The translations under genes and the position numbers were made by a program. A DNA stretch of 33,080 bases, taken from a virus. Below, piece after piece: positions 1-33,080 of the stretch (its first letter is position 1; the number at the start of each line of letters is the position of its first letter). The DNA lies in IMG/VR virus record IMGVR_UViG_3300037042_001751, positions 1-33,080 of that record. The stretch is one strand, 5' to 3'. The notes below the pieces were generated by a model that was not told where the DNA came from, searched no databases, and was given only the letters and a program-made list of their open reading frames with translations.

Positions 1-124
1 GATTTTATGTAAGGTGTCACAATGACAACTATCAATCAATTAAGTGCGCTTGATTCGGTTTCTGCCGGTGACCAAGTGCCAGTATTCAGCACAAACAACC
101 CTGACACTAGACGCGTTCCTATGT
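1..124. repeat. Terminal redundancy, left copy
   Basis: Positions 1-124 match 32957-33080 except at two adjacent bases (100-101 are CC, the other copy has GG). Positions 1-12 are the last three codons and stop of the gp4-like gene whose body lies at 32492-32968, so the two ends join without loss into a circular map of about 32,956 bp. Inference: circular assembly of a circularly permuted, headful-packaged genome rather than a biological direct terminal repeat. Confidence 0.9.
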
Positions 125-477
125 CTGTTTTGCAGGCATTTTGCCAAGAAGGTATCACGGCAAATGATGACAAAATCACTCAGTACGTATCACCGTCTGC
201 GACTGGATTTTCAGTTCAAGTAAACAATGCTTCATCTAGTGTTTTCCTGCTTCTCACGCCAACCGGAGCATTTTCCGCTGGCACGCTTGTTTTGCCCGTG
301 CAGGCAAATTGCATTGACCGGCAGGAAATTTTAGTTTTTACGACACAGGCCGTTTCGACGCTGACGGTAAATGGCAATGGCTCAACCGTACTCGGTGCGC
401 CGACAACTCTGGCAGCAAACGGGTTTTTCCGTCTGCGTTTCGACAACGTGAACAAAATTTGGTATCGAGTAGGTTAA
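22..477 (+). CDS. Small podovirus virion-associated protein (unknown role)
   Basis: The 151-residue protein begins MTTINQLSALDSVSAGDQ and has a short N-terminal segment followed by a beta-rich C-terminal domain (about residues 55-151) ending in a Phe-Arg-Phe-Asp run and WYRVG. From memory, this N-terminus and domain recur in many P22-like and related podophages beside the tail-adaptor gene, so a structural role at the neck or tail is likely, but no function is assigned. The start codon follows the gp4-like stop by 9 nt with an AAGGTG ribosome-binding site. Codon 27 is Pro (CCT) here but Gly (GGT) in the terminal copy at 32978; the Asn-Gly-Asp form is the one I recall in relatives. There are no membrane segments. 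The gene is first in a tightly packed structural run. Confidence 0.75.
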   Translation: MTTINQLSALDSVSAGDQVPVFSTNNPDTRRVPMSVLQAFCQEGITANDDKITQYVSPSATGFSVQVNNASSSVFLLLTPTGAFSAGTLVLPVQANCIDRQEILVFTTQAVSTLTVNGNGSTVLGAPTTLAANGFFRLRFDNVNKIWYRVG

Positions 478-487
478 AGGGTAAATC

Positions 488-2671
488 ATGACAGACATTA
501 TCAAAAGCGAAAATAACGTTCCCCGCAGAAATCGGGACATGAACGACGGAACTTATGCCGAAGTTGTGAGCGCTGTGTCGAGCAACATAACAGACAAATT
601 CAGGGAGACTTTTGAATCCTGGCCAAGCGCGTCATGGGATGAAAAGATTAGTTCTGGCGATATCGTCACGGTCGATGGAAACGCAGTTGGCGCAAGTTAC
701 TTGGTAATTTCCTCCGACCCTTTGTCTGCTGGAACAGAAACTTGTGTCGATACTGTTGACACTTTCAGGATGCCTGTCGAGCTGGCTGTCGGCGCTCACT
801 TGTCTCAAGCGGCGTGGGGTCAAGACAATTCAATCGAGCTGATTGACATTGACACAATCCCCGACGTTCCTGATCTTGAAATTGCCTCTATCACTCAGAC
901 TACGACAACCTTGACCGTTACTACTGTGCTGCCGCACAATCTTGCAGCGGGCAAGCGAATTGGTATTAGAGGATGTTCTAACCCAGTCGTTAATTATCCA
1001 TCAATCGTAGTCGCATCTGTATTAAGCCCGAATCAGTTCACGGTAACAGGCGGACCTAACGCAACAATTCCAAGCCAGACCGTCACAGACCCGGTCGGTG
1101 CAAAGGGTTTCGTGTATTTCCGACCTGCGCTTTCTGGCAGCAGAAACGGCACTTCTATGCACTTTGAATCGCCATCTGCGGTTTTGGGATTTTTCTACGC
1201 TCGTGCGTCTGCTGGAGATTCTTTGCCTTTTGTATCCGGCGCAGGAAATTCGCTCATTGCGCGTCAGGCAACCACTATTGCAACAAACGCTTCTTCGTCA
1301 ATAATCGCTGCATCGCCTTACACCTACGCTTTCACAGCATCCAATGAATACAAATTGTCGCTGATGGCTGATCGTTTGCAATGGTCGGACACATCAATAG
1401 ATTCATTGGCGCAAAGTACAAGCCGAGTTTTGAGAACTCAGGTTGTACCGAATCCCGAAAAATCATACAAGCTGCGGTTGAAGTCACGGTCTGAGCCGTC
1501 ACTAACTGTACCATCAGCGCAGATTGTGTCCGTCAGCAAAGCTGGAACCACAACTGCAACAGTAACAACAAACGTTCCCCACAATTTGGTCACTGGTGAT
1601 TTGATTGTTGGATACGGGGTCAGGGACGTTGGCACAGGCTTTTATCCTGCACTGAGTACGCCTGCCGCTGTCACTGTCACTGCTGCAAATGAGTTCACTG
1701 TCGTGTGGGGAACCGCTGCGACAAATACGAGCTTTGGCGGGTACATTAGCAACGTAAATGCAGCTTGCCCGCAACCCGGCGCACTTACAACGTCAATTGT
1801 AAATGCACAGAAAACAACTCTCTCTGACGGTCAGCATCAAATTGTGCTTACTGGCACAGCAAACTGGGCGGGCGTTTCCATTGGCGATTACGTGAACGTT
1901 CTCGGATGTAGAGATATTTCAGTGGGCGCAACTATCGGCATTGACGGCGCTTGGAAGGTCGCAAACATTTCAACAACGGCTCTTACACTTGTGAACATTG
2001 CAGGTTACTCTCCAACTGTTGTAGATTTTGCAGCTGTCGACTGTGGCGGCGGCGTAATCAAGCGCACAGATTTGCGAATCAGCTACGTTCGCATTTTTGA
2101 CTTTGAGCGTCAGCGTGTTGAGCTTCTACCAAGACCGCTTGGTGATATCAGTGCGTCAGTTCCTGTCGTTATTCAAGGCGGCGCTTCTAGTATTACTGGA
2201 ACAGTTGCCGGTGTTGTCGCACACGATGTTGCTGTGACTGGTAACCCGAACAGGATTGCAGGCCGCGCGGTTACTGCTAACTATACTGGTGTTCAAGGTG
2301 GCGACACAGCGGACGTTATCACAACCACCGTTGGTGCACAGATTAGCAAGCCTTACGCAATTCCAGAAGCAGGCTTTAACGCTTCCTTGGCATTGACAAC
2401 TACAACCGCAGTTGCGATTGCAGCAGCAGCAGGAGCGGGCATTAAACGGCATCTGACAGCATTGCAAGCAATCAATACTGGTGCTGCTGTTACAGAATTG
2501 ATTATTCTTGATGGAGCCACTGAGCGCTGGAGATTCACTTTGCCGGTGAACGACCCTGTTCTGATTCAGTTCCCGACTGAAATCACAGCGACTGCAAACA
2601 CGGCACTTAACGCTAACCTGTCTGTGGCTGGAACTGTTCGCGCAAACTTCCAAGGTTACACCGCACCGTAA
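488..2671 (+). CDS. Large modular virion protein, probable tail or neck component
   Basis: A 727-residue beta-rich protein rich in Thr, Val and Ala. Three related modules are visible at about residues 132-196, 343-410 and 436-504. The first two share a Thr-rich strand, a Pro-His-Asn-Leu motif, a Gly-Asp/Lys turn and a closing Asn-x-Phe-Thr-Val strand. The C-terminal domain (about 630-727) has the form Gly-Ile-Lys-Arg-His, Asn-Thr-Gly-Ala, Trp-Arg-Phe and ends near Gly-Tyr; I recall this sandwich-like domain at the ends of other phage surface proteins. No catalytic motif or coiled coil is seen. It lies between the 151-residue virion protein and small genes leading to the gp10-like stabiliser, where P22 would carry tail genes; no gp26-type needle is recognisable, so this protein might take over some of that role (inference). 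Confidence 0.65.
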   Translation: MTDIIKSENNVPRRNRDMNDGTYAEVVSAVSSNITDKFRETFESWPSASWDEKISSGDIVTVDGNAVGASYLVISSDPLSAGTETCVDTVDTFRMPVELAVGAHLSQAAWGQDNSIELIDIDTIPDVPDLEIASITQTTTTLTVTTVLPHNLAAGKRIGIRGCSNPVVNYPSIVVASVLSPNQFTVTGGPNATIPSQTVTDPVGAKGFVYFRPALSGSRNGTSMHFESPSAVLGFFYARASAGDSLPFVSGAGNSLIARQATTIATNASSSIIAASPYTYAFTASNEYKLSLMADRLQWSDTSIDSLAQSTSRVLRTQVVPNPEKSYKLRLKSRSEPSLTVPSAQIVSVSKAGTTTATVTTNVPHNLVTGDLIVGYGVRDVGTGFYPALSTPAAVTVTAANEFTVVWGTAATNTSFGGYISNVNAACPQPGALTTSIVNAQKTTLSDGQHQIVLTGTANWAGVSIGDYVNVLGCRDISVGATIGIDGAWKVANISTTALTLVNIAGYSPTVVDFAAVDCGGGVIKRTDLRISYVRIFDFERQRVELLPRPLGDISASVPVVIQGGASSITGTVAGVVAHDVAVTGNPNRIAGRAVTANYTGVQGGDTADVITTTVGAQISKPYAIPEAGFNASLALTTTTAVAIAAAAGAGIKRHLTALQAINTGAAVTELIILDGATERWRFTLPVNDPVLIQFPTEITATANTALNANLSVAGTVRANFQGYTAP

Positions 2672-2868
2672 TGAAAGAAGATATGAAAACTCAAATTATT
2701 GTTCACAGTATTTTTCGATCAAACGGCTGTGCTTTTGCAAACGTTACCGTTATCAAAGACGCTGACACTCGCACAGGAACCTACAAAATCGAACGGAAGG
2801 ACGACGAAGAGTTGCCTGCCGAAGATGATGTAATCCAGCAGGTGAAAGCTATCTACGGCATCGAATGA
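2671..2868 (+). CDS. Small protein of unknown function
   Basis: A 65-residue protein whose ATG shares one base with the previous stop (TAATG) and whose own stop overlaps the next ATG (ATGA), so all three genes are translationally coupled. A second in-frame ATG at 2683 (MKTQIIVHS) is an alternative start. The sequence looks like a small beta-strand fold followed by an acidic tail (Asp-Asp-Glu-Glu) and a short helix. I do not recognise the family. Its place within the virion operon suggests a small structural or assembly factor, but nothing in the sequence proves it. Confidence 0.7.
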   Translation: MKEDMKTQIIVHSIFRSNGCAFANVTVIKDADTRTGTYKIERKDDEELPAEDDVIQQVKAIYGIE

Positions 2869-3146
2869 AAAAAGATTCTCGCCTAGAAAAAGTCGGTGTC
2901 GCTGGGTTTAACAAGCCCAAGCGCACACCGTCGCACCCGACAAAATCGCATGTTGTTGTTGCCAAGGAAGGCGACAAAATCAAAACAATTCGATTCGGTC
3001 AGCAGGGGGTTTCTGGTTCTCCAAAGCGTGAAGGAGAATCGGAGGCCGATAAGACTAGGCGGGAATCATTCAAGGCCAGACACGCAAAAAATATCGCCAA
3101 GGGCAAAATGTCTGCGGCTTGGTGGAGTAACCGCTCGAAGTGGTAA
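2865..3146 (+). CDS. Small basic protein of a common phage family
   Basis: A 93-residue, strongly basic protein. Its C-terminus (ARHAKNIAKGKMSAAWWSNR) closely resembles a short Lys/Ala/Trp ending that I recall from small proteins of many podophages near the portal, neck or stabiliser genes. The N-terminal half is Lys/Pro-rich and probably disordered. It overlaps the preceding gene by four bases (ATGA). Function is unknown; the positive charge would fit contact with packaged DNA or an acidic partner, which is inference. Another frame is open over the same bases, but the family-like C-terminus and the coupled start identify this frame as coding. Confidence 0.75.
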   Translation: MKKDSRLEKVGVAGFNKPKRTPSHPTKSHVVVAKEGDKIKTIRFGQQGVSGSPKREGESEADKTRRESFKARHAKNIAKGKMSAAWWSNRSKW

Positions 3147-3166
3147 ACAATGTCAAGTGGTAAATT

Positions 3167-4567
3167 ATGCAAATTCCAATAGTTCAGGGCATATACACTG
3201 ACAGCAAACCTGATTTTCGCACTTCATATCCGCGCAATCTGGTTCCTGTCCCAAAGTCAAACGGTATCAGTGAGGGCTATTTACGCCCCGCTGATGGCAT
3301 TGTGCAGCTCGGTACTGGTGTCGGTGTTGATCGTGGTGGCATGGAGTGGAACGGCGTTTGCTATCGAGTAATGGGCACAAAGCTGGTTAGCATCGACTCG
3401 CTTGGGGCTTCGACTATCCTGGGCGATGTTGGCGGGGCAGGACAAGTCACGTTTGATTACTCATTCGACAGGCTTGCGGTTGCCTCTGGTGGCAATCTTT
3501 ACTACTACGATGGAACGACATTCACGCAAGTTACCGACCCAGATATCGGAACCGTGGTTGATTTGGTTTGGGTCGATGGTTATTTTATGACCACTGATGG
3601 TGAGTTCTTGATCGTCACTGAGTTGAATAACCCACTTGCAGTGAACCCGCTAAAATACGGCAGCGCAGAAGCCGACCCAGATCCGGTTGTCGCGTTGTTG
3701 AAAGTGCGAAATGAAGTCTATGCACTGAACCGTCACACAATCGAAGTTTTCGATAACGTGGGCGGTGAGTTGTTTCCATTCAGTCGCATTGATGGAGCGC
3801 AAATTCAACGTGGCGCAATTGGCACAAATACTTGTTGCGTGTATCTCGATGCGATTGCGTTCATGGGTAGTGGGCGGAATGAATCTGTTTCTATTTGGCT
3901 TGGAGCCAACGGTCAAAGCATGAAATTGTCGAGCCGTGAAATCGACGAAATCCTGTCAGAGTACACAGAAGCGCAATTGTCCACGGCAGTTATGGAAGCG
4001 GTTTCGTACAAGTCGCATAATTTCCTGTACATCCATTTGCCAAACCGCACGATTGTTTATGACGGTGGAGCATCGAAGGAGTTGGGCGTACCGGTATGGT
4101 TTGTTCTTACTAGCGGTGTCGGATCCACCGGGCAATATAGAGCACGTAACTTCGTGTGGTGCTACAACAAGTGGCTAGTTGGTGACCCGACTAGCACAAG
4201 CCACGGATACATCGATTCGACTATCTCGACGCATTACGGAAATGCCGTGGCGTGGGAGTTTGGCACCCAGATCATTTACAACGAAAGCCGAGGAGCAATC
4301 CTTCATTCGCTTGAATTGGTCAGTCTTACGGGCCGTGTTGCAATTGGAGCAGAGCCGCAAATAAGCACTTCATATTCTATTGATGGGATAACGTACAGCC
4401 AAGAGAGATTCGCAAAAGTAGGCGCGTCAGGAAATACGACAAAGCGCATTGTCTGGCTGCAACAAGGAAGCATGAGAAATTGGCGCATACAGCGCTTCAA
4501 AGGTACAAGTGATGCCCACATATCAATGGCACGCTTGGAAGCCGTCATAGAGCCGCTAAATGTCTAG
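3167..4567 (+). CDS. P22 gp10-like packaged DNA stabilization (tail hub) protein
   Basis: The 466-residue protein starts MQIPIVQGIYTDSKPDFRTS and continues with YPRNLVPVPK and a Gly-Tyr-Leu-Arg-Pro segment, the hallmark N-terminus of the gp10 family (Phage_stabilise). In P22, gp10 forms the hexameric tail hub that closes the portal channel after packaging, together with gp4. The length is close to the P22 protein (about 470 residues). The middle is made of repeated beta segments with Gly-Asn-Leu-Tyr-Tyr-Tyr-Asp and Tyr-Phe-Met-Thr-Thr-Asp-Gly turns, consistent with its known beta-rich fold. The gene overlaps the next by 8 bp. Its separation from the gp4-like gene by about five open reading frames is one reason to think extra neck components are present. 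Confidence 0.93.
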   Translation: MQIPIVQGIYTDSKPDFRTSYPRNLVPVPKSNGISEGYLRPADGIVQLGTGVGVDRGGMEWNGVCYRVMGTKLVSIDSLGASTILGDVGGAGQVTFDYSFDRLAVASGGNLYYYDGTTFTQVTDPDIGTVVDLVWVDGYFMTTDGEFLIVTELNNPLAVNPLKYGSAEADPDPVVALLKVRNEVYALNRHTIEVFDNVGGELFPFSRIDGAQIQRGAIGTNTCCVYLDAIAFMGSGRNESVSIWLGANGQSMKLSSREIDEILSEYTEAQLSTAVMEAVSYKSHNFLYIHLPNRTIVYDGGASKELGVPVWFVLTSGVGSTGQYRARNFVWCYNKWLVGDPTSTSHGYIDSTISTHYGNAVAWEFGTQIIYNESRGAILHSLELVSLTGRVAIGAEPQISTSYSIDGITYSQERFAKVGASGNTTKRIVWLQQGSMRNWRIQRFKGTSDAHISMARLEAVIEPLNV

Positions 4568-5747
4568 AAAACGACCACTCACACGAAATCAGTTAGCCGA
4601 ATTCCTGCCGAACCATGAAGCTATCAAGGCGTTCGAGCGCATCATGGATGAGGTCTATGATCTTTTGCCAACCGATGTAATTGCAATCAATCAAGCGATT
4701 AACGACCTTGCGTTGTCGCTTGGCTACGCTGACGCTAAGGCAGAGATTGAATCGGGCAATTCTCGCCAGTTTGATTACATAGACTTTCCACAGATTGCGC
4801 CTGTTGCGCCTGCTGCACGGCGCCTGTATTACGACGATGGCGACGGCACTTTGATGCTCACGCTAAAGGGCGGAAACTCTACTTTGCCGATTGGCCAAAG
4901 CGAATTTGAACTTTGCTTTAACGGAGCAGCCACGGCAATGGCTCGTGGGACTGTTGTGCAAATTACTGGCGCCCAAGGCAATCGCATCAAGATTGACAGA
5001 GCCAGGGCAGATGCAGAAGCTACGTCAAACCATACGTTCGGATTTGTTGATGAATCCATTGCGTCGGGTGCCGAGGGTTTTGTTCTTAATTCCGGCTTGA
5101 TTCGGAAATTGAACACAATCACCGATTCAGAAGGAAACGCACTCACACAGGGGGACACGCTTTACCTGTCCACTTCTGTGTCTGGAGGTTATACCCGTGT
5201 TAAACCTGTTGCACCAAATCATCTTGTTATTGTTGGATTTGTTGTCCGTGTACATGCAAGTGTAGGCGAGATATTCGTCAAGGTTGATAATGGCTACGAG
5301 ATAGACGAACTGCACAATGTTTATGCCCCCTCCCCTGCTAATGGCAATACGCTGATTTACAACAGCACCACAAGCCGTTGGGAAGCGAACAGCCACATTG
5401 CGTCAGGCACATATACGCCGACCCTTACAAACGTTACAAACGTGGCTGCAAGTACGGCGGCAGTGTGCCAATGGTTAAGAGTAGGAACAACAGTCACAGT
5501 GAGCGGCACAGTTCAAATTGACCCGACAGCGGCAGGCAATGCCGTTTTGAATATGTCATTGCCGGTGGCAAGTAATTTCACTGCTGCAACGCAGGCCGGT
5601 GGCACATTCAGCACAACCACTGCGGGGCAATCAGATAACGGAAGCATAATTGCAAATTCGACTTCTGATGTGTTTGAATTTAGGCTTAATGCGGTTAATA
5701 TCGCAAATGCGACATACGCATTTTCAGCCACTTATAGGGTTCTCTGA
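4560..5747 (+). CDS. Virion protein with C-terminal host-contact-like domain
   Basis: A 395-residue protein. Residues 1-70 are helical and charged. Residues 75-255 form a beta-rich region with a Gly-Thr-Val-Val-Gln-Ile-Thr-Gly segment, like proteins that sheathe a fibre or neck. Residues 285-395 form a sandwich-like domain opening GTYTPTLTNVTNV and closing ATYRVL, a C-terminal module I recall at the ends of many phage tail and fibre proteins. No enzyme motif is visible. It begins inside the end of the gp10-like gene and its TGA shares a base with the next ATG (TGATG), so the three are co-translated. A tail or neck accessory protein attached through its N-terminal helices is the likeliest role; direct receptor contact is possible but unproven. 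Confidence 0.65.
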   Translation: MSRKRPLTRNQLAEFLPNHEAIKAFERIMDEVYDLLPTDVIAINQAINDLALSLGYADAKAEIESGNSRQFDYIDFPQIAPVAPAARRLYYDDGDGTLMLTLKGGNSTLPIGQSEFELCFNGAATAMARGTVVQITGAQGNRIKIDRARADAEATSNHTFGFVDESIASGAEGFVLNSGLIRKLNTITDSEGNALTQGDTLYLSTSVSGGYTRVKPVAPNHLVIVGFVVRVHASVGEIFVKVDNGYEIDELHNVYAPSPANGNTLIYNSTTSRWEANSHIASGTYTPTLTNVTNVAASTAAVCQWLRVGTTVTVSGTVQIDPTAAGNAVLNMSLPVASNFTAATQAGGTFSTTTAGQSDNGSIIANSTSDVFEFRLNAVNIANATYAFSATYRVL

Positions 5748-6082
5748 TGGCGATCACTGTAAAAAACATCATTCCGAGAAAGTTTGCAGAGTCCGTACAA
5801 ACGGCGCAATACACGGCAACAGACTGTAAAACGGTGATCGACAAATTTACCGTTACAAACAACAGCGCGGCAACGCAAACAATTAGCACAAATTTAGTTC
5901 CGAATGGCGGTACAGCGGCAACATCCAATAGAGTAATAAACACTCGCTCGATTGCTGCCGGTGAATGTTATCTGTGCCCTGAGCTAATCGGGCAAGTCAT
6001 CGAGGATGGTGGATTTATTTCTACAATTGCGAGTGCTGCATCTGCATTGACTATTAGCGCGGCAGGGCGTGAGATAACATGA
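5747..6082 (+). CDS. Small beta-rich virion protein
   Basis: A 111-residue protein starting MAITVKNIIPRKFAESVQTA and containing CYLCPELIGQVIEDGGFIST, a segment I recall from small structural proteins near tail genes in several unrelated phages. The predicted fold is a compact beta sandwich without membrane or catalytic features; three cysteines are present. The start is set by a TGATG junction with the previous gene, and its end overlaps the next gene by 4 bp. A decoration, neck or fibre-base subunit is plausible. The role is inferred from context only. Confidence 0.65.
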   Translation: MAITVKNIIPRKFAESVQTAQYTATDCKTVIDKFTVTNNSAATQTISTNLVPNGGTAATSNRVINTRSIAAGECYLCPELIGQVIEDGGFISTIASAASALTISAAGREIT

Positions 6083-6432
6083 ACGATAACATTTGGGCGG
6101 TTATTGTCGATCATCTTATTAAATATGAAATTCCATTTTCAAATGAGGCGCGAGAAGTAATAGAAAAATCGTGCGACATTGTGCCATTTGATGGCGGTGC
6201 GTTCATTGCATACGGCAATGAGTTTGATTTGTTCGTAATCCCAGAAAAGCGCGGGAAATGGAATATCAAACATGAGATTAAAAAATATCTTTCTGGCATG
6301 AAGGAAAAGCACGAAAGTATTTTGGTGCGGATTAACGAAAAAAATACTCGCTCATTGCGGCTGGCTAGATTTTTCGGATTCATAGAAACTGGCCGTGAAG
6401 ATGGCGATGTTATTAGATTGGAGTTGAAATAA
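6079..6432 (+). CDS. GNAT-fold-like protein preceding the ejection genes
   Basis: A 117-residue protein whose C-terminal half carries the NTRSLRLARFFGFIETG segment, the pattern of the last strand and helix of GNAT acetyltransferases (Asn-x-x-Ser-x-x-Leu-Ala-x-x-x-Gly-Phe). The protein is shorter than a full GNAT domain and the acetyl-CoA loop is not clear, so catalytic activity is doubtful. Small GNAT-like proteins are known immediately before internal virion proteins in podophages such as T7 (gp13), where they assist virion assembly. ATGA overlaps on both sides tie it to its neighbours, so a role in assembling the ejection proteins is a fair inference. Confidence 0.65.
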   Translation: MNDNIWAVIVDHLIKYEIPFSNEAREVIEKSCDIVPFDGGAFIAYGNEFDLFVIPEKRGKWNIKHEIKKYLSGMKEKHESILVRINEKNTRSLRLARFFGFIETGREDGDVIRLELK

Positions 6433-7067
6433 TGAGTGGCGTTGTCAATTCAGTTGCAAAAGTTGTTGGTACGTTTACAGGTGCAACACAACAGGCTGAA
6501 GCAGCAGAAAAAGCGGCAGGCGTTCAATCTCAAATGGCGTCAGAGGGTATAGCAGAGCAGCGCAGGCAGTTTGATGCGTTAGTCGATCTAATGAAGCCTT
6601 ACGTCGGCGCTGGGGCTGGAGCGGTTGGACAGCAGCAGGCATTGTTGGGGCTTGGCGGGGCAGAAGCGCAGCAGCAGGCTATTTCTCAAATTGAAAAATC
6701 CCCATTCTTTCAATCAATGGCGCAGCAAGGTGAAAATGCAATTCTTCAGCAGGCTTCTGCCACTGGCGGTCTGCGCGGTGGAAATATTCAAGGAGCATTG
6801 GCGCAATTTAGACCAGGATTGCTTAATCAAATGGTGCAACAACAATTTGCCAACCTTGGAGGATTGACTCAAATAGGTCAAGCATCCGCAGCGGGTCAGG
6901 CTGCCCAAGGTATGCAATCCGCTGGCGCTGTTGGCGATCTATTGGGACAAATTGGTGCTGCACAGGCTGGTGGAATCATGGCTAAAGGCGGTTTAACAAG
7001 GCAAGTGTTTAACGATATGATGCAAATTGCAGGAACGGCCATTAGCGCCAAAAAAGCCGGATTTTAA
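6432..7067 (+). CDS. P22 gp7-like DNA ejection protein
   Basis: A 211-residue Ala/Gln/Gly-rich protein. It carries DALVDLMKPYVGAGAGAVGQ, a run of LLGLGG, an SPFFQSM segment, QQGENAILQQASATGG, and a Leu-Arg-Gly-Gly-Asn motif, matching the gp7 family of DNA transfer proteins as I know it. In P22, gp7 is packaged in the capsid and expelled with gp16 and gp20 to build the conduit that carries DNA across the envelope. The length matches P22 gp7 (about 229 including its removed N-terminal region). It is the first of three ejection genes in the P22 order 7-20-16. The start is defined by its shared base with the previous stop (TAATG). Confidence 0.9.
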   Translation: MSGVVNSVAKVVGTFTGATQQAEAAEKAAGVQSQMASEGIAEQRRQFDALVDLMKPYVGAGAGAVGQQQALLGLGGAEAQQQAISQIEKSPFFQSMAQQGENAILQQASATGGLRGGNIQGALAQFRPGLLNQMVQQQFANLGGLTQIGQASAAGQAAQGMQSAGAVGDLLGQIGAAQAGGIMAKGGLTRQVFNDMMQIAGTAISAKKAGF

Positions 7068-7076
7068 GGAAATAAA

Positions 7077-8444
7077 ATGCAACCTATCAATTATCTTCCG
7101 CAACAACAGCCAGACTTTGCAGCTCGTTTTCTTTCTGGCCTTCAGGCCGGCGCAGCACTTGGTCAATTGCAGCAGCAACAACAAGAGCGAGAAAAAGCTC
7201 AGAAAATGCAAGAGCAGTACGCAATTGATTTAGAAAAAGTCACAAAAAACCCCACAGCGCAGTCTTTTGGAGAACTGGCTCTGAAATATCCCGGGCAAAG
7301 AGAAGCTATTCTTGCGTCCGGTAAGTACGTTACAGAAGCGCAGCAGAATACGCTTTTCGGTGATGCGGCAAAGATTTACAACGCACTCAACACCGGCAAA
7401 CCTGACGCTGCATTGTCATACGCAACCCAGAAGCGTGACGCATTGAAAAACTCAGGGAGAGACTTCTCGGATTATGAGGAGGTCATTTCTGCGATCAATA
7501 CGAACCCAGAGGCTGCAAAATCTGCGGTTGGTATTATCGGCGCATCGCTCGACCCTAAAAAATGGCTAGAGATTCACAAGGCACCGTCTGAAATTTCCGA
7601 AGCTCAAGGAAAGGCGCAAAAGGCGCTAGCAGAAGGTAAATTTGCAGAACAATTGCAAGTTGCAGGCATTAACGAAAAAACATGGAATGTTAAAAATCTG
7701 CAAAGCCAGATTAACGACAGGTCTGCCCGTTTGAATCTTGATAGGCAAGCAACTGCTGCAACAGTGGCAGAGAAAATGTCGTCTATCGAAAAGAATCTTA
7801 ACGACATTCCGACAGATACTAGAAAACTGATAAATGAGGCAGCAGTAACTGCAGCCACATCGAAACAGGCCGCAAACCAGTTTAATGACTTGGCAAATAA
7901 ACTTGACGCCGAGGGCGGTGGTTATGGTGCGTTTTCTGGTGCAACTGACTTTGTGAAAAGGGTTGGCGGTTTTGAGGGCGGCATGACGCAGTTGCGGCAA
8001 GAGTATGTCCGTCTTAGGAATACTGCTGCGGTTAAATCACTGCCGGCCGGCGCAGCATCGGATAAAGATATTGCAATGGCACTTGAAGGCTTCCCGTCAA
8101 AGAATGCTTCTGCCACTGACTTGTCATCATTCCTTCGTGGTGTCGCAAAATTGCAAGACCTAGATGCTTCTGTTTCAAATGCTAAAACTGATTGGCTTGC
8201 TCAGAACAACGGCGTTTTGACTAGGGCAAAAGGTGCGTTTATTGCAGGTGATTATTCTGCAAAGCCGGGCGAATCGTTTAATGACTTTTCGCAACGTATT
8301 GCTGCTGACGTTTCCAAGCGTTATTCAAAAGGCGGTCAGAGTTCGCTAGTCGAGCAGATTCCGACCGAGCGAAGCCCTGCGCCAATGGCGGCGCAGCAGA
8401 ATATCAGGTCGCAAGCGGACGCTATTTTGCGTGGGGGTCGATAA
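7077..8444 (+). CDS. P22 gp20-like DNA ejection protein
   Basis: A 455-residue, mostly helical protein, close to P22 gp20 in length (471). It begins with a Pro/Gln-rich segment and a Gly-Ala-Ala-Leu-Gly stretch, followed by a Gln-rich helix (QLQQQQQEREKAQKMQEQ) and long amphipathic helices. Identity rests on composition, length and position between gp7-like and gp16-like genes. In P22, gp20 helps form the trans-envelope ejection conduit and is expelled from the virion. An AAGGAAATAAA ribosome-binding region lies just before the ATG; the stop shares one base with the start of the next gene. Confidence 0.85.
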   Translation: MQPINYLPQQQPDFAARFLSGLQAGAALGQLQQQQQEREKAQKMQEQYAIDLEKVTKNPTAQSFGELALKYPGQREAILASGKYVTEAQQNTLFGDAAKIYNALNTGKPDAALSYATQKRDALKNSGRDFSDYEEVISAINTNPEAAKSAVGIIGASLDPKKWLEIHKAPSEISEAQGKAQKALAEGKFAEQLQVAGINEKTWNVKNLQSQINDRSARLNLDRQATAATVAEKMSSIEKNLNDIPTDTRKLINEAAVTAATSKQAANQFNDLANKLDAEGGGYGAFSGATDFVKRVGGFEGGMTQLRQEYVRLRNTAAVKSLPAGAASDKDIAMALEGFPSKNASATDLSSFLRGVAKLQDLDASVSNAKTDWLAQNNGVLTRAKGAFIAGDYSAKPGESFNDFSQRIAADVSKRYSKGGQSSLVEQIPTERSPAPMAAQQNIRSQADAILRGGR

Positions 8445-10351
8445 TGGCAACTGCTGACGAATACGCATCATGGATAGTTAAGAATCAAAGCAAACGAGGG
8501 TCATCTGAGTTTGAAACTGTTGCTCGTGCTTATGAGTTGGCTAAAAGCGAAGAAACAGCAGCGCAGACACAACAGCAAGTAACGCCACCGCCACAACAGC
8601 CTGGAATCGGTCAGCAAATTGTGGGCGCAGGCGAGGCCGCTTTAACGCTTGGCACTGGTGCGGTAGGTGGCACACTTGGAATGATCGGTGGGACTCTCAA
8701 AGGGCTGGCAGAGCAGATCCTGACCGGTCAATTTGGAACCCCGCAAGCCGTTCAAATGGTCGAGCAGGCTGCAGCAAAGGGCGCCCAGGCTCTTACTTAC
8801 GCGCCACGCACACAAGCGGGTCAGGAAATAACTCAAGCCGTTGGCGGTGCATTGGCAGAGGTTGTGCCGCCATTCATGCCTCAATTGGCCGCGCCCGGTC
8901 AGATGGTGCAGGCTGCACGACAAGCCGCGCCCGCTGTAAGCATTGCAGCACAAAGAGGGGCGCAGGCAGTACAGCAAGCCTCTAGAACGGCAGCAAAGCC
9001 CGTGCAAGCCGCTGTTACATCAGTGCGTGAGGCAGTGGGCATGGAGCCTAAGCAACCGGCTAGAACTGCCGTAAGCGGATCCGCTGGAGCGGCAGCAACA
9101 CCACTTGAATTGCAACGCGCAACAGAGGCAGAAATGGCAGGCTTGCGTCTGTCTGAAGGTGAGGTAAAACGCTCGCAGGAGTTGCTTGCGTGGGAAAAAG
9201 AGAAGGCTAGAACTCCAGAATACCAAGCGCCATTTGTTGAGCGGCAGCAAGAAAACAACCGTGCTGCACTTGCAAAATTGAATCAGGTTTTAGACACAAC
9301 TGGCGCCGAGACTGGAGACTACTCAAACACCGGTATCAAGGTGGTTGATTCTCTAATGTCAGGCTGGAAGGCTGAGAAGGCTAAAACCTCATCGCTGTAC
9401 AATCAATTCAGACAATCGCCAGAGGCATCATTTCCGGTGAATACGGCACCGATAACTGACTTTTTGAATAGTCAGGCTAGAGGCGTTTCCGGTATTACTG
9501 GAGTGTCTGACACTGCCCGTCAAAACGCTGTGAATCTCGGCATTGCTCAAATTGACGATGCAGGAAATCTTGTTCCTAATCCGAAAGTAACGCTCGGGCA
9601 GCTTGAAGATTTCCGTCAATCTGTTTCAGCTATTGGCGCTGCAAATCCAAACGATAAGCGAGTTGCATCTATCATCAAAAGAACGGTCGATGATATTGGG
9701 GAACCAATTGCAGGTCAGACTACAAAGGCAATGAGGGCGCAGCGTCAGAAGCAAGCACAGAAGTATGAGAATCGTGCCATTGTTTCACGTTTGTTGCTTG
9801 AGAAAAAAGGCATGGCAGACCCGCAAGTGCCAATTGAGGAAGTGTTCAACAAGACGATTTTGTCTGCCCGTCCGAGCGAGATTCAGCACATTAAGCGAGT
9901 GCTGATGACGATTAAAGATGACGAAGGCAAACAGGCGTGGCGTGAATTGCAAGGTGCAACTGTGCGCCATTTGCTTGAAAAATCCGAATCAGGGATTGGC
10001 GCTGATAATTTGCCGGTGATTTCTGGTGCAAAACTGGACAAAACATTGCAAGCGCTGGATAAGAACGGCAAGCTAGATCTGGTGATGGGAAAAGAGGCGG
10101 CAGAGCAAATTAGAAACTTGAATCAGGTTTTGAAATATATTCAATCTACACCTCCGCTAACGTCTGTCAATAATTCCGGCACTGCTAGAACTATTGCGGC
10201 ATTGTTGGCTGAATCTGCTGTAATTGGAGGGCTGTCTGGTGTTCCAGTCCCTGCAATTCAAGGAATGAATTTTATTCGAGGCGCAGTTAAAGACAAGAAA
10301 ATCAAAGCCAGAATCACAAAGGCATTGAACTATAAGCCAGAAGGTAAATAA
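8444..10351 (+). CDS. P22 gp16-like DNA ejection protein
   Basis: A 635-residue protein beginning MATADEYASWIVKNQSKRGS and continuing into an Ala-Tyr-Glu-Leu-Ala-Lys helix, the characteristic N-terminus of gp16-family ejection proteins. Residues of about 50-150 are Gly/Ala-rich with a glycine-zipper look (GTGAVGGTLGMIGGTLKG), suited to membrane insertion, which fits the known ability of P22 gp16 to act at the inner membrane. The rest is helical with Lys/Glu/Gln-rich segments. No peptidoglycan-hydrolase motif is recognised. It is similar in length to P22 gp16 (609). It ends the 7-20-16 cassette, and its stop shares a base with the tailspike ATG (TAATG). Confidence 0.88.
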   Translation: MATADEYASWIVKNQSKRGSSEFETVARAYELAKSEETAAQTQQQVTPPPQQPGIGQQIVGAGEAALTLGTGAVGGTLGMIGGTLKGLAEQILTGQFGTPQAVQMVEQAAAKGAQALTYAPRTQAGQEITQAVGGALAEVVPPFMPQLAAPGQMVQAARQAAPAVSIAAQRGAQAVQQASRTAAKPVQAAVTSVREAVGMEPKQPARTAVSGSAGAAATPLELQRATEAEMAGLRLSEGEVKRSQELLAWEKEKARTPEYQAPFVERQQENNRAALAKLNQVLDTTGAETGDYSNTGIKVVDSLMSGWKAEKAKTSSLYNQFRQSPEASFPVNTAPITDFLNSQARGVSGITGVSDTARQNAVNLGIAQIDDAGNLVPNPKVTLGQLEDFRQSVSAIGAANPNDKRVASIIKRTVDDIGEPIAGQTTKAMRAQRQKQAQKYENRAIVSRLLLEKKGMADPQVPIEEVFNKTILSARPSEIQHIKRVLMTIKDDEGKQAWRELQGATVRHLLEKSESGIGADNLPVISGAKLDKTLQALDKNGKLDLVMGKEAAEQIRNLNQVLKYIQSTPPLTSVNNSGTARTIAALLAESAVIGGLSGVPVPAIQGMNFIRGAVKDKKIKARITKALNYKPEGK

Positions 10352-13029
10352 TGACTCAACTCGCAAGAAACCCGTTTGAGGTTTACAACGACATTGACGG
10401 CACTCCGCTTGAGGCTGGCTATCTGTACTTTGGTGAATACGGTCAAAACCCAGTAACAAACCCTGTCAATGTGTATTGGGATTCTGGATTTACTAACATT
10501 GCATCGCAACCTATTCGCACGATTAACGGGTTCGCCGATCGCAACGGTTCGCCTGCGAAAATCTATGTGCCCGGCAATTATTCAATTCTGATTCGTGACC
10601 GTAAGCAGCAGACAATTATGTCATCGCTGTTTGAGGAAATCGAATCAACGGCAGCGGCAGACGGTGCCAACAATTCTTACCCGTATGTGATTAGTGGTTT
10701 GCTTCCGCAACAGCCTGCAAACGGCTGGAACAGTCTTACGGCGACATTTACAACTGGCATTGCTTGGGTCGAGGGAGTGCAAGTTAATTTTCCTGGCCAA
10801 ACAATTTCATTTCCTGCCAGTACGTACACCGATGTTTATATCGACAATGCCGGACAGCTTTTCATCAAATCAAATGCTACGTATTGGCTATTGACTGAGG
10901 AAAACGACAAGGCAAAGATTTGTCGAGTGCAGACTGACGCATCGAAAATCACTGGCGTGTCGGACATGCGGAACCGTGTTTCTACTGAACGTGTTTATGT
11001 GCCAGAGGCGTCGCTTGATTTTAATAAGATCATTGGCGATTTTGACATTCCGAAGTCTGGTGCTTTGACGTATGCGCCTAGTACATTTTTTAATTACGCC
11101 TCGAAAGTAAAGATCGGTGACAATCTTTACATCTGTGTTCAAAGCGGAACAACAGGCGCGGCAAGTGCCCCTACCGGCTATGTCGGCACAACGTGGGATC
11201 CAGTGCTAGAGCAATTTGTGTTTGTGGATGGCACTTGCAAATGGTTCTTTATTGCTGAGTTCGACGTGCAGGGCGCATACCGCTGGGGCGTGAATAACGG
11301 TGTGGTCTGGTACTTCTCAAACCTCGGCCTGTTTTACATTATCGACCGGCTGACAAATGCTCGCATCCAAGAATACGTTGATGCTTACGTATTCAACCTG
11401 ATTACCCGTTGGCTTTCTGGTGTTGCCATCCAGAAGGGCATGAAGCGTTACATCAATGGTAACGTATACGAAAGCACTGTGGCAGGCACCACAGGCGTTA
11501 CAGCGCCATCAGGAACAGGCGGCGCCATTGTGGACGGTACCGTTACATGGAAATACATTTACCCGCATGTGGGCGAATATCCAAACTGGGCTACTGGTCA
11601 GGTTGTAAGTATCGGCACACGTCGGTTTTCGTCTGGAAACATCTATCAGGCCAAGACAGCAGGCACCACAGGAGCAACAGCGCCTTCCGGCACGTCGGAC
11701 AATATCAGCGATGGCTCGGTCACGTGGATGTTCTTAAACCCGATTGGAGCGTTCACAACCGGTGCTGATTGGTACGTGCATGATGTACAGACAGACCGCT
11801 ATTCGGTGCGGCCTGCTGACTCGCATGACGCTTATGCTTCCTCATTTTTGCGTCTGGTGGCTCAATGGCTCAAGATTCGGAATGATTATTCGTGGCTGTC
11901 ATCTACAAACGTGCATGGGCAGACGAACCTTGCCACTCTGAAAAATGTAGCATTTGCAAACCTTGCTAGGTGCCAGAAAACATACACTACTTGGGCGGTG
12001 TCTACTGCATACACAAGAGGCATTTACCGTGAGGCTAATGGCTCGGTTTATCTGTGCGTTACCTCTGGCACATCAGCATCGAGCGGATCCGGCCCAAGCA
12101 GCACAGACCCGACAATCATCATTACCGATGGAACTTGCCAATGGCAGTATCAATACCCGCTCGCGCAGGGTTTGATTACGACATTTCAGAATGAGTTGCA
12201 CTCAAATGCGGTGGACAAGTGGCCAGTGTGCTACCTTCAAGATAACTGCGAGAATTACAGCGGTTTGAAGGCGTTTTCTGACATGCTGGCGGTCATCGGT
12301 GATGCGGACACTACTTACTATGGAAACATTGCCGCAGGCGTCGCATCGGGCATTAAAGGGCTTTATCAAGCATCGACGAAAGAATGGCGATTTGCCGATA
12401 ACGCTCTGACTGTAAACACGGCTTTCTATCCCGATATGATGGCTGCAATCTTTCCAGAATTGCATCAGGTGCCGGTTGCGTCATCTCCAGAATTGATTGC
12501 AGACCTTTATGGGCATGGTTACGAGTTTGTAAACCGTGTATTCCCGACATGGTGGAATCGTAACCCTGATACGCTGGCTTCGCTGGTTATCGCCTATGTA
12601 GCTGTTCGATTCCGTCAGGAGCCACGCAAAGGCGCTGTCGCACTTGAGCACGCGATGTCACATCATTTGCGGCAGGGTTTGCCGCAGCTTGGCACATTCA
12701 TGTTTAGTGACCTGTGCTATGCGTTCGCCATGCGCTCGATCATTACGAACCCGCTTGCCACTCAGGGCAGTCTATCGCTTTGGCAGGGTCAGGCGAGGGG
12801 GAATCTGGAATTTTCGGATGATGGCGTTTATGATATTGGAACCGCTAACAATCGACCGCGCAGGATAATTGCCCGTGAGTTTCTTGAATTGCAAGAAATA
12901 GCGGCGACCCCGAGCCAACCAGTAGCAAACCGGGCAAGATTGTTTACTCGCGACAACGGCTCAGGCAAGACCCAATTGTGCATACTTTGGCCGGGCAATG
13001 CCGTTACCGTTCTTTCTACTGAGCCATGA
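10351..13029 (+). CDS. Tailspike: P22-type head-binding N-terminus, CBM-like repeats and helical putative glycosidase domain
   Basis: An 892-residue protein. Residues 5-100 match the P22 tailspike head-binding domain (NPFEVYNDIDGTPLEAGYLY, then a Gly-Gln-Asn-Pro turn, VYWDSGF, RNGSPAKIYVPGNYSI), which attaches spikes to the tail hub. Four modules of the form Gly-x-Val-Tyr, Gly-Thr-Thr-Gly, Pro-Ser-Gly, Asp-Gly-x-Val-x-Trp lie at about 247-303, 365-404, 428-464 and 563-603 and resemble small carbohydrate-binding modules. The intervening and C-terminal segments (305-360, 465-550, 605-800) are Trp/Tyr-rich paired helices with Ser-His-Asp-Ala-Tyr and Asp-Asn-Cys-Glu-Asn-Tyr-Ser-Gly-Leu motifs, suggesting an alpha/alpha-barrel glycosidase. 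The end resembles short C-terminal phage spike segments. No P22-type beta-helix is evident. Binding and probably cleaving a surface polysaccharide is inferred; catalytic residues are not proven. Confidence 0.8.
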   Translation: MTQLARNPFEVYNDIDGTPLEAGYLYFGEYGQNPVTNPVNVYWDSGFTNIASQPIRTINGFADRNGSPAKIYVPGNYSILIRDRKQQTIMSSLFEEIESTAAADGANNSYPYVISGLLPQQPANGWNSLTATFTTGIAWVEGVQVNFPGQTISFPASTYTDVYIDNAGQLFIKSNATYWLLTEENDKAKICRVQTDASKITGVSDMRNRVSTERVYVPEASLDFNKIIGDFDIPKSGALTYAPSTFFNYASKVKIGDNLYICVQSGTTGAASAPTGYVGTTWDPVLEQFVFVDGTCKWFFIAEFDVQGAYRWGVNNGVVWYFSNLGLFYIIDRLTNARIQEYVDAYVFNLITRWLSGVAIQKGMKRYINGNVYESTVAGTTGVTAPSGTGGAIVDGTVTWKYIYPHVGEYPNWATGQVVSIGTRRFSSGNIYQAKTAGTTGATAPSGTSDNISDGSVTWMFLNPIGAFTTGADWYVHDVQTDRYSVRPADSHDAYASSFLRLVAQWLKIRNDYSWLSSTNVHGQTNLATLKNVAFANLARCQKTYTTWAVSTAYTRGIYREANGSVYLCVTSGTSASSGSGPSSTDPTIIITDGTCQWQYQYPLAQGLITTFQNELHSNAVDKWPVCYLQDNCENYSGLKAFSDMLAVIGDADTTYYGNIAAGVASGIKGLYQASTKEWRFADNALTVNTAFYPDMMAAIFPELHQVPVASSPELIADLYGHGYEFVNRVFPTWWNRNPDTLASLVIAYVAVRFRQEPRKGAVALEHAMSHHLRQGLPQLGTFMFSDLCYAFAMRSIITNPLATQGSLSLWQGQARGNLEFSDDGVYDIGTANNRPRRIIAREFLELQEIAATPSQPVANRARLFTRDNGSGKTQLCILWPGNAVTVLSTEP

Positions 13030-13421
13030 TTAAATACATTTTAATGATCTGTGCGTTTATGGCTCCCGGAGCTATAAATGCGCAGGCAATAGACCATTTG
13101 AAAGAATACCGTTATTGCGGTGAGCCAAAGCGTAAAAAGGACGGGGATATTTCCAGAAGCCAGCGCGTGTTGTCTGCTTTTCAAAAGCAATATGCCTGCC
13201 CGGCAACTGGAAAAACGTCCGGCTCCTGCCCTGGCTGGGCAATTGACCACGTTATCCCTCTGGCCTGTGGTGGGTGTGACGCAATCATAAACTTGCAATG
13301 GCTGCCTAATGACCTAAAATCAAAAGCAGTCACTGGAAAAGATAGGTTCGAGCGCACGATATACGAAACAAATATTGAGTGCGACTTTAAAAACACAAAA
13401 TTACAAGGTGACGATAAATGA
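13026..13421 (+). CDS. Exported HNH-like nuclease-domain protein
   Basis: A 131-residue protein with a signal peptide (MIKYILMICAFMAPGAINAQA, likely cut after Ala-Gln-Ala) and a Cys-rich HNH-like core: a Pro-Cys-Pro-Ala-Thr equivalent (YACPATG), GSCPGWAIDHVIPLACGG, a Cys-Asp-Ala-Ile-Asn-Leu-Gln-Trp segment, then a Lys-Asp-Arg-Phe-Glu-Arg-x-Ile-Tyr helix. The Asp-His, Asn and Cys residues fit a beta-beta-alpha metal nuclease fold, and I recall small exported HNH proteins of this pattern in proteobacteria and phages. Export would put activity in the periplasm, away from the phage's cytoplasmic DNA. It overlaps the tailspike and the next gene by 4 bp each, so it is expressed with the lysis genes. 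Degrading incoming competitor DNA is inference. Confidence 0.75.
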   Translation: MIKYILMICAFMAPGAINAQAIDHLKEYRYCGEPKRKKDGDISRSQRVLSAFQKQYACPATGKTSGSCPGWAIDHVIPLACGGCDAIINLQWLPNDLKSKAVTGKDRFERTIYETNIECDFKNTKLQGDDK

Positions 13422-13852
13422 AAGCGGCTTTTTATAAGGGTAAACGGCGTCTATTCAATCGTTTGGTTTCATGGTGGGATAGAGGGCCGTATTCCCACAT
13501 GGAGATAGTATTCGATGACCAAACGGCAGCGTCGAGCAGTTTTATGGATGGCGGTGTACGCATTAAGCCTATCCAATTTGATGATTCTCGATGGGATTTT
13601 ATCGAACTCCCAAGAGAATTGTTTGCAGAAGATATTTCAAGAGCTTGGTTTCAAAATAATATTGGCCTTCGATATGATTTTCTCGGGTTGATTCGTTTCG
13701 CTATCGACGCAATCCCGGAAAGAAAAAACAAGTATTTTTGCAGTGAAGCCTGCTTAGAATCACTTGGTATTTCAGAGGCATGGCGTTTTACCCCTAATGC
13801 AGCTTATACTTTCTTGCATAATTTGATCGAATTGAAAGCCAAAAATGTCTGA
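13418..13852 (+). CDS. YiiX-like permuted NlpC/P60 cysteine peptidase/amidase family protein
   Basis: A 144-residue protein with the permuted papain-fold pattern of the YiiX/YebB (DUF830-like) group: an early His in a Pro-Tyr-Ser-His-Met-Glu segment and a late nucleophile Cys in Lys-Tyr-Phe-Cys-Ser-Glu-Ala-Cys, with Tyr-Asp-Phe-Leu-Gly between them. Members of this superfamily hydrolyse amide or peptide bonds, some in peptidoglycan or lipoprotein contexts. There is no signal peptide. Coupled by ATGA upstream and an 8-bp overlap downstream, it sits in the lysis cassette, so an accessory lysin or envelope-modifying role is plausible. The catalytic pair is seen; the substrate is unknown. Confidence 0.7.
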   Translation: MKAAFYKGKRRLFNRLVSWWDRGPYSHMEIVFDDQTAASSSFMDGGVRIKPIQFDDSRWDFIELPRELFAEDISRAWFQNNIGLRYDFLGLIRFAIDAIPERKNKYFCSEACLESLGISEAWRFTPNAAYTFLHNLIELKAKNV

Positions 13853-14189
13853 ATCAGCCGAAACATTCCTCAATAAACTGTTTTTCTGGGGTCTGTGTGC
13901 CGTAATCACTGCAAGCGCTGGACTTCAATGGCAAATGTATAAAGAGCAGAATCTAATGCGTCAGGAAATGGCGCAAAGGTTTGTTGAGATAACGCAAATA
14001 TACAAAAGCCATGATGCTAGGTTGACTTCTTTGGAGCGTGATTTAGCAGAGACAAAGGGTCAGATGGTCGGATGGGATACGCTAAAACGCATTGAATTGT
14101 TCTTGGGTGCAATGCCGGCAAACCAACGTGGCGCAGCATTGTCCACCGCAATCAGATCTGAAGTTGAGACAAAATCCAATCGCAAATGA
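13845..14189 (+). CDS. Membrane-anchored coiled-coil protein of the lysis cassette (XhlA-like)
   Basis: A 114-residue protein with one hydrophobic segment near the N-terminus (about residues 13-28) and then a coiled-coil-like charged region (Arg-Leu-Thr-Ser-Leu-Glu-Arg-Asp-Leu-Ala-Glu-Thr-Lys), similar to the pattern of XhlA-type holin partners. Overlaps of 8 bp before and 4 bp after couple it to the cysteine peptidase and the endolysin. It may be a holin partner or a spanin-like i-component, although no outer-membrane lipoprotein reading frame nested within it was found. Function assigned from topology and place only. Confidence 0.6.
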   Translation: MSESAETFLNKLFFWGLCAVITASAGLQWQMYKEQNLMRQEMAQRFVEITQIYKSHDARLTSLERDLAETKGQMVGWDTLKRIELFLGAMPANQRGAALSTAIRSEVETKSNRK

Positions 14190-14572
14190 CATTCAAATTT
14201 AGTCAGCGGTCCGAGAATAATCTTGAGGGCGTTCACCCAGATTTGATTCTGGTTATGCGTCAGGCAATTCAGGCCACTGATATTGACTTTGCCATTATCG
14301 AGGGCGTTAGAACCCTTGAGCGACAGCGCGAGATGGTCAGAATCAAAGCCAGCCAAACTTTGAACAGTCGTCATTTAACTGGTCATGCCGTTGATGTTGC
14401 CCCAGTTTACAACGGCAAAATATCATGGGATTGGCCTTTGTATTACGTTCTGGCTGACTGTATCAAGACTGCCGCAAAATTGGTTGATGTGCCAATTGAA
14501 TGGGGCGGGGATTGGAAGCGCGCAAAAGATGGCCCTCATTGGCAACTACCTTGGAAGGAGTACCCGAAATGA
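14186..14572 (+). CDS. Endolysin: M15 (VanY-type) L-alanyl-D-glutamate peptidase
   Basis: A 128-residue protein with the M15 zinc-peptidase motif Ser-Arg-His-Leu-Thr-Gly-His-Ala-Val-Asp and the downstream Pro-His-Trp zinc-binding segment (DGPHWQLPW); an IEWGGDW segment supplies the typical Glu/Asp region. The length matches single-domain M15 endolysins such as that of phage T5. These enzymes cut the L-Ala-D-Glu bond in the peptidoglycan stem peptide during lysis. There is no signal sequence, so release across the inner membrane would need a holin, which is encoded right after it. It overlaps the holin start by 4 bp (ATGA). Confidence 0.93.
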   Translation: MTFKFSQRSENNLEGVHPDLILVMRQAIQATDIDFAIIEGVRTLERQREMVRIKASQTLNSRHLTGHAVDVAPVYNGKISWDWPLYYVLADCIKTAAKLVDVPIEWGGDWKRAKDGPHWQLPWKEYPK

Positions 14573-14991
14573 ATCCACTACTGGTCGGCGGCATCCTGGA
14601 CATTGGCAGTAAAGTTATCGACAAACTATTCCCGGATCCACAGCAAAAGATTCAAGCGCAAATGGAGTTGATGAAACTTCAACAGGAAGGTGCGTTTCGT
14701 GAATTAGATGCGGCTGTTGAAATGTCGAAGGCGCAAGCGGAAATAAATAAGGTTGAGGCAGGTTCTGACGTATTTAGAGGGGGATGGAGGCCAGCATGTG
14801 GATGGATTTGTGCATTTGGGCTTTTCTACGAGTTTATTTTTCGTTCAATCGCGCCGCCATTGATTGCGCTAACAACTGGCAGGGGAATAGAATTTGCGGC
14901 ACTGGACAGCGACACGTTGATGACACTTCTTGTCGGGATGCTCGGCCTGGGGGGATACAGGACGATGGAGAAGATTAAATCCAAGCCATAA
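14569..14991 (+). CDS. 3TM-type phage holin
   Basis: A 140-residue protein starting MNPLLVGGILDIGSKVIDKL, with a KAQAEINKVEA helix, GGWRPACGWICAFGLFYEF and a final hydrophobic segment LMTLLVGMLGLGG, the layout of the 3TM holin family (PF11351). It forms membrane lesions that let the endolysin reach peptidoglycan. The ATG at 14569 is preferred over an upstream in-frame start at 14500 because AAGGAG lies 8 bases before it and ATGA couples it to the endolysin stop. It is the last gene of the rightward operon, followed by the convergent terminator region. Confidence 0.9.
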   Translation: MNPLLVGGILDIGSKVIDKLFPDPQQKIQAQMELMKLQQEGAFRELDAAVEMSKAQAEINKVEAGSDVFRGGWRPACGWICAFGLFYEFIFRSIAPPLIALTTGRGIEFAALDSDTLMTLLVGMLGLGGYRTMEKIKSKP

Positions 14992-15016
14992 AAAAATAAC
15001 CCGGCATTGCGCCGGG
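14990..15016 (-). terminator. Rho-independent terminator of the leftward operon
   Basis: Stem CCCGGC (15000-15005), loop ATTGC, stem GCCGGG (15011-15016). On the minus strand the hairpin is followed by a T-rich run from the A-tract at 14990-14996, the arrangement of an intrinsic terminator for transcripts arriving from 15097. On the plus strand it has an A-rich lead but no T-run, so it would stop holin-side transcripts only weakly. Confidence 0.8.
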
Positions 15017-15021
15017 CTGAA

Positions 15022-15080
15022 GGTCATTTTACTGACCGAGGGAGGTTGGACACACACACCAACAAATTAGATGCTAGCAT
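15022..15080. other. Two tandem hairpins and a perfect palindrome in the convergent zone
   Basis: GGTCA (15022-15026)/TGACC (15033-15037) and GTTGG (15045-15049)/CCAAC (15059-15063) form two further small stems, and ATGCTAGCAT (15071-15080) is a perfect 10-bp palindrome. They lie between the terminator and the stop of the leftward wHTH gene. No T-run follows either stem. Role unknown; transcript 3'-end protection or protein binding are possible. Confidence 0.45.
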
Positions 15081-15096
15081 TTAATCACAAGTCGCT

Positions 15097-15468
15097 TCAA
15101 TTTTCAGTTTCGATCTGCTGAGCGACCCCCCAATTTATATTTTTCAGCCCTAAAACATCCCACGGGGTTACCTTGCCTTTTCTTTGGGTCAATCGGACCT
15201 TGGCTCGGTGCTTTTCGTTGTATCGCAGACGAATTGTAATTCTGTGCTGTGGATCTGGTTTTTTTGCATCGTTACCGTTTCCGGCAGCATAAATCGGAAC
15301 CGTCTGCCTGCCTGACTTTTCCCAGCCAGAAATGCGAACTTTCTTCGTCTCTCTTAGTTTTGCGATGTGATATCTGACAGTGGATTCTTCTAGCTTTACT
15401 TCGTAGCAAAGTTCGCTTGTCGTCATTTTAAACTCAGACAACAACAATAGAATTTTCTCTTTACTCAT
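15097..15468 (-). CDS. Winged-helix DNA-binding protein
   Basis: A 123-residue protein. Residues 1-55 form a winged helix-turn-helix (ILLLLSEFKMTTSELCYEVK, then Ser-Thr-Val-Arg-Tyr-His-Ile-Ala-Lys-Leu and a Lys-Lys-Val-Arg-Ile wing). A basic C-terminal part (about 70-110) is rich in Arg/Lys. The winged-helix layout resembles ArsR/MarR-like phage regulators that are abundant in accessory operons. It is the last gene of the leftward operon and its start overlaps the micro-ORF stop at 15465. It probably binds DNA as a regulator of late or accessory expression; the target is unknown. Confidence 0.65.
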   Translation of the reverse strand: MSKEKILLLLSEFKMTTSELCYEVKLEESTVRYHIAKLRETKKVRISGWEKSGRQTVPIYAAGNGNDAKKPDPQHRITIRLRYNEKHRAKVRLTQRKGKVTPWDVLGLKNINWGVAQQIETEN

Positions 15469-15515
15469 TTTTGCGTCTCCAAAGTCTGCCGCAGCAGGGC
15501 GGTGTCGTCAGTCAT
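15465..15515 (-). CDS. 16-residue coupled micro-ORF, probably a gene remnant
   Basis: An open frame of 16 codons encoding MTDDTALLRQTLETQK. Its ATG overlaps the stop of the upstream 219-residue gene as ATGA, and its own TGA overlaps the ATG of the wHTH gene as ATGA. The peptide resembles the opening residues I recall in longer phage proteins starting Met-Thr-Asp-x-Thr-Ala-Leu-Leu-Arg-Gln. It either is a deletion remnant that now acts as a coupling relay or a genuine micropeptide. Confidence 0.4.
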   Translation of the reverse strand: MTDDTALLRQTLETQK

Positions 15516-16171
15516 TTCCCCTCCCACTTTGCCAGTGCTGCTTGCGCTTGTTCAAAATCCCAACCACCTTCATCCTCAGAAAGTTTTGCTTGATATAAAA
15601 GGTCTTTCAACGCCTCCACCAACTCGGCAACATCAGCGGCGGGTGGGTGGGAGGCGTACTCGTCATTTAGAAACCGCTGCACAGCCTCAACTTCATGAGG
15701 CAGCATCTTGTGTCGGACGACGCCCAACTTTGCAAAGGCTAGGCTCTTCCACACCACAGGCTGCACATCAGCGGCGGGTGGGTGGGCGTAGAGTGGCGTA
15801 AAACCATCTTCGTCCGGTCGATACCTGCCCCAAACCACTTCAGGCTCGTCTTGGCCAATAGGGCGACCATCATCGTCCTCAATAACACGAGCAATGCTCC
15901 AAGCGACTGGTTCTTCATTCCGTTTTGTTTGGGGAATGATGTAAAGATGCTGACAGTTAAAACCACGTGGAACATTCTTCTTTTTGTCAACGTAAAGCCA
16001 CGCAGACCTAAGATCATCAGGACGCTCTTTGAAACGAAATGCCACAGGTTGCACGTCTGGCGCAGTAATGTTTGCCGCCACCAGTGCGGCAAACTTTTCA
16101 AGGCTTCGTTCATGAACATAGCCTACGCTCCAAACTTCTTTTGCCATTCTCATAATATCTTCCCTGTTCAT
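15512..16171 (-). CDS. PVAW/PLY-module accessory protein, unknown function
   Basis: A 219-residue protein built of repeated modules of the kind common in phage accessory genes. It has a Gln-Pro-Val-Ala-Phe strand near residue 40, Glu-Glu-Pro-Val-Ala-Trp, a Phe-Thr-Pro-Leu-Tyr-Ala-His-Pro-Pro motif near 130, and His-Pro-Pro-Ala-Ala-Asp-Val twice (encoded by the 21-bp direct repeat). A C-terminal helix carries VAELVEALKDLLYQAKLS. No catalytic residues are clear. It starts at an ATGA junction with the previous gene (16168-16171). The function of the module is unknown to me; a 49-residue protein in the same operon carries a single copy. Confidence 0.65.
   Translation of the reverse strand: MNREDIMRMAKEVWSVGYVHERSLEKFAALVAANITAPDVQPVAFRFKERPDDLRSAWLYVDKKKNVPRGFNCQHLYIIPQTKRNEEPVAWSIARVIEDDDGRPIGQDEPEVVWGRYRPDEDGFTPLYAHPPAADVQPVVWKSLAFAKLGVVRHKMLPHEVEAVQRFLNDEYASHPPAADVAELVEALKDLLYQAKLSEDEGGWDFEQAQAALAKWEGK
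15631..15786. repeat. 21-bp direct repeat pair inside the PVAW/PLY gene
   Basis: The same 21 bases, beginning CATCAGCGGCGGG, occur at 15631-15651 and 15766-15786, 135 bp apart and in frame, encoding the two His-Pro-Pro-Ala-Ala-Asp-Val motifs. They could mediate module duplication or loss by recombination. Confidence 0.85.
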
Positions 16172-16521
16172 TTCATTCCCTTCCCAATTTCAGCAGCAGA
16201 CCTCACGATTGCTCGACGTGCGGCTGCATGAAGGTCGCTTTCATCAGCGGATTCCGTTGCCGCAAAGGAACTATCCGCCCAATCTGGTAGGTGGGTATGG
16301 TTTTGGTATGAATGAACACCACTGTCCAAGTGTTCAATATCGATTTTCAGTTTGACAGCCAAGCGCAGTGCATCGCCGTCATCGGTGAGTGGGTTCCACT
16401 CACTTACACCACCCCCAAAATCAAGCATCATTCGCCCAAATTCCCCATATGGGAATGTTTGGTCTATCCAAACAGCCCCAGCAGCTTTAGCCGCCAATTC
16501 CAACAAGTCTTTGTCGTTCAT
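16168..16521 (-). CDS. Phage ABA-sandwich-like protein
   Basis: A 117-residue protein with an Asn-Pro-Leu-Thr-Asp-Asp-Gly-Asp-Ala-Leu-Arg-Leu-Ala core, the signature I associate with the phage ABA-sandwich (DUF2591-like) family. An Ala-rich N-terminal helix precedes it, and an Arg-Arg-Ala-Ile-Val-Arg-Ser-Ala-Ala segment ends it. No enzymatic function is known for the family. AGAGGA lies upstream of the ATG. It overlaps the downstream gene by ATGA. Its surrounding small leftward genes suggest an early accessory role in the host takeover or defence contest, which is inference. Confidence 0.75.
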   Translation of the reverse strand: MNDKDLLELAAKAAGAVWIDQTFPYGEFGRMMLDFGGGVSEWNPLTDDGDALRLAVKLKIDIEHLDSGVHSYQNHTHLPDWADSSFAATESADESDLHAAARRAIVRSAAEIGKGMK

Positions 16522-16539
16522 AGTGATTCCTCTTGCTTT

Positions 16540-16776
16540 TTACTTTGTCCTGATTTTTCTTGGGTTGTTTGAAGCTGTACCGTTGCCGTAGCCGCTACCG
16601 TCGCCGTAACCGTCGCCAGTGCCATCGCTGTAGCCGTAGCCATAACCATAGCCGTAGTCGTAGTCGTTTCCTTCTCCGTTGCCATAACCGTCGCCGTTAC
16701 CATAGCCATAGCCATAGCCGATACCGTCGCCGTAGCCGTTACCGTCGCCGTAACCAACAGGCTTAAACTCGCGCAT
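16540..16776 (-). CDS. Gly/Tyr/Asp repeat protein
   Basis: A 78-residue protein starting MREFKPVGYGDGNGYGDG and then consisting almost wholly of Gly-Tyr-Gly-Asp-Gly-type repeats before a short basic tail (Asn-Asn-Pro-Arg-Lys-Ile-Arg-Thr-Lys). The ATG at 16776 shares one base with the preceding TGA (TGATG), favouring it over a GTG at 16779. The DNA is a degenerate GCCGTAACC/GTCGCC repeat, so two other frames stay open, but this frame alone has the coupled start and a sensible N-terminus. Low-complexity Gly-Tyr chains of this type are disordered and can condense or self-associate; I recall similar proteins in other proteobacterial phages. Function unknown. Confidence 0.7.
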   Translation of the reverse strand: MREFKPVGYGDGNGYGDGIGYGYGYGNGDGYGNGEGNDYDYGYGYGYGYSDGTGDGYGDGSGYGNGTASNNPRKIRTK

Positions 16777-17090
16777 CACAAACCCCAGTTTTCATCAACT
16801 GGTACACAGAAAATCTCTGCGCCTTCGGGCATGTCTACGCCATTCGGCATCGGTTTGAGTGTCACCTTTGACGATTTGGGGTCTGCGATCATGCCGTCGA
16901 ACCCAATGCTCTCCCATCGGAACACATGCACAGCCCGATCAAGTTTGATACGTCCATTTTCGCGGGTAACGTCCCCTGCAAAAACCCACCCTCGGTCAAC
17001 CACGACAACTGCACGACTACCGACGATTCTGGGTTGTGCTTCGGTTGCAGGGATATACTCAATGCCGTTGATGTTAATTGTGTTGCTCAT
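16776..17090 (-). CDS. Conserved phage protein of unknown function
   Basis: A 104-residue beta-rich protein containing GWVFAGDVT, a Lys-Leu-Asp-Arg-Ala-Val-His-Val-Phe-Arg-Trp segment, GFDGMIADP, and a final VPVDENWGL. I recall this combination in leftward accessory genes of other phages. It may be a small DNA- or protein-binding domain, since no catalytic residues stand out. The start at 17090 has AAAGGA six bases upstream; a longer in-frame extension to 17201 would overlap the 49-residue gene and is rejected. It is joined to the Gly/Tyr/Asp gene by TGATG. Confidence 0.7.
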   Translation of the reverse strand: MSNTININGIEYIPATEAQPRIVGSRAVVVVDRGWVFAGDVTRENGRIKLDRAVHVFRWESIGFDGMIADPKSSKVTLKPMPNGVDMPEGAEIFCVPVDENWGL

Positions 17091-17100
17091 TTTCATTCCT

Positions 17101-17250
17101 TTAAAAGTTCCAAAACAATCGATGAATCCCAACCGCCACAACAGCAGGGGAGTGGTGCAAATACAATGGTTTTGCAGTGCCGCCCTCGTCGGTTCCAACA
17201 ATCACACCGTCTTTGTTTAGCCAAGCCACAGGCTTTTGTTCGTCATTCAT
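17101..17250 (-). CDS. 49-residue single PVAW/PLY-module protein
   Basis: A short frame encoding a protein that begins MNDEQKPVAWLNKDGVIVGT and continues to Lys-Pro-Leu-Tyr-Leu-His-His-Ser-Pro. The ATG overlaps the stop of the upstream wHTH gene (ATGA) and a GGGA lies before it. The Pro-Val-Ala-Trp ... Pro-Leu-Tyr layout is the same as in the 219-residue protein at 15512-16171, so it is probably a one-module version. It ends in Leu-Phe-Trp-Asn-Phe. Function unknown. It is easy to miss because it is below 60 residues. Confidence 0.65.
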   Translation of the reverse strand: MNDEQKPVAWLNKDGVIVGTDEGGTAKPLYLHHSPAVVAVGIHRLFWNF

Positions 17251-17501
17251 TTCTTCCCTTTCGGCGGTATTACGGTGTAGCCAATTGAGCGCAAGTATTT
17301 AACTCCCCGGTCAATTTCTTCGTCATACGTCTTGTCGATTGCCCAGAATCCCTGCTTTGTTCGCTTAACCTTCATTCTTTGAAGTGGCGCTTTCATCAAA
17401 CCCCAAAGCCTGTTCTTGGTCAGGCCAGTAGCCGCCTCGATTTCCTCGCTTGTCATTGGCCTTGCGGAAAGCAAGGTTAAAATTTCATCGGTCTTTGTCA
17501 T
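17247..17501 (-). CDS. Small winged-helix protein
   Basis: An 84-residue protein with a winged helix-turn-helix at residues 3-50 (ILTLLSARPMTSEEIEAATG, Lys-Asn-Arg-Leu-Trp-Gly-Leu-Met-Lys, then a Lys-Arg-Thr-Lys-Gln-Gly wing). It probably binds DNA. The ATG at 17501 gives a natural N-terminus (MTKTDEIL); an alternative ATG at 17525 has an AAGG six bases upstream and would overlap the preceding gene by 14 bp. The stop overlaps the 49-residue gene's start. A regulator of this accessory operon is plausible; the target is unknown. Confidence 0.6.
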   Translation of the reverse strand: MTKTDEILTLLSARPMTSEEIEAATGLTKNRLWGLMKAPLQRMKVKRTKQGFWAIDKTYDEEIDRGVKYLRSIGYTVIPPKGKK

Positions 17502-17511
17502 ACCAACACCG

Positions 17512-17676
17512 CTAATTGTGCCCATGGCGTGCCTTGAATCTGTACAGCTCAGTGATGCGCTTAATGTCCTCATGATTCTTGTGCGGTGTGTTCAGGTTTT
17601 GAATCGTGTTCAATGCTTCCTGATGCACGCTAGCACCTGCAGCGAGTGATAGCGTCAATGCCGATACTTGTTTCAT
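17512..17676 (-). CDS. Short protein of unknown function
   Basis: A 54-residue protein starting MKQVSALTLSLAAGASVHQE. The first 16 residues are moderately hydrophobic and could be a weak signal or membrane-associated helix, followed by a charged helix (EDIKRITELYRFKARH). The ATG overlaps the upstream stop (ATGA), with GGGGGAG just before it. I do not recognise the family. Confidence 0.55.
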   Translation of the reverse strand: MKQVSALTLSLAAGASVHQEALNTIQNLNTPHKNHEDIKRITELYRFKARHGHN

Positions 17677-17936
17677 AGCTCCCCCTTCAATGCCAGCCAT
17701 GCCCGTTTAAATCTGTTTGTGACGAATGGCTGGTCTAGTTGTTTGAGAATCCAACCCCTGCGAACTTCATACAATGGAACTGGGTCAGACATAAAAACAC
17801 GGTCATACCACCGATGCGCTTCATCAATAAAAGAAACGCATTTTTCACGGTCTGGGCTACAAAAAACAGTGTGCATGTAAGTCGGCGCCAGTCGGTGAAC
17901 GACCCAGACAGTTGGCTCAATTTTTTCATTAAACAT
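17673..17936 (-). CDS. Small protein of unknown function
   Basis: An 87-residue protein rich in Trp, Tyr, His and Arg (VWVVHRLAPTYMHTVF, then Asp-Glu-Ala-His-Arg-Trp-Tyr-Asp), with one likely Cys pair but no clear metal site. A GAGG lies near the start. The stop overlaps the next gene as ATGA, and the previous gene ends only six bases upstream, so the frame sits in an unbroken coupled series. I cannot assign a family. A short globular host-interaction protein would fit the location. Confidence 0.6.
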   Translation of the reverse strand: MFNEKIEPTVWVVHRLAPTYMHTVFCSPDREKCVSFIDEAHRWYDRVFMSDPVPLYEVRRGWILKQLDQPFVTNRFKRAWLALKGEL

Positions 17937-17942
17937 ATTGCC

Positions 17943-18110
17943 TCAATTAAAAAACAAGCCGACATATAAAATCACAGCAAACAAAGCGCCAGTAATACCA
18001 CCAGAAATTACCGGATGCCTGTCAAACCAATTTTCATTGTTTGAAAGTTGTTCAAACGGAAAAGCTTTTAGCATTGCTTTGTTTGAAAGCTGAGATTTGC
18101 GATTAAACAT
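17943..18110 (-). CDS. Small inner-membrane protein
   Basis: A 55-residue protein with a basic N-terminal part (MFNRKSQLSNKAMLKAF) and one C-terminal membrane segment (GGITGALFAVILYVGLFF), so it is probably a single-pass membrane protein with the N-terminus in the cytoplasm. The ATG at 18110 has a GGGGGT upstream and overlaps the preceding gene by 8 bp; an extension to 18146 lacks a better site. Small early membrane proteins of phages often modify host envelope functions or exclude superinfecting phage, but no specific role can be shown here. Confidence 0.6.
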   Translation of the reverse strand: MFNRKSQLSNKAMLKAFPFEQLSNNENWFDRHPVISGGITGALFAVILYVGLFFN

Positions 18111-18291
18111 TTTTACCCCCATTTTTTTTAGCGTGTCCAAGTTCAATTAAAAGCGCCATCAATTCACCGTTCGGCATTGACTTCACCCGCTGAATCTTTA
18201 CATCAAGCTCGATTGCTTCAGCCTGGTCAATCAAATCTGCAGCGGCCTCTCGCATCGTCATGGCGATTGAAAGCATTTTTTGTTCGTCCAT
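18103..18291 (-). CDS. Small helical protein, first of the accessory cluster
   Basis: A 62-residue helical protein (MDEQKMLSIAMTMREAAADL, then an Ala/Glu/Leu-rich helix and Met-Ala-Leu-Leu-Ile-Glu-Leu-Gly-His-Ala-Lys-Lys). The second of two adjacent ATGs (18291) is better spaced from AAGGGA than the first (18294). The family is not recognised. It is the first gene after the promoter candidate at 18332-18359. Confidence 0.6.
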   Translation of the reverse strand: MDEQKMLSIAMTMREAAADLIDQAEAIELDVKIQRVKSMPNGELMALLIELGHAKKNGGKNV

Positions 18292-18331
18292 CATTTTTCC
18301 CTTGTGTGTGTTGCGCTTCGATGTGTGAATA

Positions 18332-18359
18332 ATAACACGTAACGGTGATTGTGTATCAA
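18332..18359 (-). promoter_or_regulatory. Candidate promoter for the small accessory genes
   Basis: On the minus strand, TTGATA (18354-18359) is followed after 16 bases by TGTTAT (18332-18337), upstream of the gene starting at 18291. A 7-bp palindrome CGTAACG (18338-18344) lies in the spacer next to the -10 box and could be part of an operator. The -35 box matches five of six consensus bases; the -10 box four of six. The stretch 18292-18366 holds no gene. Confidence 0.5.
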
Positions 18360-18366
18360 GAGATGT

Positions 18367-18888
18367 TCACTTGTTTGGGTCTGCACCCATGAAGTTTTCA
18401 GCTCCTTGCCACGGCGAACCCTTGAACAGATAAGAAAGCGGGTGCTCAGGCATCTTTTTTCGGGCAGGCTTGTCCTGGGGGAATTGAATTTCGGCAAGTT
18501 TGTTTTTGATGCTGTAAAAATTTATTGTGCGGCCGTTTTGTAATTTTTTTTCAATACTTATTAAGCCGGTTGAATACAAATTTTTTAATATTTCTTCTAT
18601 GTTTCTTTTGCTGATTCCGCACATTGCGGAGATTGCAGTCTTTTTCATGGTTCCGTATTTTTCAAGCACATCAAAAACAATCTCATTCTTTGTTTTTGTT
18701 TTCTTAATTGACCACAAAACTCCGCCAATTCTTAATTGATTTCCTCTGTATACAATCCCTTCGTTCTCCATCAATCTTATTTTGTCTAAGACCGTTTCTC
18801 TGCTAATCTTAAAGTGACTTGCAATTGCGCCAGACGTCACTTGCCCCGACGACTCAATAAAATCAAAAATCTGTTGCTTTGTGCTCAT
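18367..18888 (-). CDS. Tandem winged-helix DNA-binding protein
   Basis: A 173-residue protein with two successive winged-helix domains: residues 1-60 (QQIFDFIESSGQVTSGAIAS, Ser-Arg-Glu-Thr-Val-Leu-Asp-Lys) and 65-125 (EIVFDVLEKYGTMKKTAISA, Ser-Lys-Arg-Asn-Ile-Glu-Glu-Ile-Leu). The C-terminal 45 residues are Pro/Lys-rich and end in Gly-Ala-Asp-Pro-Asn-Lys. Tandem winged helices are typical of regulators or of initiator-like proteins. It sits between the recombination genes and the promoter candidate at 18332-18359, where it could control the small genes. It is the only protein besides the 59-residue Cro-like regulator that could act as a repressor of size comparable to CI, but it is not CI-like. 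Function is inferred. Confidence 0.6.
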   Translation of the reverse strand: MSTKQQIFDFIESSGQVTSGAIASHFKISRETVLDKIRLMENEGIVYRGNQLRIGGVLWSIKKTKTKNEIVFDVLEKYGTMKKTAISAMCGISKRNIEEILKNLYSTGLISIEKKLQNGRTINFYSIKNKLAEIQFPQDKPARKKMPEHPLSYLFKGSPWQGAENFMGADPNK

Positions 18889-18928
18889 GTGTATGCGCCC
18901 AGGACAACCCGAGCGCCCTCCGTTTAAT

Positions 18929-19381
18929 TTATTTGTTTTGGATAAATGCTGATAAGTTTGGCCCTGTCCAGCCTTCTGGCTTTATAACTTTGCCGTTTTC
19001 ATCACGTACGGCAACACCGTCAGGAAACTTTGCAAGGTTTGCCCTGCTAACCTCTGCTGCTGCACCCTCTACATTCGCACCTTGAGATAGAGCGGATCCG
19101 ATTGTTACCCAGGCTAAGTCGATGTCTGCATCGAGCATAGCTTCTCGGTCTGCGTGCATTACCATGTAATCGAACAGCCCTTTTTTGAAGCTGCTGCTGG
19201 TTGAATAAAGAAAATTGACAGCCGGGCTTGCGGGGTCAAATCCGCAGGCTTCAAGTTTCTCGGCCATTTCTTCTAGTTGCAGTCCAATGTAAAGTGCTGT
19301 CTGGCGTGCGTTAAATCCATCGCTGTCTAATTGCCCTGCGATCGTCATAAACTTTTGTACGTCTGAAAAAAATTGATTCAT
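18929..19381 (-). CDS. MazG/HisE-like all-alpha NTP pyrophosphohydrolase
   Basis: A 150-residue helical protein. The Leu-Gln-Leu-Glu-Glu-Met-Ala-Glu-Lys-Leu-Glu helix supplies the paired acidic residues, and a second helix carries DADIDLAWVTIGSALSQG, the metal-binding layout of the all-alpha NTP-PPase (MazG/HisE) superfamily. The Glu-Val-Ser-Arg-Ala-Asn-Leu-Ala-Lys-Phe-Pro-Asp-Gly stretch and Lys-Pro-Glu-Gly-Trp ending are also typical of phage members. These enzymes hydrolyse nucleoside triphosphates to monophosphates. In phages they may clean nucleotide pools or lower alarmones. It follows the exonuclease gene after a hairpin-containing gap. Substrate not determinable. Confidence 0.82.
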   Translation of the reverse strand: MNQFFSDVQKFMTIAGQLDSDGFNARQTALYIGLQLEEMAEKLEACGFDPASPAVNFLYSTSSSFKKGLFDYMVMHADREAMLDADIDLAWVTIGSALSQGANVEGAAAEVSRANLAKFPDGVAVRDENGKVIKPEGWTGPNLSAFIQNK

Positions 19382-19400
19382 TTTTGTTCGCCTGTTGAAT

Positions 19401-19416
19401 GCCGGCTTTCGCCGGC
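19401..19416 (-). other. GNRA-capped hairpin between exonuclease and MazG-like genes
   Basis: On the leftward transcript this is GCCGGC-GAAA-GCCGGC, a 6-bp perfect stem closed by a GAAA tetraloop, which is an unusually stable RNA structure. No T-run follows, so it is not a simple terminator. It may slow RNA decay or processing between the recombination genes and what follows. Confidence 0.7.
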
Positions 19417-19423
19417 GGGTTGT

Positions 19424-20074
19424 TTACTTGTTTGCTGCTGCTCGGATTTTTGCTTCGATGCTGTCTACATACGCCAAAAATTTGCGTGTTTTCTGGTCAA
19501 TGTCTGCCATTTCTGATTCGTCACGCTCAAACCGAGTGACGAACAGGTCAAGACCTGATCTGCTCAGTCGAGGGTCGTAAACACCGATATCGACCCATTG
19601 CAGATTGCAGATATACATCTGAAACTTGCACTGCTGTTCGTATTCCGACACATCGCCAGTTGCCCAGATTTCAGCTACTTTGGTCTGGCTGAACGGGCAT
19701 TTAATTTCCAATGCGCCGATGGGCTTGACGTTGTCATCACAGATGAGCCTATCGGGGCTACAACCGGCCGAAAGTTCACCGTGGAATACAAACCCTACAC
19801 TTGTAAGAATCTGGCCTGTGCGAACCTCATACGCATCGGCGGCAAGTGATTCATTATCTTTGCCCCACTGCGTGGCTGTGTTGCCGACGAAGTTATCGCA
19901 CAGGCTTCCGGTAATACGTTCCAAGGCCAGTTTGTGCGCCAGCGTTTTACCTGCTGCTGTCATCGAGCCATCTTTTTTGACAGACAAAAAATCTGACGCA
20001 TTGGAGGCCGAAAGAACACCGGTACGGATAGCAAGCCATTCGGCAGAGCCTTGCTCAACGTTGATGATTTTCAT
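19424..20074 (-). CDS. YqaJ-family viral exonuclease
   Basis: A 216-residue protein with the YqaJ/lambda-exonuclease motifs in order: QGSAEWLAIRTGVLSASNAS near the start, Gly-Asn-Thr-Ala-Thr-Gln-Trp-Gly-Lys-Asp-Asn-Glu, then GCSPDRLI and GALEIKCPFS, whose Asp-x-n-Glu-x-Lys residues form the PD-(D/E)XK nuclease centre. It digests one strand of double-stranded DNA from an end, creating single strands for the annealing protein encoded just upstream. Together with the Bet/RecT gene it makes a two-component recombination system acting on phage DNA ends and concatemers. Only six bases separate it from that gene. Length matches lambda exonuclease (226). Confidence 0.93.
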   Translation of the reverse strand: MKIINVEQGSAEWLAIRTGVLSASNASDFLSVKKDGSMTAAGKTLAHKLALERITGSLCDNFVGNTATQWGKDNESLAADAYEVRTGQILTSVGFVFHGELSAGCSPDRLICDDNVKPIGALEIKCPFSQTKVAEIWATGDVSEYEQQCKFQMYICNLQWVDIGVYDPRLSRSGLDLFVTRFERDESEMADIDQKTRKFLAYVDSIEAKIRAAANK

Positions 20075-20080
20075 GATTGA

Positions 20081-20881
20081 TTACCCCCCGAAAAAATCGC
20101 TAACGGTTTTGTCCATTTCCGTGCTGGCCTCTACCGGTTCTGCCTCGATGGTCCGGTCTTTGTCAGCCTGCATTGCAATAGCTTTCCTTCGGTTGTGCGC
20201 CTCGGTGCCGTATGCTTTGCGCTGTGCTGGGGTGAGTTCCTTCCAGAAAGTTTGGTATGCCTGAACACCCTTTGATGCAGCATCGTCCGCAGGGATACGC
20301 ATTTCCTCGGATTCCTGGGCGATTTGCTCATTACCCAATGCGTCAATTTCTTTGACCATCTGATGATTGACAGATTCGGCGATTCGGTCGGCTTCGTCTG
20401 CGTCATAGATACCGGCAAACCCGAAAGCAAGACGGGCACACTGAATCAGTGCTTTGTGTCGCAGCATACGCTTTGGGTGTGACTGCCAAGGTTGTGCGTT
20501 TCGCTTGCACTCGCTCATGTATTCGGTGACAGTGGTTGGGTGACTGCGGTCTTTGCGGTACATGATGCAAGTACAGGACTCATCGTCCTGGCGGAACTCA
20601 ATGCCATCGAATTGCTGGTGCTGATTGATGATTCGCGCCCAACCATCGACAGACACAACAGGCACAATGCCTGCGTTACGGTCTGGGAAAGCGTAAATCT
20701 CTTTTGTCCAAGGGTTGAGGCCGTATTGATTAGAAACAATCAGAAGCGCGGCGAGCTGTGAGTCGGACACCTGACCCTTGAAGGCAGTAGCTTTCAGTGT
20801 TGTTACAAGTTCATCTCCGGCTCCTGTCAGGCCGAGTGCGTCTGCGAGCTTGTTTGCTTGGGCTATTACGATGTTGCTCAT
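20081..20881 (-). CDS. Bet/RecT-family single-strand annealing protein
   Basis: A 266-residue protein. Its core has LLIVSNQYGLNPWTKEIYAF, a Val-Val-Ser-Val-Asp-Gly-Trp-Ala-Arg segment, a Cys-Lys-Arg-Asn region and RMLRHKALIQCARLAFGFAG, which are the Redβ/RecT signatures. It binds single-stranded DNA as rings or filaments and anneals complementary strands. Position upstream of the exonuclease and co-transcription suggest they act as a pair, feeding concatemers for headful packaging. The C-terminal third is acidic and variable, as usual for this family. The start at 20881 has GGAGG (in ATCGGAGGATTTT) upstream. Confidence in family is high. Confidence 0.93.
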   Translation of the reverse strand: MSNIVIAQANKLADALGLTGAGDELVTTLKATAFKGQVSDSQLAALLIVSNQYGLNPWTKEIYAFPDRNAGIVPVVSVDGWARIINQHQQFDGIEFRQDDESCTCIMYRKDRSHPTTVTEYMSECKRNAQPWQSHPKRMLRHKALIQCARLAFGFAGIYDADEADRIAESVNHQMVKEIDALGNEQIAQESEEMRIPADDAASKGVQAYQTFWKELTPAQRKAYGTEAHNRRKAIAMQADKDRTIEAEPVEASTEMDKTVSDFFGG

Positions 20882-20896
20882 AAAATCCTCCGATAA

Positions 20897-20913
20897 GGGC
20901 GCCAGATGCGCCC
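20897..20913 (-). other. Hairpin upstream of the annealing-protein gene
   Basis: GGGCGC (20897-20902) and GCGCCC (20908-20913) form a 6-bp stem with a CAGAT loop in the leader of the bet/recT-like gene. Its right side as transcribed lies close to the ribosome-binding GGAGG near 20887-20891, so it could influence translation or transcript stability. No T-run follows. Confidence 0.6.
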
Positions 20914-20923
20914 AGGTTATTAG

Positions 20924-21265
20924 TTAAAACGGAACGTCATCAAAGAGTTCGTATGGGTTGCTTTCAAACTCTCGCTCTGCCCTCAGTTCGGCAATAAAAA
21001 GAATTGTGTTTGCCAGTTCTTTGTGAATCGCCTCATGCAATTTCTGAAAATCGCCAGCGATGTGCAGCCGAATCATCTTTTCCGCAAAATCTGAGTCGAA
21101 GTATTCCGCGACGTCAGAAACGGTTTCATCATCAAGACTTTTGATCGAAGCCGTGATGCTCTCAGCGTGCTGAACGGTCAGTTCGAATACGGCTTTTTCT
21201 GCAGCATCTTCAAAGCGTTCGCAGCGAATCATTTCTTGGTATGCGCCTGCTGGGTAGTTGTCCAT
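20924..21265 (-). CDS. Acidic early protein of unknown function, first leftward gene
   Basis: A 113-residue acidic helical protein starting MDNYPAGAYQEMIRCERFED and ending with a Glu/Asp-rich tail (NPYELFDDVPF). The tail, with its aromatic/acidic ending, looks like the C-terminal hook of single-strand-binding proteins, but there is no OB fold. It precedes the annealing-protein gene, so it could modulate recombination or replication (inference). The start at 21265 is preferred over a long extension to 21463 because AGAGG precedes it and the extension would run antisense through the promoters and the Cro-like gene. It is not a CI-type repressor. Confidence 0.65.
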   Translation of the reverse strand: MDNYPAGAYQEMIRCERFEDAAEKAVFELTVQHAESITASIKSLDDETVSDVAEYFDSDFAEKMIRLHIAGDFQKLHEAIHKELANTILFIAELRAEREFESNPYELFDDVPF

Positions 21266-21312
21266 CTGAAAACCTCTTATGTGTTGTTGTTGCACCCTGT
21301 GGAGTGCATGGA

Positions 21313-21341
21313 TTGAAATACTACACACATTTTGGTAGGAT
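21313..21341 (+). promoter_or_regulatory. Rightward early promoter
   Basis: TTGAAA (21313-21318), a 17-base spacer and TAGGAT (21336-21341), upstream of the Cro-like gene at 21384. The -35 box matches five of six consensus bases and the spacer is optimal. It overlaps almost fully with an opposing promoter. Confidence 0.7.
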
Positions 21342-21346
21342 GTAAA
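21318..21346 (-). promoter_or_regulatory. Leftward early promoter overlapping the rightward one
   Basis: On the minus strand, TTTACA (21341-21346) and TAGTAT (21318-21323) are separated by a 17-base spacer, upstream of the leftward gene starting at 21265. It shares 24 bp with the rightward promoter, so one polymerase would block the other. ACAT and ATGT arms (21327-21344) inside it could be a regulator site. Confidence 0.68.
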
Positions 21347-21383
21347 CACCCTAAGCAATTTTTTTAACATTAAGTGAGACATC

Positions 21384-21563
21384 ATGACACTCGAACAGAT
21401 CAAGACCATGCTGGCAGACCGAAACATCCGCGCGGTATCTAAGGCCGCAGGCGTGCACCCCAATGCGGTTTACCGGTTGATGAACGGATCCACAAATCCA
21501 CGGTACGACACTGTGCAAAAGTTGATAGCCTATTTGCAAGGCCGAACAGAAGTGCAGAACTGA
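21384..21563 (+). CDS. Cro-like (XRE-type) helix-turn-helix regulator
   Basis: A 59-residue protein below the usual length cut-off: MTLEQIKTMLADRNIRAVSK, then a helix-turn-helix (Ala-Gly-Val-His-Pro-Asn-Ala-Val-Tyr-Arg-Leu-Met-Asn-Gly) followed by NPRYDTVQKLIAYL, the classic small phage XRE pattern. It is the first gene after the rightward promoter, 43 bases downstream of the -10 box, and its gene is antisense to the region upstream of the leftward genes. It would repress one or both of the two overlapping promoters. A GTGAG-like site precedes the ATG. No companion CI gene is seen, so it may act alone as a timing repressor. Confidence 0.82.
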   Translation: MTLEQIKTMLADRNIRAVSKAAGVHPNAVYRLMNGSTNPRYDTVQKLIAYLQGRTEVQN

Positions 21564-21602
21564 ACGAATTTTTGCTGTGTCGGGCAGGCTAGCGGGTGAC
21601 TG

Positions 21603-21631
21603 TTGATCTTGTTTTGCTTTTTGTTTATGAT
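21603..21631 (+). promoter_or_regulatory. Second rightward promoter before the replication genes
   Basis: TTGATC (21603-21608), a 17-base T-rich spacer and TATGAT (21626-21631), 27 bases before the zinc-ribbon gene ATG at 21658, which has GGAGG. The -10 box matches five of six consensus bases. This could keep replication and late genes expressed when the overlapping promoter is shut. Confidence 0.6.
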
Positions 21632-21657
21632 GGTGACGTCAAAAACACGGAGGAAAA

Positions 21658-21852
21658 ATGGACAGTCCAAGATTCAAGGCCGCACGAAATGGTGATGTTC
21701 ACTATGAGGGAGGCCAGTGCAGGAAATGCGGAACAACGACCAAATACACAAGGAACGGAAGTTGTGTTCACTGTGCAAAGCAGGCTGTAATGAAAAAAAA
21801 CCAAATGCTGCGAAATTTGATTGATGAAGCCAAGTCGAGGGCAGCGGCATGA
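21658..21852 (+). CDS. Small zinc-ribbon protein
   Basis: A 64-residue protein with a Cys-x2-Cys pair (GGQCRKCGTTTKYTRNG) and a second Cys-x2-Cys pair (SCVHCAKQ), the layout of a single zinc ribbon, followed by a basic helix. A GGAGG Shine-Dalgarno precedes the ATG. It is the first gene of the replication operon and its stop overlaps the initiator ATG (ATGA). Small zinc ribbons of this kind in phages may bind DNA or a host replication or transcription factor. Function is not known. Confidence 0.7.
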   Translation: MDSPRFKAARNGDVHYEGGQCRKCGTTTKYTRNGSCVHCAKQAVMKKNQMLRNLIDEAKSRAAA

Positions 21853-22559
21853 AAGTTAAGAACTTCGCAAAACTGCAGCACTTCAAAGACAGGTCGCCGC
21901 CGTGGATAAAACTTTACCGAGATATTTTGGATCAACGTGATATCAGCTTGATATCAGACTGTTCCTTCCGTGTTTTGGTAGGTCTTTGGCTGCTGGCATC
22001 TGAGGACAAGCAAATGCAGGGGAACTTGCCAAGCATTGATGATATTGCATTCAGGTTGCGAATTGATAAGTCCAAAATAATCAATGCCTTAAAAGAGTTG
22101 ACGCCATTTTTAGATATTGATGATATCGGCTTGATATCAGAGCGATATCAAGATGATGCACCAGAGACAGAGACAGAGATAGAGACAAAGAAAGAGAGAG
22201 AAAAAGAAAAGCCGCAAGCGGCAGAACGCGCTTCGCGCTCTAGTGTCTCCAAACCCGATGATGTAGACGGCCAAGTCTGGTCGGATTGGGTTGCTCACAG
22301 AAAAGCGAAGAAAGCGCCGGTAACGCAAACGGCACTCGATGGGATTGCCAGAGAAGCCACGAAAGCGAACATCACCATGCAGACGGCATTGCAGACAATG
22401 TGCGAGAGGGGTTGGGCAGGGTTTAAGGCTGAATGGCTGCAAAACGTAGCAGGGAAAGCCGCAACAGCATCGGTGAGAAGGTCGGAAAACTTTGACGGGT
22501 TCCTTGATGGGCCTGATGACAGAAACGTGATTGATTCAACCGCTAAATGGGTGCAATGA
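21849..22559 (+). CDS. Phage replication initiator (O-like/replisome organizer)
   Basis: A 236-residue protein. Residues 1-85 form a winged helix of the phage replisome-organizer type (FRVLVGLWLLASE, LPSIDDIAFRLRIDKSKI). A charged Thr/Glu/Lys-rich linker follows (residues 100-125), and the C-terminal half carries VWSDWVAHRKAKK and helices of a DnaD-like or helicase-contact type. It is predicted to bind an origin and recruit the host helicase through the next gene. As in lambda O, the origin appears to lie within the gene: GATATC repeats and a purine-rich tract code for the linker. Coupled to both neighbours. Confidence 0.78.
   Translation: MKVKNFAKLQHFKDRSPPWIKLYRDILDQRDISLISDCSFRVLVGLWLLASEDKQMQGNLPSIDDIAFRLRIDKSKIINALKELTPFLDIDDIGLISERYQDDAPETETEIETKKEREKEKPQAAERASRSSVSKPDDVDGQVWSDWVAHRKAKKAPVTQTALDGIAREATKANITMQTALQTMCERGWAGFKAEWLQNVAGKAATASVRRSENFDGFLDGPDDRNVIDSTAKWVQ
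21921..22247 (+). other. Candidate replication origin: iterons, purine tract and hairpins within the initiator gene
   Basis: GATATC occurs at 21939, 21950, 22122, 22133 and 22144. Within each cluster the spacing is exactly 11 bp, one helical turn, and GATATT copies flank them at 21921 and 22113. A purine-only-like tract of about 45 bases (roughly 22162-22210, G and A almost throughout) follows, then two small stem-loops (GCCGC-AA-GCGGC at 22211-22222 and GCGC-TTC-GCGC near 22230). Iterons followed by a one-sided purine stretch inside the initiator gene is the lambda ori layout. Binding and melting are inferred. Confidence 0.6.
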
Positions 22560-23182
22560 TGACTGACGAAGATAAAAAGGCGTTTGCAGCGATTTTAAGG
22601 GGTGTAGCAGACGTTTATTCGCGAGAAATGAGCGTGGATAGCATCAGACTGTGGTGGAGGCTCCTGAGTCGTTTTAACGTGTCTGAGGTAAAAGCAGCTT
22701 TTGAAGCGCACATGATGGATTCTGATGCGGGTCGGTTTATGCCAATGCCAGCGCACATTGTGGGCAAAATCGAAAAGATGAATCCTCGGAAAAACGCACC
22801 ATTGTCTGCTGATGAAGCCTGGGCGATTGCGGTGCAGGCACAGGACGAATCGGCGACCGTTGTCTGGAATCAGCCTATTGCCACAGCATGGGGAATTGCA
22901 CGTGATGTGATGCCGGATAAGGTTGGTGCAAGAATGGCGTTCAAATCGGCTTATGAGCGAATCATGGCTGAAATGCCAGTTGGAGCAGAGGTTAAGTGGT
23001 TTCCTTCATTCGGGACTGAGCCATCGAGACGGGCTGATGTTCTGGAAGCGGCAGTAAAAATGGGAAGGTTGACTGCTGAACACTCGGCAGGGTTGTTGCC
23101 TGCACCAGATAGCGGACAGCCTACTGAGGCCGGCAAAATCGCTTTGCGTCAATTGATGTCGACAATCAAAAGGATTCAATGA
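22556..23182 (+). CDS. Replication protein, helicase-loader (P-like) family
   Basis: A 208-residue protein starting MMTDEDKKAFAAILRGVADV, with Trp-Trp-Arg-Leu-Leu, a Phe-Glu-Ala-His segment and a Arg-Phe-Met-Pro-Met-Pro-Ala-His-Ile stretch, which I associate with phage P-like or helicase-loader-type replication proteins that follow the initiator gene. No Walker ATPase motif is seen, so it is not DnaC-like. It begins at the ATGATG junction with the initiator stop (22556 or 22559). It would bring host DnaB to the initiator-origin complex. The assignment rests on the N-terminal pattern and on position. Confidence 0.65.
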   Translation: MMTDEDKKAFAAILRGVADVYSREMSVDSIRLWWRLLSRFNVSEVKAAFEAHMMDSDAGRFMPMPAHIVGKIEKMNPRKNAPLSADEAWAIAVQAQDESATVVWNQPIATAWGIARDVMPDKVGARMAFKSAYERIMAEMPVGAEVKWFPSFGTEPSRRADVLEAAVKMGRLTAEHSAGLLPAPDSGQPTEAGKIALRQLMSTIKRIQ

Positions 23183-23364
23183 TGGAATGGAAAAAAACAA
23201 GCGATTACAGCGTGGCAACACATGACGAACGGTTCCACATTGCCAGAGCGGTTTGCAGTGGAATTGATAAATTCACACTTTGGGACGGGAAAAACATCAT
23301 CAAGAGTTTTCCGACAGCAGCGCAGGCCAGAGAAGCGGCAGAGCAAATCAAAAGTAAATCATGA
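23179..23364 (+). CDS. Small protein of the replication operon
   Basis: A 61-residue protein (MMEWKKTSDYSVATHDERFH) with two or three beta strands, a Trp-Asp-Gly-Lys-Asn turn and a final Ala-rich helix (TAAQAREAAEQIKSKS). It is coupled to both neighbours by ATGA overlaps (an ATGATG at the start). I recall small proteins with this layout between phage replication and RusA genes but know no function for them. Confidence 0.65.
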   Translation: MMEWKKTSDYSVATHDERFHIARAVCSGIDKFTLWDGKNIIKSFPTAAQAREAAEQIKSKS

Positions 23365-23798
23365 TGATTGAGTTCACTATACCCGGCAAGCCAATTGGGA
23401 AAGGTCGCCCTCGCTTCTCAAGGCAGGGCGGTTTTGTTCGCGCTTTTACGCCTGAAAAAACCGTTAATTTTGAGCAGCTGGTGGCGTGGACGGCAAAGCA
23501 GGCTATCGGAAACGCACCGGCTTTTGCACATGCTTGCGTGGTGGTTATCGAGGCCGAGTTCCTGCCGCCTGCATCGTGGTCGGCAAAAAAGCGCAAGAGA
23601 GCGTCGGAAGGCATGGAGCATCACTTGGTATCACCAGATGCTGACAACATCGCCAAGGCGGTTTTAGACGGTCTCAATGGGACTGTTTGGGTTGACGATA
23701 AGCAAGTGGTCTGTTTGACCGTAAAAAAACGGTATGGCACCAGTGACCGGACAAATGTTTTAATCCGGGTGTTGGATGTTAAAGAAATTACAGCGTAA
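23361..23798 (+). CDS. rusA: RusA-like Holliday junction resolvase
   Basis: A 145-residue protein with the RusA signature: an N-terminal GKGRPRFSRQGGFVRAFTP strand and the acidic centre Pro-Asp-Ala-Asp-Asn-Ile-Ala-Lys, Leu-Asp-Gly-Leu, Trp-Val-Asp-Asp-Lys-Gln-Val. RusA is a dimeric, Mg-dependent nuclease that resolves four-way junctions. In a Bet/exonuclease phage it trims recombination intermediates before packaging. It is coupled to the preceding gene by ATGA. The length (120-150 residues) is typical and the catalytic aspartates are all present. Confidence 0.93.
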   Translation: MMIEFTIPGKPIGKGRPRFSRQGGFVRAFTPEKTVNFEQLVAWTAKQAIGNAPAFAHACVVVIEAEFLPPASWSAKKRKRASEGMEHHLVSPDADNIAKAVLDGLNGTVWVDDKQVVCLTVKKRYGTSDRTNVLIRVLDVKEITA

Positions 23799-23895
23799 AA
23801 TACAATTTGAACATCAATCAGTTTTTGCAATATTCGTTCGCAAACCGGACGCACGCCCCCGGCTCAGTGGCGGCAATTTTGTGAAAGGCATAACC

Positions 23896-24276
23896 GTGAA
23901 TGACCAGGACATCGAGAAAGAAATCCAAGCCAATGGCATGACCGCGCCGCGCATCACGTTGGTCGACATTGAGGCAAACATCGTATCGGAGCATTACTTT
24001 ACTGCAAGAGACGGACGACGCGGAGCTATTGCTGATGGCTCTTATGTCGGGCGTGAGAAACCACAGCAAGATGAGCGGGATCTTCAGGCCCTTGATCTAC
24101 TGACCTTTTGCGTTTTGGTGCTGCGCAATGGATTTACTGTTACCGGTGAGTCAGCCTGCGTTAGTCCAGAGAACTTCGACGACGAGATCGGTCGCCGTGT
24201 GGCCAGACAAAACGCAATAAACAAAGTGTGGCCGCTTATGGGCTACGAATTGAAGTCAAGCCTAACAAAACGATAA
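23896..24276 (+). CDS. Gp49/Sf6 gene-66-like protein
   Basis: A 126-residue protein matching the phage Gp49/66 family (PF13876): after a variable N-terminus comes a middle strand (TLVDIEANIVSEHYFT), then GFTVTGESACVSPENFDDEIG and a Met-Gly-Tyr-Glu-Leu end. The GTG at 23896 is preferred because GAAAGG lies seven bases upstream and the frame before it (from 23776) overlaps RusA and shows no family match. Function is unknown; the family is common between replication and packaging genes. The 97 bases between it and RusA contain no gene and no convincing promoter. Confidence 0.78.
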   Translation: MNDQDIEKEIQANGMTAPRITLVDIEANIVSEHYFTARDGRRGAIADGSYVGREKPQQDERDLQALDLLTFCVLVLRNGFTVTGESACVSPENFDDEIGRRVARQNAINKVWPLMGYELKSSLTKR

Positions 24277-24284
24277 AAAATAAA

Positions 24285-24569
24285 ATGACCGACAATGTAA
24301 ACGTGAACGCAATTCTGGCTGAAAGAGGCAAAACGCATGGCGAGTTCGTAACCCATGCAAAAATCAGTCAAGACTTAAAAATAATTCTGCATTATTCAGA
24401 CAATGAAAAATGGGAATTACTTTCTAATGACCAGAAAGAAGCGTTAGACATGATCGCCCATAAAATCGCCAGAATCTTGAATGGCAATGCTGATTATGTA
24501 GACCATTGGGCAGATATTGCCGGTTACGCTACTTTGGTGGCAAATCGTTTAACCGCGGAGAATAGTTAA
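24285..24569 (+). CDS. DUF6378-like phage protein
   Basis: A 94-residue helical protein (MTDNVNVNAILAERGKTHGE, then a Gln-Lys-Glu-Ala-Leu-Asp-Met-Ile-Ala-His-Lys-Ile helix and Asp-His-Trp-Ala-Asp-Ile-Ala-Gly-Tyr-Ala). The combination Arg-Gly-Lys-Thr-His-Gly ... Asp-His-Trp-x-Asp-x-Ala-Gly-Tyr is the pattern I know from DUF6378 proteins in phages. The start at 24285 discards an unlikely extension to 24228. The ribosome-binding site is poor, so translation may rely on the preceding gene's stop nine bases upstream. Function unknown; the helices resemble MazG-type folds. Confidence 0.75.
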   Translation: MTDNVNVNAILAERGKTHGEFVTHAKISQDLKIILHYSDNEKWELLSNDQKEALDMIAHKIARILNGNADYVDHWADIAGYATLVANRLTAENS

Positions 24570-24570
24570 T

Positions 24571-24699
24571 ATGAAAAAAATTATTTTTGTTTTGTGCTTT
24601 GTAATTTCGCCTTATTGCTTGGCTAATTACATTACAACGTGCCAGACATTGCCGAATGGTCAAACTGTTTGCACAACTAAAAAGGCTGGAACTTTTTAA
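24571..24699 (+). CDS. 42-residue secreted Cys-containing peptide
   Basis: A short frame encoding a classical signal peptide (MKKIIFVLCFVISPYCLA) and a mature part of about 23 residues, NYITTCQTLPNGQTVCTTKK and a short tail, with two Cys that could form a disulfide. The ATG follows the preceding stop by one base; GGAG lies about 10 bases upstream. I recall similar small exported phage peptides with a Pro-Asn-Gly-x-x-Val-Cys core but no function. It stands between replication-type genes and small terminase, a position where moron-like genes are often inserted. Confidence 0.65.
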   Translation: MKKIIFVLCFVISPYCLANYITTCQTLPNGQTVCTTKKAGTF

Positions 24700-24715
24700 T
24701 TGAAAAAGGTTAATC

Positions 24716-25213
24716 ATGGCTAATGAAAAATCAAAAAGAGCAACAAGAAAATATGACCAATTAACAAAAGAACAAATGATTGAATCAATTTTGGATTCAA
24801 TGTCCACAAAAGGCAAAAGCGCATTTGCTGCGTGTAAAGCAGTCGGGTTGCCGCAAAGCACGTTTAATTTGTGGGTTGACCAAGATAAAGAACTGGCCGA
24901 AAAATATGCGCGCGCGCGAGAAGATTTAATCGAGAAACTCGCAGAAGAAACTTTGCAAATTGCAGATGAGCCAGTCGGCAGCACTGAAAGCGGATCCACT
25001 GATTCCGGCGCAGTGCAAAAGCAAAAATTGCAGGTTGATACTAGAAAATGGCTTCTTTCAAAACTTGCCCCCAGAAAGTACGGCGAAAAAATCCAATTGG
25101 CTGGCGATAAAGAGAATCCGATTGAGATTAAGTCGACCATTGACACGACCAAGTTATCGACCGAAACACTAGCCGAAATCATGGCCGCAAAAGATGCAAC
25201 TGACAGAGACTGA
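24716..25213 (+). CDS. Small terminase subunit (Sf6-like)
   Basis: A 165-residue protein. Its N-terminal region is a helix-turn-helix (AFAACKAVGLPQSTFNLWVD) followed by a long helical stretch (Arg-Glu-Asp-Leu-Ile-Glu-Lys-Leu-Ala-Glu-Glu-Thr-Leu) and Gln-Val-Asp-Thr-Arg-Lys-Trp-Leu-Leu-Ser-Lys-Leu, the combination seen in Sf6 gp1-type small terminases. The protein recognises the pac site and recruits the large subunit for headful packaging. The gene overlaps the large subunit by 20 bp. AAGG precedes the ATG. Confidence 0.9.
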   Translation: MANEKSKRATRKYDQLTKEQMIESILDSMSTKGKSAFAACKAVGLPQSTFNLWVDQDKELAEKYARAREDLIEKLAEETLQIADEPVGSTESGSTDSGAVQKQKLQVDTRKWLLSKLAPRKYGEKIQLAGDKENPIEIKSTIDTTKLSTETLAEIMAAKDATDRD

Positions 25214-27665
25214 CCTTTTGAATGTAGAGCGTGAACTTTGCCGCCGGTCTTTGGCTGAGTTCGCTAAACGTGCGTGGAAGGTTTTAGAGCCAGCACAGCC
25301 GCTTAAATGGGGCTGGGCGTTGGATGCTATTTGCCTGCACTTGGAAGCGGTCACAGACGGCCGTATAACCCGCCTGCTGATGAATGTCCCCCCTGGTTCG
25401 ATGAAGTCTCTCCTGACTGGTGTTATCTGGCCTGCATGGGAGTGGGGGCCGAAAGATATGCCGTGGAAGCGGTTTGTCGGAACGGCTCATGAGGAACAGC
25501 TTGCAATTCGGGATAGTCGTCGATGCCGTGATCTTGTTAAGTCTGAATGGTTTCAAAAGCTGTGGCCATTGCAATTATTGCCAGACCTAGACGGAAAAAG
25601 AGAGTTTGGAAACGTTCAAAAAGGAATTCGTCAGGCTCGCGCATTTACATCAATGACTGGCGTTCGTGGTGATTGCCTTTTAGCCGGCTCTATGATTCAA
25701 ACAGAGGACGGGATAAAAGACATCAAAGAAATTGTTAGCAACTCGTATTCCGGTAGCGTGTTATCATACGATCATGATTCCAAGCAACTGGTTTATAGAC
25801 AAATTCAAGCCGTGGCGCGGCGTTCATCGCTCGATTTCTATCGAATCCACTTTGCCGATGGGCGCATGGTCGAATGTACTGGCGATCATCGAATCTACAC
25901 CACCAGAGGATATTTCGCGGCGAGCCTTCTTTCCGAGGGTGACGCTTGCCTGCGTGTGCTGCCAAGTTCCTGTAATACGTACGGTTGCGGACATGAAGAA
26001 GCACATCAAGAATGGATACCATCATGTGACGTGCTCAAAGCGGTGCAGTCAAATATTGACGAACACAGCGGCAGGGAAGATGGGGCAGAATTGCACAATT
26101 TGTGGCGTCAAGATTCACAAGAACAAAAGACAGTGCTCATCAGCCTGCAAAGCGGAAGCATTGAGGTTAAAAGGGTTAAGAAGCAAAAAAAACATGGGGA
26201 TTTTTTCCTGCCTCGTTTGCAAAACACAAAAGCCAAGAAAAACACTGGCTTATCAGCAAAAATTTTGCTCGGTGACCTGCAAGGACGATCATCATGCATT
26301 GTCGATGCGTGGCCAAAAAAACCCTGGGTGGCGCGACGGTGCGAATGCAAAAAGGTACGACAAGGGGGTTCAGAGAGCCTACAAGATTGCGCGGGAAATT
26401 GTTCTTTCGAAAGATCAGAGCAGGTGCGTTGTTTGCGAATCAATGAGCAGACTTCACTGCCACCACATCGACCACGATTCAACGAACAATCGACTGGAAA
26501 ACTTAGTTACGCTTTGTCAGGCTTGCCACATGAAACACCATGGAGCGGAACGTTCGAGGTTCAAGAAGTCTCCGTTTCCATGGTTGAGCGAGTATGCGAA
26601 GGCGCGGACGTATTTGATATCCAAGTCGCTGGAACGCATTGCTTCTTTGCGAATGGCGTACTTGTCCATAACTGTGTAATCCTTGATGACCCAATCAGCG
26701 CAGATAATGCAAATAGTCAGGCAAAAATAGAAGCGGCTCGGATTGCCTTCACTGAGACATTGCCGACACGTGTAAACAGTGACAAGTCAGCGATTGTGGT
26801 CATCATGCAGCGTTTGCACGAGAAAGACACAAGCGGGGTCATTCTGGACATGAAATTGCCTTATGTGCATTTGTACATTCCGATGCGCTTTGAGGCGGCA
26901 CGGCGTTGCACAACTTCGATTGGGTGGTCAGACCCTAGAAGCCATGAAGGTGAACTGATGTTTCCAGAGCGATTCGGGGAGCAGCAGGTTAGAGAGCTTG
27001 AGAGCACGCTTGGTACATACGGAACAGCGGGACAGCTGCAGCAGCGGCCGGCACCACGTGGCGGTGGCATTTTGAATACTTCATGGCTAAAGTATTGGAG
27101 CGATTACCCGCCGGCAATCGAATTCCGGTTTATTACGGTGGACACGGCACAAAAGACAAGCCAGCAGAACGATTATTCGGTTTTGCAGTGTTGGGGAAGG
27201 TCGATAACTGGTCAGGCGGTGAAACTAGACCGAATCCGCGGGAAATGGGAAGCGCCGGAGTTATTGACTCAGGCAAGGGCTTTCTGGTTGAAACAGCAGG
27301 CAGACGGAAGGCCACAGGTATCTAATGCGGCATTGCGTGGTATGTATGTCGAAGATAAAGTATCTGGAACTGGGTTGATTCAGACATTGCGCCGTGAGGG
27401 ATTTCCTGTTATCCCAGTGCAGCGTAATAAGGATAAGATTACCCGCGCATACGATGCCGCTCCATTCATTGAATCTGGTAACGTTATGCTTCCACAGGAT
27501 GCGCCATGGCTGTCTGAATTCCTTGATGAAGTGTCATCATTCCCTGCTGGCGCACATGATGACCAGTTAGACCCGATGTTTGACGCAATTGCAATTGTGC
27601 AAAAAACACCATTAAACAAGAAAACAAATACATTCGTCCCATTGCCAACGTCTAATCGTTGGTGA
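25194..27665 (+). CDS. Large terminase with intein (residues 161-493)
   Basis: An 823-residue precursor. Residues 1-160 carry the ATPase start with Walker A (NVPPGSMKSLL, Lys71). Residues 161-493 are an intein: Cys161-Leu-Leu-Ala-Gly block A, Glu-Cys-Thr-Gly-Asp-His-Arg-Ile block B (His232), Leu-Ser-Glu-Gly-Asp block N4, Asp-Val-Phe-Asp-Ile-Gln-Val block F and Val-Leu-Val-His-Asn end (His492, Asn493), followed by Cys494 of the host protein. Excision joins TSMTGVRGD to CVILDDP, the Walker B motif, giving a 490-residue enzyme of usual size. The C-terminal nuclease has FITVDTAQKTSQQND, a Val-Glu-Asp-Lys strand and DDQLDPMFDAIA. It pumps DNA and cuts it by headful. The central intein DNA also holds an HNH gene in another frame. 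Confidence 0.92.
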   Translation: MQLTETDLLNVERELCRRSLAEFAKRAWKVLEPAQPLKWGWALDAICLHLEAVTDGRITRLLMNVPPGSMKSLLTGVIWPAWEWGPKDMPWKRFVGTAHEEQLAIRDSRRCRDLVKSEWFQKLWPLQLLPDLDGKREFGNVQKGIRQARAFTSMTGVRGDCLLAGSMIQTEDGIKDIKEIVSNSYSGSVLSYDHDSKQLVYRQIQAVARRSSLDFYRIHFADGRMVECTGDHRIYTTRGYFAASLLSEGDACLRVLPSSCNTYGCGHEEAHQEWIPSCDVLKAVQSNIDEHSGREDGAELHNLWRQDSQEQKTVLISLQSGSIEVKRVKKQKKHGDFFLPRLQNTKAKKNTGLSAKILLGDLQGRSSCIVDAWPKKPWVARRCECKKVRQGGSESLQDCAGNCSFERSEQVRCLRINEQTSLPPHRPRFNEQSTGKLSYALSGLPHETPWSGTFEVQEVSVSMVERVCEGADVFDIQVAGTHCFFANGVLVHNCVILDDPISADNANSQAKIEAARIAFTETLPTRVNSDKSAIVVIMQRLHEKDTSGVILDMKLPYVHLYIPMRFEAARRCTTSIGWSDPRSHEGELMFPERFGEQQVRELESTLGTYGTAGQLQQRPAPRGGGILNTSWLKYWSDYPPAIEFRFITVDTAQKTSQQNDYSVLQCWGRSITGQAVKLDRIRGKWEAPELLTQARAFWLKQQADGRPQVSNAALRGMYVEDKVSGTGLIQTLRREGFPVIPVQRNKDKITRAYDAAPFIESGNVMLPQDAPWLSEFLDEVSSFPAGAHDDQLDPMFDAIAIVQKTPLNKKTNTFVPLPTSNRW
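25674..26672 (+). mobile_element. Intein element in the large terminase gene
   Basis: A 999-bp segment encoding 333 residues from Cys161 to Asn493 of the precursor. It has the splicing motifs of a class 1 intein at both ends, and the next codon is Cys, the needed nucleophile. The N-terminal splicing domain ends near residue 258 (25970) and the C-terminal domain begins near residue 450 (26540). The linker between them is the translation, in the terminase frame, of DNA that encodes zinc fingers and HNH in the +1 frame. Intein insertion next to an active-site motif of a terminase is typical. Confidence 0.93.
25732..26679 (+). CDS. Nested HNH homing-endonuclease-like gene, +1 frame inside the intein
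   Basis: A 315-codon frame one base forward of the terminase. Counting from codon 1 it has Cys74-x2-Cys77 and Cys101-x3-Cys105, Cys121-x2-Cys124 and Cys135-x3-Cys139, Cys160-x2-Cys163 and Cys179-x3-Cys183, then a GQKNPGWRDG segment and an HNH core Cys232-x2-Cys235, His244-His245, Asn257, Cys262-x2-Cys265-His266. This is a zinc-finger HNH endonuclease of the self-homing type. Credible coding starts near 25930; the actual start is unclear, with ATG at 25774, 25858 and 25993 (the last inside the first zinc finger) and GTG at 25939, none with a good ribosome site. The stop at 26679 lies seven bases past the intein end. Confidence 0.8.
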   Translation: MLATRIPVACYHTIMIPSNWFIDKFKPWRGVHRSISIESTLPMGAWSNVLAIIESTPPEDISRRAFFPRVTLACVCCQVPVIRTVADMKKHIKNGYHHVTCSKRCSQILTNTAAGKMGQNCTICGVKIHKNKRQCSSACKAEALRLKGLRSKKNMGIFSCLVCKTQKPRKTLAYQQKFCSVTCKDDHHALSMRGQKNPGWRDGANAKRYDKGVQRAYKIAREIVLSKDQSRCVVCESMSRLHCHHIDHDSTNNRLENLVTLCQACHMKHHGAERSRFKKSPFPWLSEYAKARTYLISKSLERIASLRMAYLSITV

Positions 27666-27668
27666 ATA

Positions 27669-27695
27669 ATGGCGAGAATTAGCGGAAGGCAATAA
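27669..27695 (+). CDS. 8-residue leader ORF echoing the portal N-terminus
   Basis: An ATG-to-TAA frame encoding MARISGRQ begins three bases after the large terminase stop, and its stop shares one base with the portal ATG (TAATG). The portal begins MARISKEQ, so the leader looks like a slipped or duplicated copy of its start. The repeat also supplies the GGAAGG ribosome-binding site for the portal. It may be a coupling leader or an accident of duplication. Confidence 0.4.
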   Translation: MARISGRQ

Positions 27696-29767
27696 TGGCG
27701 CGTATTTCAAAAGAGCAGCAATTAGCGAATATCCATGCACAGGCTAAATCCGATTTTGACCGGATTCAGTCTGCATTACGCCCAGAGCGTAAACAGTGCT
27801 TGGAAGATCGCCGTTTCTATTCTATTGCAGGCGCACAATGGGAAGGCGCACTCGGTGAGCAGTTTGAAAACAAATTGAAATTGGAAGTGAACAAAGTTCA
27901 CCTTGCAATTATCAAGATTTTCAACGAGTACCGAAATAACCGCATTACGGTGGATTTTGTTGCTAAGGATGGCAGCAAGAACGACAAACTGGCCGACGTG
28001 TGTGACGGGCTTTACCGAGCAGACGAGCAAGACAGCGGGGCAGAAGAAGCCTACGACAATGCTTTTGAAGAAGCGGTCGCCGGTGGGTTTGGTGCGTGGC
28101 GTCTCCGTGCTGAATATGAGGACGAAGAAGACGAGGACGACGACTATCAGCGGATCCGCATCGAGCCTATTTTCGATGCTGATTCGTCTGTGTTCTTTGA
28201 CCTGGATGCAAAGCGGCAAGACAAGTCGGACGCAAAATACTGCTACGTTCTAAATTCTATGACTCCCCAGGCTTACGAAGCCGAATATGGGGACAATCCA
28301 TCATCGTGGCCAAAGGACATTAGTTCGTCTGAGTTCGATTGGGCAACACCAGATGTTGTCTATGTCGCTGAGTATTACCGTGTCGAAGAAGTGTACGAAA
28401 CCGTTAAGGTGTTTGAGGATATCGACGGGAAAGAGCAGCGTTACACCGAAGAAGAATTGGAAGATGACGAAGAATTGCGAATGATGCTAGAGGCAACAGG
28501 CGCAAAGGAGGTCAAGTCTAAGAAGGTGAAGCGTCGCAAGGTTCATAAGTATTTGATGAGCGGCAGTGGCATTGTCGAGGATTGTGGATACATTGCTGGC
28601 AAGTGCATTCCGATCGTTCCGGTGTACGGTAAACGGTGGTTCGTGGACAATATCGAGCGGTGCATGGGTCACGTACGCATGGCAAAAGATGCACAGCGTC
28701 TGAAGAATATGCAGCTGTCAAAACTCGGTGAGCTGTCTGCATACAGCGGCATGGAAAAACCTATTTTCACGCCAGAGCAAATGGCGGGTCATCAAGCGAT
28801 GTGGTCAGAAGATAACATCAAGAACTACCCATATTTGCTCATTAACCCGATGACTGACGCAAACGGGCAGATTGTACCCAGTGGTCCTTTGGGTATGAAG
28901 CAGTCGCCAAATATTCCGCCTGCCATGGCTGCACTTTTGCAAGTGACAGAATCGGACATGCAGGAGATTTTGAGCAGCAACCCATCGGGCGAAAAGATGG
29001 TGTCGAACATTTCTGGCAAGGCCGTAGAGATGATTCAGCAGCGCCTCGACATGCACGCTTATATCTATATGTCGAACATGGCGAAGGCTATTAAGCGGTC
29101 TGGTGAGATCTGGTTGAGCATGGCTCGCGATGTGTTTATCGAGGAAGGCCGCAGCGTCAAGACGATGGAGGAAGCCGGGTCGGTTTCTAGCGTCAAATTG
29201 ATGACTCCGAACATTGACCAAGAAACTGGCGAGGTTATTTTCGAGAATGACCTAACCAATGCCAAATTTGATGTGGCGGTGGATGTTGGGCCAACAAGCA
29301 GCAGCAAGAAAGCTGCAACCGTTCGCGCGCTCACAGGCATGATGCAAGTCGCCCAGGATCCTGAGACGCTTCAAGTATTGGGCGCAATGGCGATGATGAA
29401 TATGGAAGGCGAAGGCATTGCAGACGTGCGCTCATTCTTCCGTCGCAGACTAGTCAACATGGGCGTGGTCAGGCCGACAGAAGAAGAAATGATGCAGATG
29501 CAGGAACAGGCCGCAAATGCCCAGCCAGACCCGCAGACGCAATACATGATGGCAGCAGCAGAGCAAGCCAGTGCAGAAGCCGCCAAAGCCCGTGCCGATA
29601 CAGTTTGGACAGTTGCCAAGGCGGAGGAAACACAAGCCAAGACTATGAAGACAATTTCAGAGATTGACGAAATTGACCAGCGTCAGGCATTGCAGGTTAT
29701 CGACAGATTTGGTGCGGCATTACAACCGCAGCAGCAGCAACCACAACAGGGGCAACCCCTGATGTGA
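27695..29767 (+). CDS. P22 gp1-like portal protein
   Basis: A 690-residue protein (P22 gp1 is 725). The start MARISKEQQLANIHAQAKSD, the Asp-Arg-Arg-Phe-Tyr segment, the Val-Asn-Lys-Val-His-Leu-Ala-Ile stretch, the Arg-Asn-Asn-Arg-Ile-Thr-Val-Asp-Phe motif and the Gly-Gly-Phe-Gly-Ala-Trp-Arg-Leu are those of the P22 portal family. An acidic stretch (Asp-Glu-Glu-Asp-Glu-Asp-Asp-Asp) falls in the wing region. The C-terminal 100 residues are Ala/Gln/Glu-rich helices ending in a Gln run, like the barrel of P22 gp1. It forms the dodecameric ring at one vertex that carries the terminase motor and later the gp4/gp10 tail. It follows terminase in the usual order. Confidence 0.95.
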   Translation: MARISKEQQLANIHAQAKSDFDRIQSALRPERKQCLEDRRFYSIAGAQWEGALGEQFENKLKLEVNKVHLAIIKIFNEYRNNRITVDFVAKDGSKNDKLADVCDGLYRADEQDSGAEEAYDNAFEEAVAGGFGAWRLRAEYEDEEDEDDDYQRIRIEPIFDADSSVFFDLDAKRQDKSDAKYCYVLNSMTPQAYEAEYGDNPSSWPKDISSSEFDWATPDVVYVAEYYRVEEVYETVKVFEDIDGKEQRYTEEELEDDEELRMMLEATGAKEVKSKKVKRRKVHKYLMSGSGIVEDCGYIAGKCIPIVPVYGKRWFVDNIERCMGHVRMAKDAQRLKNMQLSKLGELSAYSGMEKPIFTPEQMAGHQAMWSEDNIKNYPYLLINPMTDANGQIVPSGPLGMKQSPNIPPAMAALLQVTESDMQEILSSNPSGEKMVSNISGKAVEMIQQRLDMHAYIYMSNMAKAIKRSGEIWLSMARDVFIEEGRSVKTMEEAGSVSSVKLMTPNIDQETGEVIFENDLTNAKFDVAVDVGPTSSSKKAATVRALTGMMQVAQDPETLQVLGAMAMMNMEGEGIADVRSFFRRRLVNMGVVRPTEEEMMQMQEQAANAQPDPQTQYMMAAAEQASAEAAKARADTVWTVAKAEETQAKTMKTISEIDEIDQRQALQVIDRFGAALQPQQQQPQQGQPLM

Positions 29768-29778
29768 TTTAAGGTTTC

Positions 29779-29798
29779 CACTCGGCCTTAATCGAGTG
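29779..29798 (+). other. Hairpin between portal and scaffold
   Basis: CACTCG (29779-29784) and CGAGTG (29793-29798) form a 6-bp stem with an 8-base loop; no T-run follows, so read-through is expected. It may protect the transcript or adjust scaffold expression. Confidence 0.5.
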
Positions 29799-29814
29799 AG
29801 TTTATGGGGTTAAT

Positions 29815-30726
29815 ATGAATGTAAAAACGGCAGTAAATGGAGAAAGCGAAAACCAGACTCAAGCGGAAACGCAAGATGAAAACATTATTGTCACGAGTGC
29901 TGACGATGGTGAGCGTGTCGAAAATGTCGATGAAACGGTGTCCGACAGCCAAGACGAAGCAGGCCAAGATGCAGCAAATGATGATGATGAGGTTGTCGTA
30001 AGTATCGGTGAGGAATCGCCGCCTCAAGAGGAAAAGGAACCTGCACCAGAATGGGTGCGTGAACTTCGCAAGAGTTACCGAGAATTGCAGCGTGAGAAAC
30101 GCGAGCTGGAAGCAAGGCTAACGACAAGTCAAAAAGCGGAAGAAAAGCCGCTATCGCTTGGCGCAAAACCTACGCTTGAACAGTTTGATTATGACGCCGA
30201 GCAATTTGAGGTAGCACTTGAGCGGTGGTACGAAAACAAGCGCAAAGTTCAAGAGCAAGACAATGCCAAAAAAGCCGAGCAACAAAAGGCAGAGCAAGAC
30301 TGGCAGAACACGCTTAAGAATTATGGCAGCTTGAAATCGCAGCTCAAAGTGAAGGATTATGACGACGCCGAGCATGTTGTCCTTGAGTCTCTTAATGAGA
30401 CAAAACAAGGAATCATTTTGCACGGCGCAAAAAATCCCGCGCTTGTTGTTTACGCATTGGGTAAAAACCCGCAAAAGGTGAAGGAGCTTGCCTCTATTGA
30501 TGACCCCGTTAAATTTGCTATCGCTATTGGTGGATTGGAAAAAGAATTGAAGGTAACAAGCCGAAAGACCGCATCCCCTCCCCCGCCGGAATCTAAAGTG
30601 CGTGGAAGCGCACCAATTTCTGGAGCGGTAGATTCAACCCTTGAACGACTCAGAGAGGAAGCCGCTCGTTCTGGCGATCACAGCAAAGTGTTCGCATACA
30701 AGCAGCAACTCAAACGGAAATCTTAA
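29815..30726 (+). CDS. Scaffolding protein (P22 gp8-like)
   Basis: A 303-residue, highly charged helical protein, the same length as P22 gp8. It has an acidic, disordered N-terminus (Glu/Asp/Asn-rich to about residue 85), a coiled-coil-like stretch (WVRELRKSYRELQREKRELE), a Tyr-Asp-Ala-Glu-Gln-Phe-Glu segment, and a basic C-terminus (SKVFAYKQQLKRKS), which in P22 is the coat-binding helix-turn-helix. It directs procapsid assembly, includes portal and ejection proteins, then exits. It sits between the portal and coat genes as in P22. The ATG follows GGGGT. Confidence 0.85.
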   Translation: MNVKTAVNGESENQTQAETQDENIIVTSADDGERVENVDETVSDSQDEAGQDAANDDDEVVVSIGEESPPQEEKEPAPEWVRELRKSYRELQREKRELEARLTTSQKAEEKPLSLGAKPTLEQFDYDAEQFEVALERWYENKRKVQEQDNAKKAEQQKAEQDWQNTLKNYGSLKSQLKVKDYDDAEHVVLESLNETKQGIILHGAKNPALVVYALGKNPQKVKELASIDDPVKFAIAIGGLEKELKVTSRKTASPPPPESKVRGSAPISGAVDSTLERLREEAARSGDHSKVFAYKQQLKRKS

Positions 30727-30747
30727 CTTTTAAATTTGGAGTAAATT

Positions 30748-32016
30748 ATGCCTAACGCATTTAGTAAAGAAGAACGCGTCGCCTTTGAAAACATCCTCGA
30801 AGGCTTTAACGATGCACTGGTGCTGTCCAAAAACGTCAGCATCTACAACACCGACCAGACCATGATGGAGCGGACTAACAACGTTGTATGGCGTCCTATG
30901 CCGTACATCGCTCAGTCTTTCGCTGGCACCAACATGACTAGTAACTTCAAGGATATGACCCAGTTGTCGGTTCCTGCGACGATCGGCTTTGGTCGCTCTG
31001 TTCCATGGGCGATGACTGCAACAGAATTGCGCGATGCTCTGCAAGAGCAGCGCCTGGGCGATGCAGCAAAACAGAAGCTGGCTTCTGATATCAACGTGTC
31101 TTTGATGTCTGTCGCCGCCAACCAAGGCACTTTGGTTGTTAAGCGTACCGCAGCCGCATCTGGTTTTGACGATATCGCCGCCGCTGATGCTCTGATGAAT
31201 GAATCTGGTGTTCAGCAGTTCGACCGTTTCTGCGCTCTGTCCAGCCGTGACTACAACAACATGGCAAGTAACTTGGCAAACCGCGCAAACATGGTCGGCA
31301 AGCCCACCACCGCATACGAGCGCGCTTACGTCGGCAATATCGCTGGCTTTGAAACGTTCAAAATGGACTACGCTAACTCGCTGGCCGTCCGCGCTGGTGT
31401 GACAGTGACTGTAAACGGTGCAAACCAGTTCTACACTCCAAAAGCCACTAGCACAGCCGGCACTGGCGAGACGAACAACGTAGACAACCGTTTCCAAAAC
31501 ATCAACATCACCGTGACATCTGGCACCGTGAAAGTTGGCGATGCGTTTACGATTCTGGGCGTGAACAACGTCAATGCAATCACCAAAGGCGATACCGGCC
31601 AACTGAAAACCTTCCGCATTACCGCAATCGTCACCGGCGCTGGTGGTACTGGCACAGTTCAGATTAGCCCCCCGATTATTTCCGGTGGCGGTGCAACTGA
31701 CGCTGAACTGCAGTACAAAAACTGCACGGCGACCCCCGCAGCAGGCGCAGCGATCACTTTCTTGAACACCGCAACCGCCAGCGTGAATCCTTTCTGGCAA
31801 AAAGACGCGCTGGAGATTCTGCCGGGTCGTTATGCTGTTCCTGAGAGTGCTGGTGCAGACGTTATGCGTGGAACGACAGACCAAGGCCTGGAACTGGTGA
31901 TGACGAAGCAATTCGACATCAACACGCTTCAGACTAAATTCCGTCTGGATACTCTGTATGGCGTTGTGAACAAGCAGCCAGAAATGTCCGGCATTATCCT
32001 GTTCGGTCAACCTTAA
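30748..32016 (+). CDS. Major coat protein (P22 gp5-like, HK97 fold with inserted domain)
   Basis: A 422-residue protein (P22 coat is 430) starting MPNAFSKEERVAFENILEGF and with the Met-Met-Glu-Arg-Thr-Asn-Asn-Val-Val-Trp-Arg-Pro, Ser-Val-Pro-Trp-Ala-Met and Phe-Lys-Met-Asp-Tyr-Ala segments characteristic of the P22 coat family. Residues about 220-345 are beta-rich (AGVTVTVNGANQFYTPKATS and ITVTSGTVKVGDAFTILGVN), corresponding to the telokin-like insertion domain. The C-terminus (ALEILPGRYAVPESAGADVM) restores the HK97 core. It builds the T=7-like capsid shell around the scaffold. GGAG precedes the ATG, and a strong terminator follows the stop. Confidence 0.95.
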   Translation: MPNAFSKEERVAFENILEGFNDALVLSKNVSIYNTDQTMMERTNNVVWRPMPYIAQSFAGTNMTSNFKDMTQLSVPATIGFGRSVPWAMTATELRDALQEQRLGDAAKQKLASDINVSLMSVAANQGTLVVKRTAAASGFDDIAAADALMNESGVQQFDRFCALSSRDYNNMASNLANRANMVGKPTTAYERAYVGNIAGFETFKMDYANSLAVRAGVTVTVNGANQFYTPKATSTAGTGETNNVDNRFQNINITVTSGTVKVGDAFTILGVNNVNAITKGDTGQLKTFRITAIVTGAGGTGTVQISPPIISGGGATDAELQYKNCTATPAAGAAITFLNTATASVNPFWQKDALEILPGRYAVPESAGADVMRGTTDQGLELVMTKQFDINTLQTKFRLDTLYGVVNKQPEMSGIILFGQP

Positions 32017-32031
32017 TTGGTGAAATAAAAG

Positions 32032-32059
32032 AGAGGGGATTAAGTTCCCCTCTTTTTTT
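32032..32059 (+). terminator. Strong rho-independent terminator after coat
   Basis: AGAGGGGA (32032-32039), loop TTAAGT, TCCCCTCT (32046-32053), then TTTTTT. A perfect 8-bp GC-containing stem and six T make this a textbook intrinsic terminator. It lies 16 bases after the coat stop and would lower transcription into the tail genes. Confidence 0.92.
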
Positions 32060-32073
32060 ACTTGGAGTTGAAA

Positions 32074-32235
32074 ATGCCATTAAAAAAAGGCTATTCACAG
32101 AAAAGCATTTCGTCTAATATCAGCAAAGAAATGAAATCAGGAAAGCCGCAAAAGCAGGCTGTCGCAATTGCACTTAATGTTGCGCGTGAAGCCGCAAAGA
32201 AGGCAGGCAAGAAAATGAAAGGCAAGTTTAAATGA
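32074..32235 (+). CDS. DUF6496-like small basic protein
   Basis: A 53-residue Lys-rich protein ([20 protein letters not shown], then [14 protein letters not shown]) matching the DUF6496 pattern known from many phages and environmental sequences, where it is short and very basic. GGAG precedes the ATG by six bases. It overlaps the next gene by ATGA. Its function is unknown, although the charge suggests DNA or acidic-protein contact. It is the first gene after the coat terminator. Confidence 0.8.
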
Positions 32236-32486
32236 GTCCGGCACCGACAACAATGCTTTATAAACTCGGGTCAATGCTCGATGTTGATGGCACAAAAGTT
32301 GATTATCTGATTGTTGACGATTCGAGTTTGGCGCAGACAATTGCAGATGGTTGGCATGTAAGCCTTCAAGAACTGATTGCAAAAGCACAATCAAAAGATG
32401 AACCAGTTAAAGATGAGGAAATCGCCTCAGACGAGCCAGAAGCAAAGCGCCGAGGCCGCCCACCTAAAGCAAGCGCAGAAGGTTGA
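32232..32486 (+). CDS. Small protein with C-terminal AT-hook
   Basis: An 84-residue protein ([20 protein letters not shown]). The first 55 residues look like a small globular domain with a Trp-His-Val-Ser-Leu-Gln-Glu-Leu helix; residues 56-70 are acidic; the end has Lys-Arg-Arg-Gly-Arg-Pro-Pro-Lys, an AT-hook core that binds the minor groove. It starts at an ATGA overlap and lies just before the gp4-like gene. A role in the packaged-DNA/neck environment is possible, but the family is not recognised. Confidence 0.65.
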
Positions 32487-32491
32487 TTGTC

Positions 32492-32968
32492 ATGGGCTGG
32501 ACTAAGCGACAATTGATAGAGCAGGCTTTCGATGAGATCGGCCTTGCTCCATATGTTTTTGACCTAACCGCAGACCAGCTAGAAAGTGCTTTGCGCCGAT
32601 TGGATTCGCTGGCCGCTACTTGGAATGGCAAGGGGATTAGAATCGGCTATCCGCTTACATCAAGCCCGCAGAATAGCGATATTGACACCGATACCAATAT
32701 CCCGGACATGGCAGCAGAAGCTTTGTTTCTTGCCCTTGCAAACCGTATTGCGCCATCCTACGGCAAGGTCGTTTCTCCAGAAACCAAAGCAAATGCGAAA
32801 ATGGCCTACGATGCGCTTTTGAACAAATTTGCAGTGCCGCCAGAAATGGAAATCCCGGGTGGCTTCCCAATTGGCGCGGGGTACAAGTCTTATTCCGTTG
32901 GTGAGCCGTTTGCTCCGGTGGTGGATAAATTACTCGTTGGCGATGACTCAGCCCTCGATTTTATGTAA
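32492..32968 (+). CDS. P22 gp4-like tail accessory (head completion) protein
   Basis: A 158-residue protein (P22 gp4 is 166) starting MGWTKRQLIEQAFDEIGLAP with the Phe-Asp-Leu-Thr-Ala-Asp-Gln-Leu, Leu-Asp-Ser-Leu-Ala-Ala-Thr-Trp-Asn-Gly-Lys-Gly-Ile-Arg-Ile-Gly-Tyr segments, the signature of the gp4 family. In P22, gp4 binds below the portal and receives gp10; it also has muramidase-like activity in some reports. The ATG at 32492 is nine bases past a GAAGG site; the TTG at 32483 is less likely. Its last codons and stop are repeated at positions 1-12. Confidence 0.9.
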   Translation: MGWTKRQLIEQAFDEIGLAPYVFDLTADQLESALRRLDSLAATWNGKGIRIGYPLTSSPQNSDIDTDTNIPDMAAEALFLALANRIAPSYGKVVSPETKANAKMAYDALLNKFAVPPEMEIPGGFPIGAGYKSYSVGEPFAPVVDKLLVGDDSALDFM

Positions 32969-33080
32969 GGTGTCACAATGACAACTATCAATCAATTAAG
33001 TGCGCTTGATTCGGTTTCTGCCGGTGACCAAGTGCCAGTATTCAGCACAAACAACGGTGACACTAGACGCGTTCCTATGT
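32957..33080. repeat. Terminal redundancy, right copy
   Basis: Matches 1-124 except for GG at 33056-33057 against CC at 100-101, which changes codon 27 of the next gene from Pro to Gly. It marks the point where the circular map closes. Confidence 0.9.
32978..33080 (+). CDS. Partial second copy of the 151-residue virion protein
   Basis: The first 34 codons of the gene at 22-477, cut by the end of the window. It is the same gene seen again because of the overlap. Codon 27 reads Gly (GGT) here, the form I recall in relatives. The gp4-like gene ends nine bases upstream. Confidence 0.85.
   Translation, partial: MTTINQLSALDSVSAGDQVPVFSTNNGDTRRVPM

What the first reader, a model, noticed from the sequence alone, without database searches (positions are those of the whole stretch)
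25674..26679. Intein in the large terminase whose central DNA encodes an HNH endonuclease in the overlapping +1 frame
The terminase frame contains a complete intein (Cys161 to His-Asn493, then Cys). Its middle, about 25980-26540, shows no endonuclease motif in the intein frame. One base forward the same DNA encodes three C-x2-C ... C-x3-C zinc modules and a full HNH core (C-x2-C, HH, N, C-x2-C-H). Both frames stay open over more than 600 bases, including through the C-terminal splicing domain. Regular zinc spacing cannot arise in a shadow frame by chance, and an accidental open terminase frame over about 190 codons is improbable. This suggests a homing endonuclease that is not fused to its intein but nested as an overlapping gene. 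Split inteins with a separate endonuclease gene between the halves (fractured genes) are known; here the host protein is not split. Two compensating frameshifts in a former in-frame endonuclease is the alternative.
Basis: partly seen in the sequence, partly recalled or inferred. Interest (0 to 1): 0.92.

Follow-up and report, generated by a model that had tools for sequence, protein, structure and literature searches.

The report
Homing endonuclease nested out-of-frame in intein
In a phage DNA-packaging gene, a self-splicing protein insert (intein) carries the gene for its own DNA-cutting enzyme in a different, overlapping reading frame, and the same layout recurs in dozens of unrelated phages, so it is a stable and under-recognised way of building a selfish element rather than a sequencing error.

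Summary
Observation confirmed. The large-terminase ORF (25194-27665) holds an intein (25674-26672, Cys161-Asn493). The same DNA encodes a zinc-finger HNH endonuclease in the +1 frame (open to 26679). The layout is real and selected. Two viral-contig scans plus isolate phages Clown and S-EIVl gave 73 loci (43 clusters at 90% nt), all terminase inteins at the same pre-Walker-B site, all with HNH at +1. In 28 distinct, gap-free 337-aa inteins the fastest codon position switches from intein position 3 to the HNH wobble position across codons ~41-320 and back. In the middle the HNH frame is under purifying selection (omega-like 0.19), while the intein frame is neutral (1.66) but kept free of stops. 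Codons 36-95 are constrained in both frames. AlphaFold gives a mini-intein split by a disordered 190-residue stretch, and a folded HNH in the other frame. All 79 scorable close terminase relatives have an empty site. Best reading: a mobile intein whose homing endonuclease is a separate nested gene, and whose precursor reads through that gene as filler spliced away. How the HNH is translated, and homing itself, are inferred. Precedent: the out-of-frame HNH of ShiLan (not an intein); one unread preprint may overlap.

The parts
25194..25673 (+). N-extein of large terminase (160 aa, ends ...GVRGD)
   Evidence: ORF and intein boundary; terminase families
25674..25967 (+). Intein N-terminal splicing domain, residues 1-98 (Cys1 ... 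TGDH block)
   Evidence: TIGR01445 5.5e-8; AF2 pLDDT above 90 for residues 1-90, 83 for 91-100; Foldseek to mini-inteins
25968..26546 (+). Middle of intein in the terminase frame: stop-free, predicted disordered filler, not conserved as protein
   Evidence: AF2 pLDDT about 37-51 over residues 101-290; alignments without conserved motif; neutral in the related 337-aa family
26547..26672 (+). Intein C-terminal splicing domain (VFDIQV...FFANGVLVHN)
   Evidence: TIGR01443 2.3e-6; pLDDT 82-96
26673..27665 (+). C-extein of terminase, starts Cys-VILDDP (Walker B), nuclease domain
   Evidence: TIGR01630, Terminase_6C; empty-site relatives read R-VILDDP
25732..26679 (+). Nested +1-frame HNH endonuclease ORF; TTG 25732 is the first possible start, ATG 25774 the preferred candidate; start unproven
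   Evidence: HNH families; AF2 model
25951..26280 (+). Three zinc modules of the HNH protein (CVCC/CSKRC, CTIC/CSSAC, CLVC/CSVTC)
   Evidence: conserved cysteines in alignments A5/A7
26425..26526 (+). HNH catalytic core (CVVC ... HHIDHDSTNN ... CQAC-H)
   Evidence: invariant residues in 29 homologues

Best explanation
This is a mobile homing intein in the phage large terminase whose endonuclease is not a domain of the intein but a separate overlapping gene nested in it at +1. The terminase ribosome reads straight through the HNH gene in the wrong frame. This makes a ~190-residue disordered stretch inside an otherwise ordinary mini-intein, which then splices itself and that filler out and restores terminase. 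The HNH protein is made from the same DNA in the +1 frame, most simply by internal initiation about 30-60 codons into the intein. It cuts intein-free terminase genes at the Walker-B site, and recombination copies the intein in. The intein frame in the middle is selected only against stops. Shown by sequence: anatomy, recurrence, the switch of the selected frame (in relatives), stop avoidance, sporadic occupancy. Inferred: splicing, translation of the HNH, cleavage and homing.
For: Recurrence: Clown and S-EIVl terminases carry it at +1; 73 loci, 43 clusters, always +1. Selection: in 28 distinct 337-aa inteins middle changes at intein positions 1/2/3 are 753/362/277, versus 87/49/371 and 111/57/379 in exteins; an independent 313-aa family shows the same switch. 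Omega-like intein frame 0.09 extein, 0.23 N-intein, 1.66 middle, 0.08 C-intein; HNH frame 0.19 in the middle; codons 36-95 change at about half the rate. Stop avoidance: HNH-synonymous differences that make intein-frame stops 3.5 vs 24.4 expected; P of no stop <= 4e-4 in each of 22 representative inteins. Structure: Hint halves at high confidence with a disordered middle, matched to mini-inteins; HNH core pLDDT above 90. Mobility: 79 of 79 scorable close relatives empty; the nearest inteins sit in terminases only about 25% identical. Decay with the intein frame intact: L059 has lost 378 bp in frame, L043 has a nonsense codon. The phage encodes Bet/RecT-type annealing protein and RecE-type exonuclease that could serve homing recombination.
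Against: No conserved Shine-Dalgarno or unique start codon for the HNH was found; the best clue is an invariant TTG at codon 29 of the 337-aa family, which the intein frame partly explains. Foldseek with the HNH model gave no match at E <= 0.001; the HNH assignment rests on sequence families and catalytic residues. The selection tests come from relatives, not from near-identical copies of the window; the window-L168 pair alone shows the trend only weakly.
Confidence: 0.85

Rival explanations
1. Assembly or sequencing indels, or two recent compensating frameshifts, have thrown a normal in-frame intein HNH domain out of frame in this one contig.
For: An in-frame HNH intein exists at the same terminase site (L190).
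Against: The same +1 offset in 43 clusters and in isolate phages; zero stops in the host frame over about 200 codons in all of them; neutral but stop-free evolution of the middle intein frame.
Confidence: 0.02
2. The HNH is made by programmed +1 frameshifting from the terminase ribosome, giving a terminaseN-HintN-HNH fusion rather than a free protein.
For: The offset is always +1; no clear ribosome-binding site for a separate start.
Against: The +1 offset is also a phase that never forces a host-frame stop, and the loci are homologous, so constancy needs no frameshift; no conserved slippery site seen in codons 18-60 of the 337-aa family; in several families a +1 stop lies as late as codon 41-54, narrowing any frameshift site to the conserved Hint domain.
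Confidence: 0.1
3. The insertion is an RNA intron, or a non-splicing insertion like the ShiLan element, with an HNH ORF; the intein signature is a relic.
For: The ShiLan element has an out-of-frame HNH without intein domains (PMC11855218).
Against: Complete splicing blocks under strong purifying selection (omega-like 0.23 and 0.08), Cys1, TxxH, Asn-Cys junction in nearly all, high-confidence Hint fold, host frame open throughout.
Confidence: 0.03

Closest known systems
ShiLan element (hidden HNH in mycobacteriophage DNA methylases; Arsenault, Gosselin, Gogarten 2025, PMC11855218)
   Same: HNH homing-type endonuclease with zinc motifs encoded out of frame inside a host ORF that stays open; sporadic distribution
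   Different: ShiLan has no splicing domains and sits in a dispensable methylase, in the third frame; here a complete intein in essential terminase carries the HNH at +1, so the wrong-frame product can be spliced away
Canonical homing inteins with an in-frame endonuclease domain (e.g. terminase intein of Mycobacterium phage LittleE, in-frame LAGLIDADG; L190 in-frame HNH)
   Same: Splicing blocks, insertion in a conserved host motif, endonuclease gene between the splicing halves
   Different: Endonuclease is in another frame and cannot be made as part of the intein precursor
Fractured genes with split inteins and a free-standing endonuclease gene (Dassa et al. 2009, from memory); Lactobacillus phage CL2 terminase looks like this
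   Same: Endonuclease gene separate from the intein polypeptide, between its halves
   Different: Host gene and intein are unbroken here; no trans-splicing needed
Terminase inteins with a NUMOD4-HNH gene on the opposite strand (BUCT618, L244-L246)
   Same: Endonuclease gene nested in the middle of an open intein frame at the terminase pre-Walker-B site
   Different: Unrelated endonuclease type, antisense orientation

Membership tests
Intein | N- and C-terminal splicing blocks with Cys1, TxxH, and terminal Asn followed by Cys/Ser/Thr | tested here: met
   Pfam, TIGR01445, TIGR01443; boundaries; alignment; fold
Intein | Protein splicing activity | not testable with these tools
   Conserved catalytic residues and selection only
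Homing intein (canonical) | Endonuclease domain in frame between the splicing blocks | tested here: not met
   HNH lies at +1; intein frame middle has no motif and is disordered/neutral
Homing element | Sporadic occupancy of a conserved site, empty close relatives | tested here: met
   79 of 79 scorable close relatives empty; related inteins in distant terminases
HNH homing endonuclease | HNH core residues and zinc-binding cysteines | tested here: met
HNH homing endonuclease | Cleavage of the empty site | not testable with these tools
   needs purified protein
Fractured gene / split intein | Host gene split into two ORFs | tested here: not met
   single open terminase ORF 25194-27665
ShiLan-type insertion | Out-of-frame HNH in an insertion lacking splicing domains | tested here: not met
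   splicing domains present and selected

The most novel reading that the evidence does not exclude
Nested-endonuclease inteins are a widespread class in which splicing and homing are encoded by two overlapping genes, with the intein frame through the endonuclease gene kept only as stop-free filler. The layout arose at least twice at the same terminase site (+1 HNH, and antisense NUMOD4-HNH) because some phases allow any protein to be encoded without stops in the host frame.
Probability: 0.75. Interest if true: 0.85.

Novelty: new variant of a known kind. Interest (0 to 1): 0.78.

Why it matters
Homing inteins are described as one polypeptide with two activities. Here the two activities are separate overlapping genes, which frees the endonuclease from splicing and lets it decay or be exchanged independently. 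Annotated genomes hide it (Clown and S-EIVl are labelled only 'terminase'), so endonuclease-less inteins in databases may be undercounted homing elements. It also offers an unusually clean natural case of asymmetric dual coding: a functional gene in one frame over a pure read-through in the other.

Tried and rejected
Nucleotide search of phages with the intein: none. Single-sequence viral-contig searches with the window's intein or HNH: none; only the 3-sequence alignment A3 and the 26-sequence A7 opened the family. Chance open frame: rejected. Shine-Dalgarno search for the HNH start: no consistent site. Foldseek of the HNH model: no hit at E <= 0.001, top hits CTCF zinc fingers by superficial likeness, then HNH proteins with high probability but weak E-values. 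The all-tree parsimony count of stop-creating changes was blurred by multiple hits, so close pairs were used. Literature: Gosselin et al. preprint 10.1101/2025.01.02.630785 ('non-canonical architecture' of actinobacteriophage inteins) is not held and could already report overlapping frames in inteins such as Clown's.

Full report
What is there. The window is a 33-kb IMG/VR virus record. Its large terminase ORF, 25194-27665, follows a terminase small subunit and precedes portal, scaffold and major head genes. It contains an intein of 333 aa, 25674-26672, between GVRGD and Cys-VILDDP, the Walker B motif. Pfam, TIGR01445 and TIGR01443 match the splicing blocks. The +1 frame over the same DNA is open to a stop at 26679, seven bases past the intein end. 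It encodes three C-x2-C/C-x3-C modules and an HNH core, matching HNH families.

Not chance. With the HNH protein fixed and its codons redrawn from the contig's usage, 13.2 stops are expected in the intein frame and none of 20,000 draws was stop-free. The mechanism of avoidance is visible: of 67 HNH codons followed by an AA/AG/GA codon none ends in T, against 49 of 172 elsewhere. In the reverse test, with the intein-frame protein fixed, a stop-free +1 frame had P 0.003.

Relatives. tblastn against phages found Gordonia phage Clown and Synechococcus phage S-EIVl, where intein and HNH hits lie in one annotated 'terminase' gene at the same +1 offset. An HNH alignment of the three opened a large family in viral contigs. 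A second scan added more, including L168, 42% identical to the window's HNH over 300 residues. With a recognisable intein-terminase junction there are 73 loci (a few are duplicates of one record), 43 clusters at 90% and 38 at 80% nucleotide identity. All are terminase inteins just before Walker B, all with HNH at +1. In 29 aligned HNH proteins the HH, N, N, CxxCH and most zinc cysteines are invariant or nearly so.

Which frame is selected. Twenty-eight distinct inteins have exactly 337 aa and align without gaps. Parsimony changes concentrate at intein-frame position 3 in both exteins and intein codons 1-40, at position 1 (the HNH wobble base) over codons 41-320, and at position 3 again in codons 321-337 and the C-extein. 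An independent 313-aa family behaves the same way: exteins 14/5/87 and 24/17/100, codons 151-200 59/25/22, codons 201-270 63/31/15. Over seven close pairs the omega-like ratio of the intein frame is 0.09 in exteins, 0.23 in the first 35 codons, 1.66 in the middle and 0.08 in the C-terminal block; that of the HNH frame is 0.19 in the middle. Codons 36-95, where the Hint domain and the HNH N-terminal region overlap, change at about half the rate of elsewhere. Among HNH-synonymous differences in the middle those that create an intein-frame stop number 3.5 against 24.4 expected. So the HNH is the gene in the middle, and the intein frame there is selected mainly to stay open.

Structure. AlphaFold on the intein frame gives a confident Hint fold for about residues 1-98 and 292-333, with almost everything between below pLDDT 50 except a weak helix; Foldseek matches mini-inteins such as Mtu RecA (TM to target 0.84-0.88). 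The +1 protein is modelled with pLDDT above 90 over its HNH core. Its Foldseek matches are weak.

Mobility and decay. Of 80 close terminase relatives fetched, the 79 with both flanks scorable all have an empty site, GVRGD-R-VILDDP. The window's intein is instead closest to inteins in terminases about 25% identical. L059 and L061 carry 211-aa inteins; in L059 a 378-bp in-frame deletion plus a stop has ruined the HNH while the intein frame remains open, and L043, L008 and L170 have an HNH-frame stop with the host frame intact. The opposite, a broken host frame with intact HNH inside a terminase intein, was not seen in the loci fetched. This fits the homing cycle of invasion, decay and loss.

Why always +1. 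By dynamic programming over synonymous codons, an HNH at +1 can always be written without host-frame stops, whereas at +2 a median of one stop (up to four) is unavoidable. The loci are homologous, so this is a permissive condition, not a count of independent choices. The direct antisense phase is equally permissive for these HNH proteins. In BUCT618, L244, L245 and L246 a NUMOD4-HNH gene lies antisense inside terminase inteins at this site; its exact antisense phase was not worked out.

Open points. How the HNH is translated is unknown: no shared ribosome-binding site was found. In the 337-aa family codon 29 of the +1 frame is TTG in 28 of 28 sequences, a candidate start that the intein frame partly explains. 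In the window ATG 25774 is preferred because the related L168 has a +1 stop at codon 30 followed by a methionine codon at 32. Splicing, cleavage and homing were not tested.

Prior knowledge. The nearest published case in the held library is the ShiLan element, an out-of-frame HNH in phage methylases without splicing domains (PMC11855218). Literature searches found no intein with a nested out-of-frame endonuclease. A cited preprint on non-canonical actinobacteriophage inteins is not held, and the ShiLan paper cites it when saying overlapping frames are frequent in actinobacteriophages, so priority is uncertain. Hence 'new variant of a known kind'.

Noticed in passing
L005 2003-4369 (+) with 2720-3391 (-); L244, L245, L246: Terminase inteins at the same site whose middle carries a NUMOD4-HNH endonuclease gene on the opposite strand; BUCT618 plus three loci whose endonucleases are 33-68% identical to it.
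   Followed up: partly
L209 1832-3625, L211 1394-3640, L235 774-2558: Related HNH ORFs nested out of frame in DNA methyltransferase ORFs (+2 in two C5-methylases, +1 in one N6/N4-methylase) without intein motifs, resembling the published ShiLan arrangement.
   Followed up: partly
L190 ORF from 1870: Terminase with a canonical in-frame HNH intein at the pre-Walker-B site and a second, LAGLIDADG-type intein further on.
   Followed up: partly
L004 473-2774: Lactobacillus phage CL2 terminase looks fractured: N-intein ends the first ORF, then a free HNH gene, then an ORF with C-intein and terminase tail that overlaps the HNH gene.
   Followed up: no
window 30730-32010 (-): A 426-aa open frame antisense to the major head protein gene; no PHROG match, probably a shadow frame.
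   Followed up: no
window 19424-20881 (-): RecE-like exonuclease and Bet/RecT-like annealing protein genes, a recombination system that could serve homing.
   Followed up: no
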